DNA of 64,000 nucleotides from Fragilaria crotonensis (lineage: Eukaryota; Bacillariophyta; Fragilariophyceae; Fragilariales; Fragilariaceae), in NCBI GenBank assembly GCA_022925895.1, contig JAKSYS010000272.1, positions 1 to 64,000 on the forward strand. The letters run 5' to 3'. The notes beneath the pieces were generated by a model. The model ran no database searches. It worked only from the letters and a program-made list of their open reading frames with translations, and was not told the origin of the DNA. This document shows positions 1 through 64,000 of the stretch, piece after piece. Both the position numbers and the translations under genes were made by a program. Positions within the stretch are counted from its first letter, which is position 1; each line of letters begins with the position of its first letter.

Positions 1-12
1 AGTTTTGGTGGG

Positions 13-35
13 GGTATATACCAGGGTTTGATAAA
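13..35 (+). repeat. Left copy of a distant inverted repeat
   Basis: The segment GGTATATACCAGGGTTT followed by GATAAAA matches the reverse complement of 2600-2622 with a single mismatch. The core GGTATATACC is itself a palindrome. The two copies lie about 2.6 kb apart in opposite orientation, as terminal inverted repeats would, but no target duplication was recognised. Confidence 0.5.
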
Positions 36-2599
36 AGGTTACCACCGCTACCGGAGGTATTATACTGCAGGTTTTATACCGTACCAATACCTTCTCTGCA
101 GCAGCCCGCAGTGTCCGACCACCAGGTCGTCAGACGTTGGAATATCCCACCACCGGAATGAGGGCAATACACCGACCAGTAACCGTCACCCTGTGGTAGC
201 CACATACCAAGTTTGTCCGGTGATATTTTCAAACCCAGTATTTGAGACATATCGTGAAGTAAACTGTCTTTACCAGAAGGTTACTATGTGCGTAATCATC
301 CTCGAAGTCTACTGTACTTGCTGTACTGTCGTGTGAATAGACAGTACAGTAGCTGACAGTTACTGAATCACCTACCACACCAAATTTCAAATACCCGTTA
401 TTTACTGCCAGGCAAATAAACGAGTCGGTACAACCGTAATAAAAACCGTGAAGACGTTCGCATACCCAGTGATCATTGGTGCAAGTCCACATGGGGGTGG
501 TACACCATAATACGTAGGAGCCTCGACAAAAAGTATAAGAAAGTCTATACAATTTCGTCGTCTGTCCGGCATCCTTAGTCATCTTCCCTGCGCGCACAAC
601 ACACCTGTCCAACTTTCCATATGCCGCCTCCCCGATGTTCCCGCCAGTACTGCAGTACCATGCGAGGTACAAGTACTGGTTCTCGAATGCACAGACCTTG
701 TACTGCAGCACAAGTACTTCAGACTGTACCAGTGTAACAGTTCTGAACTCTACACAAGAAAACGAGTAGAATGTACTGAGACGCGGTTTCTACCATTACT
801 GTACTAGTTATACTATCCACTATCCAGTCAGAACTCAACATGGGATAGCTGCAGTATTTGAGCTAGTAGGACTTCTAAAGACTTGCAGGATTCCTATTAT
901 ATTGGTTGGACTTCCATTCCAATTAAACTTAAAGGAAATTGAACAATGGAGCCAAGCACAGAAATGAAGGTCAAGTTTTCGTTTATTGAACTTAACATTA
1001 CAGAGGAATTGAACTGGCTGATGATTTTGCCAGTTGTTTTTGGAATACTGTATCTGTAATTCACTAGTATGTGCTGGTTGATGGGATTGATTCAGTATCA
1101 TACTTACATACATTGTGTGGTTGAAGGTCTCAAATGAAAACTTCCAATAAAATGAATGTTGTGGTGAAGTGCACTCTACAAACTCTCCAATGCATTAGTA
1201 ATGGTAATGGGAATATCTATAATGAGCATGGCAAAATCATCATAAGAGAAACAAGCAAATCCCAGCATCTGCAGAAATTGATTGTTAAGTATGGGATTCA
1301 AGGGATTACGAGCAGTAGGTTGCAGCAGAAATTACATATTTGGTCATGATAGTAGTAGCAATGCATTACTGTATGAAATCATCTATGCACCCATGATCAG
1401 TGGCTGTATCAGGAATCAGGACGCACCATCACATAGGTCTCACACTGTACCACTACTACTGAATGAAATTATCAATGTAAAATTCTTGGTGGAAGAAATC
1501 CAAAAATCTGTGAATTAGCTATTTGGGTGTTATGCGGAGCTTCTTGCAATAACACAGCCTATTCCTGATTGTCACAGGTAGTTATTCAACAAATAGGCAG
1601 CCATGTCATGCAATGAGATGATGAACTCTTGTACATCATATTACCTATGCAAAAGCTTGTTCCTTTTACTGACTTTTCAGTCATGAGGAAGCTCCTATGT
1701 GATGTTGACAGTTTACCATGTTATCTGACCAAATTAAGAACATGAAGTTCATGCAATATTTCGCTCACAGTGAAAGAGCTTGTCCTGCTGATGACAATGC
1801 TGGTCCCAAAATTCTGCTGGTGACAGTGCTGGATGCAGGTGGTGAAGACATTTTCAATGTGATGTGTGTTTGCAGCAGTGAAGAATGGACTATTCACTGA
1901 CTTAAATTTGCTATTGCTGGTGATCCAATTCAGTGTCAACTTGCCAGAGCACCATTCAAAAGCTCTCCTGTCCATAATGAATCAAATTTAGCCATAAACA
2001 ATGGAATCCTACTGATGGTACAACTCTAACTGGAATCCTTTGTTCTAATAGTTACAGGAGCCCATTGTCAGGCTTGTATAGTGTATTTTATGCTTCACCA
2101 TTTTTAGGATAAGTTCCATACTACATCAGTCTCCAATACTATATGGTGTATATTGTGTATGGAGTACTCTACTACAGTAGGAAGTCGCTAGTGCAACTAC
2201 TGTACTCAATGTCAAGTTGACTGTACGGTAGAAACACTAACATTATACGATAGACGTAGTTTAGACCAAGTACCTGGTACTCCAGTACTGTGCAATAGTC
2301 TAAAGTTTCAGTGTCGCGAGTACTCGGTCGTACAAGTACCTACTCCCACAGGAAAAGTATAAGACAAAGAGCTCGAAGTCTTATACTTTTCCGCGCATAT
2401 CGCTCGTGATTGCTGTGACTGAGAAATTACGTGCAGTACAACCGAGACAAGATTTGACGAGTACTTCCGGGAGTTCTGAAAAATATAAGGTTTTCTTATA
2501 CAATTCGTACTCCGAGCTCGTATAAGCCTAAATCTCTTATATTTTACCGGGTTATGTACCGGCATCCAAATGTACCAAATTTTTCAGGGTGCAGTATTA

Positions 2600-2622
2600 T
2601 TTTATAAAACCCTGGTATATAC
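2600..2622 (-). repeat. Right copy of a distant inverted repeat
   Basis: Inverted partner of the segment at 13-35. Read on the minus strand it gives GGTATATACCAGGGTTT followed by TATAAAA. It lies at the edge of a GTAC-rich stretch, about 280 bases upstream of the small thylakoid protein gene. Confidence 0.5.
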
Positions 2623-2899
2623 CATCGGTATTTGGTATCCGGTACCAGTAATAACTATTTTCCAATCCCTGGCGTATACGCTATCAGCTATCAGGCTACC
2701 TGGTACTCAGCTATCAGATTTGCATTTGGCATGCTCGAGTACTCGTACAGCATATCACATTCGAGTACCGACATACGAGTACAGTACCATACGTGTCACA
2801 AGAAGATACAGAAACGCGCGTCCTAACTCCAGCCAAGATCATAAATCACATTTTCACGTTTCATCTACTTGACAACAGCATTCTCATTCCACGTCCACG

Positions 2900-3371
2900 A
2901 TGAATCGAATCTTTGCAACGTTCCTCCTCCTCCTCCTCGCAATCGTCTTAACAACAAACGCCTTTGTTGTTCAACCTCCAGCATCTCGTGCTGCTACTGT
3001 CCGATTCGAAGCTCACAGCAATCGCTTGCTGGATCTGACTGCCATCGTTGCCATCACGGCATCGTCGCCTTTTGTTGCCCTGGCAGAAGAAGCTGACGGA
3101 TACGAATATGGAGCTGTGGATGCCCCAATTGGTATGTTCCGGAAATGTTACACCAATACACTTATTCCTGCAATGTAGTATCTAATCCATCGTTATCTGG
3201 AAATCAATCTATGCAGGCATTGCCGTGGTAGGTGGTGTCTTGGCAGTGTTGACTGCCTTGTTGCCTCTTCTTCTTAAGGGAGGAGAAGAGGCCTTTGAAG
3301 AGATGAAGGAAATGGACAAGGATAAGTGGGGAAATAACAGCAGTGACACGTTGAAAAAGAAGAAGCGCTAA
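2900..3371 (+). CDS. Small plastid-targeted single-helix thylakoid protein
   Basis: Two exons (2900-3131 and 3217-3371; intron 3132-3216, 85 nt, GT-AG) encode about 128 residues. The N-terminus is a hydrophobic signal (ATFLLLLLAIVLTTNAF) with an 'AFVV' cleavage motif like the diatom AFAP motif, so plastid import is likely. A second hydrophobic stretch ending in ALA before EEADGYEYG resembles a thylakoid-lumen cleavage site. The mature part has one membrane helix (GIAVVGGVLAVLTALLPLLL) after the residues DAPI, then a charged tail (KGGEEAFEEMKEMDKDKW) and a lysine-rich end. The probable topology is a short lumenal N-terminus and a stromal C-terminus. This layout suits a small photosystem or thylakoid assembly subunit, but I cannot name the family. 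The start is the first ATG in frame before the signal. Confidence 0.75.
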
Positions 3372-4065
3372 AGAAACGGGGACGGTCGATGAACTGATAT
3401 AATGGACAAATTGTTCGCTACTCCCTCCGTTCCCTGAATCGCAAGAATATATACGTTGGCAACTACGCGGTATAGGAATAGTTTAAGGGAGGAGCTTTGT
3501 GTAATTGTTTCATCCAATAAGATATCGTTGCGACCTTCAAAGGGGTGTGATCGCACCATCGTACCTCAAATGACAAAACGAAACAAATCCGTATGTGCTT
3601 CGCGGAGCGAGGACAGTCGTTACGTTCTTTATGATAGAGTTCAGTCTTCCGAGCTGTACGACACCGCAGCTCTGCAGCATCGGCCAACAATCCTACCATT
3701 AAAAATGGCAACGAAATACTAATACTCAATTTCATCTTCCGCGTTGGTACGTCATTCCGGTACCAATACTGGTTCGAACAGTTGTTAGCATGTTGGTGTC
3801 GCTCCCAATCACCTCAGTATGACTATACGTACGTGGTACAGAATGTCTCTGTACTCCAGTATTTTCGTTTTTATCATACCCCGTACATACTCCGTCTGCT
3901 TGAATGCGAGTACAATACAGTACAAGCGTACCTGGTACTTGCTTTTGTACTCTACCAGCCAAATGGCGAACTTCCATCTTCCATCCATTCCTCATATCCT
4001 GATGAGCACACCATTGTCCTTTGCCGCAAGTGAGAGGTACGCTTAGATCATCTGATTCAGCCACA
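3372..4065. other. Intergenic region
   Basis: About 690 bases without a convincing gene. Open frames on both strands are short and overlapping. The part from 3750 to 3960 is rich in GTAC and AGTACT words. Nothing else recognised. Confidence 0.4.
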
Positions 4066-4581
4066 ATGCTTTCTATGTCGGCACGAACAGTACGATCCAG
4101 GATGGTGATGCGATCGACACGTCCTTCCACGCAAGCGCCATCGCCATCGCCATCGGACCCCTCCTTACCGCGAGGCTTTCATTCTTACCTCGATCGATTA
4201 CAACCAGCGCCAACTGGTTCCAATCGAGGGGAAGTACCGCGGACACAACAGAGTCTTCGACTCAAAACTTCGCATGCGCAGGGGCCACGACGCGAGGAAG
4301 TTGAGTGGGCGAAAGCTGGCTCAGACAACGACGACCGCGACGAAGGACCTGAGACGATTGCCTATCCTTCCATGATCTACAAGGATTTGATATGGACCCT
4401 TCCTTCCGAAGTCCGATCGGCCATGAAGTCAGATTCCACCTACTTTCACGGCCGCGATGGGATTGCGTGCCAGTGGACACCTCCGAGTGCTGTTTCAAGC
4501 CAGAATGAATCTATGGTGGCAGTTTTTACCAAGATTCAGAAAGAGCAACAGTTGCAAGAAGCTTTTGATGACTCTGAATGA
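4066..4581 (+). CDS. Hypothetical protein, possible mitochondrial presequence
   Basis: Open frame of about 171 residues from ATG 4066; the frame stays open upstream, but only from a TTG codon. I do not recognise the family. The first 25 residues (MLSMSARTVRSRMVMRSTRP...) are rich in arginine, serine and methionine and free of acidic residues, as in a mitochondrial presequence. A proline/serine-rich middle follows, then a more ordered C-terminal half with TIAYPSMIYKDLIWTLP and an acidic end. A long overlapping frame on the other strand has no recognisable content. The coding claim rests on length and composition only. Confidence 0.45.
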   Translation: MLSMSARTVRSRMVMRSTRPSTQAPSPSPSDPSLPRGFHSYLDRLQPAPTGSNRGEVPRTQQSLRLKTSHAQGPRREEVEWAKAGSDNDDRDEGPETIAYPSMIYKDLIWTLPSEVRSAMKSDSTYFHGRDGIACQWTPPSAVSSQNESMVAVFTKIQKEQQLQEAFDDSE

Positions 4582-5609
4582 GATGTTGGTTTCGTTGAAT
4601 CCGGGATAGCTTTTCAATCAAAATGCTGTCGATTCTCATCGGGGACGCTTCATCCGAAGTCCGATAGTACCCTTGGTCTGATCCCAGTGTTCCTGTACAC
4701 GACGGAATTGCATGCTGCATTTAGTAACATCCCGAGGCCCCGAGTGATATTGAAAGTGAGAATGAGCTTCTTTATTGACAGTTTTCACCGAAGATTAAAG
4801 AGAGCTATAGTATAACAGGAAATCCGGTTAACTTTGAGTGCAACCAGATCTCTTGATATTGGACGAGCTACAGTAAGTATTCCAACCCTACTACCGCCAG
4901 TACCTGGTTCCTATCGTATGGTACCTGGTACAGGTACAAAACCACACACATATTCTACTGGCAGTTGCTTCGAATTATGTACGAGTACTCGTACCGGTGC
5001 GGTCGAGTACAAGCACTCAGGAGTCCGAGAGGCCATATGAATTGTATACATACACGAATACATAGTATGATGCGTGCATTCGTGCAATGCTATGAGTACA
5101 GAAGTCTGTTACTGGCAGACGTGTACTTGTACATTCTACTTCAACTGTAGTACTACTCGTTCCAAGTACTAGCTACTAAAGACTGGGAGTTCCAGTTTAC
5201 TCCATGTGCAAGTCTAAACTGTATACAGTATATGATATATCATAGCGGTATGATATCTTTCTGCATCTCGGTATCTCGGGGTTCGGGTTATGTATGATAC
5301 AGCTGTACAACTTCCAACGTCTTAACATTTAACATAAAGAACTCGAGTACCGGCTAATATATTCTGGCTGTGCGAAAACCATTGATGACAGGCGATCTGA
5401 CAACCTAACGACCTGTGAAGAATTGCTTTGTCATCATATATATGTACTCAGTATATATGTACATACACGCCCATATACATGAAGATCTAAAATCCCTCTA
5501 TACCTGAAGGATGTACTGGAGTACAAATACAGTATGCATACGTAGGACGTAGGATACATTACTTGGCCATTCCGCTTCCTGTGAAACTGCCGTTCACACG
5601 GTTCTGACG
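4582..5609. other. Intergenic region, GTAC-rich
   Basis: About 1 kb without a gene. The segment 4880-5180 is dense in GTAC palindromes (for example CGAGTAC and GGTACC words). Positions 5435-5475 hold a short run of TATATATGTAC-type repeats. No RNA gene or transposon recognised. Confidence 0.4.
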
Positions 5610-6736
5610 ATGGCGTCCAACTTGCGATTCCTGGTATGTTGACGACTTGCAATGTTCAGGCTTGACTTTAAGGTTGGATGAACACCTTATCTTTCAGAGG
5701 AGGGGAATGAGTGATGGCTGTGATAACAAGCCTCTATGAACTTGTCGGCTGAAGTCGTTATGCACGTTGTTGTTACGTCACAAGGTTTGCCTCACATTGA
5801 AATTCCCTGGGCGGAATGTCTGCGGTATAAGATGTACATACGTGTGAGAATTTGAACTTACACATGTTTACTCCTTCTCTTTGTTGCGTCCTGACTGTTG
5901 GTAACGACCACTTCTGTCGCTTCTGTCCCCCACAGCTCAACAAGAACAGCAGGGCTGCGGTGGCTGTTGTAACTGCTACTGCTTCTTCAGCAGTAGCAGT
6001 AACTGCGCTTTCCGGCGATGTTGTCCATCCTGCTGATTACCCTTGGACATACACAGGCATCACTTCGGCTTATGATTGTGCGGCTCTTCGTCGCGGTTTC
6101 CAGGTGTACCGTCAGGTCTGCGCCACCTGTCATTCCATCGAACGAATTCATTATCGCGAATTGGTTGGTGTCACTCACACTAAGGAGGAGCTGGCCGCTA
6201 TGGCTTCAGAGGTCGACTTTTTGGATGGTCCCAACGATGAGGGCGAGATGTTCGAGAGACCAGGAAAACTGACAGATACACTTCCGAAACCCTATCAGAA
6301 CTTGGAGCAAGCTCGTGCTGCTAATGGCGGTGCTGCTCCTCCTGATCTCTCTTTGATGGTCAAGGCTCGACACAAGGGTACCGACTACCTCTTCAGCCTT
6401 TTGACTGGCTACGTCGATCCTCCTGCCGGAAAGCCAATGATGCCAGGACTTTACTATAACCCTTACTTCCCTGGTGGTGCTATTGCCATGCCTCCTCCAC
6501 TCAGCGACGGCGGTGTTGAATACGAAGACGGAACTCCGGCTACGATTTCTCAGCAAGCTCGTGATATTGTTCAATTCCTCAACTTTTGTGCGGAACCTGA
6601 GGCAGACGCGCGTAAGAAGGAGGGTGTTACTACGTTGCTCTTGTTGGGATTCTGCATCGCCATGACAGGTTACTACAAGCGATTGAAGTGGAGTCCATAC
6701 AAGACTCGCTCAATTACCTACCTCAAGAATGTCTAA
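5610..6736 (+). CDS. CYC1: Cytochrome c1, respiratory complex III
   Basis: Nuclear gene for the haem-carrying subunit of the cytochrome bc1 complex, which passes electrons to cytochrome c at the mitochondrial inner membrane. Exon 1 (5610-5633, MASNLRFL) joins exon 2 (5936-6736) across a 302-nt intron (5634-5935) in phase 0, giving about 274 residues. The presequence is followed by a hydrophobic alanine/valine stretch suited to the intermembrane-space route. The haem site is VCATCH (CXXCH) and the distal methionine is probably in GGAIAMPPPLSDGG. The C-terminal membrane anchor is VTTLLLLGFCIAMTGYYKRL. The downstream exon alone would lack a proper start, so the 8-codon exon decides the N-terminus. 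It converges with a CMC2-like gene whose stop lies 86 bases away. Confidence 0.93.
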
Positions 6737-6822
6737 TTCTTTTTTAGATTTTCTATGACTGATGGCTCCAGAGAATAACTTGCCTTAAGATTGATTTGGC
6801 GTTTTAATTCCAGGTACTCTAA

Positions 6823-7176
6823 TTACGTTGGCATACCTCGTGTAGACGAGTGTTCTTGGTATTCATTGGGGTTGCGCTGTCCAGATTTCTTGAGTTCAGC
6901 CTGGTAATGCTTGTCTTGTTGCAAGTACTCTTCAAACGACATTTTATGTCCCAGAGCATCTGCGTATGCATCATCCTCCTCCTTGCGTCTCTCGTGCATA
7001 TCCTTGTTGATGACTTTAAGCAGTTCGGCCTTTTCCCGACGGAAACACATGTCTAATTGAATTTTGATATCATTGCAGGCCCAAATTTTGAAAATGGAGC
7101 GTGTATCATGACAATGTCGAAGTGCCTCGATGTGTTCTTGGCAATCAGGATGAGGTCTGTCTAAGGGAGGGTGCAT
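6823..7176 (-). CDS. CMC2: CMC2-like twin CX9C respiratory assembly factor
   Basis: Single-exon gene of 117 residues starting at ATG 7176. It has two CX9C motifs, CQEHIEALRHC and CNDIKIQLDMC, separated by about 20 residues with a tryptophan just before the second. That is the CHCH helical-hairpin arrangement of Cmc1/Cmc2 proteins. Proteins of this family enter the intermembrane space through the Mia40 relay and help assemble cytochrome c oxidase. The N-terminal MHPPLDRPHP matches the usual CMC2 start. The C-terminal half is charged and helical. The gene is convergent with cytochrome c1, another respiratory-chain gene, though that proximity may be chance. Confidence 0.85.
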   Translation of the reverse strand: MHPPLDRPHPDCQEHIEALRHCHDTRSIFKIWACNDIKIQLDMCFRREKAELLKVINKDMHERRKEEDDAYADALGHKMSFEEYLQQDKHYQAELKKSGQRNPNEYQEHSSTRGMPT

Positions 7177-7990
7177 GATACACCAAATGCGAACTATATA
7201 AGCAGCAAGATTCCTGATTGCTGATGGTGTCGTGGGTCTTGCCGTTCCGCGCCACCGCGCCTAGGCGAAGGGGACGAAGATCAGTGAAAATTCAACGTGA
7301 GCTGTCAGAAGGGTGGGAACCATTACGCCAAGCTCTGGAATGTCTGACAGCATCACAGTGACATAGGATTACGCGATCTTTCCGATTCAACGCGAAATTG
7401 ACAACCAGCACTTGTACTGGTACAAATGTGAGCTTGCTCCATAGAGTAGATACTGTATGTATTAGCATATGTTCCAGGCACTTGTACCAGGTACTGCAAT
7501 AGGCGTTCGTCTTTCCGATCAACGATCAACGATTATCCATCAAGCACCGCATACAAGTACGAGTACCTCGGATTACTTGAAGGTGCGGTACCGTAGAGAG
7601 TAGTAACGGTTGTCAGACGTACGGCTAGATCGAATAAGCATGCACCGCTACGAGTACTGTATTACCAAACTTGAAACAAGGCGTATGAAAGAATGAGATA
7701 GGCGCAATAAGAGACGCTTACAGAACAGTACCGTACTCCAGTACCATGGAACAGTGTTTGCCATGCTGGGTACTGTACTACTACTACTACTGCTCTACCT
7801 TTACACTGGCGATTGGACTTCTCCACATATCACGACACGTGATGAAGAATTGTGTGGTGTCTGGTGTCAGCTCCAAGCGTCCTCCAACCGAGATAAATCG
7901 ATCGAGTGATTCAGTAAAATTTGACTGTTCCAAATCCCAACCAGCATCACTACCTCATCATTCACCAACCCCGAGCGTGAACTTGTGAAG
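7177..7990. other. Intergenic region
   Basis: About 810 bases between the divergently transcribed CMC2-like and Alb3 genes, so promoters for both must lie here. The segment 7540-7780 is rich in GTAC and AGTAC words. No gene recognised. Confidence 0.4.
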
Positions 7991-9174
7991 ATGAAGTTGA
8001 CAGTAGCTTCTTTGCTGATTGTCACCGGGGCGCAAGCCTTCGCCCCCTCCCGATTTGGAGGTCGTGCTGTCACAGCTCGAGCATTTGGTGGTTTGGATCA
8101 TGCTGCCTTCCAAGATTTGCCACACCACATTCACTCTCTCCAGAGTGCCTTCTCGACTCTGAATTTGGCAGATGCCGTTGCAGACTTGCCTCTCCCCGAT
8201 GCCGCGGCAGCAGATTCTGTCGTAGACGCAGCAGCTGCTGGATCTGGGAATGGATGGTTCGGTTTCCTAGAGGCACCCATTGAGGCGCTCTTGCAGATAT
8301 GCCATAACGCTCTCGTTTCCATGGGCCTCACGGAGAACTCCTGGGGAATCAGTATTCTTCTCATGACGACCCTAATTAAGTTTCTTACTTTCCCGCTTAC
8401 TAAGACACAGCTGGAGAGTACCAACAAGATGCAGGTAAGCCCGCAAACACGCTCATGCCTTTGCCCAATCAATTGCCGAAGAAATTCACACATCTTGCAT
8501 ACACAACAAACACACTATTCCAGGCGCTCCAACCAAAGCTTAAGGAAGTTCAAAACAAATACCAAAGCAACCCTGACGTGATGAATCAAAAGATTGCAGA
8601 TCTATACAAGGAAAATGAAGTAAATCCCCTCGCTGGGTGCTTACCATCTTTCCTTCAAATTCCGATCTTTATCGGTCTGTATCGTGCTGTCCTCACCTTG
8701 GCCAAGGATGGTAAGTTGGATGAACCCTTTTTGTTCTTACCCAGCTTGGAAGGTCCAACATACGGTGCCGACCCTACACATGGTTCGGACTGGATCCTCA
8801 AGGGGTGGGAGAATGGTGTTCCAACGTTAGGATGGGAACAAACGGCTGCGTTTATGGTCCTTCCCATCGTGTTGGTTCTTTCCCAATTCATTTCCATGGA
8901 ACTCATGCAACCTCAGCCTGGCCCGGACGGCACTAAACCCGAATCGCCTTTTGTGCTCAAGTTCCTTCCGCTCATGATTGGTTGGTTTTCGCTCAACGTG
9001 CCTTCGGCGCTTGGCATCTATTGGGTCGCCAACAACATTATTACGACCTCGACGACTCTGCTCATTCGCAGCCAAATGAAGCCAGTCACTGTTAGCGCAT
9101 CGTCATCATCGCCACCAAGTCCATCGGCTTCCATCTTTGCTGCGCCACCCATGAGAAAAGCCAGCTGGATTTAG
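7991..9174 (+). CDS. ALB3: Plastid Alb3/YidC/Oxa1-type membrane insertase
   Basis: Two exons (7991-8434 and 8524-9174; 89-nt intron 8435-8523, donor GTAAGC, phase 0) encode about 364 residues. The signal peptide MKLTVASLLIVTGAQAFAP ends in the classic diatom AFAP motif, so the protein goes to the complex plastid. The YidC core follows: WGISILLMTTLIKFLTFPLT (first conserved helix), the coiled basic stretch LQPKLKEVQNKYQSNPDVMN, then LAGCLPSFLQIPIFIGLYRA and two further helices ending in SALGIYWVANNIITT. The protein inserts light-harvesting and photosystem proteins into thylakoids. The ATG at 7991 is chosen because the upstream in-frame codon is GTG. The annotated tail (after LLIRSQMKPVTVSASSSS) is low complexity. 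A lysine-rich frame further downstream may be an alternative last exon (see findings). Confidence 0.93.
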
Positions 9175-9205
9175 TAGTGCATTTGAAGAGAATCCAGATA
9201 TTAAG

Positions 9206-9315
9206 CCATTACGACGATTGATGCTGAAATCGTCGATGATTCCGTGGTTACTGGAGGTACGGGTATGGAGACGAAGAAGCGAGGTACTAAGAAAAAGAAG
9301 AAGAAGAGAACCTAG
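9206..9315 (+). other. Possible alternative last exon of Alb3
   Basis: In the same overall frame as Alb3, positions 9206-9315 read TTIDAEIVDDSVVTGG and then a lysine-rich end (KKRGTKKKKKKRT) before TAG at 9313-9315. Joining 9118 to 9206 would remove an 87-nt GT-AG segment containing all intervening stops and give an acidic-then-basic C-terminus of the kind common in Alb3 proteins. The donor (GTCCAT) is weak, so this is only a candidate. Confidence 0.35.
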
Positions 9316-9940
9316 GCATCAACAATATGACCTTTGATCTTTGGATGGCTTGCACAGAACGGGGCAACATTTCGGACTTAAACGGCGCCTATCGCAAGCC
9401 TTTGGCTACATAAGTGCAATTATTAACAGATACTGTAAGACAAACTCGGTACTAAACCCCTGCAATAGCACGGATGCGCTATTTCATTTTGCTCAGCAGT
9501 ACTTATCCCGATGCTTGTGTTCACGGAATGCGTCAGAAGGGCTTTCACTAGGTAAGAGGACATGAAGTGAATGCGTTCTGCGGAGTCCGAATTTCGACGG
9601 AGATGAACTGATCTATGGATGTAAGAGCAAATTTCCGATTGAGACCTGCGAAGTGCGTGGGTTACAGATACAACAGAGTTGCTTGAACAACATGTCCCTT
9701 GGACCGATTTCTTGTTTCTAATATGCCACTTCGTCGGATTAGCCTAAAAGTACCATCACATACTACACGACTGTTTTGTTGGCTGTAGCAATCTGAGTAC
9801 TAGTAATTGCTTTGGAGGCCTCAGTACTTCAGTACTTGTACCTTGTACTCCGAGTACCTGGTATTGGTACCGTTTCGCCTGGTCCATGGAACCATCCATT
9901 TTAATACAACATTCTCGGAGTACTTGTACGTGAGAAAGCA
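9316..9940. other. Intergenic region
   Basis: About 620 bases without a gene. Positions 9790-9860 are GTAC-rich. The rest shows no repeat or motif I recognise. Confidence 0.4.
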
Positions 9941-10855
9941 ATGAATGACTTGAAACCAATCGTTGTGGCAATTGCAGTGGTTGTAATCTCCCTAGTCTAT
10001 GCTGTTTTCCGTCGCCTTTTCCCCGGTCACCGGTCCGACACAAGTGTAGCCAACAGGATGGACGAGCCCAAGCAGTCAATCACATTTTTGAACTCGACAC
10101 AGTATTTTTCTGCCCTGGTAGCCAATGATCCGCATATCCAGCTGCCTCCAATGAGGCTTGTCCATACCGATGAAGGAGAACTCACTCTCTACACGATGGC
10201 AGAAAATTCAAATGATGTCAAGCTTGAGCCGATTCCCGGTTCGACCCGAGAGGAAAGTGTAGCAAACTACACAGAGCTTTTCCGCAAATCACATACAGTG
10301 GTCATACCTGACTCCATGTTTTCAGAACAAAGCATGCTAGTCGACGCTGAACCATTCTTGCACATGGGTTTAGGACCATTGCAAGATTTTCAAAGGTGGA
10401 GGTAGAGTCGTTGTCGTTTGTGTCGAGGGGATTTACGCCATTGGTGACGTTCTAAGCAGCGTCTTCGGGTCCAAATGGAAGCTCAATCAAGTTGCTGACT
10501 ACGATTGCGTCGTTACGGAACAAGGCAGGAAGCTTTTAGGAGATACTGTCAATGCTCCCAAAGTTTATCTTCGCAAAGGCCATTTCATGAAGACGCCAGG
10601 ACGAGGGATTTATGGATTATTCACTTCAGACTTTGAGGCATACCTGGCTGAGAACTACGGCGACGACGCTGACGAGAGGACAGGGAAGACGCCAAGTCAT
10701 CTTGGAGGCAACTAGGATCCCTCAGTCAAAGTAGCTTTGTCATCGCCATGCACAATGATTCGAAGTCGCAGGGAAGTCTTGCATGGTTTGGCGACCGAAG
10801 CATGAAAAGTGAGCTGAACCAAGTGTTTGCAAGGCTCGTTTGCCGAGGGATGTGA
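9941..10855 (+). CDS. ThuA/glutamine-amidotransferase-like protein with N-terminal membrane anchor, frame interrupted
   Basis: Starts at ATG 9941 with a signal-anchor (IVVAIAVVVISLVYAVF). Coding-like sequence runs to a stop at 10853-10855 but changes frame twice. The first change is near 10391, where DF is followed in the next frame by KGGGRVVVVCVEGIYAIGD. The second is near 10676, where the frame returns and ends in FVIAMHNDS, then LAWFGDRSM. The pattern (HTVVIPD, then F.KGGGRVVV, a G-rich nucleotide-binding-like turn, and a late LAWFGD strand) resembles ThuA-like or class-I amidotransferase folds, but I cannot name the family or substrate. The two shifts compensate each other. Conserved-looking sequence on both sides suggests missing or extra bases in the assembly, or a very recent break. 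Confidence 0.5.
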
Positions 10856-10983
10856 ACAGGATAACTCCAGGGGGTTCGGTGTACACATAACCGCAATCAG
10901 TATTAGGGACTTAGTACGTTTTGGAGGAGTGCTAGCTTCCTGTTAGTGTCTACAAATAGCATCAAAGTGAGGTACGTGTTGGG

Positions 10984-13558
10984 TTACTCCTCACAAGAGA
11001 TTGCAACCAGCACATCATCAAAGCCATCAGCAGATACTACGACTTCTATGTCACCTGGTTTGCCGAATTCCACTTCGTCACCTTGTACTATTCCCAACAA
11101 GCGACCGTGATATGCTTTCCTTATCGGGGACTTATCGCAGGTTAAGTCGGCGGGGTCGCCGTTGCCAGTTCCTATCACTTTCCCAGCACCGGCGACGACC
11201 TCAAATCTCACCAACACTGGGTATTCATTTGGAACAGGGACGAGTCTATCGAATGCATCTAATACAACGACCTGTATCAATGCCACCTCGTCCGCGTTAA
11301 TGCCATCCGCGCCAACGCTGTCTTTGAAGGATGCCCTCAATTTCGCGGGCGGACCCGTCGTGACGCGCGCGACCTCGTTGATCATGTCGACATCGCCACA
11401 CGATGCGTAAGACCGGGCTGTGATGTTTCCGGGAGCAAATGTCACGTTCCAGGCAAGGAACCCGTAGCGAGGCATTGCCTGGCGTCCTTGAGTCTGACCA
11501 TTCAAGAAAAGTTCGACGCATGCCGCGTTTGAGTACACCCGCACCTCTACCACACAGGCATTCGATTCACAAAGATGTAAATGTCTATTTCTCTGGGCTT
11601 CAGCATTGTTCAAGGCCCAATTCCAATGGGGGAAGAGGAACAAACAATCGACGTGGGGCTTATTATTCTCCAGAGGCCACCAACTTTTATACCAACCAAC
11701 TCGATCCTTATTGAATCCAGCAATATCGTAAATGCCGAAGTGGCTAGAGATATCGGGCCATGCATATGGTGTAGGTTCTCCCTTATAGTCAAAACCTGTC
11801 CAAGTGAAACCTCCAGCTATGAAACGCCGAGTAAGAATCCCTTGTGTATTGTTCAGGTCGCTTGGATCATACCCACCCCAGGCTTTTTCCGTAGTTTGTC
11901 CCCAGGGCACAATTTGAGTATCGAATGCACTAACATGCCCGCTGGCTTGATTGTCTTCATATTCTCCTCGATCGCTTAACGCACTACTGGTTTCCGAACT
12001 GATTGCCGGGAACGTTGGGAGGAGGGCATGCCAAAAATCATAGTTGTTGGTCGCATAGTCGAATCCCAACAGATCCAAGACACTGTTCTCCATGATCCAC
12101 TCATTTTGATTTGCACTGATGACTCGTTGTCCATGTGGATCTAGGGTCTGCATGGCATCCTTGATTTCAACTGCTTTCTCCAACGATATCTTACTAGCAA
12201 CACCGTCGCCACAATCACACAAGATCTCATTGCAAATGCTCCAAATAATGATGGACGGATGATTCCGATCGCGTTTCACCAAAGTTTGGCATTTTCTACC
12301 TCACCGTTGCGATGATTTTCGTCCCACACGAGCATACCCATACGATCTGTCGCATCCAACAAAGCTACGTTGGGTGCGTTGTGAGCTGTACGCCAGGCAT
12401 TACCGCCAAGCTCTTGGATTTTGGCAATGCGGTGGGCTTGAAGAGAGTCAGGGATGGCGACTCCGAGACCAGCGAAATCTTGGTGGTTGGCGACGCCCAA
12501 AATTTTGGTGTTGACGTCATTGATGAAGAATCCGAGATCAGGGTCCCAGTGAAGCTTTCGAATTCCGAATGTTGTCCTTTCCAGATCAAATACATCCCCA
12601 TTCGCTGCCGATACAAGACTCGTTTGCAGTGTATAGAGTGAAGGGTGGACAATCGACCACAACTTGGCATTTTCAATCCTTACATTGGCTCCCACTGTTT
12701 CAATTCTAACATCAGATCCCCCCAAGGGGATAATCTTCTCAGAGGCCACAATCTGATTAACTTCATTCAATACCTCAAAGACCACTATGATTGCATCGCC
12801 AGCATTACGATAGCGCTCAACTTCGACGGATGCTATAACGACAGCATCTGCTCTGGCTGGATCATGCTGAGTTTCTGCTTGGATCGCCGATTGGACAAAC
12901 GATGGAGCGTAGATACCAAATTTTGCGAAATGGATGTCATTAAGAGCAACTAAACGAACGTGTCGATAGAGTCCACCACCGTCATACCACCAAGAATCTG
13001 GGTGAGTTGCATCTGCCATGACGACAAGCACATTTTCTTGCTCCAGAGTTACATCAAACCAAAAAGGAAGATATCCAGTTGTTGAGTTTCCCAAGTATCG
13101 GTGATTGAGATAAACATGGCAGCGCCACATACAGCCTTCCAATTCTAATCTCCATGTCTTGTTGTGAAAAGCAGGCTTGGCAAAACGCTTTCTGTACCAC
13201 GAGTAACCCAAAGGAAAGTACCCGTGATCTTTGTCGTTTGTCGTTTCGTTGACTAGACCTTCGACAACGAAATCATGTGGGATAGACACCGATTTCCAAT
13301 GTGTATCATCGTAGTCGGACCGACATTCCAGGTGCCCGATGAAGCGCAACCGTTCGATGATATCGAAGGAGAGTCGAATGTTGTGTGTTGTTTCCAACCC
13401 TTGTTCAAAGCAAAGGCGCAACGATATGGGCAATCTGATTCCAAGCCATTGTTGTAGTTTGACCTTGCACGAGCATTAGTCGTTGAACCCACTTTCGCTG
13501 TCGTCGAGGTCAGAATAGTGCTGACAAACACGGAAGTTATCCACCACGGCGAATGCAT
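10984..13558 (-). CDS. Secreted glycoside hydrolase family 2 beta-galactosidase, frame interrupted
   Basis: GH2 enzyme, probably releasing terminal beta-galactose or a related sugar outside the cell or in the secretory pathway. The likely start is ATG 13558, with a signal peptide MHSPWWITSVFVSTILTSTT, continuing to ALNKGWK. The GH2 N-terminal sugar-binding domain follows in another frame (WKSVSIPHDF, GYSWYRKRF, WWYDGGGLYRHV). The catalytic barrel has RDRNHPSIIIWSICNE (acid/base Glu), ISSETSSALSDRGEY (likely nucleophile Glu) and FTWTGFDYKGEPTPY. C-terminal beta domains run to 10984. The frame changes between about 13300 and 13400 and again at about 12282-12290, near a TTT run. Both catalytic residues survive, so the enzyme may be intact and the breaks may be assembly errors. 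The convergent upstream neighbour is the ThuA-like gene. Confidence 0.8.
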
Positions 13559-13599
13559 TCAGGACCGTCGTCTGGAAAAGCAAAACGAACAATCAAATA

Positions 13600-13623
13600 T
13601 TGGAGCGATCCCAAAACCTCAAA
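13600..13623 (+). repeat. Left terminal inverted repeat of the Harbinger-type element
   Basis: Reads TTGGAGCGATCCCAAAACCT and then CAAA. It matches the reverse complement of 15145-15168 at 23 of 24 positions. Confidence 0.85.
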
Positions 13624-13860
13624 TTCTCAAATAGCCATTTCTTCCGTTGTACATGTATTGAAGTCATGTTTTCCATGTGTACGACATGCAATACATGTTA
13701 CACTAACACATGTAAAATGAAAAACAGTGTTTTGAGGAAATGGTGTGATATCATACGTAGAATCCTAAAACTCGAAACACGAGTATTAATTTTACCATCC
13801 AAGAACACCAGACAATCCACCGCACCTGTGCTCCGCTGCTGTTAGTACCTCATCTCCACC

Positions 13861-14607
13861 ATGCTGGATGACATTGACATGATGCTGCTCTTCCTTCTCT
13901 ACCGCAGAGAAACCAAGAAGAATTCATTTCAAGTCCATTCAAGGTATCGGAAGAAGTTCCTAAAGAATCTCGGGTCACTGCAGCGCCGATTGCGCCAACG
14001 TCGTATTCCTCGTGTTTCGCTTCAAGACGCTTCTCAAAGTGCGTGGAAAACGCTGTTCAACTCAGGTAATGATCAGGCGTTAATTACCTTGACAGGCTTA
14101 ACCTTTGAAGTATTCAATTGGTTGTTGCCTAAGTTGAGTGAGTTGTATGATACGCATTCACCTTTTGGTTCCGCTGATGGTTCAATCATTGCAATTCACA
14201 ATGATCAGGTGATCAACCGAGGAGGACGACCAAGGATGATGAAAGCAACAGACTGCCTTGGTATGTGTCTTGCATGGACCAGGACAAGGGGCTCAAGTAT
14301 GGTGCTGCAGATTACTATCTTTGGGATGACTGCAACGTCCGTCAGCCTCTACCTTCGGTTCGGTCGACGAATTTTAGTTGAGGTTCTTAAAAATGAGCCA
14401 CTTTCAGCCATCGGGATTCCCAGCATTGAAAATATCAGAACTTATCAGGCAGTTATTAGGAGTCAACAGGATCCTGCTGCCAATAATGTTGCTGAGTTTG
14501 CCAGAGGTGTTAGAATGAACAGGGAAGCAACTGCTATGCGGCAATCTGCCGAGTGGGGATGCGGGCCATTCAGTCAACAGTCTGTCTTGTTTTTAATCAA
14601 TTCGTAG
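13861..14607 (+). pseudogene. Harbinger-like DDE transposase, internally deleted
   Basis: Open frame of 248 residues from ATG 13861. The N-terminal half is recognisable: a basic region (KKFLKNLGSLQRRLRQRR), LTGLTFEVFNWLLPKL, then TDCLGMCLAWTRTRGSS and ITIFGMTATSVSLYLRFG, the helix-turn-helix and lead-in typical of DDE_Tnp_4 proteins in diatoms. Near the end ATAMRQSAEWG corresponds to the conserved late motif of the family. The intervening 100 or so residues with the catalytic acids appear missing between about residues 190 and 215, so it should not be catalytically active. Confidence 0.75.
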
Positions 14608-14623
14608 ATTCTCTTCGCTCTTC

Positions 14624-14989
14624 TCACATCTGGAGGACAGTTTGGGTCTCAGTTGGAGTCTTCTCAAGATAAAGCTTTGCAAACTTTCGGCGCAAGGCAT
14701 CTCGGCTCCTATCACGGTCAGGGTACATACTGTGATGCTGCCTTTCAACATCATCCCATTCTCCCATTCCAATGGGTAGAATCTCTTCAATGACATCAAG
14801 GAGGAGTCCAGCTCCGTTTGGGAGAAGCCAGGCCTCTCTTCTTCCTGGGAGGCATGAGAGGATGCGATGAATTGCAGTGTGAAAAACTTCTGATTCTTGT
14901 GTTGAGAGCTCTGTGCGTTTCGAAAGAAGCTGGTATGTTTTTGTCCGTAGACTTGAACGTGAACGGAAATTTGAGGTTCTGGGTATCAT
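14624..14989 (-). CDS. Myb/SANT-like accessory protein of the Harbinger-type element
   Basis: About 121 residues if the ATG at 14989, inside the element, is the start; the frame is open upstream to the element end. The recognisable part is DVIEEILPIGMGEWDDVERQ, then RDALRRKFAKLYLEKTPT. This is the trihelix/Myb-like domain that accompanies Harbinger transposases and is thought to help them bind their ends. The protein ends soon after this domain, earlier than full-length relatives, so it is probably truncated. It is convergent with the transposase remnant, 16 bases apart. Confidence 0.6.
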   Translation of the reverse strand: MIPRTSNFRSRSSLRTKTYQLLSKRTELSTQESEVFHTAIHRILSCLPGRREAWLLPNGAGLLLDVIEEILPIGMGEWDDVERQHHSMYPDRDRSRDALRRKFAKLYLEKTPTETQTVLQM

Positions 14990-15144
14990 GACCAAATTCT
15001 GGTCAACCTCAATTTGAGTTTGACAAGAATTTGTGTTTTTGGGGATTTGACTGTCGCCCATTTCTGGCGCGAAGAATTGAAAAAAATCGCATCCCGCCAA
15101 AAAAAAAGATGATTTGGGTATTTGGTACCTGAAAATTATAGGTG

Positions 15145-15168
15145 TTTGAGGTTTTGGGATCGTTCCAA
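15145..15168 (-). repeat. Right terminal inverted repeat of the Harbinger-type element
   Basis: On the minus strand it reads TTGGAACGATCCCAAAACCT and then CAAA, one mismatch from the left end. It defines the outer boundary next to the short intergenic gap before the kinase gene. Confidence 0.85.
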
Positions 15169-15578
15169 TTTTGTCTCCCCTACTACGTAGATCTACCCTA
15201 CCTAGAAATGATGTCATGTGAAATGTTTGAAACAATCGGTCGAAGTTCAGAAATGGATTTTGGATCTTCTCACGTATGTCATACTGCGGTCTGCGGTAAG
15301 TATACGAGTATACGAGTATACGACTCTACACGACCACCTACGGTATGTCATACCTGGTACACATGTATGGCGCTCCCGCACTGATGATTTACGTACTCAT
15401 AAAGCGAATTCTATGTGTAGGCAGGTGTACAAAATATGCTTGAAAAAAGTGCAGCAGCCCGCTCAGTGAGTCAGGTGATCCTATGCAGTCGCCTCATCAC
15501 AATCCAGACCTGTAGTATGCTCTAGTTAAGTGTCTACTATGTATGCACGTATGGTTCAACGAACTCAAGTCGTTCGCA
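15169..15578. other. Intergenic region
   Basis: About 410 bases between the transposon end and the 3' end of the kinase gene. It holds a short tandem run of TATACGAG units at about 15298-15325 and nothing else recognisable. Confidence 0.4.
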
Positions 15579-17360
15579 CTATGCCTCGGGGATCGGAACG
15601 CGCGGTTTGCGAGGGCGTCGGTAGCTGTAGTCGTAGAATTGATCCAAACTCACCACGTTCGCCCGCTGGCGGCCGCCCTCTTGGTCGAGGTTGCTGCCAT
15701 AGTCCTCAAAGGTATCGAAATTCTGGGTAACGCGCTGAACCAGCTGCTCGAAGCGTGGGTCAGATTTTGGGCAGGTTCTGGGGAGTGATTATGCCGGTGA
15801 GTATGTGCTTCATGATTTTGTAGTGGTATAACATGTGGACAACCCAACTTACTTCAAATATTCCAGGAGCTCAGGGAACTCCGCTGCTCCTGCGGGCAGC
15901 AGTGGACCTTCAACCTCACCAAGGTGTTCCCAATCGAATCCTCTGTACCATGGATGCGCAATGATTTGCTGGAATCCATTCGTGAATTCCCCATTCGGCA
16001 CGGAACTTCCGATGCGATTCTCTGGACCAGCCAGGAGACATGAGAGAAAATCGATACATTCCCTAGATAATTTCCCTTTACTTCGGCGGGGATCTCAAGG
16101 CACTGACGCCAACGCAAAATCTTGCGACACGTCGTCACAGGATCTTCCGCATAGAAGGTGTGTAGCCAACGAGGCACTCGTACATGATAACTCAAGAGAC
16201 CACCAATCCACAGTACACGTGTAGGAATATCCAGAAGCTCCATTTTGAGCAGCGAGAACCTCCGGTGCAATGTAGTCAGGAGTCCCTACTGTAGAAATGG
16301 CATTTTCGGCGGACCTTCCCAGTAGGCATTTGTGGTCGCGCGGCGCCATCATCGATTCCTTCATCAATAGACATTGCCATAACATCTCCATGAGGACGGT
16401 GCATACCAAAGCCGCCACCGTTGCCCATCTGAGTGTTGTTCCAATCGTTACTAGCGCCAGGTCCTGACAGATCTTGTTTCTTCATCATTTCGATAATAAA
16501 ATCAGGATGGTCTCTTGGACTAATATCTCCCACTTTTTTGCAAAGTCCCAAATCAGTCAGCTTTAAGTGTCCCCTGGCGTCGAGAAGCATATTGTCTGGC
16601 TTGATATCTCGGTGAATGTAGCCTAATGCATGAACTGATGAAATGGCAAATGCAGCCTCAGCCATAAAGAATCGAGTCACAGATTCGGAGAAGGTGTCCT
16701 CTTTCATTAGCAAACTCATCAAATCGCCTCCAGGCATAAAGTCCATCACCATGTAGAGATGCGTCGCATCTGTGAAGGAATAGTGAAGTACTGTTAACCA
16801 ACGGTTGCTTTCATCAGCTTTGGCCAGAATATCGCGCTCTGCTTTGACATGTCCGACTTGGTTCTTCAGCACCATCATCTCCTTCTTCATGGACTTGAGC
16901 GCAAATATTTGTCCGCCGCTAGGATCTGTCTTATCGGGCGTTTTCCGTCGGACCAAGCGCACCTCACCAAAGGCTCCACGACCTACGACCACCAAAGACT
17001 CAAAGTCCGCAGTTGTAATCGCCTTTCGTGTTTCCTTTTGAATTGAGATCTCCTCCTGCTCCAATTCGTTCCGAAGATTCTGCTTCCTCTCTTCGGGAAG
17101 ACCAATCATCTTTCGTTCCAGTTGCATCTTACGCGCATGTTTTTCCTCCTTTCAATTTTTCCGTGGAAAAAGACGATATGATAAGCGGTGGGAAACAATG
17201 GGGGGAGAAAAAACTTGACATGTAAACATCTTACCTGATCATTCTTGAGCCCTTGGTAGCGTTGACTCAAAAGATGCTTGACTCTGTTGGCACGTTCTTC
17301 CATTTCCTTGTCAGCCGCAGCCATGGCTTCATCATCATGGGCTGTCATTTTTAGAGACAT
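15579..17360 (-). CDS. NDR/LATS-family AGC protein kinase, frame interrupted
   Basis: Serine/threonine kinase of the NDR group, which acts with Mob co-activators in morphogenesis and cell division. Exons: 17235-17360, then 15853-17148, then 15579-15777. Introns are 17149-17234 (86 nt) and 15778-15852 (75 nt). Motifs in order: Mob-binding N-terminus ([26 protein letters not shown]), G-loop [12 protein letters not shown] lysine in [19 protein letters not shown], the magnesium loop as DLG in KLTDLGLC, the long NDR insert ending in VRRK, then [30 protein letters not shown], and a C-terminal hydrophobic motif FYDYSYRR with the phosphorylatable serine. The middle exon changes frame near 16305, 16190, 16155 and 16075, mostly at short runs. 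All conserved blocks are present, so the breaks may be assembly indels. DLG in place of the usual DFG is notable. Confidence 0.82.
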
Positions 17361-18502
17361 TTCTTCGAGTTTCTCTGCGACCGTGTCTCTGCAAACTTCT
17401 TCGTCTATCTTCTCTCGATACTCGCAAAGCTTCTACTTAGGTCGAGTCGTTCCACGCTCGTCAAACGATTCTCTTGAAAGGAGGGAGTTGCTTCCGTTGT
17501 AGATACTACTTTCTATTTCAAGCTTGGTCTCGCGTCTTCTCACGTCTCACCCTAGGCCTTTGTCTGTGTGTGTGTGTGGCGAAGTCACTCACACTGACTT
17601 TGCAATTGCGGTTTCGTATGCCGTGCACTGTGGACCGTGGACGGCTTTCAATTAAATATATACTCCGAGTATATGGAAAAATCTCTTTTTAACCCCAAAA
17701 CATCTCGCATAGCCGGCGATGTGGCAGGCAGAAAAGTCAGAATCGAGGCGTTGAGAATTGTGGGACTCAGGCGAGCTCGGTGTACCATGCTGCAGTACTC
17801 GGAGTACCAGGTACCATCTAATAGTAGTACTCTGGTACTACTATAGCGTTCTAGCTATAGTAGTACCAAGTGCAGTACAAGTACCATGGTTGCGTTCACT
17901 TCGTCCCAACGGGAATACTCGTATGCAGTACGGTACCTGGTATTCAGTACTGAAGTAATACATGATTGCAAGATGTCCCTATTCGAGCCGATCGAGCTTT
18001 TAAAATAAATCGACTATCTGAAATTAAAAGCTTATCACACTCCTGTTCCTCTAACTAGCATTTAAAAAGACGTCCGGACACGTGGCAACACTTGGTTCTT
18101 GGTATATTGATATATGGAAGCGCTCCAAACAACGGGACATCTAGTCGGGGCTCCCGACCGGACATGCTGACATGCGCCTACATACGGGATCGCGTACAGT
18201 GCCACGAAAGTACTAAATGCGGTAACCGTAGCAGTACATACTACACCGTATTCGAGTACTCCAGTCTCCAGTCTCCAGTCTCCGGTCTCCGGTGGCCCTG
18301 GTTTACCGCTGTGAGTATGAGACATACGCTCATCAATCGTTTCTCCCTTCACGGTTCACGGGTGCTCGAGGGATGCCCCTACGTTCTCGTTGGACCGAAT
18401 CGCAAAGAGTAGTTGATTGGCAGTCGTTCATCATTCATCATTTTCCTGACCTTGCCGCGCAATTGAGATTCAATTTGACTTTCACTTTGTGACATTGCCG
18501 TC
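17361..18502. other. Intergenic region, extreme GTAC density
   Basis: About 1.1 kb between two divergent genes. A (TG)n run lies at about 17565-17577. Positions 17781-17950 contain twelve GTAC tetranucleotides by direct count, where about one would be expected. A 7-base tandem repeat lies at 18262-18289. No gene recognised. Confidence 0.6.
18262..18289 (+). repeat. Four copies of a 7-base tandem repeat
   Basis: The unit CAGTCTC repeats three times and is followed by a variant, CGGTCTC. Similar small duplications occur at other GTAC-rich spots (for example 25015-25040 and 53710-53730). Confidence 0.7.
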
Positions 18503-20113
18503 ATGAGGACTTGGCTGACAGTTGCTGTAGTCCTAGCTAACCTAAGGCCCCTTGTTAGTTTCGCTCCTACAAAAACAACTTGGACCTTCGATGCAGCCAG
18601 CTCAAACATGCCGTGGACGACAATGGTAGATACCCAGCTCACAGTGGTACCCGCTTCCATTCTGGCTGACTATGACCTCCTGGTATTGGTCGTTCCCAAC
18701 AATTCAAGCAAAATTGATGACACCGGAAACGTCACTGCCTCGAATGAATTGGATGGAGTGATCGTATCCATGTTGGAAGGAAAAGTCAAGTCGGTGGTTC
18801 GAATACTCAATGGAACCGCAATGAAGCGCTTCCTACTGGTGGAACTTCCTGAAGATGAAAGTGATGATGGCACCTTGGGGCGCAAGGTGGCTGACTCGGT
18901 TCTAGCAGCCTTGAGCTCGGAAAAGGGCGTGACATCCTGTGGGGTTATCTTGCCAGAAAGGTGCAACTCGACCTCATTCTTTTCCGAATGCTCCTCCACT
19001 ATTTTATCAGGGCTATACAATGACAAAAGATTCAAGGGAAAGGTAGACGACGATGCCAAATCAGTCGAGACAATAGAGTTCATAAGCAATGGTTCGTCCA
19101 TAGACAACCAAATGGCATCCGATGCAGTCCGTCACGGTTCAATCTTGGCTAGAGGAGTTTATCTGGCCAAAGATATTGTAAACGCACCTCACAATTCCCT
19201 CAATTCTCACGGCCTTGTGACTGTCGCCAAGACTGTCGCGGCACAGAGTGGAGGACGACTTTCGTGTCAAGTCTTGGAAACTGCGGACTGCGAGAAACGT
19301 GGCATGGGCGCGTTTTTGGGAGTTGCACGTGGTTCCGAAACTGCTCCGAAGCTGATTCACCTCACCTATAGGCCCAGACAGCGAGGTAGCAAGAGTAATC
19401 CGTTGAAAAAGCTTGGCGTCGTGGGAAAAGGATTGCTCTTTGATACAGGTGGATATAGCATCAAAACGGCGATGATGGAATTGATGAAGTTCGACTGCGG
19501 CGGAGCGGCTGCCGTTTTAGGAGCCGCGTGTGCCGTTGCCGCCTTACAACCCGAAGGTATTGAGGTTCACTTTGTGATTGCCGCCTGTGAAAATATGATA
19601 AACGAGCGAGCCGTTGTTCCAGGCGATGTCTTGACGGCTGCCAACGGAATAACAATCGAAGTTGTCAACACTGATGCCGAAGGCCGTCTGACAATGGCCG
19701 ATGCACTCGTCTACATTGATAAGGAGGTTGGTTGTGACACGATCATTGAGCTCTCGACACTGACAGGATCCTGCATCGGTGCACTAGGAACTGCCATGTC
19801 GGGTGTTTGGACTGACGATGACGGCTTGCTAGATGCATTGCTGTCGGCGGCCCAGGCCTCGGGCGAAAAGTTGTGGCACATGCCGCTCGAGAAATCCTAT
19901 AATGAAGAGATCAAGTCCAAGATAGCTGACTTGAAAAACGTTGGCGGACGCTATGCTGGAGCCATCACTGCTGCCCTGTTTCTTACAAATTTTGTTGAGG
20001 ACAAACCTTTTGCCCATATCGACATGGCAGGGCCTGTGTGGAGTGCAAAGACTGGCGCAACTGGTTGGGGCACAAAGTTGGTCATTGAATGGGTCTGTCG
20101 CAATGGTATATGA
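18503..20113 (+). CDS. LAP: M17 leucyl aminopeptidase with signal sequence
   Basis: Single-exon gene of 536 residues from ATG 18503. The N-terminus (MRTWLTVAVVLANLRPLVSFAP) is a signal peptide ending in a SFAP motif, which suggests plastid or secretory targeting. The C-terminal catalytic domain has the M17 hallmarks: VGKGLLFDTGGYSIK (metal-binding lysine and aspartate), MKFDCGGAAAVLGA, and NTDAEGRLTMADALVY with the signature aspartate/glutamate pair. Enzymes of this family form hexamers and remove N-terminal residues from peptides using two metal ions. The N-terminal domain is divergent, as usual. The convergent neighbour is the decarboxylase-like gene, whose stop lies 116 bases away. Confidence 0.9.
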   Translation: MRTWLTVAVVLANLRPLVSFAPTKTTWTFDAASSNMPWTTMVDTQLTVVPASILADYDLLVLVVPNNSSKIDDTGNVTASNELDGVIVSMLEGKVKSVVRILNGTAMKRFLLVELPEDESDDGTLGRKVADSVLAALSSEKGVTSCGVILPERCNSTSFFSECSSTILSGLYNDKRFKGKVDDDAKSVETIEFISNGSSIDNQMASDAVRHGSILARGVYLAKDIVNAPHNSLNSHGLVTVAKTVAAQSGGRLSCQVLETADCEKRGMGAFLGVARGSETAPKLIHLTYRPRQRGSKSNPLKKLGVVGKGLLFDTGGYSIKTAMMELMKFDCGGAAAVLGAACAVAALQPEGIEVHFVIAACENMINERAVVPGDVLTAANGITIEVVNTDAEGRLTMADALVYIDKEVGCDTIIELSTLTGSCIGALGTAMSGVWTDDDGLLDALLSAAQASGEKLWHMPLEKSYNEEIKSKIADLKNVGGRYAGAITAALFLTNFVEDKPFAHIDMAGPVWSAKTGATGWGTKLVIEWVCRNGI

Positions 20114-20229
20114 GAGTTTTGGGTCTGAAATTTTGCAGGCTACATTACTAGCAATTTTTGAACAACTTCAAAATAGTCCTCACTAGCTGGCTGGACTTCT
20201 TTTCGCTTCATCATCGGAAAGTCAGGATT

Positions 20230-21864
20230 TTAGGCGGATTCAGCGACTCCTGAGAATGAAGGGCGCTGCCACGGCTCCGCAGAGTTTTTCAATTCACCGC
20301 CCCACAGGTTACTGGAAAGTTGCATCAACGGAGATCCTTCGCGTGCAGGTTTGGTTCGTCCAAACTTGTATTTGCATTCTTCCAACTCGTGAACAAACTG
20401 GTCAATCTTTGGTCTTGTTACATTTGGCATTACCACCACGTGCGCAATGTCTTCCTCGCAGGCGAGCTGCCAACGCTTGACGAGTGCGTCATCCAAGGGT
20501 CGCTCCAAGACGACAGTGGTGCTGAGGTCGTTGAGACGGCATGACAAGCCTATCGATGTGATCTTTTCTTCCAAGTATCGGGCTGTGTTCATGCATTGCC
20601 TGACGAGTGTTGATTGAGTGATTAGGATCCATTCAGATTACCACAAAAATGTGTCAACTTACAGTACATCTTCCTTGATTCCAGCAATAGACTTCTTTCT
20701 GAGCGAATACCACATGTAGAGAGCGCTTTGGCCGTTTCGAGAGCCCATTATCGTCGTATCAACACTATTAAGATAGTCAATGCGCTCTTCTACCTTTCTC
20801 ACATGCTCCTTGCGACTCAGAGCGATCCCACAAGGCATGGGACATCCCAACATCTTGTGTCCACTGACTGTGATGCTGTCAATATTCTTGCGAAACGAAA
20901 TTTCTGGCGCATTATCCAAGAAAGGCATCATCATCGCGAACAAGGCTCCGTCGCAGTGAATGTAGTAGCGATCTCGTGGAATCTCCAGATCTTGGAGGAT
21001 CTGCAAGATACGGTCCAGATTATCGACGGCTCCCTTCACAGTGGTTCCGATATTCACATTGATAATTGCAGGCTTATCGCGATTGAGCGCAAGCTCTTGC
21101 GCAAGTGTGTCGTAATCGATTTCTCCCATTGGTAAAGTAGAAATCGAACGGCAGTCCATGCGATAGTACCGGGCTGCTTTAAAAACGCTGTAATGGGATT
21201 CTCTGCTGGCGTACAGAATGCCATCCGGGTAGCACTCACGAGCCAGCAAAATACCGTGAAGATTTCCTTCGGTTCCACAGGTCGTGACATACCCCCATGT
21301 TTCATCGGGTGTTGCCTTGAATAAGTGAGCGAAGAAATCAATGACGGCACACTCGAATTGTCGACTGTGAACTCCGTAATTCGATGGGACGAACGGGTCA
21401 CCCAGATTATTGATGGAGTAACGCATAAAATGGTAGCATTCTTCATGATTGTACATAAGATTGTAGGGATATCCAAAGTGGACACTAGACCTTCGCTGCA
21501 ACAGTTGATCATACGCTCCTAAAATCTCCGTCTCCGTCGGTAAAGAAGCTCGAACTGACTCATCAACAGGGATCTTCACAGCTTCCTTCGATAACTTATA
21601 TTGATCTTTTGGCGACAGAGGGTCACAAATGGCCCCACCTGCACCCCACGCATCAAATACAGCCCAAGGTGATGGCGTTCCCAACTTTGAGGCATTGTCA
21701 TGAAAGAAATCATTGCTCTCCTCGTCGTCATCTACCGGAATCCTCAAGAACGCTGCCGAAGACTTGAAGCGATTTGAATGATCTTTGTTGCTGAACCATC
21801 GCTTGGGACAAGCTCGTGCACATACACGTTTCGCAAAGGACCGTGACAATGCAATAGGGATCAT
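20230..21864 (-). CDS. PLP-dependent serine/histidine decarboxylase-like enzyme
   Basis: Group II amino-acid decarboxylase of 523 residues. Exons 20663-21864 and 20230-20599 are separated by a 63-nt intron (20600-20662, donor GTAAGT). The start is ATG 21864; the frame is open upstream only from GTG. The N-terminus MIPIALSRSFAKRVCARACP is basic and amphipathic, suggesting mitochondrial targeting. Core motifs: FGYPYN, VTTCGTEGN (phosphate loop), YASRESHYSVFKAARYY, NIGTTVKGAVDN, HCDGALF (aspartate on the pyridine nitrogen) and TVSGHKMLGCPMPCG with the PLP-binding lysine. This pattern is that of plant serine decarboxylase, which makes ethanolamine for phospholipids, and of related histidine decarboxylases. 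Substrate cannot be fixed from sequence alone. Confidence 0.85.
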
Positions 21865-22769
21865 CGGTTCGTTGTTGCGTTGACAATGGAGGTGAGTTTG
21901 ATGGTGGTTGGCAATGTAATCGGCAGTTTGGCCCTGCGTCACAGGGACTATTTAGCTGTCCACACACGACCCATAGAATAGGCCTTGCAGGCGTTTCCTG
22001 TGTCACGAGTTCCTTTGACTGAAAGCAGTGGGGGAAATTGAATCGAGTGATTCGAATGCGAACTCCATCAATCCTATGCGACACTTCGACAGTTTTCCGA
22101 CATCATATTCATGAAAACATCATCAGATAACCAACAAAGAATATGTCTACATGTGACAATGGTTGACTTGCTCATTCTATTGATAAAGCCAGCGATAAGT
22201 GGTCGCATACTGACAACAGTGTAGCCTGGGCGCCACCTTCGATGCTGGATTCTGCCATTATTTACCACATGACACCAAATCGCAATATACGTGACCTTAG
22301 ATTCATCCATCAAACACGACTGTAAACAAGTTCGGTATATCACAGGTCGCAGAATCTTGCATCTGGGGGAAGAATGCTTCACCACTGAAAATTGATAATG
22401 CAGCTTGTATCACATACCATCAGTTGTAGTAAGCGAGTCGTCAACATTTGACAGGGGGCTGTTTGTCCATAGCAACCCACTCGATTCATGCATTCACATG
22501 ACTTTCTGCATTCTTAATGCAAAGCACAAATGACATCGTGGTACTCCGGTTGAATTTCATGAGCAGATTATCAAAGTCACTCTCATTGGCATGATTTTTT
22601 TACAACCACACATACAGTACTTTCATGGACATGTTTTCTTGCTGTATCATTGGGAGTGCCAGGAGTGATTGGAATGAGCAAAGTTATCTTGAAAAAGATG
22701 TGGCATGTGTTACAGAACTGCAATTGGTGCGAATGGAGGGCACTCCCGGCAACATCACATTTTTTGATT
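21865..22769. other. Intergenic region
   Basis: About 900 bases without a supportable gene. Open frames are short, overlapping and motif-free. Unusually for this window, GTAC words are sparse here. Confidence 0.4.
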
Positions 22770-24823
22770 TCAAATACTCGGCGTTTTTCTCTTTCGAGTG
22801 CCTATCACATGAGCACCGCCGGCGGCTACTATGCATTCTCCAATTCCATCCAACTGTGGAGAAGCGACAATTCTAGCTCCAGTCGACAAAAGCGGAGTAA
22901 GGGAATCCTGGTCATTCCCAGTTCCAAGATTACCATGCTCGTTCCAACCACATCCATAGATCATGCCACTCTCGTCCACCCACATCGTCGACTCCGCGCC
23001 GCAAGAAAATGAGTGTATCAAAGGCAATCCTTTCGCCAACTGGGTTGGCGATGCGACATGTCCTGAAATGCCGAGACCCAACTGCCCCTTATCATTGCGT
23101 CCCCAACCAAAGAATAGAACCTTGCCGCATTCGTTCCGATTGGCTAGAACACAATGCGACCATCCGCATTCAATATCAAGAAATCCTGGGCATTCTTTTC
23201 CGAGGAAACCGTCTACCAATTGAGCTGACTGGCACATCGTTCCGGTCGTCGAACGGCCTAGTTGTCCATACTTATTGTCACCCATCGTCCACACTCGGCC
23301 TCGCTCGTCAACGACAACGGTGTGCCGTCGACCGCAGGCAACTCTAACAAGGGCGCTACCATCAGGAGGCTTCCAAGGACTGGGCGGTGCTTGCCCGAAA
23401 CGATTGCATCCGAATGTGATGAGAGAGCCGTCTGACGTTATGCCTGCGGAATGAAAGAGACCTGCAGCAATGTCGATAAAGCGAGTTCCCGGATACAGGG
23501 CAATTGGCAACGGAGTCATCAGTGTGTCCTCGGGAGCACCGACTTGACCGCGACTATTGGATCCAAAGGAATGCAGACCCCCAGTAGTCTTTTCAATGAC
23601 AAGGGTGTGCGAAAATCCCAACGCCATTTTCTCCACAGGAATGTCCAACTTGGGAATGATGGGAAGAGGGTCAATTCCATTACCATGATGATCCACATCA
23701 ACGCGACCCAATTGTCCATGTTCGTTCCATCCCCAAAGAAATAGCTCCCCTGATTCTGTAAGTAAGGCACTATGACCACCACCAGCGCCTATGGATTTCA
23801 CGTTATCATCGGATTCAACTTCAGTGCAGAGGACAATCTCCTTCATTTCGCGTGCGTCTTCTCCGTTATTGACAAGGCATGCATTGTTTGAATCTGATTC
23901 CAATAGAAGTTGATTGTATTGGTTCGAACCACAACCAGAAAGGAAATATAGTTGTTGGCGTTGAAGGCCCTTCGCCATTGCTGCCAACAAGCTCGTTTCT
24001 GTGTCACCGTGGAATTCGTTCGCATAGGTAGTAGCGACGTTTGGATCTGACATGAATCGATCAAGATTGAATAGGTAGTCATCATTTCTCCCTGAAGGAC
24101 CGATCGCTACAGACATGACAGCTGCTGCCATTGGTAAATCAAGGAGAGCTCTTTCCCAAAAGGCTGGATTTTCAGGCGTACCACGATACAGCAAGGCCTT
24201 GACAGCTTTTCCAGTATCGTACTCGATCACCTCCACCACATCACGTGCATATCCCTACGGAAAAATTAGATATTGAAGAAAGGAAGGTTCCAAGCAAATG
24301 GAAGCAACTTACTCCTTTCTCTCGAAAATCCAGCTCAGCCAAGCATGCTTCCACTTGTTCTGGAGGAATTGTATACACCACACCCTCAGTCATGCTGGGC
24401 TTTTCTTCACCATTAGGCGATTGACGATGACTCGCGATCAGCTTGACCTCATCATCAGTCAGTAACGTGCAGACAATACCCGGAAAATTCGGAACGCCCC
24501 GATGATCAGTACTCTTTTGTGCCCAACATCGCTTGTAGCCAATTGCTCTACCCAACTTCGCGGTCACGCCCTCGTTGGCCCAATGCACCATCTCCTGGAC
24601 CCCAACAGAGGGAGCCATAACCGAAGATGCGCAGAGTATCTTGACTCAAATACTCGTCCACGGCCTCTTCGTTGTGACTGGGAACCCCACCGCCGACGTA
24701 TATTTGCTGAATGGGATCCCATACGGCTCCCGTGGGTTGAGTTGCGGATGACATTTTGGTAACAGGGCGAAGCGCAATTGTAGTGGCAGCAGTGACGAAG
24801 ACAGTGCAAAACAGAAGTTTCAT
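22770..24823 (-). CDS. ChaC gamma-glutamylcyclotransferase fused to an RCC1 beta-propeller
   Basis: Two domains in one predicted protein of about 660 residues. It starts at ATG 24823 with a signal-like MKLLFCTVFVTAATTIALRP. The ChaC domain shows LRIFGYGSLCWGPG (substrate loop), AIGYKRCWAQKSTDHRGVP and LDFREKGGYARDVVEV with the catalytic-type glutamate. ChaC enzymes cleave glutathione to 5-oxoproline and Cys-Gly. A 58-nt intron (24255-24312) splits that last motif, which ties the two parts to one transcript. After YRGTPENPAF come RCC1 repeats: GCGSNQYNQL, FLWGWNEHGQLG, SFGSNSRGQVG, TFGCNRFGQ, TMGDNKYGQLG, FFGWGRNDKGQLG and GCGWNEHGNLG, about seven blades. One frame change lies near 24580 at a GGG run in the ChaC part. 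The propeller is uninterrupted. Confidence 0.85.
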
Positions 24824-25343
24824 TAGCTGGATAGACCACCAATGTGATGCTTTGGATCGTTTTCCTCTTGCCGAGGGGGTACTTTGATGAAACTAGTACG
24901 TTACCGACTTATCAAGTCCATCGTCTGTTGCATGAGTCGCCGCACTCGGACACGACTTACGTCTTGAAATCCCTCATTCGACATTTGGCATCACTCACTG
25001 GAACCAGTATGGAGCCGTATGGAGTATGGAGTATGGAGTACTCGTACGCCTGTAGTGGCAGAGTGAGAAACAGTACGAGGAGCACTCTCCCGACTCCCGA
25101 CTCCAGACGCGAGAATACCGGTACATCGTAGCAGTAAAATGTACTCTGAGTACTCCAGTACAATTGTACTACTCTGAATAGAGTGGTATACGCAGTAGCA
25201 TGTACTTCGAATTGTACTCCCAGTAGCACTTTGTGCCGGTGTCTTATTACACCTCTCCTCTACGATATATTGCAAAACAGACCACGGCAAGCCAACTGCG
25301 ACAAGCAAGAATCATTTTCTGCATTGCTATCTCTGTGCTTGGA
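24824..25343. other. Intergenic region between divergent genes
   Basis: About 520 bases, rich in GTAC palindromes and TATGGAGTA repeats around 25010-25220. It must contain promoters for both flanking genes. No gene recognised. Confidence 0.4.
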
Positions 25344-26489
25344 ATGTTGCTCGGCATTATTCTCGTCATCTTGCATTCCGTCGCTCCTTCGCCGCAATTA
25401 ACACCATCAAATACCATGCCAGACATTGGAGGTGCCATAAACGAAAAGACTCGTAGCTGGACAGCGACAAAGGCTGAAATCCAAGAATCGACATCATTTT
25501 CCAGAAAATCCTTAGCTCATCTGCTACATGCCCTGGAGGGGCTGGACCGTTACCCCAACTACTTGAATCGCTGGAATGAGCGAGATATGGATGAATTGGA
25601 ACTTTCACTACAAGACCAATTGGAAAAAGTTAGACAGCAGCGTGGAACGATTCGAGCGAGGAGAACTGCCATCATGAATTTGACGGAATCTCTCATGCCA
25701 ATAACCTTACAACAACCCACTTCCTGGGAGCAGGTCAGGCTTATCTTGGATCCTGCTTTTGAAAAACCGTCTTTCAGTCACGGCAATTTCGAAACCAGCC
25801 ACCTTCACTTCACAATGTCTTGTCAGGACAGAATTCAGTGCAGCTAGATGCCCATTTATTGGAAACCTTGATGGAACCAGAGGTATACGATGTGTATTCA
25901 CTGCCCGTGTTCCGACCAACCTTTTGCGATGAGATACGAAGATACATCGAATCATTTCCAAATTGGGGACGTGTCACTCCATATGGGTACAAGGCCGATT
26001 GATTTAGACAACGTTGGCCTAAGTTGGATCAACGACTTACTTCTACATCTAGTGGCTCGTCCCATCTCACACCATCTTTACAAAGATACCGAGTGCGGGG
26101 GAAATGATTTGGACTGGCGACATGGCTACGTGGCTTCATACGCAGCAAATTCCGATACTCGAAATCGACTTGTGGCTCACACGGACGATTCTGAAGTCAC
26201 ACTAAACATCGGTCTAGGCGAAGACTTTCAAGGAGGTCAGTTGGAGTTTTCCGGGCTTCGAGGAGACGGTGATCAAAAGCTTTTAGGCGGGTGCGTGCCC
26301 GTTCAAGGCCGGGCCATTATCCATGCAGGCCGCCATTTTCATCAGGTTACGAGGGTGACAAAAGGGGATCGATTTGCTTTGATTCTGTGGGCTCGGTCAT
26401 GGAACGGGATCAGAGCACAAACGTGCCCTTGTTGCTGGCTGAATCGGCGACAAGACAATGCTTGCATCTGTGGGTCTCGATGGAACTAA
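25344..26489 (+). CDS. 2OG-Fe(II) oxygenase with N-terminal membrane anchor, frame interrupted
   Basis: The first ATG in the opening frame is 25344, giving a short hydrophobic anchor (MLLGIILVILHSVA), though an upstream exon cannot be excluded. A coiled, charged segment follows (ERDMDELELSLQDQLEKVRQ). The oxygenase part has LPVFRPTFCDEIRRYIESF, then the iron-binding HTDDSEVTLNIGL and a GGQLEF strand, then GRAIIHAGRHFHQVTRVTKGDR with the distal histidine and the arginine-type 2OG contact, ending in a cysteine-rich tail (CPCCWLNRR, ACICG). The frame changes near 25795 and near 25987, beside TTT/AAA and GGG runs. The conserved core lies in one frame. Likely a lysyl/prolyl-hydroxylase-like enzyme of the secretory pathway; substrate unknown. 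Confidence 0.72.
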
Positions 26490-26897
26490 ATGATGCATCT
26501 TGCATCTGTCTCCATGGCTCCAATTTTACTTGAATATAATAAATGTGGGTTCTTCAATTTGTACTTCGCACAGTAACAACTAAATGAACTGGGTACAGTA
26601 CTACTACAATCTAACAGTATGATCAGGTGTACAGTAGCACATGAAGACCATAGACTGGGTACGTACCTGGTACTGGTACCAGCCCTGATGATACAGCGGA
26701 GCGCATGCCATCATTTTTACAGTCGACTTTGTTACAAATCATACATCTACAGTTTATTACTCCATCGACACCGAACACAAATAAAACACCGTACCAGGTC
26801 GTTCGCGAACCCCCATGTTGTGATCAATGTTGTCCTCCCTTAATCCTGTCATAGCTGTTCACTCTACAATCTGCGCTTTGCGTCATATCATCTCATC
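26490..26897. other. Intergenic region
   Basis: About 400 bases upstream of GatB, with a few GTAC/GGTACC words at 26590-26690. Nothing else recognised. Confidence 0.4.
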
Positions 26898-28668
26898 ATG
26901 ATTAGATTGACTGTTAGATCTGCTAATCTTGGCAAGCAGTTTTGGAGAAATCCTGTGCGATCCAAATCACACCGTTGCTTGTCGACCCAGCTACATGTCG
27001 ACCTCGAGACTGGAATCGTTTCGCGAGGCAAGGATCCTCTCTACCAGACCATAATTGGTATGGAAGTTCACGCTCAATTAGATATACCCACCAAGCTATT
27101 CTCTCCAGCACCACGAAGTTTTTCCCGTGTCCCAAACTCGTGCGTGCATCCACTTGATGTGGGAGTTCCCGGTTTCCTCCCGGTCCTTTCCCAAGCCGCT
27201 GTGCACGCTGCCATTCTGACGGCAGCGGCATGTCGTTGCGAAATTCAGTATACATCTCGATTTGAGAGAAAGCATTACTTTTATGCCGACCTTCCGCTTG
27301 GTTATCAAATGACACAGCAACGATGGCCGTTGGCTCGAAATGGCACTCTCGTCTGTCGGCGACGCGTTTCGAAGGAAACAAGAAAGTAAGACGAAGGACG
27401 ATGATCAATTCATATCTGTTGGCATTGATCGAATTCAAATAGAGCAGGATACTGGAAAAACAACGACTGTTTCGAGAAGGACTCTAATGGTGCAACTATC
27501 ACTCAATCTCGAGTGGACTTCAATCGAGCCGGATGTGCATTGGTAGAGATTGTTTTTGATCCAGACGTGCGCTCCGCCAACGATGCAGCAGCAGTTGTGA
27601 CGACATTACGTGATTTGCTCAAGCACATTGGCACATGCGATGGTCGCATGGAGGAGGGTTCCTTACGGTGTGACTTGAATGTGTCGATAGCGCCTTGGGA
27701 TTCCAATGAGGAACCAATAGACACGGAAAACCCGTTTCTCAGATTGTTGCCCCCGGGACAGGGCATCGTGTGGAGGTGAAGAATCTAAATTCCATGAAGC
27801 AAATCGTCGCGGCTGCCGAATATGAAGCGAAGCGTCAGGCCAGCGCGCACCTTGAAACCCAACCAAAAACGAGACTAGGACGTTTGACGTCAAGACCGGT
27901 AAGACTGTTCTCATCCGATCCAAGGAAGGAGCTGTTGATTATCGATTCATGCCCGAACCTGATATGCCACCATTAGTCTTGAACGAGGACGTTCTGGACG
28001 GCTTGTCGGTCAACGACTTTGTTGCTAAGAGGATGCCTGAGTTGCCTGAAGCAACTGTAGAACGATTGAAGAATGACTTTGGTTTGCCACAAGATGTGGC
28101 TATTGTGATAACGGGTGACCCACCTGCGATTGCCTTCTACGAGGAGGCAGTACGAGTGGCGCAGCACGCGTTGGGTGGTGGATCAAGAAAGCTGGGCAAG
28201 ACTGTGTCGAATTGGCTATGCAACGATCTCTTCGGTCTTGTGAAAGAGGCTGCCGAGGACGAAGAGCTGGCGAGTGTTCAGCACTCGGCGGTGTCACCTT
28301 CTCAGTTGGGAGAATTGGTGGTATTGCTGGAAGAGGGTACAGTCTCGACACCTATGGGAAAGAAGCTGTTGGTGGCGATGTACAAGGAAGATATTGGTAG
28401 GAGTCCACGGGAGATCGCAGATGAAAGAGATTGGAAGGTTATCTCTGATTTGGATCAGTTGAAACGTATCTGCCGAGCGGTTGTCAACGATACTGCCAAC
28501 ATGTTACAAGTGGAACAATACAAAACAGGAGGGCGAGAGGCACAGAGGATCAAGAAGTTTTTCGTCGGAAAAATTATGGCAGCCAGCAGAGGCAACGCAC
28601 ACCCAGAGCTCCTCCAAGATGCACTAGATGAGGTTTTAGACGAAGTAGCACCAGGTGTTGAAGACTAA
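26898..28668 (+). CDS. GATB: GatB, Asp/Glu-tRNA(Asn/Gln) amidotransferase subunit B, frame interrupted
   Basis: Organellar subunit that, with GatA and GatC, converts Glu-tRNA(Gln) to Gln-tRNA(Gln). It starts at ATG 26898 with a basic presequence ([20 protein letters not shown]). The full family pattern is present across frames: [89 protein letters not shown], and the C-terminal YqeY-like tail [19 protein letters not shown]. The frame changes four times, near 27355, 27458 (A5), 27750 (C5) and 27867 (A5). Three of the four are at 5-base homopolymers, and sequence on both sides remains conserved. No intron of normal size fits. Residual assembly indels are the likeliest cause. Its stop abuts the stop of the convergent Nudix gene. 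Confidence 0.85.
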
Positions 28669-29400
28669 CTATTCTATTTCACCCATTTCTCGTAGCTTCT
28701 CCATGGCTAGCAAAGCAGCCCAACTTGCCACAACATTCATGTCTCCACGGCGAATCATGCGCATAATCTCTTCCACAGAGACGTTGGATAAGATTTCAAT
28801 ATCCTCTTCGTTATCAAGCGGTCGGGGGTTGGTGACATGCTGTGCGTCAATGACCAAGTAAGGGTGAATCATGGTTGTAGCATATTTGTCCATGGCCATC
28901 GGTGATTCCAGCAGCGAATGCCATGTTCCTCCCGATAAATGAAGCTCCTCTTCCAGTTCATGTTCTGCCGCAATCCTGGCATCCGAATCATGTTTGTCCT
29001 CAATCAACCCCGCCGCCAACCCATTTAAGACTTGATTGGGACCAGGATTGTATTCTCGGCACAGAGTGGCAGTTTTTGTCGACGAATCCCATGCAAAAAT
29101 AATGGCAGTTCCGGCTCCTTTCTGACCAACCACGTCAAAGTCAATAACCTTTCCATTCGGCGTTCGCACCAAGCGCTGGTACAAGATTCGCCAACGAGAA
29201 TAGAGAATGTTTTCTTCTAATACTTCATACTCTAAGTGGTCACTTGCCGGATTCGTCGAGTTGCTGCTATTACCTCCTCGGAATCCTCTGAGAAATGCCA
29301 ACGTTAACGGAAACTGCCCTTCGGATTGTTGCGCTGCAATCTGGACAGAGGAGAACAATAGCCATGCCAAACCCAACGGACGCAAGGCACGCCACAGCAT
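28669..29400 (-). CDS. Nudix hydrolase with signal peptide
   Basis: Single-exon gene of 243 residues from ATG 29400. The N-terminus (MLWRALRPLGLAWLLFSSVQIAA) is a signal peptide or signal anchor. The Nudix region follows VGQKGAGTAIIFAWD, with LCREYNPGPNQVLNGLAAGLIE leading into the box-like helix AAEHELEEELHLSGG. The canonical REUXEE reads HELEEE, so the usual arginine is histidine while the metal-binding glutamates remain. The layout (GxGxAIIFAWD strand, then RxYxPG, then the Nudix helix) resembles ADP-ribose/sugar-nucleotide pyrophosphatases. Substrate unknown. The stop codon at 28669 directly abuts the GatB stop at 28668. Confidence 0.8.
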   Translation of the reverse strand: MLWRALRPLGLAWLLFSSVQIAAQQSEGQFPLTLAFLRGFRGGNSSNSTNPASDHLEYEVLEENILYSRWRILYQRLVRTPNGKVIDFDVVGQKGAGTAIIFAWDSSTKTATLCREYNPGPNQVLNGLAAGLIEDKHDSDARIAAEHELEEELHLSGGTWHSLLESPMAMDKYATTMIHPYLVIDAQHVTNPRPLDNEEDIEILSNVSVEEIMRMIRRGDMNVVASWAALLAMEKLREMGEIE

Positions 29401-29780
29401 GTTGACTTTCTGGTCAAGCGACGAGGTTTTTCAAAATTGTCACGTGGCGATTATCTCAACACGGGACTTGCGAACCAATGATGCGAGGACACGACAGAAA
29501 TGGACTCGTGAATGGGAAAATGTTGGTATGAAATACAAGGTACAAGTACTCTACTAGTATCATACCAACTATGCATACAACACAGTATGCTGGTTGAATG
29601 CCAGTGGTGTTCAGCGTTCCCAGTGACCGCCATACCCATTAGTTGCAAACTCTCTTCCCGCGAACGATTCCATTGGAATCTCGAACAGTCCTACTTTTTG
29701 TCGACGTAATGACCATGACGGTCGCTAAGCTGTTTGTGTCTCTCTTTTATCTGTTCGTCGCCGCCTCGGCGTAGGACAGT
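29401..29780. other. Short divergent promoter region
   Basis: About 380 bases between the divergent Nudix and DnaJ genes. It includes a 21-codon open frame at 29709-29774 that reads as a signal peptide (described separately). Nothing else recognised. Confidence 0.5.
29709..29774 (+). other. Signal-peptide-like upstream ORF in frame with the DnaJ gene
   Basis: ATG 29709 opens MTMTVAKLFVSLFYLFVAASA, a textbook signal peptide with an ASA cleavage site, then TAG at 29772-29774. It is in the same frame as the TPR-DnaJ start at 29781, with only one stop and two codons between. Either the co-chaperone is really ER-targeted and the stop is an error or a variant, or this is a regulatory upstream ORF. 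Confidence 0.55.
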
Positions 29781-31218
29781 ATGTCAGCTGGTAAGCTGCG
29801 TTCAATGGGAGAAGAAGCATTCATTGCTGGACAATACGACGACGCTCTCAAATACTATGGCCAGGCCGTGGGCTTGGAGCCAGAGAATGCGATCAATCAC
29901 TTCAAACTCTTTCGCGTTCATCAACGCATGCGCAGATATGCAGAAGCCTTGAAAAATCTTACTCGAGCTCTCGAATTGAAACCTGACTCCGACGATTATC
30001 GTCTTCAAAAGGTTAAATTGTTGAAAAGTCTTGGCCAATGCGAGGAAGCTCTTATCGTCGTGCAGCCCCTCAAAGGACAGGACGATCTACAAGAACAAGT
30101 CAAAAGTTGCGCGGAAGACATACAATCTGCTCAGCAGATGATATTCGCCGAAAAGTGGCAGGAAGCCGCCCACTATTTGGATCGCGCAATGAAGCATGTC
30201 GAGCAAGCGACGGACTTGACGTTTCAAAGAGCTCAGGCAATGTATCATCTTGGTGATTACTACGGTACAATCAGCGATCTGGGGCGCGTTTTGAAGGCCC
30301 ATTCAAATCATATAGAAGCGTATGAACTGCGAGGACAGGCTTACTTCCGACTCGGTGATCACGACACTGCCGTGAACCATTATCGGGAGGGGTTGAAGCT
30401 CGATCCAGAGCACAAGGGATGCAAAGCTGGCCATAAATTCGTCAAGAGCATCGAGAAGAAAAACAAACGCGGTGATGATGCGTTTGCTAAGGGAAATTAC
30501 GAGGAAGCGCTTTCCAATTGGTGGCAAGCAATTGAGATCGATACTACGCACGTCGCATTTTTTAGACCCACTTTGCTCAAGATTGTCAAGGCGCACACTA
30601 AGTTAGGGCAGCACGATAAGGCGATCGAAGAAGCAACGAAGCACGTTAATAATGTTGAAACAGTTGAGGGATTGTACGCACTTGCAGAAGCACAACAGGG
30701 TGGGGATAAGTATCAAGATGCTGTGAACACTTATCGCCGAGCAGCCGAAATTGCGGTACGTTCCCAGGGCGTTCAGAGCGTTGTGTCACCCGCGTCAGAT
30801 TTGTATTCGTTCTTATCTTTTACTTGTTCTATAGCCTGAAGATCAGAAGCAGGATGCGCAACAAAAACTTAGAGAAGCAGAGGTTGCCTTGAAGCAATCA
30901 AAGGAAAAGAACTACTACAAGATTTTGGGTTTGTCGCGTCAGGCGACTAAGAGTGAAATCAAGAAGTCCTACCGTGAGCTGGCACTAAAATGGCATCCTG
31001 ACAAGAATACCGACAACGTGGAGGAAGCAGAGAAAATGTTCCAAGACATTGGCGAAGCCTACGAAGTGTTGTCTAATGACGAAAACCGTGCCAAGTACGA
31101 CAGAGGCGAACCTGTGTTTGAGAACCAGGGTGGGGGAGGTGGCCAGCACAACGCGCACCAATTTTTCCATCAGCACTTCCAGCAAGGCGGCCAACGCTTT
31201 CACTTTCGGCATGGGTAA
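29781..31218 (+). CDS. TPR-DnaJ co-chaperone, P58IPK/DNAJC3- or DNAJC7-like
   Basis: Two exons (29781-30755 and 30835-31218; 79-nt intron 30756-30834, phase 0) encode 452 residues. About eight or nine TPR units fill residues 1-325 (for example [32 protein letters not shown] and [16 protein letters not shown]). A J-domain follows ([23 protein letters not shown] in KWHPDKN, then [14 protein letters not shown]). The end is glycine/histidine-rich. Such proteins hold unfolded clients and stimulate Hsp70. Without a signal peptide it would be cytosolic (DNAJC7-like). If the in-frame upstream signal peptide is used it would be ER-lumenal (P58IPK-like). The start at 29781 is the first ATG after the stop. 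Confidence 0.88.
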
Positions 31219-32860
31219 CTTCTTGACTTTCAATCCAATAAGCATCCGCATTGTCTACCTGGTACCATCGATAACAGTTTACCGTCGTCAAAAGCCGCGT
31301 CTAAGGAATAGGTCAAATCAATCGAATATCGAATGCCACAGTTACCACGTCGAATGATGCGTTATTGAACAGTTACTTTTGATACATACCGTACTGGAGG
31401 AATCAAGCAAAGGAGGTAGCACCTGTTGTTGATCCCAAGCAATTGCTAGCGATCCACACCTAGTTTCCATTCCTACTCCTCCTTGACATTTTTGATGATG
31501 ATGGCAATTGCTAATGCACAAATTGATCAAAAGGATACTACTCACTTCCACCATGCAAGAATACATTTGTTCTTTGTCAGTGCTGTGGCTTTAACCGTTA
31601 ACCACTATAAGTAGAACTCTGTCTTAAGGTACTGAGTACTTATTTTCTGCAATACACAAATGTGCTCTTGAGACAAGTTGCATTTACCCCATACTGTAGT
31701 ATATGACTCACTTTATTTTATGGTGAGTGCAATGTATGTTGCAGTTCCCAAAATGCTGGTACTATTCTTGTTGGAATTGATATGCCCCATGCTTGGTATC
31801 AGGGCTTCCCAGTACATGTGCTGGTTGTTAGTACAATGTTGTACAATGCATTAGTACAAAAGCTAAACTTTCCAGGAGTTTACTAATACTGCATTGTTAG
31901 TTCATGACAGTACATCAGTACACAGTGCAGATTCTAAATGTTGTCCGACGCAATGCGCCAGTATGCATTACATGTCGATGGTCATCATGAGCGCTGCATG
32001 CATGATGGTCTGCATGCATAAACAGAAAATGGAAGCAAGAAGTTCAATCTCTCAGCTTGACATGGTTCTTGCAGTTAAAGTGCTTCAACTAGTTGAGGAG
32101 ATGTCATCCACTTCAACCACAGCTGTTGCTACATTGACATGGCCGCCAATTGAACACGTCAGCATCACATTTCTGATTGCAACAAACATAACCATAGTAT
32201 GATGAGCTCAGAGACGCAAGCAAATATCACCAAACAATTTACTGTTGTTCAGTGTTAAGTCCCAATTAAAGTCAAAAAATTCTTTACAGGGAAGCTGAGA
32301 AGCCTTGTTTGGAACTATGACATAGTAGTACGCGTATTTACTACTCGAGTACCAGTATGATACTGTACTAAGCACTTTGCATAGCGTAGTAGTGATGTAG
32401 CGGACCCGAAGACTGAATGAGAAAGCTCGGGTTGGTGTCGTATTCAGTTAAACTTCATCAAGGTGCATAGATAAAAGATGAATTTACAAAATATATATAT
32501 ACTGTGTATATAAATCACACACTTTTACATCACATTCGTAACGGGACTGTGACGTCGTTTGAGTTCAACATCGTTCACACGAACGTGGACAAATATATCG
32601 ATCGCATCGATCATGTGGCAAACGCCTACCGGTAGACTACCTGGTAGCACGACTCGTGTCTCGTGTCTTGTGGTCGTTTCAACTCCGTTATCTCAGATTT
32701 CAGGAAGTCGCTCCCATCCTACTCGTACTATCATACAGTAAAAAGTAAAAGGAACGCCGTAGTTACGAGTTCAAGTTTATTCGGCAACCGCATAAGTTGA
32801 AAATTCGTGACAACAGAATCAACTCATCTGCAATCTTCCTCATCACCATTCCTCGCCATC
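31219..32860. other. Long intergenic region
   Basis: About 1.64 kb without a convincing gene. Positions 31640-32290 are plain AT-rich sequence like that at 850-2050 and 59600-60500. Positions 32330-32390 have GTAC words, and a TATATATATACTGTGTATATA stretch lies near 32490. No transposase recognised. Confidence 0.4.
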
Positions 32861-33607
32861 ATGACATATGAAATTGACGCAAATACAACATCAAGCAAAG
32901 CCCAATCCGAGCAGACGGACTGCTGGGAATTTGTTAACACCGACGTGATACCTGGCGGTGACAGTCGAACAACAACTCAAGAAATTCCATCGCATGAACG
33001 TGTTTGGGACGAGAACGACGTGTGCAACGACGCCAGTACCACCAAGAGGTCGGTTGGAGATTGGTTCCGTAAGACAGGTGTAGCAGTTGCTGGTGGGACC
33101 ATGGTGGGTGTTGGGCTCATTATGATTCCCTTGCCAACTCCATTTGGATGTGTTGTGGCGGGTTCTGGAATGGCGGTGTTGGGCACGGAATTTCCAGCCG
33201 CGCAACGGGTCTTGGATCGGACGTGCAAGAAGGTGGCCGACGCTATTGAATATTCATCAAGAGATGACACTGGAGATGAAGGAGAAGTTGCTGAAGTGTG
33301 TGCCAACGATAAGATGAAGGAGATCCTAAAACAACAGCAAAAGAGAAACGAAGCGCCGGTGACGTACAACCTCAAGCAGATCGGGAAGAAAGTCGCCCCT
33401 GTCATTCGAAAGATTGGAGACGGAATCGACAAAGAGCAGCTAGCAAGGACTTCTGAAAATTTCGCTAAAGCGGCAACTGACGCCAAGCTTGCCATTCAAT
33501 CACAATGGGCGAAATGTTGGAATCACCTTGGGTCAGTCAATGAAGTCGACGATGCTACGGGGTCAATTTGTGCTACCGTGCAATCGCCCACCCAACAAAG
33601 CTCATAA
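32861..33607 (+). CDS. PGPGW-like membrane protein
   Basis: Single-exon gene of 248 residues from ATG 32861; the open frame upstream starts only with GTG. An acidic, serine/threonine-rich N-terminal third is followed by KTGVAVAGGTMVGVGLIMIP and LPTPFGCVVAGSGMAVLGTEFP. These are two hydrophobic helices with a central PLPTPFG turn, then AAQRVLDRTCKKV. The glycine-rich helix / P-x-P-x-P-F-G / glycine-rich helix / EFP pattern resembles the bacterial PGPGW putative transmembrane domain. The C-terminal part is charged and helical (LKQQQKRNEAPV, GDGIDKEQLARTSENFAKAA). Function unknown. Confidence 0.7.
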   Translation: MTYEIDANTTSSKAQSEQTDCWEFVNTDVIPGGDSRTTTQEIPSHERVWDENDVCNDASTTKRSVGDWFRKTGVAVAGGTMVGVGLIMIPLPTPFGCVVAGSGMAVLGTEFPAAQRVLDRTCKKVADAIEYSSRDDTGDEGEVAEVCANDKMKEILKQQQKRNEAPVTYNLKQIGKKVAPVIRKIGDGIDKEQLARTSENFAKAATDAKLAIQSQWAKCWNHLGSVNEVDDATGSICATVQSPTQQSS

Positions 33608-34236
33608 AATAGGAACATCATTAATGTTATTCTTGTATCTTTGTTTTTCCCCAACGGAATTCACCGACATGTGTGTGCGATGAACGATAGCACTCTGTTG
33701 CTTCGTGTTTCATGCTCTTATGCTGCATCGAAAAATGGAGCCGAAGGACGGAGTGGACTCCGGAGTCCGGAGTCTGTAGTATGCATACAATGTGACATGA
33801 GGACATGCCACATATAGTATGCAGTACATGCATACATACTGTATTACCAGTTTTATGTACTACATGCTACTGTACATGTATCTCGAATCTCGAACACTCG
33901 GCGCTCGGATCGCACTGTACTCGGTACTGGAGTACCAGGTACTTGTACTATACTACATTCGTGACAGTACTATATCGAGCCGTAGTAAATGCGTATCGTA
34001 CTGTACTACAGAAATGTTTATGATATATGACTATATGACACAAGAAAAATGTGGGAAAAAAGTCGCAGAAATAAAAAAAATAAAAATTAAAAAATTAAAA
34101 AACAAGAAATCTACGTAAATAGATTTTGCGTATAACGTAATTCCTCTCCGCGTTTCGTTATGACATTTCTTTGCAATCTGTCATCTGCACAAGTTTTAGA
34201 ACCAAACATCTGTTTATTGCAAGCAACGTTGGTACC
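33608..34236. other. Intergenic region with AT-rich tract
   Basis: About 630 bases. GTAC-rich from 33800 to 34010, then an A-rich tract of AAAAATTAAAAA type at 34055-34115 just upstream of the PFK gene. No gene recognised. Confidence 0.45.
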
Positions 34237-35963
34237 ATGTTGAGGCATTGCTGTCGCCTCCTGCCGATGCTGTGCCTCCTGAGAGGCTACAATGCCTTTC
34301 TACCTATAAGCAATAATCATAGACTGTTATCCATACTCCGAGAAGACCTTTCGTCCGACAATTGTTCTCTCGATGACGAACAGGATGCCGCCGCCTGTTT
34401 GCTGGGCGAAGGATATGTACCTGTCGAGCAGATCCAACCTGTGACCCAAATCTTCGTCGCGAAACTCGAAAAGTTGTCTGATCGATTTGAGTCGTCGCAG
34501 AAAACAAACGTAATTCGATACGATTGCGCTTCCCGCCGACAGCGATTAAGCAAATTCCATCATGATTCGGCCAATGCACCGTCCCCTCTCATGTCCATGT
34601 CGTCGCGAGTTGACATGGAGTACAACGATCTAATGGATGATGACGACGTCGTCTTGGTCGATATTGTGCGCCGTAAGGGCGGATCCCGCGTGTCCCGGGC
34701 CTTCGTACAAGCGGGTCCTCGTCAAAACCTACATTTTGATCCCTCGAAGGTCAGCGCAGCCATTGTCACCTGTGGTGGACTTTGCCCTGGTCTCAATAAT
34801 GTCATCCGAGAACTCACGCATTCCTTGTACTATCTTTATGGGGCCAACAAGGTTTATGGGATTACGGGCGGCTTCCATGGTTTCTACAAAGAGGACTATC
34901 AACCCATTCTGCTCACCAACGAGTTGGTGGAAAACATTCATCACGAAGGAGGCACTGTGTTGAGGTCTTCGCGAGGAGGCTTCGATATGCAGAAAATTCT
35001 TCAGTTTCTTCGAGAATACGATATTCAGCAGCTCTACATTATTGGTGGTGACGGAACACATCGAGGTGCGTACGCGATTCATCAGGCTTGTGTCGCCGCT
35101 GGGGACATGAATGTTTCAATCGCCGGTGTCCCCAAAACCATTGACAACGATGTCGGCTTCATTGACAGGAGTTTTGGGTTTGCAAGTGCCGTGGAAGCCG
35201 CTCAAGCCAGCATTCGAACGGCCAAGATAGAAGCCATGTGTAATATCCCGAACGGAATCGGGATCATCAAAGTAAGTGACAAGCTCCTGTAAAAAGGAAT
35301 TCCACATTCATCGTGTTTAACCGCTGCGAACACTCGTAGCTCATGGGGCGATCCGCCGGGTTTTTGGCTGCATTTTCTGCCCTAGGATCTGGGGACGTCG
35401 ATCTTGTCTTGGTTCCAGAAGTACCTATTGTATTGGAAGGTGAAAATGGAATCCTGCCTTTTATTCGAAAGCGAGTCAAAGAGCATAAGTATGCCGTAGT
35501 AGTTGTTGCTGAGGGTGCTGGTGAAGAATTGTTGGGGAAATCAACAGTCGTGGACGCGGGAGGGAATCGAGAGCGCCCAATGATCGGAGACTTTATCAAG
35601 ATCGCAATCGGCGATTACTTCAAAAAATTTGATGAGGAAGCGACTATCAAGTACATCGACCCGTCGTACACAGTGCGATCTGTACCCGCAAACGCGGCTG
35701 ATTCCATGTACTGCACCCAATTGGCGCAGTCGGCCGTCCATGGTGCTATGGCCGGATATACCGGATTTTCCACAGGGTTGGTCAACAACCAACTCGTTTA
35801 CTTGCCCATTCCACAGTTAGTGGCAAGCAGCCCTCGCACAATGAATCCGAATGGAAGCACATGGGGACGAATTGTGGCCATGACTGGACAACCCAACACT
35901 GCAGTTGTGGCAATGGAGGAAGAAACGGATGAACTTGCCTTGCCGGAACCAACGTTCCACTAG
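34237..35963 (+). CDS. PFK: ATP-dependent phosphofructokinase, plant-like, likely plastid-targeted
   Basis: Two exons (34237-35271 and 35340-35963; 68-nt intron, donor GTAAGT) encode 552 residues. The ATG at 34237 starts MLRHCCRLLPMLCLLRGYNAFLP, a signal peptide with an NAFLP motif consistent with plastid import. The catalytic region has TCGGLCPGLNNVIREL, RSSRGGFD, GGDGTHRGA, PKTIDNDVGFID with the catalytic aspartate, then GRSAGFLAA and PEVPIVLEG. Glycine in GGDGT rather than aspartate favours ATP over pyrophosphate as donor. The enzyme phosphorylates fructose 6-phosphate in glycolysis. The N-terminal 130 residues between the signal and the fold are variable. Confidence 0.9.
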
Positions 35964-36196
35964 CCCCCTTGATATGCAAACTCATTATTGCCTCCAATGC
36001 TGGTCGCTGAAAAACTTGTCATCCTAATGGATTGAAAGGGATTTTCTTTCTTTGTTCATAGAGCGTCCAATTAATATCGACAATTCCCCTGATAGATTTT
36101 CTAATGACTTGTTGTTAACCATTCTAAGCGCGTTTTCATTCAGATGGCGTTTCGCATAATGTGATTGCACAAATGCTTGAATGCACACACACAGCT
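35964..36196. other. Short intergenic region
   Basis: About 230 bases between PFK and a doubtful minus-strand gene. Nothing recognised. Confidence 0.4.
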
Positions 36197-36586
36197 TTAT
36201 CGCAAGGCGCTACCACGAGGATGTATCCTGTCGGCATCTTGGTTGATAGATGACATCTCGTCAAGTTGTCGCGCCCCTGTCCCTAGACGCAATCGGCTTT
36301 CAGAGATGAAAGCCATTCCTGAGAATAACTTTTCTATGTCATGTGGCAAGGTATACCTACGGTCGTATGTTGATGGCCATTGGCAGGGACAATCTCCTCG
36401 AAGACAAAACCTAACACGGCAGCTTCGACTGGTACCGTAATCCCTCCATCCGAATCGAAACGCCCTACGGTAGGATCTTTGGAGTACTTGTACGACAGTA
36501 TCCCGTAAGGTAGCGTCTGGTACAATAGTCTCAATTTGCAATTGTTCTCCTCGAGTCAAGCATGTGAATAATGATATGAGAAACAT
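36197..36586 (-). CDS. Possible small secreted protein, frame uncertain
   Basis: I do not recognise it. From ATG 36586 the frame begins MFLISLFTCLTRGEQLQIE, a short hydrophobic start. Around 36470 the better coding signal moves to another frame (DPTVGRFDSDGGITVPVEAA and VLGFVFEEIVPANGHQHTTVG). The next segment, MAFISESRLRLGTG, follows a possible tiny GT-AG intron (38 nt), and it ends at 36197 in SALR. The need for a frame change and an unusually small intron makes this a weak call. It could be a decayed gene. Confidence 0.3.
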   Translation of the reverse strand: MFLISLFTCLTRGEQLQIETIVPDATLRDTVVQVLQRSYRRAFRFGWRDYGTSRSCRVRFCLRGDCPCQWPSTYDRRYTLPHDIEKLFSGMAFISESRLRLGTGARQLDEMSSINQDADRIHPRGSALR

Positions 36587-37054
36587 GAGGGTTCATGGAT
36601 CCTCCCGCGCTTGGAAGTATGCAAACCACGTCGACGGACTCGACGGTGTCATCGTGAAGTCGCGAAGTGTCGAAGCACTGAATACAGTACAAGTACCATG
36701 CATCTAAGAAATTCGTTCCGAGACTATGCAGCGGTATAACAGTACTAGTACCTACCGGTAGTACTCTGAGTGCCGCTTGCGTCATGCAGCCATACTTCAT
36801 CGTGTTGGTACTCCAGTACGACAGTACTCGAGAGAGTTTTTATTGGTGAGGGTTGAAAGTTGAACTTGAATGAGAACGCTACCACCATCTTCATACGAAA
36901 TCTTGAAGGCCACAGATTTTTGTTGATGGGCAAGGGGCGGGTGATGGCCTGGAGCTCGAAAAACATGCTGACGTTTAATTACGAGCCATCAGTTTCCTTT
37001 TCCAAGCCATAGAGCAATTCGAAGTTGACTACTCGCTACTCACTGCGCAACAAC
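36587..37054. other. Intergenic region, GTAC-rich
   Basis: About 470 bases upstream of the acylphosphatase. GTAC palindromes cluster at 36690-36830. Nothing else recognised. Confidence 0.4.
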
Positions 37055-37640
37055 ATGAATAGAACTTCTCTCTTTCTTGCCTTAATTTTGAGCGTCAGCT
37101 CCAAATGGTTTGCCGGAGCCTTCCTGCCCGTTTCATTGCTGAGTCAACCGATAAAATCGTCGATTAGGACATATGCGACACTTTCGGATGGATCGATGAA
37201 CGGTTCCGATCTGGTTGCTAGAAGAATCATCGTCACTGGGGATGTTAATGGAGGATACTACAGATCTTGCGTAAAGAATGAGGTGAGGATTCGGTCTGGG
37301 TCTCTGATCGGCTGATGAATCCTATCGTTCACACTAAAGCTTTCTTTTTCCAGGCGAGTCGCTTCCGAAAACTTGTTGGTACGATGACTCCTCCAGACGA
37401 CAGCAAAGAAGCAGAGATTTATGTAGAGGTGAGTTGAAATACTGGCAAAGCATGTCTGAAAGTACGAAGAGCAAAACTGACAGCGAGGATTCACAGGGCA
37501 AGGCACACATGGTGGATGGATTTGTCCGTTGGTGCAAACGCGGAAACGTAGGACTCAGTCAAGTCATTTCTGTCAGGGACGTTATTGAGGAAGAACCCAC
37601 CGGCCTTTATGATGCGTTCTATGTTAAGGTTGATGAATGA
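37055..37640 (+). CDS. Acylphosphatase-like protein, plastid-targeted
   Basis: Three small exons (37055-37282, 37354-37428, 37497-37640; introns 71 and 68 nt) encode 148 residues. The signal MNRTSLFLALILSVSSKWFAGAFLP ends in an AFLP motif, so plastid import is likely. The acylphosphatase core is RRIIVTGDVNGGYYRSCVKNEA, then KLVGTMTPPDDSKEAEIYVEG, then VDGFVRWCKRGN. Compared with the usual GxVQGVGFR loop this reads GDVNGGYYR, so the catalytic-type arginine is kept but the loop is divergent. The usual asparagine-containing strand (GWVRN) reads GTMTP, so activity is uncertain. Acylphosphatases hydrolyse acyl phosphates. The start is chosen for the signal peptide; the upstream codon is TTG. Confidence 0.75.
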
Positions 37641-38523
37641 AGAAAGCAATTGCGCATTCGGTTTTCTTTTCCTGTTTGGGATTTGCAGTCTTTCACGACA
37701 ACGTTGAAGGTTTGTGCTTGCGACTGGTTTGTAGTCCCTTCGCTGCAGCAAATAGATTCGCTCGCGAGAGACTTTCGCCTGTCGCTTGGTTTCGGTGTTA
37801 GGATGCGCTATGCTGTTACCTTTTGCATGCTGTGGACTGTCGTGCAAGTGTTTTTCGTACTGTAGATTGTAGTAGTGGTTGAGAAAGCTGGCCACCGCAT
37901 TTTGCCTATATCATCATACTGGTTCAAGTACTTGTACCTCCTGAACTACCGTATTGTCCGGAAAATACCACCCAAGTGGTACGTATCAGAGACGGGAATT
38001 TCAAACCCAGCCCACCCAAACCCACGGCCCACCCAAACCCATTGGGTTAAGGGTGGGTTTTGGGTGAGCTCAGGATTTCATGGGTGGGTCTGGGTGGGCC
38101 GGCAAATCATAGCAAAAAATGACAGTAGATGTTTGCTACCGGTAGTAGTAGAACCATGTACTCCAGTACTGGCTACTGGGTTTGGGTGGGTTTGGGTAGG
38201 TCTTGGTTGATCGTATGGGTTCTGGGTGGGTTTGGGCTGGTACTTCCGTGAGCGTAGCTTTACGTTGGTACCCATGGGTTTGATGTTTTCAGAAATTCCC
38301 GTCTCTGGTACATATGCCTGGATTCTCACCAAGGCGAGTATATTAATACTGTAGTACTGTGTAATGTCAGGATCGTAGATTTGCGTAGCTTGTACTAGGC
38401 TTGGAATAATACCAGAATGCAACTTCAGCGCATGAAGAATTAGATATTCCGATCCCGATTTGCTTCAAAGTGGCACTGGTGTCACTAGTACCATCAGTAG
38501 AAGATGTACCAGAAAAGAACAAT
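37641..38523. other. Intergenic region holding a MITE
   Basis: About 880 bases between the acylphosphatase and the Crypton ORF. It contains the hAT-like MITE at 37987-38307. The flanks (37641-37978 and 38316-38523) show no gene. Confidence 0.5.
37987..38307. mobile_element. hAT-like MITE with G/C-strand-biased arms
   Basis: The ends are a perfect 16-base inverted repeat, CAGAGACGGGAATTTC (37987-38002, and inverted at 38292-38307). It is flanked by 8-base target duplications GTACGTAT (37979-37986) and GTACATAT (38308-38315), which differ at one base. The CAG tip and 8-base duplication are hAT features. The arms carry many CCCACCCAAACCC units on the left and TGGGTGGGTTTGGG units on the right, so the whole 321-base element can fold on itself. 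No coding capacity. Confidence 0.85.
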
Positions 38524-40677
38524 ATGAACTGTCGGTATTCCTTGGAGCGAGTTCATTTGATGTGTTTATGTTTCGGAGCCAGAAACACTATAAACGCAAT
38601 GAGAGGTCAAAAGGTTTACAAACGGATATTGGACAGCTTGATGTCAAGTGTTCATCGCAGGGGACCTGGACAGGAATACGAGTATGACCGTGTTTATACA
38701 GATGTGGAGAAGCGACAAGTAACCCCTGAAGAATTGTTACGTTGGTTGAACGTGCGAACATTTGGTATCCCTGATCCTGCGCCGGACACAAGGATTCGGC
38801 CATTGGTAAGAGCTAACACCATTGCATTTTGGAAAAAGGCAATTTCGTTTCACATGCCAGACCGTCTGCACGGATGGCGTACTGGGAGCAATGATGGTAA
38901 TCCAACAAAGTGTGCTGAGGTTAATGATTTCGTGAAATTTGTTAAGAAGTTGGAAGCGAGGAAACAAGGTGCAGCATCACAAACGAGGCGACCGATGGTT
39001 GAGACTGAATTCGGACGTCTCCACGAAGTGTTTAAGACATTTGGCGGTCCTCACAGTTCGGGGATTTGGAAATTTGGAATGCCGGCTCTTATTAACTTTC
39101 AGTTTCATATGATAGCAAGAATTGACGATACTACACAGGTGATTATGGATCACATTCGGGTGCATGACAATTTTGACAATGCGTTGAAGACTCGGTTAAA
39201 TTGGAGCAAGAATGTACAAGATGAACGCGATGCGCCGTGGCAGATCATCCTTGCAAGTATGAACCCTGTGTATTGTGTGTATATCAGTTTGGGCTTGTGG
39301 TTGGAATCTAATTTGCGATCAAATGCGTCGGCGATGGCGTCACCGTACGTCTTTTCATTCTCGGATGACGTTACGATACCGGGTGGTGGGCTAAAGGCAA
39401 AGGACACCGCGCAAAACATCTTTGGTCAAAAGGTCTTGAAGTTGCAAGAGTTTCAGAACGGAGGTCTATTGGGAAGTCACAGTATTCGGAAATTCGCATC
39501 GACACACGTTCGTCGCTGTGGAATATCGAAAGACGACAAGGACACGAGAGGCCGTTGGAAAGGGAAAGGTCGGGTTTCAGATCGTTATGATGACGTGGAA
39601 TTGCCGTACCCAGATTGTAAAGTGGCAGAAAAGTTGTGTATGGGCGGAGCTTGTTATTATGTGATTGACAGTGCCATTTGCGATTCTAACATCTTGAAAA
39701 CGTTTATTCTCACAAAAGTGGTTCCAAATATTCGGCAAAGAGTACCCGATTCGGCAGCAATTGTGCTTGGTAAGGCTATACTTTGGCTTGTATATTCAAA
39801 TGTGTCGTGCAATTTCATTTCTGTTGCGGAGCGAGATCGTGTGAAAACGGATTTGGCGGAGACGGGTATTGTGATTGTTGATGGACAGAATCCTATTGCA
39901 AAGGTGCCGATCATTGTTAGCGGAGACCAAGGTACTGTGTATATTGATGAAGTCCCAAGGGTCCCGCTGCCGGCGGGCGTCAACAATGGTATCATGGACA
40001 ATGATGGAGCAGCCCTGCAAGGATTGAATGCGCGAACACTGAATAGGCGAATCCTCGAGAACAATCAAGCCAGCGGTGATAAACTTCAGAACTGGATGCT
40101 TCAGCTGCAAAGTGGTTTTATGAGTTTGAGACGAGAGAATGTGGAACTTCGGAGTGAGATTGCTGCACTGACACTGAAGATGGAGCGAGGATTTGAAGTA
40201 ATGAATGGGAATATGAGAAGGATTGCACTACAGCCGGCGCGACAACGACTTGTGACAGCAACAACGGCAGCTGCTGGCGGAGCTGCAACCGGAGAAGGAA
40301 CTGCTGCCGCAGATGCCGCTGCTACTGGTGAACTAGCGTTGCTTGCACCTGCCCTCGCCATGACGAATCCTGCCACCCTGATGCCGAATCCAAAAAGTCT
40401 ATATGACTTGTGGCATGAGTATCTACATGGGGTTGGAGGGAGAAAACCCGCGAGGCTTTTTTCCGAAACTGAGCGAGGGCGGGTCAAGTACAAGTTCACC
40501 AGAAGGAAGGTTGTCTGGGATGTGGTTCGGGATCTGGTTAGCTTGGGCCATAGTTCCCAAAGAGCGATCGACCTCATCTACGGTGTCTATGGACCGCAGA
40601 CGAGTGTCACGGTCATCATTAATAGGCTGAGGAGGGACAAGAAAAATGGGACTATCAATCCCAATCTTCGGATTTAG
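38524..40677 (+). CDS. Crypton-type tyrosine recombinase with GCR1_C-like DNA-binding domain
   Basis: Apparently whole single ORF of 717 residues from ATG 38524; upstream in-frame codons give only GTG. The recombinase core shows HSIRKFASTHVRRCG (HxxR: His319, Arg322), then RGRWKGKGRVSDRYDD with the likely nucleophile Tyr355, then LPYPDCK. After an alanine-rich linker (residues about 560-620) preceded by a coiled coil (MSLRRENVELRSEIAALTLK), the end has SLYDLWHEYLHGVGGRKPAR, YKFTRRKVVWDVVRDLV and YGPQTSVTVIINRLRRDKK, which matches the GCR1_C-like domain of Cryptons. Cryptons move through circular intermediates and leave no long terminal repeats. The element ends could not be placed. Intact length suggests recent activity or domestication. 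Confidence 0.85.
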   Translation: MNCRYSLERVHLMCLCFGARNTINAMRGQKVYKRILDSLMSSVHRRGPGQEYEYDRVYTDVEKRQVTPEELLRWLNVRTFGIPDPAPDTRIRPLVRANTIAFWKKAISFHMPDRLHGWRTGSNDGNPTKCAEVNDFVKFVKKLEARKQGAASQTRRPMVETEFGRLHEVFKTFGGPHSSGIWKFGMPALINFQFHMIARIDDTTQVIMDHIRVHDNFDNALKTRLNWSKNVQDERDAPWQIILASMNPVYCVYISLGLWLESNLRSNASAMASPYVFSFSDDVTIPGGGLKAKDTAQNIFGQKVLKLQEFQNGGLLGSHSIRKFASTHVRRCGISKDDKDTRGRWKGKGRVSDRYDDVELPYPDCKVAEKLCMGGACYYVIDSAICDSNILKTFILTKVVPNIRQRVPDSAAIVLGKAILWLVYSNVSCNFISVAERDRVKTDLAETGIVIVDGQNPIAKVPIIVSGDQGTVYIDEVPRVPLPAGVNNGIMDNDGAALQGLNARTLNRRILENNQASGDKLQNWMLQLQSGFMSLRRENVELRSEIAALTLKMERGFEVMNGNMRRIALQPARQRLVTATTAAAGGAATGEGTAAADAAATGELALLAPALAMTNPATLMPNPKSLYDLWHEYLHGVGGRKPARLFSETERGRVKYKFTRRKVVWDVVRDLVSLGHSSQRAIDLIYGVYGPQTSVTVIINRLRRDKKNGTINPNLRI

Positions 40678-41017
40678 TTTTAGTTGACATAGTGCTGGCG
40701 GGCTGGGAGTAACTGATCTGCATAGCTTGATAGATTTGGTTCGAACATGGGGTTTATACTCCGTAGTATGACATCTGTCATGAGCGGTCGTATGTCGTGA
40801 TAGTTTGTACTCGCAGTACAGTACACTTCAGTATACTTTTCACTTACGTAGTCGTTTACGTTGCATGCCCTATTGAGTGGTATACCTTCATGCATGAATT
40901 CCGGATACATTCGTAGTACTCCACAATTGAATTCCGGAATCTGACACAGACTTCGGACAAAGCATTTGTACTCATATACCAGTACACCAGTACCAAGAAT
41001 ACTGGATGCTGGATACC

Positions 41018-41400
41018 CAGGCTCACGTCAACGGTTCGTCTTCGTCTAACACAGTGTGGTATGGTAGTAGCTTCCGAAACGACACTTGCAGATTGACGCC
41101 GTTGAAGTTCAACAATAATTCCAATCTGAACTCAGGCTCATGTTGAAGGTGCGTCATCTGCTGTATGGCAGGTTCAGCAACAAGACGCTTGCAAGAAACT
41201 ATGCTGTTGCAGTCATTCTGCAGTAATTCCAAACTCAACTCAGGCTCACGTCGATTGTTGTGTGTCATCTGCTATATGGCAGCTTCAGCAACAAGATGCT
41301 TGCAAATTGATGTTGTGGAAAGTGGTTGAAAGCACTAACAAATTGATGTTCCCTTCAGCCCACCTTATCTGCTGCATGGCAAGTTTGGCAACAACAAAAT
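41018..41400 (+). repeat. Degenerate tandem repeat, about 108-115 base unit, about four copies
   Basis: The phrase CAGGCTCA begins copies at 41018, 41133 and 41241, with a fainter copy near 41356. Later in each unit GTCATCTGCT, TATGGCAG and TTCAGCAACAAG recur. Spacing is 115, 108 and about 115 bases. Confidence 0.7.
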
Positions 41401-41786
41401 GATGACTTCTGAAAGGGGGAATTCCTGTTGCAACCACACAGCCAACAAAAGTCTTCATTGATTTCAATGATGTTGGTACACACAAACATGATTGTAGCTG
41501 CACGGATGAATGGAGAGCAGCAACCTGACAATGGAGTTCAAGGAGTATCAGTTTGACAACATGAGATACCCGGTAGTGTGCTGGCAACAGCATCTAGTAC
41601 TTCACTATTATGCCAGTTTGCTTTGTACTAGTAACATTTGGCTGCAGGAAGGATTTGGAAATTCTGATACTGGATCCTTGTTCTTCAACTGGTTGTTGCT
41701 TTTGCTAGTAAGTCACAGTACTTGCAGAATCTGATCTCACTTCAGCATGGAGCGAATACTACAAGACCCCATTTTGCGTAAGCATC

Positions 41787-42498
41787 CTAATTAGAGCCAC
41801 CAGAAGGGAAGGAGGAGCCATCCTTGTAGGGTGAATGGTGAGCCATCACCAGAGCTATCATCTTCTTACAGTTGCAAAGCACTTCTTTGCCAATCACAGC
41901 AAGGTCCTCCCACTGATAGTAGCTGGCGGTACTAGCATTGAGCAAACTCTTCCTTGCAAGAAGACCCTTCTCAATTAAACCTTTGCCCGCATATATGTTG
42001 ATGGATGACTGTCCGTGAAGAGATGGGATCATAATCAAGCAAGACAGTTCCTCCATTGATGTCCTAGAGTGGACATCATCAGTGAGAAGTCCTTGGAACT
42101 TGTTAGTAAGCCCTCCAACAAGGAACTGATCTTCATAGCACATCCCATCAGAGTTGCCATTTTTGTCACCAAAGCAAAGCTTTGCCATCAACTGCTCCAT
42201 GCATGAGTGTTTCAATCATTGATGTGCCACCTTGACTACTAACTAGAGGGGAGTTGAAGCATTCAAAAGCAAGTTGTCCTTGAAACTCCACTAGGAGCTT
42301 CTTCATCACATTCCTCATATCAGCTCTCCTGGTGCAATCCTGCCTCTTATTTAAAGAGATGAGACATCTTGAGTAAGCATGCTGCGCAAGAAATGGCACG
42401 GCTGATGCAAGAGTGATCAAAATTGGAGGGATGTCGATTTGTTGTGGTCGTGGAATGTGGTATAAGTTTTTCTTGTCAGGATACAAGGAATGAATCAT
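41787..42498 (-). other. Unrecognised minus-strand open frames, doubtful
   Basis: Two overlapping frames (42166-42498 and 41787-42215) of 110 and 142 codons. Segments such as MKKLLVEFQGQLAFECFNSP and YEDQFLVGGLTNKFQGLLTD look protein-like, and the two would need one frame change to join. I recognise no family. It may be a decayed gene or element remnant. Confidence 0.25.
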
Positions 42499-42945
42499 CT
42501 ATTTTGTGTTCGTTTTGCTCTTGTAAGGCAGCTCTTAAACAAAGTTCACAAATGGGATGATCCCGTTCGTTTTGTGTTTCTTATGTTCACGGAAAAATCG
42601 CCCTTGACCAACAATACCTGAAAACACGGCAACACGGCTGGTGCACAGTGCGCAGCCCTTGCTCGGCGATGATACCAGTACCAGTACCAGTAGTTTGACA
42701 TCGATTGCGCCAACGAAAGGCGCGATGACGCGCGTTTTGCCAGGCCTTCCCTTGTACTGTAGACTTGCACTGTACGTCGCGTTGGTGAGGTTCGCATTGT
42801 GGCTACTCTCGAGAGCTACCGTTTCCGGGGAAGTTCGGATTTGGGACACGATTCAGTATGAATGTATGAATGCCTTGCCATTTTTTCGTTCACATTTCGA
42901 TTTTCATTCGGAATTCCCTTCGGCATCCGGACTCCAAAGCCAGCC

Positions 42946-44321
42946 ATGCGTCTTCGATTACTGCTCGTTGTTTGGATCTGGCGCATCGTCGCCGTCTCAA
43001 CAATAGATTCGATTCGGAAGCAGATAACAATCATGAATAAAAGCGGAACCAGGCTCCAAGTCCTTTGGGTGAGTCCAACCGGTGACCAGGTCCCATTCTC
43101 GGACATCTACAACGGTGCACGCGTTAGCGTCGACAGCTTCGTTAATCACACATTTGTCATAAGGCAAATGAACGTCGAAGCGAAACAGAGTCGCATAGGC
43201 TACCTCACTGTCGACAACAGTGACAACCAAGGTAAGTGGACGCCCTCGCGCCAAACTTTGCATCTCGTCAGCATTAACCATTTTTCTCGTCAGTCGTTCT
43301 CATCAAGGAAAACATGGAGATCAAACGAGAGGACAACGGAGCCAATACAGAGGTGAACACCACGCTGGAAGTCGAGAACCCTTCCATTCCGAACGATCAG
43401 ATCGATGAACTTGTGGCCGGATACGAAGAGCGGCTTACCTCGATCTTAGAGAAAAAGAATAAAGAGATCAGTTTCGAGGCGAAGAATCGCATGCACATAG
43501 GGAGCTTGCTTGAAGACTACACTTGTCTAGATGATGAGCTTCCAACGAGTCAAGGAAAAGAGACACGTCAGTGGGCTTATAACGACAAATTGCACGATGT
43601 TAATGTGCTTCTGGAACGTCCTGACAGTCAGATTCATCTGATCCGTAATTTCATCACGCAAGAGGAATGTGATGCATTTCAAGGGGCCGCTTCAAGTATT
43701 CTGCATCGAGGAACAGTGGCTGATGGCAACGGTGGCAGCAAACTTTCCGAGAATCGCAAGGCTTGGCAAGCAGGTATTGCTGTTCCATGGGAGAAAGAAG
43801 CTGACGGTGATCTCCTCGCCAGATACACACGACGAATGTACGCCTATGCAAATCATGCTACAGGCTACAACTTAAATGTAGAAGGCCAGGAAGACATAAT
43901 GAGTATTCAATACTTTGGTCACAACGGTGATCACCCCATCGGGAGCTCGTATAGCCCCGAAACTCCAGATAGGTACACGCCGCATTGTGATGGTGATTGT
44001 CATGGGTTGCCTCATCGAAAAGCCAGAGTCGCAACGATGGTTGCCTACTGCACCGTTCCGTCCAAAGGTGGTGCGACGAACTTCAAGAATGTTGCAGCTC
44101 ACGTGAAGCCAGAATTCGGAGCTGGAGTCTTCTTCAGCTATATGAATCCAGACACGAAGGTCATGGACACCGGGTGGACAACACACTCAGGCTGCCCCGT
44201 TCTTGAGGGAACTAAGAGAATTGTTGTTCACTGGATGCGTGTGGGAGTGTCCACTGACGAACCGTGGGATTCATTCAACACTTTGAATCTACCAAAGCAC
44301 TCGGAACAGGAATATTATTAG
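42946..44321 (+). CDS. Prolyl 4-hydroxylase fused to an N-terminal VHL-like beta domain
   Basis: Two exons (42946-43231 and 43294-44321; 62-nt intron, donor GTAAGT) encode 437 residues. MRLRLLLVVWIWRIVAVST is a signal peptide; an earlier in-frame ATG at 42862 would add 28 residues and is less likely. Residues about 25-95 resemble the VHL beta domain: ITIMNKSGTRLQVLWVSPTG, VPFSDI, then VDSFVNHTFVIR. The hydroxyproline-pocket positions read Trp, Phe (Tyr98 in human VHL), Ser, His and Phe (Trp117). A charged coiled stretch follows. The 2OG-Fe(II) domain has LIRNFITQEECDAF, YTPHCDGDCHG (iron His and Asp), TMVAYCTVPSKGGATNF, HSGCPVLEGTKRIVVHWMRV (distal His and 2OG-binding Lys). It probably hydroxylates peptidyl proline in the ER. 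Its stop is 8 bases from the convergent UNC-45 stop. Confidence 0.85.
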
Positions 44322-44329
44322 TGTCGTCA

Positions 44330-47300
44330 TTAGAATCCTTCTTTAGCAATATTCTTCGCAAGGTTGACTGTCAACGTCATGATATCTTGTTCCGCATCTG
44401 TGAAACCTAGGTCTGAGGCCAGCGAACCGTCATGGTATGAATCAACGTAGACACGGCAGAACACGGTCAGCCCAGCCGCGACCACCTCCTCCTTGCATTT
44501 GCCACCAAGTTCCATTAAGTTCTGAATCACAACTAAAACGCGATGCATTAGCTCTAGGTTTCCACTTTGGAGGAGGGCGGTCATAGATTCTTTGAAGGAA
44601 GGAAGTCCCACCAATGCGATGGCTATGTCGATGATGTGTGTCGACATCGCAAGACAGCCCGATGCGGCGCGAGCGCATTCCAAGTTGGATTCGTGGTCAG
44701 CTGCGAAAGCTAACCAAAGTCGCAAGTTCTGCGGGTCTGAGAGGTGCTTGACCATCGCAGGGTGGGGCACGAGGTTGCACATGGCTTCCGTCCCAGCTCG
44801 GCGAACCAGCGAGTGGTCGAAAACATGGCATAATTGAGAACCGATACGCCTTTCTCTGAGACAATCTTCTCCTTTGCGTCGTCGCCTGATGCCGCCAGAT
44901 TGGTCACAGCCAATAGGCCCTCAAAGCATTGCAGATCCGAGGCGTCTGAGTCACCAATCAACAGGAGTAACGGCTTGATCGCACCGAGTCGTTGAGACGT
45001 CGTGAGAATACTAGATTGGTTGTCACCAGCAATCGAGCGATGCATTGGCGGGCCTCTCACGCTCCTCTTTTTACAGCTGAGGCGTTTTCTGCCTCTTCGA
45101 ACTTTATGCAGGCCGACAAAGCCCCTTGTTGGATTAATAGACCACGAGACGGTATGTCATTTGCCATGCGATTGATACCAACAGCAAGCTTCTCAAGCGT
45201 GGTTTCTTTTGCACCTTCCATAAGTTTGACCATGGCTTGCGGGACGTTAGCAACAGCAAGCTTCCGGATACGTTCTTCCACAGCCTTCGGGTGGTCATCC
45301 GGTACTTTCGGCGTTGCCTCTTTCTCTTCTTCTGTTTTCCCAAGCGCTTGCAGCTCATCATATTGCTCCATTGAAATCTCTTTCCCAGCAAAAGCTTCTC
45401 TTCTTAGTGTCTCGTTCGAAACCGCGATCAAGGAAAAGACGGTTGCAAGCGCGAATGCCGACACAGACTCGCCTGCATTCGGCCGATTTGCTAGTTCAAC
45501 AAGCCTTTCGAGTGCTGTTTGTTTTGCATCCACTTGACTCTTGAACCCGTGTGCCAACTCTTCCTTCACCTGAGTTTTGGATGACAGATATCCAATCAAT
45601 TCGATTCCTCGCTCAATAGACGTCGTTGCCATCACAAAGGAGCCCTTCTTGATAACTTTATTTTCCACCTCGTCAGATTCATCCTCGTCCAAGAGTTCCG
45701 AAGCAATCTGAAGAAGCTCCATAACGTCACTACTACTTGATTCAAGATTCTTGTCGGCCATACCGAGCTTAGCTACCGCAGATGCGGCTCCAGAGCGAAT
45801 GCATTGTTCTGGATGCTCTAGTAAAGGATCTACAGACCCATCTGTAAACATGGACGAAATGGCAGGTCGAGCTTTCTCCACCGATGCAGCAGCCGAGACC
45901 AGCTCAGATACAATTGCCATTGCATTTGGATCGTTTGATAAAATTAAGTCACGCGTTTCATGGCGCACTTGGTCCAGGGCCCAGGCGCCGACATCCGGTT
46001 TCCCAAAGAGCAGTGACGACACAAATTGCCCTCTAATCATCAACTCGAAAAGCCTTTCGCGCGTCACGTCACTTTCCTCCTTGGTCTCATCAACCTCTTC
46101 AATCGAAATCAATCCGTCACCGATCATTTGTTTTGCAACTTTCATGGCATCATCGTCGTCCTCAATAGAGGATAGAATTCTTCCCAACACAACCCCGACC
46201 TGCTTTCGCAAAATATGATTACTTTTTGTCACAGACACTTCCAAGAGCTTTCTCAGGCCTCCTTCATCACAAAAGAAAATCGCACGTCGGGTGGCCCATT
46301 CTTTGTCTCGCTTCAAGCGTTGGTATTCTATTTTCTTTATGGCAGCGACATCCCGCGGTTTCAGGCGACGCAACTCCGATTCCGTATGTTTGTGCAGGAG
46401 TGGCTCAGTGGTTGAGGCAGTCACAACGCTCTCACGATTCGCAGCTGTCCATGTGCTGAGTACATCAAGAGCTGCCGGAAGCAATGCATCGTCGGTAAAG
46501 CAAGACATGCACGATCGCATGAGCAGATTGTCGTCAATGGATGACGTCGTTTCCTGAGAATCGAGTGGATCGAGGTAAAGCACTAACCGCAGCCAAATAG
46601 ATAGGCAGCCCATTCGTAAGTCTTCAAACAGATCGCCTTGCATCCATTCCGCAAGGCGAGCTTGTGATATTTCGTTGCCGTGTTCTCTGACTAATTTCGG
46701 GTTAGAGCATGCGAGCGCCAAAACCTGTAGCGCCTTCGCAGACTGGAAGTCCAACATCATACCCACGCCGCCGCGTCGACCGAATTCCAGAGGGGCGGAT
46801 TTGTCATCATCAGTAAGCAAACCAAGCAAAATATTGAACTGCTTCGTGCGTTCGTCCTCCTCCCCTGCCTCTCGTATCGAATCAAGAGTTTGACTTATTG
46901 GAGTACCCTTGGTCATGTCATGCTTGGCCCGAATCGTTTTCAGCAATGCCCCGGCAGGTCCATTCTTAGGATCCAACGAGAGTAGCTGCAGCAAATCTTT
47001 CGCAGCATCCTGTAATAAGGCTTTCATCGCGCTGCTGGACGCTTCTGTCAGCAAGAACCGCGCTTTCGCTCTTCGATACAAAAGCTTTGTTCGAACCGTA
47101 TCATCCTTCACCGCGGATAGAGCTTCGGAGCAATCGTCCACACACTCTTGTAAATTTCCGCGGCTGAGGTAGCATGCAGCTCGGTTCGAAAGGAAAGTGG
47201 CCTTGAGGTTTGGATCGACTGCACCCGACTTGCATAAATCAATTCCTTTAGTGTACTCAACAATGGCAGCGTCAAAATTCGACGATTGAAAATGCCTGTT

Positions 47301-47360
47301 TCCCTCACTTTTGATACTCTCAAGTTGATTCGAGAGTCCTTCTTTCGCCCTGGCTTCCAT
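44330..47360 (-). CDS. UNC45: UNC-45/UCS-type myosin chaperone, frame interrupted
   Basis: Large single-exon gene from ATG 47360 to a stop at 44330, about 1010 residues. The N-terminus is a three-repeat TPR domain (KSEGNRHFQSSNFDAAIVEY, SNRAACYLSRGNLQECVDDC, LLYRRAKARFLL) of the Hsp90-binding kind. Long armadillo-like helical repeats follow. The C-terminal part carries the UCS-like block (KPLLLLIGDSDASDLQCFEG, LLAVTNLAASG, MCNLVPHPAMVKHL, RLWLAFAADHES). UNC-45 proteins fold myosin heads with Hsp90. The frame changes near 45070 (A5 on the coding strand) and near 44821 (T4), with conserved sequence across both, so assembly indels are likely. Diatoms have several myosins, which fits. Confidence 0.85.
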
Positions 47361-47954
47361 CTTGTCTGCGTAATTCGGCCTGTGAGTGAGGAACCTCGTG
47401 AAGATGGATGGAGGTACTTGTGTTGTGTTTTGTTACCATCGTTAATGTTTCACAGTCATGTCGTCGGTCGTCGGAGAAGATCGGAAATCAATGCACTCAG
47501 CCAGTACAGTATCCAGTATCTCGTACTGGAAAATGCTGTAAGAAGAGTCACGAATGTCAATCACACGTCCGAAACGCTGTTGGGGAGAGGGGGTGGGGTT
47601 GAGTGTGTTCTGACTGCTGACGAGATTTACGAATGGACTCTATGACACATGACACTGTACGACGTACTTGTAGTATATAACATTGTTGTACTCTGAGTAC
47701 TCTGTGAATTCGGATCTCATTGACTAAACAAGTGAGCGGGAATATGAAATATGAGATGCACGCATTTCTCTAAACTCAACAGGCTGGTTTACACAAGATA
47801 AGCTCAATAGTAGGCGAGATAACATGAACATACGTAGCAAATGCTATGGAACAACATCCTTCTAGTCGGAGTACAATAATATTTACAACATTTTCATTTT
47901 TGGACGGGGCCCACTCGCAATCGGGAAGGAAAACCGATATTTCGCGAGACATCC
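47361..47954. other. Intergenic region
   Basis: About 590 bases between the 5' end of UNC-45 and the 3' end of the transporter gene. A few GTAC words at 47655-47700. Nothing recognised. Confidence 0.4.
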
Positions 47955-49532
47955 TTAGTGGCGTTCGCAGTCAACCTCGTAATCACTTGTCAGTTGGAGA
48001 GAAGAATACTCGCCCTTGCTTAGCGATGACTCCTTCGATGCTCGTAGAGCTGCCAACTCCATGTCGGTACCAGCGTCATGTGCCTTCCGTTTCTCCCAGA
48101 CTTTGCCAACCCAACAAAACACCAATAGATTGCACAACATGAGGCCAGCACAAATTTGCATCACGAAAGCTCGATTCAGATCCTGAAAAACACTAGAGTA
48201 AAGCAATGCTCCAAAAAAGTTGCCAATAGCAGTCATCACAAGATAGATTCCCATGATGAAGGCTTTCAGTCGTTCCGGGGACATGGCGTAGGCAAACTCC
48301 AATCCCGTTACAGACACGAAAATCTCGGCCACAGCCAAAATAGTTATTTGCGGAAGTTGCCAGAAGACGCTAACGGATTTTTCTTCGCTGTTCTGAATCC
48401 AAAATTCTAGAAAGCCGCTTATTGAAAAGGCGACGGCTGTCAAGAACATGCCCCAACGCATGCGGCTCAAGTGTGACGTATTGACTCCCAGGTCTTCAAG
48501 AGCGGGATAGATGAGGCGATCAAACAGGGGAATGAAAATCATGATCTCCACTGGGTTCACAACAATAAGTTGCTCTGCCTGGAGCCCATGCAGCTTCATA
48601 CGCGTCGCCTGCAAGGTCCAAACGGAACTTTGCTGATCATACAACATCCAAAACATGGGAAACATGATCATGATGGGCAGGACGCGCAGTGCTTGTTTGG
48701 CATCATTCAGTTGCTGATTGGTATCTTCTTCGTCATCGAGCCCGCTTATTGGTGATCTCTTCGGTATGACACCAGGGAAAACACGACACATCCACGTTCG
48801 TGCCAATTCCTTTCGAACCACCCAAATGCATACTGCAAATGTTGTCGACAATGACTTTCCATCTTGTCCCGGTATGTGATGGACGTAATCGTTCCGTTTC
48901 GATAAAAAAGTGAGCATAGCCGTTATAATAAAGATGGTCGGTAGCAAGAATGCCGCTCCAAATCCAAAATGGTACTTTACGATAGGGATGACTGCTATCG
49001 AAGTGACTGCCCCTAAATTAATGCAAAAATAAAATGAGGCGAAGAAGGCTCTCACTCGCTCGGAGCTGGACGATGAAGCCGACTCAACATCAATTGCGCT
49101 TTCTCCCGGTCCCCTTTCCATCGATGACACTTGGTCTGCCCCAAAGGATGATACACATGGCTTGATGCCTCCAGTGCCCATGCAAAAGAAGAAGAGGCCA
49201 CAGAAGCTCAACGCACGCTTCCGCACGAGATTGTCTTCCACGAAAGCCCCGACCGTCAGAATAGACAGACCAACGGCATATATCCAACCAAAGCAAAGGA
49301 TAGTTTTATATCGTCCTAAGTACGCATCTGCCAGGAAGGCTCCGAGCATTGGCGAGGCGTATGCCAAGGACGTGACGTAGGCATACAGGGCGATGGCCGT
49401 TTCTTCGGTGAAGTTCAGCGAATGGACGAAATAGAGAACTAAGACTGCACGAAAACCGAAGTATGCAAAGCGTTCCACCGTCTCGGTTATCAGAATGCAC
49501 CAAACGACCGGGGTTAGAAAGGTGGCATCCAT
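47955..49532 (-). CDS. POT/PTR-family proton-coupled peptide transporter
   Basis: Single-exon gene of 525 residues from ATG 49532. The longer frame upstream runs into a transposon and lacks a better start. The proton-binding motif of the family is present in the first helix: ETVERFAYFGFRAVLVLY. Further signatures are LGAFLADAYLGRYKTI and GTGGIKPCVSSFGADQ, with about 12 hydrophobic segments in total. Late helices include SVFWQLPQITILAVAEIFVS and GLEFAYAMSPERLKAFIMG. Members import di- and tripeptides (some plant relatives carry nitrate or hormones) using the proton gradient. The hAT-like element inserted about 50 bases upstream of the start codon probably replaced or extended the 5' leader. 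Confidence 0.92.
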   Translation of the reverse strand: MDATFLTPVVWCILITETVERFAYFGFRAVLVLYFVHSLNFTEETAIALYAYVTSLAYASPMLGAFLADAYLGRYKTILCFGWIYAVGLSILTVGAFVEDNLVRKRALSFCGLFFFCMGTGGIKPCVSSFGADQVSSMERGPGESAIDVESASSSSSERVRAFFASFYFCINLGAVTSIAVIPIVKYHFGFGAAFLLPTIFIITAMLTFLSKRNDYVHHIPGQDGKSLSTTFAVCIWVVRKELARTWMCRVFPGVIPKRSPISGLDDEEDTNQQLNDAKQALRVLPIMIMFPMFWMLYDQQSSVWTLQATRMKLHGLQAEQLIVVNPVEIMIFIPLFDRLIYPALEDLGVNTSHLSRMRWGMFLTAVAFSISGFLEFWIQNSEEKSVSVFWQLPQITILAVAEIFVSVTGLEFAYAMSPERLKAFIMGIYLVMTAIGNFFGALLYSSVFQDLNRAFVMQICAGLMLCNLLVFCWVGKVWEKRKAHDAGTDMELAALRASKESSLSKGEYSSLQLTSDYEVDCERH

Positions 49533-49581
49533 TGTCAGCAGTTCGTTGCTAACTGTGTGCGTAGGAGGTGCCAGTCCCCAG

Positions 49582-50368
49582 CAGGCCGTGTAAAATTGGG
49601 GTATTTTCCTCAAATTGGGGTATTTTCCCCAATTTGAACCTTAAATCTACCCCAATTTAAAATCACGTAGAATACGTAGGAGTAGTATGATAGTATTGGC
49701 CGGTTGGCGGGAAGACCTCTGTGTTGATTTGAAGGGAAAACATGGAGCATGGAGTTGATTCTCCGTATTTTGAGTTGTAGTATATGTTATAAATTTTGTC
49801 AAACAAATTGTCAAGCAAATGCAGGCCAATAAGAAGCATACCAAGGGTACTAAGCCAACTCTTTTCCACGAGAAGTGGTTAATGGCTTATGCACTTCGCG
49901 TGACTGCTCGAGATGCTGCAACGGGCAGTTTTTGCCGAGGCTTGGGCTCCGTTCAAAAACAATCATTTTGAACCACTAAAGCGGTTCTTTGGTGGTCTCG
50001 CAACTGTTTTCCTGGGACTGTTGAGTCTGATTTTTGTTGATTAATTGGGAAAAGGACGATTATTGTACTAATCTCACTGATCTTCCCTTGAGGATCCTGC
50101 ACTACAAACAATACTTTGAATTGCTTGGTGTAGCTAATGAAATGAAGTAGTATTGATAAAAATTGAAGATAAAGACAGGTAAGTGTGGTCTACTACATCG
50201 TAAACAAGTCTATTCTTACCTCTAGTAGTTGTAGTAGTACTAGTATTAAGCGTGGAAATGGTGCACCCGAGTTGCACCCCAGTTGGCACCCCATTTGAAG
50301 ACCCAAATTCACCCCAGAAATAGCCTATTCTGGGGTTTTTGGGGTATACCCCAATTTTACACGGCCTG
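49582..50368. mobile_element. Non-autonomous hAT-like transposon next to the transporter gene
   Basis: Perfect terminal inverted repeats beginning CAGGCCGTGTAAAATTGGGG (left 49582, right end inverted at 50368). They are flanked by exact 8-base target duplications GTCCCCAG at 49574-49581 and 50369-50376. The CAG tip and 8-base duplication identify hAT. Subterminal TTGGGGTA units repeat near both ends, as transposase-binding sites often do. The 787 bases carry no transposase. The exact flanking duplication and perfect ends point to a fairly recent insertion in the leader region of the peptide transporter. Confidence 0.9.
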
Positions 50369-50795
50369 GTCCCCAGTCGCCATAAAAAGGCGAACATTTT
50401 CGTTATCGCGTGCAACGGCCAGTACAAGTGGCCGTGGACCTATTACCAACCGTAAAAAAGAAAGTACTGTACAATTACTACATATGTACTATGTAATATA
50501 GCCGGTACTTGTAGTACTGCTACTACATGCATACGGTCGCATAAAGCCAAAACATGAAAACATGACACCTGGAGGTTCCGGAAGGTTGGCTTATTTGCCG
50601 TACGGAATACTGGCGGCTACGCATACTATCGTATTCCATTTCGAACGGATCCAGATAAAATATCCCCCCCTTGCACCGATTTCGAATGTCTTGATTATGT
50701 GTCCCTTTTTTAATTACCAAACGTGATGTCGAGAGTCTTAAGTACATTGCATCGAAACGACGTGTGCAAACGTCAAATCAACGCATTGTTCGTGG

Positions 50796-51246
50796 AACTA
50801 CTTAGGATAAAGCCATTGGCTTCAGAAGCCAATGGCTTAAGACAAAGGCTTCTGGAAGTCATTGGCTTAAGCCAAAGGCTTCTGAAGCCAATGGCTTCCA
50901 CGCTACAGTCGGCGAAGCCAAACTGAAAACACACGTTTTAATATTATTGAAGCTCGTCATCAAAGGTCTAACTTACGGCTTTTCATCTTCAAATAGACAG
51001 TGTCGTTCGAACTTAGAGACTTGAATATATGGTACGCATTTGACGATGACCCCTCATTATGTCTCGTTTCCTTTATAACGAGTTCCCATAGGAATAAAAC
51101 ACGTTCTTTGATTAGCTCGGCGAAGCTTGCTTAAGTTATTGACTTCCAGAAGCCATTGGCTTAAGCCATGACTTTCAGAAGCCACTGGCTTAAGCCAATG
51201 GCTTCTGGAAGCCAATGGCTTTTGGACATATCCTTATTAAGTAGTT
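50796..51246. mobile_element. Foldback element with arms built of palindromic units
   Basis: Two inverted arms of about 100 bases (50796-50905 and, inverted, 51130-51246) align along their length. Both start AACTACTTA, then a GGATA-containing spacer, then a chain of AAGCCATTGGCTT and GGCTTAAGCC palindromes. About 220 bases of unrelated sequence separate them. The structure can form a large hairpin whose stem itself contains nested hairpins. There is no coding capacity. I could not identify a target duplication or family. It lies about 400 bases upstream of the sulfotransferase start. Confidence 0.7.
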
Positions 51247-51643
51247 TAACCACCTTATTTAAACCGTCGTCAGAGAAGTCATTTCCGCTTCCATTACTTA
51301 ACTTCAAATACAAGTGCTTGTTGTTAATTAAAAAGGATCATTAGCTCACCGTTCCGATTTATATCAGACTTGGATTTATTTAGCTTTTGTTTTGAAGGAA
51401 TCGCACGTACAGAATTTGTGTAGACAAATGTACGATACGGCATAAAAGCCAGACTTCCGGAACCTCCAGATGATGGTGGCCATCGTTCCGAAACGCAAAC
51501 ATGACATGAGAAGTTCCAGAACTTTGTTTATCGAGTTCATCAACATAATGATGCGTTGCTCACGTGATTAACAAATACACCGCATGCCCAGTCATTGGCA
51601 TTGTCGGTCCCCCCCCCCCATTCGTTCAAAATCCAGCTTCATC

Positions 51644-52909
51644 ATGGTTGCCGTGACCTCGTTAACCTCGAAGCAAAAGAAACAGTGTGTGACAGGAGAA
51701 ACGTTGTTTCTGATAATACGTCTTCTGATTCGTTATTCAGTGGTCGTCGCTATCGTAGCGCTGCTTGGTGTTACCATGCTCATGCATTCACAGTCGAAAG
51801 AAATTCCCACTAAGGGAGAATTCGAGAAGGTGGCAAAAGTCAACCATCGCGATTTACAATTGAAGGCCGTTGCTCAGGCTGTCTCTCAGACTAGGAAAGT
51901 AGACACCCCAGAGTTGCTGAATGCCAAGCAGAAGTCCTTTCTTAGCAAGCACTGCAAACTTGGCTCTGAGAAGAAGTGGTGGATACAAGACGGGGACATA
52001 AACTCCTGGCGGAGACGAGATCCATATTTTCTTCTCATCGGAGCCAAAAAGTGTGGTACGACATCAATCTTCTCATATTTACAACAGCATCCCAATATAG
52101 TCACAGGTGATACCAAAGGAGGTGGAAAAGAATTGCATTCTTTTCAACCTGATGGCGGCTTCCCTCAGTGGAAAAACGTGACTGATATTGGCAAAAGAGT
52201 GATGGTCGACGTCGCCCGAGAACAGCTGTACCAAAGATTCTACCTGAATCCCAGGATCAAATCCGACCCAAGCGTTGTAAGTTTTGACGCGACACCAGAT
52301 TATTTACTGTACTCTGCACTTTCGCCGAAGGCGATTCTTTGTACCGTACCGTGGGTCAAGTTGATGGTATCTCTCCGAAATCCCATTGATCGATTGTTCA
52401 GTAACTTTAACTTCGTCATTGACAAGACGAAGAATGAAACGTTCGAAGAATTTATTGAGGCCGATATAAAGAAGCTAACATCGTTCGGTGTTCTTCAGAA
52501 CGAGATCCCGCAGGAAGAATTTTTTGGCTCAGAAAAGGAGAAGACCGTATGGCGGCGATATCAAAGCACACCGAAAATTCGCGCGCGCGCAATTGCTCGC
52601 TCGCTTTATGCTCTTCAAGTTGAAGAATGGTTTGCTTGGCTGGAAGAGGCGGACCGAGATCCATCAGAAATCTTGTTTGTGACTGAGGAGGAATTGAAGG
52701 AGAACGCCAGTGGTGTTATGAAAAGAGTAGTTGAATGGTTAGGCTTGCCACCACATGAGATTAACACGAAGAATAAGCTCATGGTGACTAAGTACACCTC
52801 GTCAGGAATGGATTCAAAGACAAGGGCGAAACTGCAAGCTTTATTCGATCCTTACAACAAGCGCTTCTATAAATTGATGGGCCCTGAATGGCAGGGTGTT
52901 TGGGATTGA
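51644..52909 (+). CDS. Type II membrane sulfotransferase
   Basis: Single-domain member of the carbohydrate/heparan-sulfate-type sulfotransferase fold, 421 residues. ATG 51644 is preferred over 51584 because the neighbouring paralogue begins at the equivalent methionine (MxAVxSLTSxQKKQ). A short cytoplasmic tail is followed by a membrane anchor (VVVAIVALLGVTMLM) and a stem. PAPS-binding motifs are FLLIGAKKCGTTSIFSYLQQ (5'-phosphosulfate loop) and MVSLRNPIDRLFSNF (3'-phosphate motif). The C-terminus reads FDPYNKRFYKLMGPEW. It likely sulfates polysaccharide or glycoprotein in the Golgi. It is very similar to the second domain of the fused gene 1 kb downstream. Confidence 0.88.
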   Translation: MVAVTSLTSKQKKQCVTGETLFLIIRLLIRYSVVVAIVALLGVTMLMHSQSKEIPTKGEFEKVAKVNHRDLQLKAVAQAVSQTRKVDTPELLNAKQKSFLSKHCKLGSEKKWWIQDGDINSWRRRDPYFLLIGAKKCGTTSIFSYLQQHPNIVTGDTKGGGKELHSFQPDGGFPQWKNVTDIGKRVMVDVAREQLYQRFYLNPRIKSDPSVVSFDATPDYLLYSALSPKAILCTVPWVKLMVSLRNPIDRLFSNFNFVIDKTKNETFEEFIEADIKKLTSFGVLQNEIPQEEFFGSEKEKTVWRRYQSTPKIRARAIARSLYALQVEEWFAWLEEADRDPSEILFVTEEELKENASGVMKRVVEWLGLPPHEINTKNKLMVTKYTSSGMDSKTRAKLQALFDPYNKRFYKLMGPEWQGVWD

Positions 52910-52918
52910 GCGAATGCG

Positions 52919-53190
52919 AGGTTAACACGACGGGGACTCATGGTGCCTTTGTGGCCCTCGCCGGTCATGGACTTAAAGGCAGGGGCGAAACTGCAAGCCT
53001 TCTTCGATCCTCGAAATAAGCGCTTCCACAAGTTGATGAGCCCTGAATGGGAGGGTGTTTGAGATTGAGCGAAGGCAACTTCGCCTCGTCGAATGGAAAG
53101 CGAACTCAGCATTATCATCGTAACACCAGGAAAATCCTTTGAGTGTTTTCTCTTCTGCGAAAGCCCCTTTGCTGCATGAATCGCCATCGA
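52919..53190 (+). pseudogene. Fragment of a third sulfotransferase 3' end
   Basis: Directly after the first gene, a decayed copy of the last 50 or so codons recurs (AKLQAFFDP, then NKRFHKLMSPEWEGV), out of context and without its own upstream domain. It is followed by 3' flank similar to that of the fused gene (GTCGAATGGAAAGCGAA here; a near-identical string follows 56285). It records at least one more tandem duplication and deletion in this cluster. Confidence 0.75.
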
Positions 53191-53876
53191 TTGCCACCCC
53201 GATGCCGCTGGGGAAGGGGAGTGCGGAGTGCGGAGTATCAGGAAGTGTGCGAAACCAAACAGTGCAGTCTAATCATCTGTATTGTACGTTCTGGATACGT
53301 TAGAGAGGTTCTCCGAGTGCATGACATATACATACTTGTAATGCTTGCCTGAAACAACTTTTCCCAGTTGTGCCATAGGAGGAAGGAGGAAGTACGCGCC
53401 TGTATAAGGGCCTGGTTGTTGAAAATTGAGTATTGTACTGTGTGCTGTATGCCAGTACCTTGCACCGAGTACTACAGTAAAATATACGACGCAGTACTAA
53501 TACACTTTTACTCTGGTACTGTACGAACTATTCGGAGTATCGCTTATCGCAGAGCATGTTAATTGTTAATTGGCCGTCCATCGTCCATGCTTTGTATACT
53601 GTCTACTGTCTACTACGTATAACTCTGTCATACGCGTACAGCGACGAGAGGAGCGTAATTTCTACATCCGTAGTACCTGGTACCAACGCATGAATCTCTA
53701 TCAGATATGCATCCACAGTCCACAGTCCACAGCATACCCAACTTCCCGCGCCATACAATTTTTGTAAACTCAGCGCAAGCAAGGGACCTTCTCATGTGTT
53801 TCTAACTTGATTTAAAGCGACGCCGCCTTCCAATCTCTGCATTTCGGACCTCATCGTCCTTCAAATCCATTTCATC
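53191..53876. other. Intergenic region, GTAC-rich
   Basis: About 690 bases between sulfotransferase units. GTAC and short tandem duplications (GTCCACA) occur at 53450-53740. No gene recognised. Confidence 0.4.
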
Positions 53877-56261
53877 ATGGCTGCAGTCGCATCCTTGACC
53901 TCAAACCAAAAGAAGCAGTATGCGCCAGCAGAAATGGTGTTTCTTATCCGATTGTCCTGTCTCGTGGCTGTCGTAGCGCTCCTTGGGGTAAGAGTCCTCA
54001 TGCATTCACAGTCGCACGGATTCATAACTCAGGTCGACTACGAAAAGGTGATGCATGTTGAGCGTTTCGATTCACAACAACCGCAAGTGAACGTGCCCCT
54101 AAATCATGGAGAACACGAGACTGTGATATATGATGAGAATATCGATTTCCCCAGCATTGCTCCTTCTGCTGAAGCATTCGTAAATGAGAATTGTGAGATC
54201 GGCATGGACGAATGGCAAGGCGAGGAAGAGTGGCAGAGGCGTGCACCCGCGTTTTTGCTCGTTGGAGCCAAGAAATGTGGGACAACATCCCTATTCCAGT
54301 ATTTGCAACAGCACCCCGACATCATTCAGCCGCGCCGAAAGGAACTTCTTTCCTTCATACCACAGCGCTTTCGACATTGGGCACATCCTGGTGACTTCGA
54401 GAGCAAAATAAATGTTCAAGCTGCCCGCAAAGATATGTACGCCCACGATTACCGCAGTGAAACCATCAAGAGGAGGAATATGTCGATCTCCTTCGAAGCT
54501 ACCCCAGATTACTTGCTCTACTCAAGGTTTTCGGCTAAAGCCATTCTATGTACCGTGCCTTGGGTCAAGATTTTGGTGATACTGCGGAATCCTGTCGATC
54601 GGGTTTTCTCGCATTATAACTATCTTACGGACGTAAGTCGCATGTCTCAATTGAACTTTTCTATGCCGAAGGAGACTTTCGAAGAATGGATCCTTGCAGA
54701 CATGGTGCGGCTGGCGAAACACGGTGTGGTCGATTTCCGCAACACAACCGATGACTTCTTCGGTTCTCAAAGCGAAAAAGATGCATGGACGAAGTATCAA
54801 AAGATTCCAAACGCACGGATGCATGATCGTCCCTTGGCGCGGTCACTGTACGCTATCCAGCTTGAAGAATGGTTCGATGCTCTTCGCTCAATCGGACGAG
54901 ACCCGAGGTCAGACGTTCTAATTGTTCTTGAGGAAGACCTCAAGGTAGACGCTGCGACCGTAGCCAACAAAATATTCAAGTGGTTGGGTGTTCCCCCTTA
55001 TGAAATCTCGGCACAGAAAAAGGGAATGGTCACGACATACAGTAGCACGCTCAAACCCGGGACCCGCCAACTTCTGGAAGACTTTTACTATCCTTATAAT
55101 CAGCGACTCTACAAGCTGCTCGGGGAGGATTGGCAGGGCATTTGGGACAGGAACTCAGAAGAAAAAAATTTCTCACATGTAGCTCAAATTGTCGCTCAGG
55201 GAGTCGCTCAAGGCAAGAAAAAAGACACGCCGGAGTTACTGAATTCCAAGCAGAAGTCCTTTCTTAGCAAGCACTGTAAACTTGGTTCTGAGAAGAGGTG
55301 GTGGATACAAGAAGGGGACAAAAACTCCTGGCGGAGACGAGCTCCATATTTTCTTCTCATCGGGGCCAAAAAGGGTGGTACAACATCAATCTTCATCTAT
55401 TTGCAACAACATCCCAATATAGTTCCAGGCGATACCGAACGAGGTGGAAAAGAATTGCATTCTTTTCAACCTGATGGCGGCTTCCCTCAGTGGAAAAACG
55501 TGACTCACGTTGGCAACGCAGTCCTGGTCGATGTCGCCCGAGAACAGCTGTACCAAAGATTCTACCTGAATCCCAGGATCAAATCCGACCCAAGCGTTGT
55601 TAGTTTTGACGCAACACCAGATTATTTGCTGTATTCTGCGCTTTCGTCGAAGGCGATTCTTTGTACCGTACCGTGGGTCAAATTGATGGTATCACTTCGA
55701 AATCCCATTGATCGATTGTTCAGTAACTACAACTTCATCATGGACAATTCAAAAATGCCGGAGTGGTTCATCCGGACAAGGAAGAATTACACGTTCGAAG
55801 AATTTATCGAGGCCGATGTGAAACAGCTAACATCGTTCGGGGTTCTTCAGAACGAGATCCCTCAGGAAGAATTTTTTGGCTCAGAAAAGGAGAAGACCGC
55901 ATGGCGGCGATATCAAAGCACACGGAATCTTGGTGAACGTTCGATTGCGCGTTCGCTTTATGCTCTTCAAGTTGAAGAATGGTTTGCTTGGCTGGAAGAG
56001 GCAGACCGAGATCCATCAGAAATCTTGTTTGTGACTGAGGAGGAATTGAAGGAGAACGCCAGTGGTGTTATGAAGAGAGTAGTTGAATGGTTAGGCTTGC
56101 CACCACATGAGATTAACACGACGGAAAAGGTAATGGTGACTAAGTACTCATCACCCGCAATGAACTCAACAACAAGGGCGAAACTGCAAGCTTTCTTCGA
56201 TCCTTACAACAAGCGTTTCTACAAGTTGATGGGCCCTGAATGGGAGGGTATGTGGGATTGA
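53877..56261 (+). CDS. Fused double-domain sulfotransferase
   Basis: One uninterrupted exon of 794 residues from ATG 53877 encodes a type II anchor (LVAVVALLGVRVLMHSQ) and two complete sulfotransferase domains. Domain 1 (about 100-420) has FLLVGAKKCGTTSLFQYLQQ and LVILRNPVDRVFSHYNY. A short linker (GIWDRNSEEKNFSHVAQ) follows. Domain 2 (about 440-794) has FLLIGAKKGGTTSIFIYLQQ, with glycine for the usual cysteine, and MVSLRNPIDRLFSNYNF. Domain 2 and the linker tail (TPELLNSKQKSFLSKHCKLG) nearly match the upstream single-domain gene from its stem onward. Domain 1 is more diverged. Unequal exchange between tandem copies that removed a stop would produce this. Both domains keep PAPS-binding residues, so a bifunctional Golgi enzyme is plausible. 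Confidence 0.88.
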   Translation: MAAVASLTSNQKKQYAPAEMVFLIRLSCLVAVVALLGVRVLMHSQSHGFITQVDYEKVMHVERFDSQQPQVNVPLNHGEHETVIYDENIDFPSIAPSAEAFVNENCEIGMDEWQGEEEWQRRAPAFLLVGAKKCGTTSLFQYLQQHPDIIQPRRKELLSFIPQRFRHWAHPGDFESKINVQAARKDMYAHDYRSETIKRRNMSISFEATPDYLLYSRFSAKAILCTVPWVKILVILRNPVDRVFSHYNYLTDVSRMSQLNFSMPKETFEEWILADMVRLAKHGVVDFRNTTDDFFGSQSEKDAWTKYQKIPNARMHDRPLARSLYAIQLEEWFDALRSIGRDPRSDVLIVLEEDLKVDAATVANKIFKWLGVPPYEISAQKKGMVTTYSSTLKPGTRQLLEDFYYPYNQRLYKLLGEDWQGIWDRNSEEKNFSHVAQIVAQGVAQGKKKDTPELLNSKQKSFLSKHCKLGSEKRWWIQEGDKNSWRRRAPYFLLIGAKKGGTTSIFIYLQQHPNIVPGDTERGGKELHSFQPDGGFPQWKNVTHVGNAVLVDVAREQLYQRFYLNPRIKSDPSVVSFDATPDYLLYSALSSKAILCTVPWVKLMVSLRNPIDRLFSNYNFIMDNSKMPEWFIRTRKNYTFEEFIEADVKQLTSFGVLQNEIPQEEFFGSEKEKTAWRRYQSTRNLGERSIARSLYALQVEEWFAWLEEADRDPSEILFVTEEELKENASGVMKRVVEWLGLPPHEINTTEKVMVTKYSSPAMNSTTRAKLQAFFDPYNKRFYKLMGPEWEGMWD

Positions 56262-57054
56262 GCGACGGCAGCTAACTCCTTTCGTCGAATGGAACGCGAA
56301 TTAAACCAGGAGGATAATGTGAAAGTTTTCCGCATTTCCGAAACCTCTTTCCAACATGCATCGCTATCGAAGCATTATAAATGCGCGAAACCAACCAGGG
56401 CAGGCTTTCTTCCGTAAGTTCGGGATCGTATTCGACGCGAGCGTTTATTAACTAGACAATTTGTCTATTACTCACGGATTTAATGCCCCACTAGCCACTT
56501 GTAGATCGATGACACCACTATGGAGTTCAACCGATGGTTATCTTGTGCTTGTGGTCACCTGGTGAAGATAGCTATTGGACTTGCGTTGTCCAGCTTATGG
56601 CCCGTGTGACTCTAATACTCTAATGCTCTTTGCGACTTCCGTTGGGTCCGTAGCTTTTGTGGTGCTAGTAGCAGACCAGGATGCGGAATGTCAGTGATCT
56701 CCCGGCTCCCGGTATTGTACCCAGTACTAGTACTGCGGTACATAAGAACTGCTCAGTTCTACATGGTATACAGTATACAGTACAGTAGTGAAAATGGAGC
56801 GCCACTGCTACAGGACTTCTGCATACTTGAATGGCGGTCTGCCATTGTCCTGTCCTACACTAGTAGTAGAGGTATCATAGCCCAACACCACCAACCTTCC
56901 TTTCAATTCTCACACCACAGCTTTCTTTCTTCAGATTTTACAGCAGCTGTATGTGTTAGTGGGATTCTAATTTCTTGCCCCCAGAGCCCACATACAACTC
57001 AGGAATCTTAAATCGGAGACACAGCGTTTGAGTTTGAAGGAAAGTATACCCACC
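56262..57054. other. Intergenic region
   Basis: About 790 bases. The first 130 repeat the 3' flank seen after the sulfotransferase fragment. GTAC words occur at 56715-56785. No gene recognised. Confidence 0.4.
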
Positions 57055-59235
57055 ATGCCCCGCAGTCAAGGCACGTCCCGTAAGGGCAAGCCCAAGAAGA
57101 GTGAACGAGAGGCTGGTATGGGACGAGCTTTGGCGAAGTCGCAGACGAAACGTTTCAAGCCCAAACTGAATGGTAGCAGTCGTGGTGAAGGCATGGCTAT
57201 GGCACCAGGAACAACGCACATTGGTATAGAGACGGATAAGGAAAAGACTATGTTGTCAGTTTTGGAAATGCATGATCTTGCAGACTTCTTGGGACAGGCC
57301 GAAATGGCAAACCGCGAGTTCGTCTCGGAACGTGAGCAATTCCTGGTTCTGGATGAGGTCGGAACAGAAGTTCGGAACGATTCTGATATTCGTGTCAGTT
57401 GGGCCGATCAAGCACAGCCACAGAGCGACTTTGTCTTCAAGGAGCTTTCGGTACCAAGACGACCTGCATGGGATGAAGACACCTCCGCGGAAGAGTTGGA
57501 TATCAACGAGAAGGAAGCCTTCCTGCAATGGCGTCGCGGTATCGCTGCTCGAGAGGAGCAATTGCTCGAATCAGGGCATGCTCGGGTTACACCCTTTGAG
57601 AAGAACCTCGAAGTTTGGCGTCAATTGTGGCGTGTCATGGAGCGTTGTGCATGTGTGCTGCAGATCGTGGATGCGAGAAATCCACTGTTCTACGTATCAG
57701 AGGATCTGCGATCGTACGCGGTCGAGGAGCTCGGAAAGCCCATGTTGCTTGTTGTTAACAAGAGCGATTACCTTTCCAAAAGTCAACGAAAGGAGTGGCA
57801 CAATTATTTCAAAGCGAAAGGATGGGATCACTTGTTTTTCTCTGCTCATCAGGAGCAAGAAAAATTGGATAGGGCAGCATTTGAGGAACGAAAGGAAGCA
57901 AGAGAACTCCCTTCGATTCAGTCTGATGAAAATGACATCGACGAGAACGACAACGATGAAGAAGAATCGAATGACATCGACGAGAACGACAATGATGAAG
58001 AGGAATTGAATGAAATCGACGGCGATGACAAGGTGCCTAGCCAGCCCGTGGATGTTGGTGAGACTGGAGGTGCCAGTACGCCTACGAAGCGAATAAAGTC
58101 GCGAGAAAACATCGGGATCGAAATGCCCTTGACTCGCGAAGAGCTTCTAGATTGGCTGCAATCCTTTGCAGCGCAATATAATTGTCAACCCGACCCTCGA
58201 TTCGACGGCAGAATTCAGTTCGGTATGGTCGGGTTTCCAAACGTTGGAAAATCTAGCGTCATCAACGTTTTGGTTGGAAGCTCCAAACATACGCATGGCG
58301 TCGTCAGGGTTGCTGTCGCATCACAACCGGGAAAGACAAAGCACTTTCAAACTCTCTTTTTGCCTGATCGTCATGACATGATGCTTTGCGATTGTCCCGG
58401 TCTCGTATTTCCCTCATTCGTCAGCAATGCCGCGGATCTAATTGCAGCCGGAGTTTACCCCATAGCACAGATGAGAGATTTTTGGCCGGTGGTGGAACTC
58501 ATTTGCCAACGAATACCCCGCGAGATCCTAAATGCACACTATGGAATTCATTTGCCTATCAAGAAAGATCTTGGAAACAGGGACATTGTCGCACCACCAA
58601 CTGGAGAGGATCTCTTGACGACATACTGCATAGCAAGAAGCATGTTAGCGGCGTCATCGGGTGTGCCAGATTGTCAACGCGCCTCTCGCATTGTTATCAA
58701 AGACTATGCCGATGGACGTCTTCTCTATAACCACCCGCCCCCTAATGCAAACTTGAAAGAGTTCCAGCGTGAAACCATAGCGACGGCACTCTCGAAAACT
58801 CGAAAGCTTCAGGAGAAGCTCGGAAGTGTGATGGAAAAGACTCTTGCGAAACAAAGCATGCATCACGAGGGTCACGAGGTTATGGAATCAGAGCAAAGCA
58901 TTCTCGATAACCTTGAGGATGATTTTGACCTCCTTGACTTGGTGGAGGGTTTCGGTGCGGAATCGGACAAAGCCAACGGTGGAAAGAGAGGCAAGAGCCA
59001 CAAGACGATGCAGAAATGGGGAAAGAAGGGAAAGAAAATTCGTAACAAGGATCCGTATGGTTGCCATTCCACGCCAGATGAAATGCTGCATGGCTCAGCT
59101 ACTTCCACCGGAGCGGTAGTCTTGGCTGGAAAATATGGCAAGGCAGGGTACACCCGACCAACTAGTTATGCAGGACCGAAAACATCGACCGAGTTTGAGA
59201 AAGTTGATACAATCGCGAAGAAAGCACTGTACTAA
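57055..59235 (+). CDS. LSG1: Lsg1-type circularly permuted GTPase, 60S ribosome biogenesis
   Basis: Single-exon gene of 726 residues; the start ATG 57055 gives the basic N-terminus MPRSQGTSRKGKPKK, and only TTG lies upstream in frame. GTPase motifs come in permuted order: NKSD (G4, in LLVVNKSDYLS) and FSAHQ (G5) precede GMVGFPNVGKSSVINVLVGS (G1) and DCPGLVFP (G3). The acidic insert at about residues 292-325 contains a two-fold repeat of a DIDENDNDEEE unit. Lsg1 releases the export adaptor Nmd3 from cytoplasmic 60S subunits. The C-terminal basic tail (GKRGKSHKTMQKWGKKGKK) fits rRNA contact. Confidence 0.93.
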   Translation: MPRSQGTSRKGKPKKSEREAGMGRALAKSQTKRFKPKLNGSSRGEGMAMAPGTTHIGIETDKEKTMLSVLEMHDLADFLGQAEMANREFVSEREQFLVLDEVGTEVRNDSDIRVSWADQAQPQSDFVFKELSVPRRPAWDEDTSAEELDINEKEAFLQWRRGIAAREEQLLESGHARVTPFEKNLEVWRQLWRVMERCACVLQIVDARNPLFYVSEDLRSYAVEELGKPMLLVVNKSDYLSKSQRKEWHNYFKAKGWDHLFFSAHQEQEKLDRAAFEERKEARELPSIQSDENDIDENDNDEEESNDIDENDNDEEELNEIDGDDKVPSQPVDVGETGGASTPTKRIKSRENIGIEMPLTREELLDWLQSFAAQYNCQPDPRFDGRIQFGMVGFPNVGKSSVINVLVGSSKHTHGVVRVAVASQPGKTKHFQTLFLPDRHDMMLCDCPGLVFPSFVSNAADLIAAGVYPIAQMRDFWPVVELICQRIPREILNAHYGIHLPIKKDLGNRDIVAPPTGEDLLTTYCIARSMLAASSGVPDCQRASRIVIKDYADGRLLYNHPPPNANLKEFQRETIATALSKTRKLQEKLGSVMEKTLAKQSMHHEGHEVMESEQSILDNLEDDFDLLDLVEGFGAESDKANGGKRGKSHKTMQKWGKKGKKIRNKDPYGCHSTPDEMLHGSATSTGAVVLAGKYGKAGYTRPTSYAGPKTSTEFEKVDTIAKKALY
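57930..58015 (+). repeat. In-frame duplicated acidic segment within LSG1
   Basis: Two copies of a segment encoding NDIDENDNDEEE, about 51 bases apart, keep the frame. This is typical slippage in an acidic linker and unlikely to affect the GTPase fold. Confidence 0.7.
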
Positions 59236-61037
59236 GACCTTTGGCGATTACAATCGTGCCCTGTGACTTCCGATTTCCAATTAATGTACTAGGGTACTCC
59301 AGTACAGTAGTAATCGTCCTGTCTCATCAGCGGCACAATTACTTGGTGCAAGTACTTTTAGCAAGTCCGCCACTGTCTGCTCCCGTTTTCACATGTTTTT
59401 TTGCAAAAGCAATGACAAACTGCACCAAATGCAAAGCTGCACTTAGCACGCCAGGTTTTCTTTTGTTCAAACTTTCCAAAATGCAAGGGTATTTTCAAAA
59501 GCAAAAAGGATTTCTTAGTACAGGTTGCTTTGTACAAGCATAGCAAATTAAAGGGTATTTGCACATGACAGGAGAGCCCCAAAAAGGTCAAAACCACTTT
59601 TTTTGCTGTATTTCATTGATGATATGATTGCGGCATTGATTTCTTGTCTGGAAGTTGTAGCACTGCGTCGATCCTCTTGTCAAATTGCTCACAATCAATA
59701 TTCTCGTGCTCATTGCCTGCTTGTTCCTCTTGATCCTCATGGGGGAATTCTTCTGCATCAACAGCAAAACCAGTGGCGTGACCACAACTTTTCTACTGTA
59801 TGGCAATGAAGGAATAATCATCCTGGCATCTGGAAATCTGGAAAATCTCCTCAAATACCTCGCTAACACAATTGCAACTCAATGCAGAGTTCTTCATTGG
59901 CTGGAATTTGTAGCACTGCTGGAGTCTCTGCCTCAAATTGCTGATAAAAACTTGTGCAACCAATGCTTTCTGAACTACTTGTCGTACTGGTGTAAGTTCA
60001 TCAGAACTTCTTCTGATCTCAGAAGCACCCTCCTTATGATACTACTGTTTGCCTCTTCCACTGTATGGAAGAGGACAAGATATGAATGAAATCAATGCAA
60101 GGAGAATGCTTGCTGGGTCCTAAGAATGGATGCGCAAATGCAGTAACAAGTAATACAATGAGCAAGTGTTGCAGACAACATGAATGTTTGTCACATCAGG
60201 GAGTATGCAAATGACATCAATGACAGGCAACTGTGAAGGTATTGTACAAACAAGCTATGTAAAAGTATAGAGTGGTTGGCTGGCATACAGCAATGCTGGT
60301 TTTAACAATACATCTGCAACTCCATGTGAAAGAATAGTTTCTGATTGGCAAGATTCCTATGATGTCACAATGATGAAATGTGTGTGGTGGCAATCAATGG
60401 GATCCATATGATGTTCCTGGTTAGAACTCCAGGATGACTCTATTGGACAAAGGGACAAGAGTACAGAAGTCATAATTGATACAAATATGACCTTGAGAGT
60501 CTACTTGTATGATACCCAGTAGATATTAAGTAGTATGTAGCTAGAGCATTACTTGCAGCACCATTTGTATGGGAGAGCTCTACTATGGCAGTGTCACTCT
60601 TGATGACTCCTGTAATGATGAATACATTAATAGTGTATTACAAGTACCATATAGTATATATATGGTCAGAGTGCACTAGCCACTACAGTAGCCACCAGAG
60701 TACATGACAGTAGGAGTATGACAGGAAATACTCGTTAAGTTGTCCAAGGAGAGTTTCAGTTGTACTGCTAGCTAGCATGCATGTGCTCTACGCTTATTAG
60801 TAGTAAAGTCTAGTACAGCATACTCTTAGTTCCTGGTACAGTACTCCGAGTTCCGATTACTACTGGTAGACCGGAAGTACATATGGCTTGTTTCACTGTT
60901 TCGCTACATATCGTTGGGACACGTAGACTCGGTATATAAAAATTTAGTTGAAGCCTCAAATTCTTGAGGAAAGCTCATCCAAAACAGATTGACACCATAC
61001 GCACGTTGTCAATCGATCTTTCATGTTATCGTCGCCA
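59236..61037. other. Long gene-free region
   Basis: About 1.8 kb. Positions 59360-60500 are plain sequence with an internal echo: a GTAGCACTGC motif followed by TCAAATTGCT occurs near 59660-59690 and again near 59912-59942. Positions 60600-60860 are rich in GTAC, AGTAC and TAGTA words. No gene recognised. The left end of the downstream transposon probably lies within the last 150 bases. Confidence 0.4.
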
Positions 61038-63941
61038 TTATTTCACATATTGGTTTGCAATGATCCCAGGCAGAAAGCTGTTCACAAATCCAGCATCGAA
61101 GTCGACTGCTGCTCGGTGAGTTTTGAACGCCTTCACGAGGCGTTCAATAAGTTGCAAGGTAAGTGCAGGCGTCGTGGTGTTATCGTCTCCTCCGCTGTTT
61201 TCTTTGTTTTTATAAACAGCAAAGTAAGCACAGATGTATGCCCGTGCCCGTCGAGAGAGCTTGCGCACTGTTTTCGTTGTTAGAATGTCTCTGCTTGAGC
61301 ATTCATGTACTAACGCCTTGAAAGACTCCTTTCCCTTTTTAGAAGCCAGAGGCATTCGTCGATACACACCTTTAGATATACCCCAACTGTATTCAATACC
61401 CTCGCCGGCCAACTCGGCATGGAACTTTGGCGTGATTATTACGGACACACCAAGTTCCTGGCCTACATATTGGAGTGCTGTCAATTCTTCGGCAAAGTCC
61501 AGGCAGCTGGCCATGATGTATTTCAAGCTCCAATTCTCTGCGTCCTCCAAAACGTTGCCATCTTCATCCTTCGCAAGGTCCATTGTGTATTTGTCGATTT
61601 GACCCTCGTCAATCCATCCCCGCTCCCAGAGGACTTGAAGGAGGCCTTTTGGCTGGCCTTGCCATCCTTTTTTCTCTCGTGTCCGAATGATCTTCGTGTC
61701 GATATTATTTGTCGTTGCAAGCTCCTGCAATTCTGATAGGCGATATTGGCGTCGGTCGTTTAATACACTGAGGACAGCAAGGTCAGTTTTGAGTTCTGCA
61801 ATTGTTTTATTTCGTGTTCGTGGGGCGCCTGGTGGTGGTGGAAGTATGCGATCATGACGATTGGCTTCTCGTTCCTCATTAGTCATCCAGAAGGGACCAA
61901 CGTCACCAGCTTGAAATAGAAATGATTGGGTGTCACCAACAGATAAGGTACGTCGATGCATGCCAAGGTAACCATCGTGCTCTTTTATCTTCGACTCACG
62001 CATTCTCGGCTGTGCTCCCCCATAGCCTCTATTCATACTGTAAGCATCCAATCCATTGGTCAACTTCTTTGCATGTCCTTGTGAGTGGTCGAATAGAAAA
62101 ACAAAGTCGAATTGCGGGTAGAGGACTTTAACGCAGTCAACGCAGTCCTCGAATTGGATACTCATATGATTGTAAGTCCAATAACCTTCATTGTTTGCCC
62201 CTAACTCAAAACTCACAACAAGCGGCGACTCTTTCAGATCCCTTTTGCCACATTGACCGTGAATTGCCATCGCTGCATCGACGTCGACATAGTTTGTACC
62301 GCGACGTACTTCATTTATCTCCTCAATTGAATGCGACTGATGTGAACACCAAAGCCGGTTTCACGAGATTGTATTGCTGAAATCATCAGACTCAAGCCGT
62401 CGGTCTTGGGCAATAACGCCCGTTGACCTAGCGGTCCAACCCATTGCTTTGATTTGAGATGATACTGGCTGTACACGCTTTCGTCTTGCCCAAACAACAT
62501 AAGCGGCTTTTCTTCTGGCGGTTTGCGGACACTCAGGTTTCCCAGACGTACCAAAGCCCATTTCCTCTGCGACAACATCGTGAAGCATATCAAAGTCATC
62601 GACGTGGAATTCGACCATTTCCTCCCTGTCTGTTGATCCTGGTAAGTGTATCCTCGCCGAGCATCATCGTCGTATGATATCTTCTTCTCTGACTTCCACT
62701 TCTCCACAGTTTCTTTTGTAACTTGGATCCACCGGTGCGTCCTTGGCTCGAGCTTCGTGAGATAGTTCGTGCAAAATTCATTGCGATGGAAAACAACATT
62801 GGGTCGCTCATGTCCATCGACAAAAAAGGATTTCTTTCGGTTGTCATAATGAAACCCTAAACAACGGAGCCATCGCCATGCTGTTGTAAATGAAATAGGA
62901 CAATCAAGATAACCGTTGAGTAGACTCTCCCTAGTAGCTTCCGCATCTTCTTCATCCTCATCCTCGTTGGTCTCGTTTGTCGTTGCTGTCCTCCTCTCGT
63001 TTGCAATAGCATTTGGTATTATCGTCGTGATCAGCTCATTCCGTGCCTGCTCAACTGTGAGATCGGCAAGGTTCGTAACGCAGTACTCAATCCACGGCAG
63101 GGTTATTTCTTCGCGAAAGTATTCAAGTAGATTGGGGAGTGGCTTGTTTTGCTTGTGGGTCTTTGGATCTGGCACTGGAAAGCGCTCACGATTTGCCCTA
63201 AGCAAGGCATTCCAGCCTGCAACGGTACGTTCATTGGTTGCGGCTGCTTCAATCCCCATCCTGTTGCAATCTAACACAGCGCGAACGCAACAATCTTCTA
63301 TCCATCTGGCCGAATTCATTTCCTCGATCGCGTACGTATATGCCAAACATAGAATACAACATCTCTGTCGAATTATAAAGATATCGTATGGAGAACATAG
63401 ATTATCTTTATCATGTTTGTCAATTAAATCCTTCCAACCATCGGCAGTTCTGTTCACTTGCTGCAGCCTTTCGATCCGTTCGTGGAGAACATCAAGAACA
63501 TCTCGGTCATCACTTGAATTTCAAGAAAGAGCTTCTTGGCTTCCGGACTGTCCCAATACGTCTGCACAATCTTTGACGACGCAGGACCATGCTTTGGTTT
63601 CTTTGCTTTGTCCGCTGCTTCTACTTGTGCGAGAGCTCTTCGTTTTGCAGTCGATTGATCCGCTATTTCATTTGTCAAATCAACCACCTCTGTGACACCT
63701 CGCGAGACACTGTAATGGTCATTAAGCCTCTCATCTTGGAGCAGAGACAAAGCTTTTCTTACCATCTGGCGGGCGTTGCACCAACCCTCCTGGGGTTGTT
63801 ATGTAGTATCCCCAAATATTCCGTTTTGGATTGCGAAGGATCCTGACCGAAACTACAACGTCGGAATCGACCAGTTTGGTTCGAATCCGTGAAATCATCA
63901 AGTACCGCGCCACCACACGATGAAATTGCTTTGTTCAGCAT
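61038..63941 (-). mobile_element. Tc1/mariner-IS630-related DDE transposon, broken, running toward the right edge
   Basis: A transposase reads leftward through 63941-61038 in several frames. An N-terminal region (63454-63765) has DERLNDHYSVSRGVTEVV and nuclear-type basic stretches. The middle (62315-63457) has TAWRWLRCLGFHYDNRKKSF, FVDGHERPNVVFHRNEF and the first catalytic aspartate in GQDESVYSQY. The C-terminal part (61038-62270) has FVFLFDHSQGHAKK (second aspartate), YGGAQPRMR and ELAGEGIEYSWGISKG (glutamate). This layout matches large DDE transposases found widely in fungi and protists. Frame changes near 62300 and 63480, and probably another near 63770, mean the copy cannot express one continuous protein as assembled. 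Terminal repeats were not found; one end lies outside or near the window edge. Confidence 0.75.
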
Positions 63942-64000
63942 ACCCTGTTGAAACCAAGGGTCTCAAGAGTCGGAAACTGAGCCTTGATTGCGCGAAAGAA
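63942..64000. other. Window end, probably still inside the DDE transposon
   Basis: Too short to interpret. The open frame of the transposase N-terminus approaches this edge. Confidence 0.3.

What the first reader, a model, noticed from the sequence alone, without database searches (positions are those of the whole stretch)
42946..44321. Prolyl 4-hydroxylase carrying a VHL-like hydroxyproline-reader domain
One gene appears to join a 2OG-Fe(II) prolyl hydroxylase (writer) to a domain resembling the VHL beta domain (reader of hydroxyproline). The order N-K-S, VLW, G-x-x-V-P-F, S-F-x-N-H-x-F follows human VHL from Asn78 to Trp117. Pocket residues Trp88, Ser111 and His115 are kept; Tyr98 and Trp117 are both Phe. 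A signal peptide puts the fusion in the secretory pathway, unlike animal VHL. The reader domain could hold hydroxylated product and make the enzyme processive, or present hydroxyproline for glycosylation. I know of no description of this pairing in diatoms.
Basis: partly seen in the sequence, partly recalled or inferred. Interest (0 to 1): 0.75.

Follow-up and report, generated by a model that had tools for sequence, protein, structure and literature searches.

The report
Diatom proline hydroxylase with VHL domain
A diatom gene joins an enzyme of the kind that adds hydroxyl groups to proline to a domain built like VHL, the human protein that recognises such prolines; the join looks real and is shared by two sister genes, but whether the domain really reads hydroxyproline is not shown.

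Summary
Exons 42946-43231 and 43294-44321 encode a 437-residue protein: hydrophobic N terminus (probable signal peptide), VHL-beta-like domain, linker, 2OG-Fe(II) prolyl-4-hydroxylase-type domain with its expected catalytic residues. Pfam alone is sub-threshold for VHL (16.1 bits, cut-off 21). A VHL profile built without these genes gives 31.5 bits, reached by 0 of 3000 shuffles, and the 50 listed PDB matches of the predicted fold are all from VHL entries. Two paralogs in the same genome have the same order of parts and a phase-1 intron at the same place, so the fusion is a gene family and not a gene-model error. Trp88, Ser111 and His115 of VHL are kept in 3 of 3 members. However, Trp, Ser/Thr and His are also kept in 7 of 7 VHL domains from 6 bacterial genomes, 4 of which give no match to hydroxylase family PF13640. 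The triad thus marks the superfamily and does not show hydroxyproline reading. Ten searches of one open-access library listed no paper on the pairing. Best reading: a secretory prolyl hydroxylase whose VHL-like module holds (hydroxy)prolyl repeats; the binding is inferred.

The parts
42946..43231 (+). exon 1: probable signal peptide and VHL-beta-like domain
   Evidence: translation and GT donor; Pfam VHL 16.1 bits, below its cut-off; homologous exon 1 in two paralogs
42946..43002 (+). N-terminal hydrophobic stretch, residues 1-19, read as a signal peptide
   Evidence: mean Kyte-Doolittle 2.4 over residues 6-17; 2.9 and 2.7 for the best 12 residues in the two paralogs; no signal-peptide program was available, the end is a guess
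43003..43230 (+). VHL-beta-like domain, residues 20-95 (may run on into exon 2)
   Evidence: independent VHL profile 31.5 bits, 0 of 3000 shuffles; AF2 model, mean pLDDT 76.7, strands at 24-30, 36-42, 48-54, 59-65, 69-75, 84-88; the 50 listed PDB matches are from VHL entries
43066..43068 (+). Trp41, equivalent of VHL Trp88
   Evidence: ungapped alignment; invariant in 3 of 3 paralogs
43135..43137 (+). Ser64, equivalent of VHL Ser111
43147..43149 (+). His68, equivalent of VHL His115
43232..43293 (+). intron, 62 bases, GTAAGT...CAG, phase 1, at the end of the VHL-like domain
   Evidence: same position and phase in hand-made models of the C276 and C819 paralogs
43294..44321 (+). exon 2: linker and prolyl-4-hydroxylase-type domain, with stop
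43968..44240 (+). 2OG-FeII_Oxy_3 match, residues 321-411
   Evidence: PF13640, E 2.4e-8, 35.3 bits, cut-off 27; PDB prolyl 4-hydroxylases from E 5e-10
43983..43991 (+). expected iron ligands His326 and Asp328 (HxD)
   Evidence: roles recalled from the 2OG oxygenase family
44184..44186 (+). expected third iron ligand His393
   Evidence: role recalled
44214..44216 (+). Lys403, expected to bind 2-oxoglutarate
   Evidence: role recalled

Best explanation
The gene encodes a prolyl 4-hydroxylase-type enzyme of the secretory pathway with a divergent VHL-beta domain at its N terminus. I think the enzyme hydroxylates prolines in proline-rich secreted proteins (diatom wall proteins are the obvious candidates), and that the VHL-like module binds prolyl or hydroxyprolyl stretches of the same substrate, so that the chain stays on the enzyme while further prolines are modified. 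Shown here: the architecture, the fold assignment (by profile and prediction), the presence of the expected catalytic residues, the kept Trp/Ser/His set, and the occurrence of the fusion in three genes with a common intron. Inferred: secretion, catalytic activity, substrates, any ligand of the VHL-like domain, and processivity.
For: Hydroxylase: PF13640 above cut-off and PDB prolyl 4-hydroxylases as best matches, HxD...H...K kept. VHL domain: independent profile 31.5, 19.6 and 14.3 bits for the three paralogs, 0 of 3000 shuffles each; AF2 models with two different lead paralogs, the 50 listed PDB matches from VHL entries in both. Shared fusion: paralogs on C276 and C819 with the same order and the same phase-1 intron. 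Pocket: the equivalents of Trp88, Ser111, His115 and (as Phe) Trp117 are among the 11 invariant positions of residues 20-95 in the three exon-1 proteins. Substrate class exists: hydroxyproline or dihydroxyproline is reported in diatom silaffins, and dihydroxyproline in the walls of several diatoms (PMC3820600 and PMC5501833, passages read).
Against: The Trp, Ser/Thr and His set is equally kept in 7 of 7 bacterial VHL domains, 4 of whose 6 genomes gave no PF13640 match, so it is not evidence specific to hydroxyproline. Tyr98 is Phe51 in the window and is not kept in the paralogs. Asn67-His-Thr is a possible N-glycosylation site at the pocket. A fourth paralog (C218) has the catalytic half with another N terminus, so the enzyme can exist without the VHL part. 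No binding, activity or expression data. Both AF2 models rest on the same three sequences, and 3 of 5 and 4 of 5 models per job had mean pLDDT below 53.
Confidence: 0.42

Rival explanations
1. The VHL-like domain is a structural module (folding, dimerisation, partner or membrane contact in the ER or Golgi) that happens to keep the ancestral pocket; it does not bind hydroxyproline. The enzyme works like any other secretory prolyl 4-hydroxylase.
For: Trp, Ser/Thr and His are kept in 7 of 7 bacterial VHL domains, 4 of the 6 genomes giving no PF13640 match, and in a separate VHL-PUB protein of this genome. Tyr98 is lost and a sequon sits in the pocket loop. The C218 paralog does without the domain.
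Against: The first exons of the paralogs are only 25-38% identical, yet the pocket positions are kept. Coupling of a VHL fold to a proline hydroxylase in particular would be a coincidence.
Confidence: 0.38
2. The domain is a substrate-binding module for unmodified proline-rich chains, like the peptide-substrate-binding domain of collagen prolyl 4-hydroxylase, rather than a reader of the product.
For: Position N-terminal to the catalytic domain as in collagen P4H alpha subunits (recalled); Trp41 and Phe70 are kept in 3 of 3 paralogs while the Tyr98 position varies.
Against: Ser64 and His68, whose equivalents bind the 4-hydroxyl in VHL (recalled), are strictly kept too.
Confidence: 0.15
3. The VHL resemblance is accidental or an AlphaFold artefact and the domain is another small beta sandwich.
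For: Pfam VHL below its cut-off and no Pfam VHL match for the two paralogs; no VHL in phmmer or profile searches of PDB; hhalign of the three-paralog profile with human VHL gives only 7.8% probability (E 0.0044); Foldseek E-values are weak (best 1.7e-3) and the viral library gives uncharacterised proteins at similar E (2.6e-3); pairwise the paralogs do not exceed shuffles against human VHL.
Against: Independent VHL profile, 0 of 3000 shuffles for each of the three genes; E 3e-7 for the window among 9534 frames; the 50 listed PDB matches from VHL entries for two models.
Confidence: 0.05

Closest known systems
VHL beta domain (PF01847), human pVHL
   Same: predicted beta sandwich; ungapped 48-residue alignment; Asn78, Trp88, Ser111, His115 kept
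   Different: no VHL alpha (elongin-C-binding) part seen by Pfam, hydrophobic N terminus, Tyr98 and Trp117 are Phe, fused to the hydroxylase; Pfam score below cut-off
Secretory prolyl 4-hydroxylases (algal P4H of 2jig/3gze/2jij, collagen P4H alpha, plant type 1 and 2 P4Hs)
   Same: 2OG-Fe(II) catalytic domain with HxD...H...K
   Different: accessory domains there are the peptide-substrate-binding domain (animals, recalled) or the C-terminal Tox1 domain (plant type 2; start of the abstract of PMC11275109 seen in the listing), not VHL
Bacterial VHL-domain proteins (Litorilituus EMK97_00595, PMC9002001, passages read; loci L083-L089)
   Same: VHL-beta domain, in proteins predicted (paper) or looking by eye (6 of 7 loci) to be exported; Trp, Ser/Thr and His kept in 7 of 7 loci
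   Different: no hydroxylase domain in the seven frames by Pfam; one has a ricin-B-like lectin and one an MliC domain
VHL-PUB protein of the same genome (C10, L001)
   Same: VHL domain at 25.3 bits with Trp, Thr, His, Trp at the pocket positions
   Different: fused to a PUB domain; no hydroxylase in that reading frame

Membership tests
VHL beta domain superfamily | Pfam PF01847 score over the curated cut-off (21 bits) | tested here: not met
   16.1 bits for exon 1, 12.9 for the whole protein; none for the two paralogs. One of the seven bacterial domains also falls just short, at 19.8
VHL beta domain superfamily | significant match to a VHL profile built without these genes | tested here: met
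   31.5, 19.6 and 14.3 bits, 0 of 3000 shuffles each; E 3e-7, 6.3e-4 and 0.056 among 9534 frames, so the third is weak by itself
VHL beta domain superfamily | VHL beta-sandwich fold | tested here: met
   predicted models only, mean pLDDT 76.7 and 76.4; the 50 listed PDB matches from VHL entries, E 1.7e-3 to 4.4e-3 and 6.3e-3 to 1.9e-2
VHL beta domain superfamily | Trp88 / Ser or Thr111 / His115 | tested here: met
   3 of 3 paralogs; also 9 of 9 other VHL domains aligned
VHL beta domain superfamily | full aromatic cage with Tyr98 and Trp117 | tested here: not met
   Phe51 and Phe70; Tyr98 also varies among the bacterial domains
VHL beta domain superfamily | binding of 4-hydroxyproline | not testable with these tools
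   needs a binding assay
pVHL, E3 ligase receptor | alpha domain that binds elongin C | tested here: not met
   only PF13640 and the VHL beta match appear in the protein; the BC-box was not searched by itself
Prolyl 4-hydroxylase | 2OG-Fe(II) domain with HxD...H and the 2OG-binding Lys | tested here: met
Prolyl 4-hydroxylase | hydroxylation of peptidyl proline | not testable with these tools
   needs an enzyme assay
Collagen prolyl 4-hydroxylase alpha subunit | N-terminal and peptide-substrate-binding domains | tested here: not met
   Pfam lists nothing but VHL and 2OG-FeII_Oxy_3 up to E 10 (the filters drop most weak matches)

The most novel reading that the evidence does not exclude
A writer and reader of hydroxyproline in one secreted chain: the VHL-like domain binds the enzyme's own product through Ser64 and His68 and makes hydroxylation of diatom wall-protein repeats processive, so that hydroxyproline reading by the VHL fold exists outside the HIF and elongin system, and in the secretory pathway.
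Probability: 0.27. Interest if true: 0.82.

Novelty: new variant of a known kind. Interest (0 to 1): 0.57.

Why it matters
Hydroxyproline recognition by VHL is known (recalled) as the read-out of animal oxygen sensing. A VHL fold fused to a secretory-type proline hydroxylase in a diatom gives a directly testable case for where that pocket came from and what it did before HIF. It also offers a candidate enzyme family for the (di)hydroxyproline of diatom walls; the passages that I read report the modification and name no enzyme. The bacterial comparison shows that the pocket residues are wider than the HIF pathway, which raises a question of its own: what do bacterial VHL domains bind?

Tried and rejected
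Gene-model artefact (two genes wrongly joined): rejected, because two paralogs share the order of parts and the intron position and phase. Recent gene pair: the near-identical copy on C462 is 99.3% identical over the 5.5 kb compared (2 mismatches, 35 gap letters in 29 gaps) and has broken frames; I read it as an alternative contig of the same locus with sequencing errors and not as a second gene. Bacterial or viral origin of the fusion: two pattern scans with the VHL-like domain (43 and 47 candidate stretches, 0 confirmed) and tblastn of phages and plasmids found no relative of exon 1; the hydroxylase half matched 3 SAR86 loci and 20 viral loci at 22-32% identity, none with a VHL-like frame in the DNA held. 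VHL in other hydroxylases of this genome: of 52 PF13640 match rows, 30 loci (about 1.5 kb on each side) were scanned and 0 had the domain; the other 22 rows were not scanned, and the window gene itself is missing from that list, so it is incomplete. Profile search of PDB with three paralogs: only chance matches. hhalign of that profile with human VHL aligned the right residues but with 7.8% probability, and with the VHL-PUB protein 4.3%. The viral structure library gave weak matches to mostly unnamed proteins. A paper on diatoms that mentions VHL uses it for 'very high light', and one listed for 'von Hippel' showed no such passage when searched.

Full report
What is there. The window carries a two-exon gene on the + strand, 42946-43231 and 43294-44321, with a 62-base GTAAGT...CAG intron in phase 1; the product has 437 residues. 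The N terminus is hydrophobic (residues 6-17, mean Kyte-Doolittle 2.4; best 12 residues of the paralogs 2.9 and 2.7), which I read as a signal peptide (no dedicated program was available). Pfam finds 2OG-FeII_Oxy_3 at residues 321-411 (35.3 bits, cut-off 27, E 2.4e-8) and a sub-threshold VHL beta domain: 12.9 bits in the whole protein, 16.1 bits (E 0.012) in exon 1 alone, cut-off 21. The catalytic half matches solved prolyl 4-hydroxylases (best E 5e-10) and keeps His326-x-Asp328, His393 and Lys403 (the roles of these residues are recalled).

Where it is. The host genome has 62,107,879 bases in 881 contigs, and the window's G+C is 46.7%. A paper describes Fragilaria crotonensis SAG 28.96 with 61.85 Mb, 879 contigs and 47.40% G+C from Nanopore and Illumina reads (PMC9476933, first of two parts of the text read). 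I think that this or a very similar assembly is the source; it is an inference from these numbers. The paper says that organelle genomes had been removed, so the two extra contigs are not explained.

Is the VHL resemblance real? Against it: the Pfam score is below cut-off, the paralogs score nothing for VHL in Pfam, phmmer and hmmsearch against PDB do not find VHL, hhalign of the three-paralog profile with human VHL gives 7.8% probability, E 0.0044, and pairwise the two paralogs do not exceed shuffles against human VHL (1063 and 1078 of 2000 shuffles reach their scores). For it: the window aligns to human VHL without gaps over 48 residues, with 1 of 2000 shuffles reaching the score. A profile of nine VHL domains outside this family (human, the VHL-PUB protein of this genome, seven bacterial) gives 31.5 bits for the window, 19.6 for C276 and 14.3 for C819, and 0 of 3000 shuffles of each sequence reach these. 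Among 9534 reading frames from 90 sequences (the window and 89 partly overlapping loci) the same profile ranks these genes directly below the VHL proteins it was made from, at E 3e-7, 6.3e-4 and 0.056, before any unrelated frame (best 7.3 bits). AlphaFold2 on three sequences gives a beta sandwich (mean pLDDT 76.7 in the best of five models; the others 73.7, 52.3, 52.1, 46.8). The 50 listed PDB matches all come from VHL entries by title, several at 0.8-0.9 A over 50 columns, though with E-values of only 1.7e-3 and above (the list stops at 50 of 1733 matches up to E 10). The C276 paralog as lead sequence gives the same outcome (best model 76.4, the rest 47.0-52.6; the 50 listed matches from VHL entries, E from 6.3e-3). 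The two predictions share one set of three sequences and are not independent. A search of viral predicted structures gives mostly uncharacterised proteins at similar E (from 2.6e-3), so the Foldseek E-value alone does not decide. Taken together I put the VHL-type fold at about 0.95.

The family in this genome. Exon 1 has homologues on C276 (38% identity over the part matched) and C819 (25%); C276 and C819 share 34% (E 9e-16). The hydroxylase half has homologues on C276, C819 and C218, and a distant one on C26. In hand-made gene models C276 and C819 have hydrophobic N terminus, VHL-like exon and hydroxylase in the same order, with a phase-1 intron at the same place. C218 has the hydroxylase half (49 and 61% identity in two exons) behind a phase-1 intron, but no VHL-like exon in the stretch searched; its first exon is different and charged, and my model of it is incomplete at both ends. 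Thus 3 of these 4 close members carry the domain, and exchange of the first exon is the simplest account of the fourth. The C462 copy is 99.3% identical over the 5.5 kb compared, flanks included, with 29 short gaps; it is most likely a redundant contig of the same locus. Among 52 PF13640 match rows in the genome, 30 loci were scanned (about 1.5 kb on each side) and 0 had the domain; 22 rows were not scanned, and the list is incomplete, since the window gene itself is not in it.

The pocket. Invariant positions at residues 20-95 of the three exon-1 proteins are Arg24, Asn31, Gly34, Trp41, Gly57, Ser64, Val66, His68, Phe70, Val89 and Gln95. By the ungapped alignment these include the equivalents of VHL Asn78, Trp88, Ser111, His115 and Trp117 (as Phe). 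That Ser111 and His115 bind the hydroxyl of hydroxyproline is recalled knowledge. This looks like selection for a hydroxyproline pocket until other VHL domains are looked at. PF01847 matched 6 of 398 genomes drawn from the phylum of a SAR86 genome, with 7 domains. In these, Trp88 and His115 are kept in 7 of 7, position 111 is Ser (2) or Thr (5), position 117 is Trp (6) or Phe (1), and Tyr98 varies (alignment). Six of the seven frames have a signal-like start by eye; the seventh is cut. Pfam finds VHL in 7 of 7 (one at 19.8 bits, under the cut-off), a ricin-B-like lectin domain in one, an MliC domain in another and no hydroxylase. Only 2 of these 6 genomes have a PF13640 match at E 1e-3 or better, 1 of them over the cut-off; other hydroxylase families were not searched. 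The triad is therefore a mark of the superfamily. Its conservation in the diatom genes is consistent with hydroxyproline reading but does not show it. In the window copy, Asn67-His68-Thr69 is also a possible N-glycosylation sequon in the pocket loop, which would hinder a peptide if used; the paralogs have Gly or Thr at the position of Asn67.

How it may work. [quoted passage not shown] PMC3820600 (passages) lists hydroxyproline in silaffin-2 and dihydroxyproline in T. pseudonana silaffins. A secretory prolyl hydroxylase family is a natural maker of such residues. An N-terminal module that holds prolyl or hydroxyprolyl stretches would keep long repeats on the enzyme, as the substrate-binding domain of collagen prolyl 4-hydroxylase is thought to do (recalled). 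I favour this at 0.42, a purely structural role at 0.38, a binder of unmodified proline only at 0.15, and a mistaken fold at 0.05.

What is known. Ten searches of the open-access library listed no paper on a VHL domain joined to a prolyl hydroxylase, as far as titles and abstract starts tell; the listings were capped at 15-20 papers each, and most hits were seen as listings only. Subscription papers and protein databases such as InterPro were not searched, so the architecture may be catalogued there. A bacterial VHL-domain protein predicted to be exported has been described computationally (PMC9002001, passages read). One listed paper engineers a prolyl-hydroxylase-dependent proteolysis system in plants and holds the phrase 'VHL beta domain' once (PMC13223302, listing only).

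Verdict. It is a new variant of known parts, worth a bench test, with the caution that the pocket residues are common to the superfamily.

Noticed in passing
L001 934-2355 (-), genome contig C10: A separate protein with a VHL beta domain (25.3 bits) and a PUB domain (41.2 bits); Trp, Thr, His and Trp stand at the VHL pocket positions.
   Followed up: partly
L083-L089 (six unnamed bacterial genomes): Bacterial proteins with one VHL domain each, 6 of 7 with a signal-like start by eye; Trp88, Ser/Thr111 and His115 equivalents kept in 7 of 7, although 4 of 6 genomes show no PF13640 hydroxylase. What they bind is unknown.
   Followed up: partly
L020 1635-3221, contig C218: Hydroxylase paralog whose first exon is a long charged stretch instead of the VHL-like domain, joined by a phase-1 intron: looks like exchange of the first exon.
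   Followed up: partly
window 40845-46356 and contig C462:2500-8000: 99.3% identical redundant contig with 29 short gaps, some of which break its reading frames; sequencing errors in an unmerged contig are the likely cause.
   Followed up: yes
window 44330-47360 (-): A TPR-bearing reading frame of 767 residues (45057-47360) is followed by two shorter overlapping frames (44710-45060 and 44330-44782) on the same strand, without Pfam matches; perhaps one gene interrupted by introns or frame errors.
   Followed up: partly
window 43144-43152: Asn67-His68-Thr69 places a possible N-glycosylation site on the pocket loop of the window copy; the paralogs lack it there.
   Followed up: no
window about 44020: The window copy lacks one Gly codon that the C462 contig and the three paralogs have shortly before Arg-Val/Met-Ala-Thr-Met; allele or assembly difference.
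   Followed up: no
window 41113-41301: A pair of direct repeats of about 80 bases (41113-41194 and 41221-41301), 83-85% identical, in the spacer upstream.
   Followed up: no
BFVD A7IV66 and others: Uncharacterised proteins of chlorella, pitho- and marseilleviruses have predicted folds that match the VHL-like model weakly (E from 2.6e-3); some may hold VHL-like domains.
   Followed up: no
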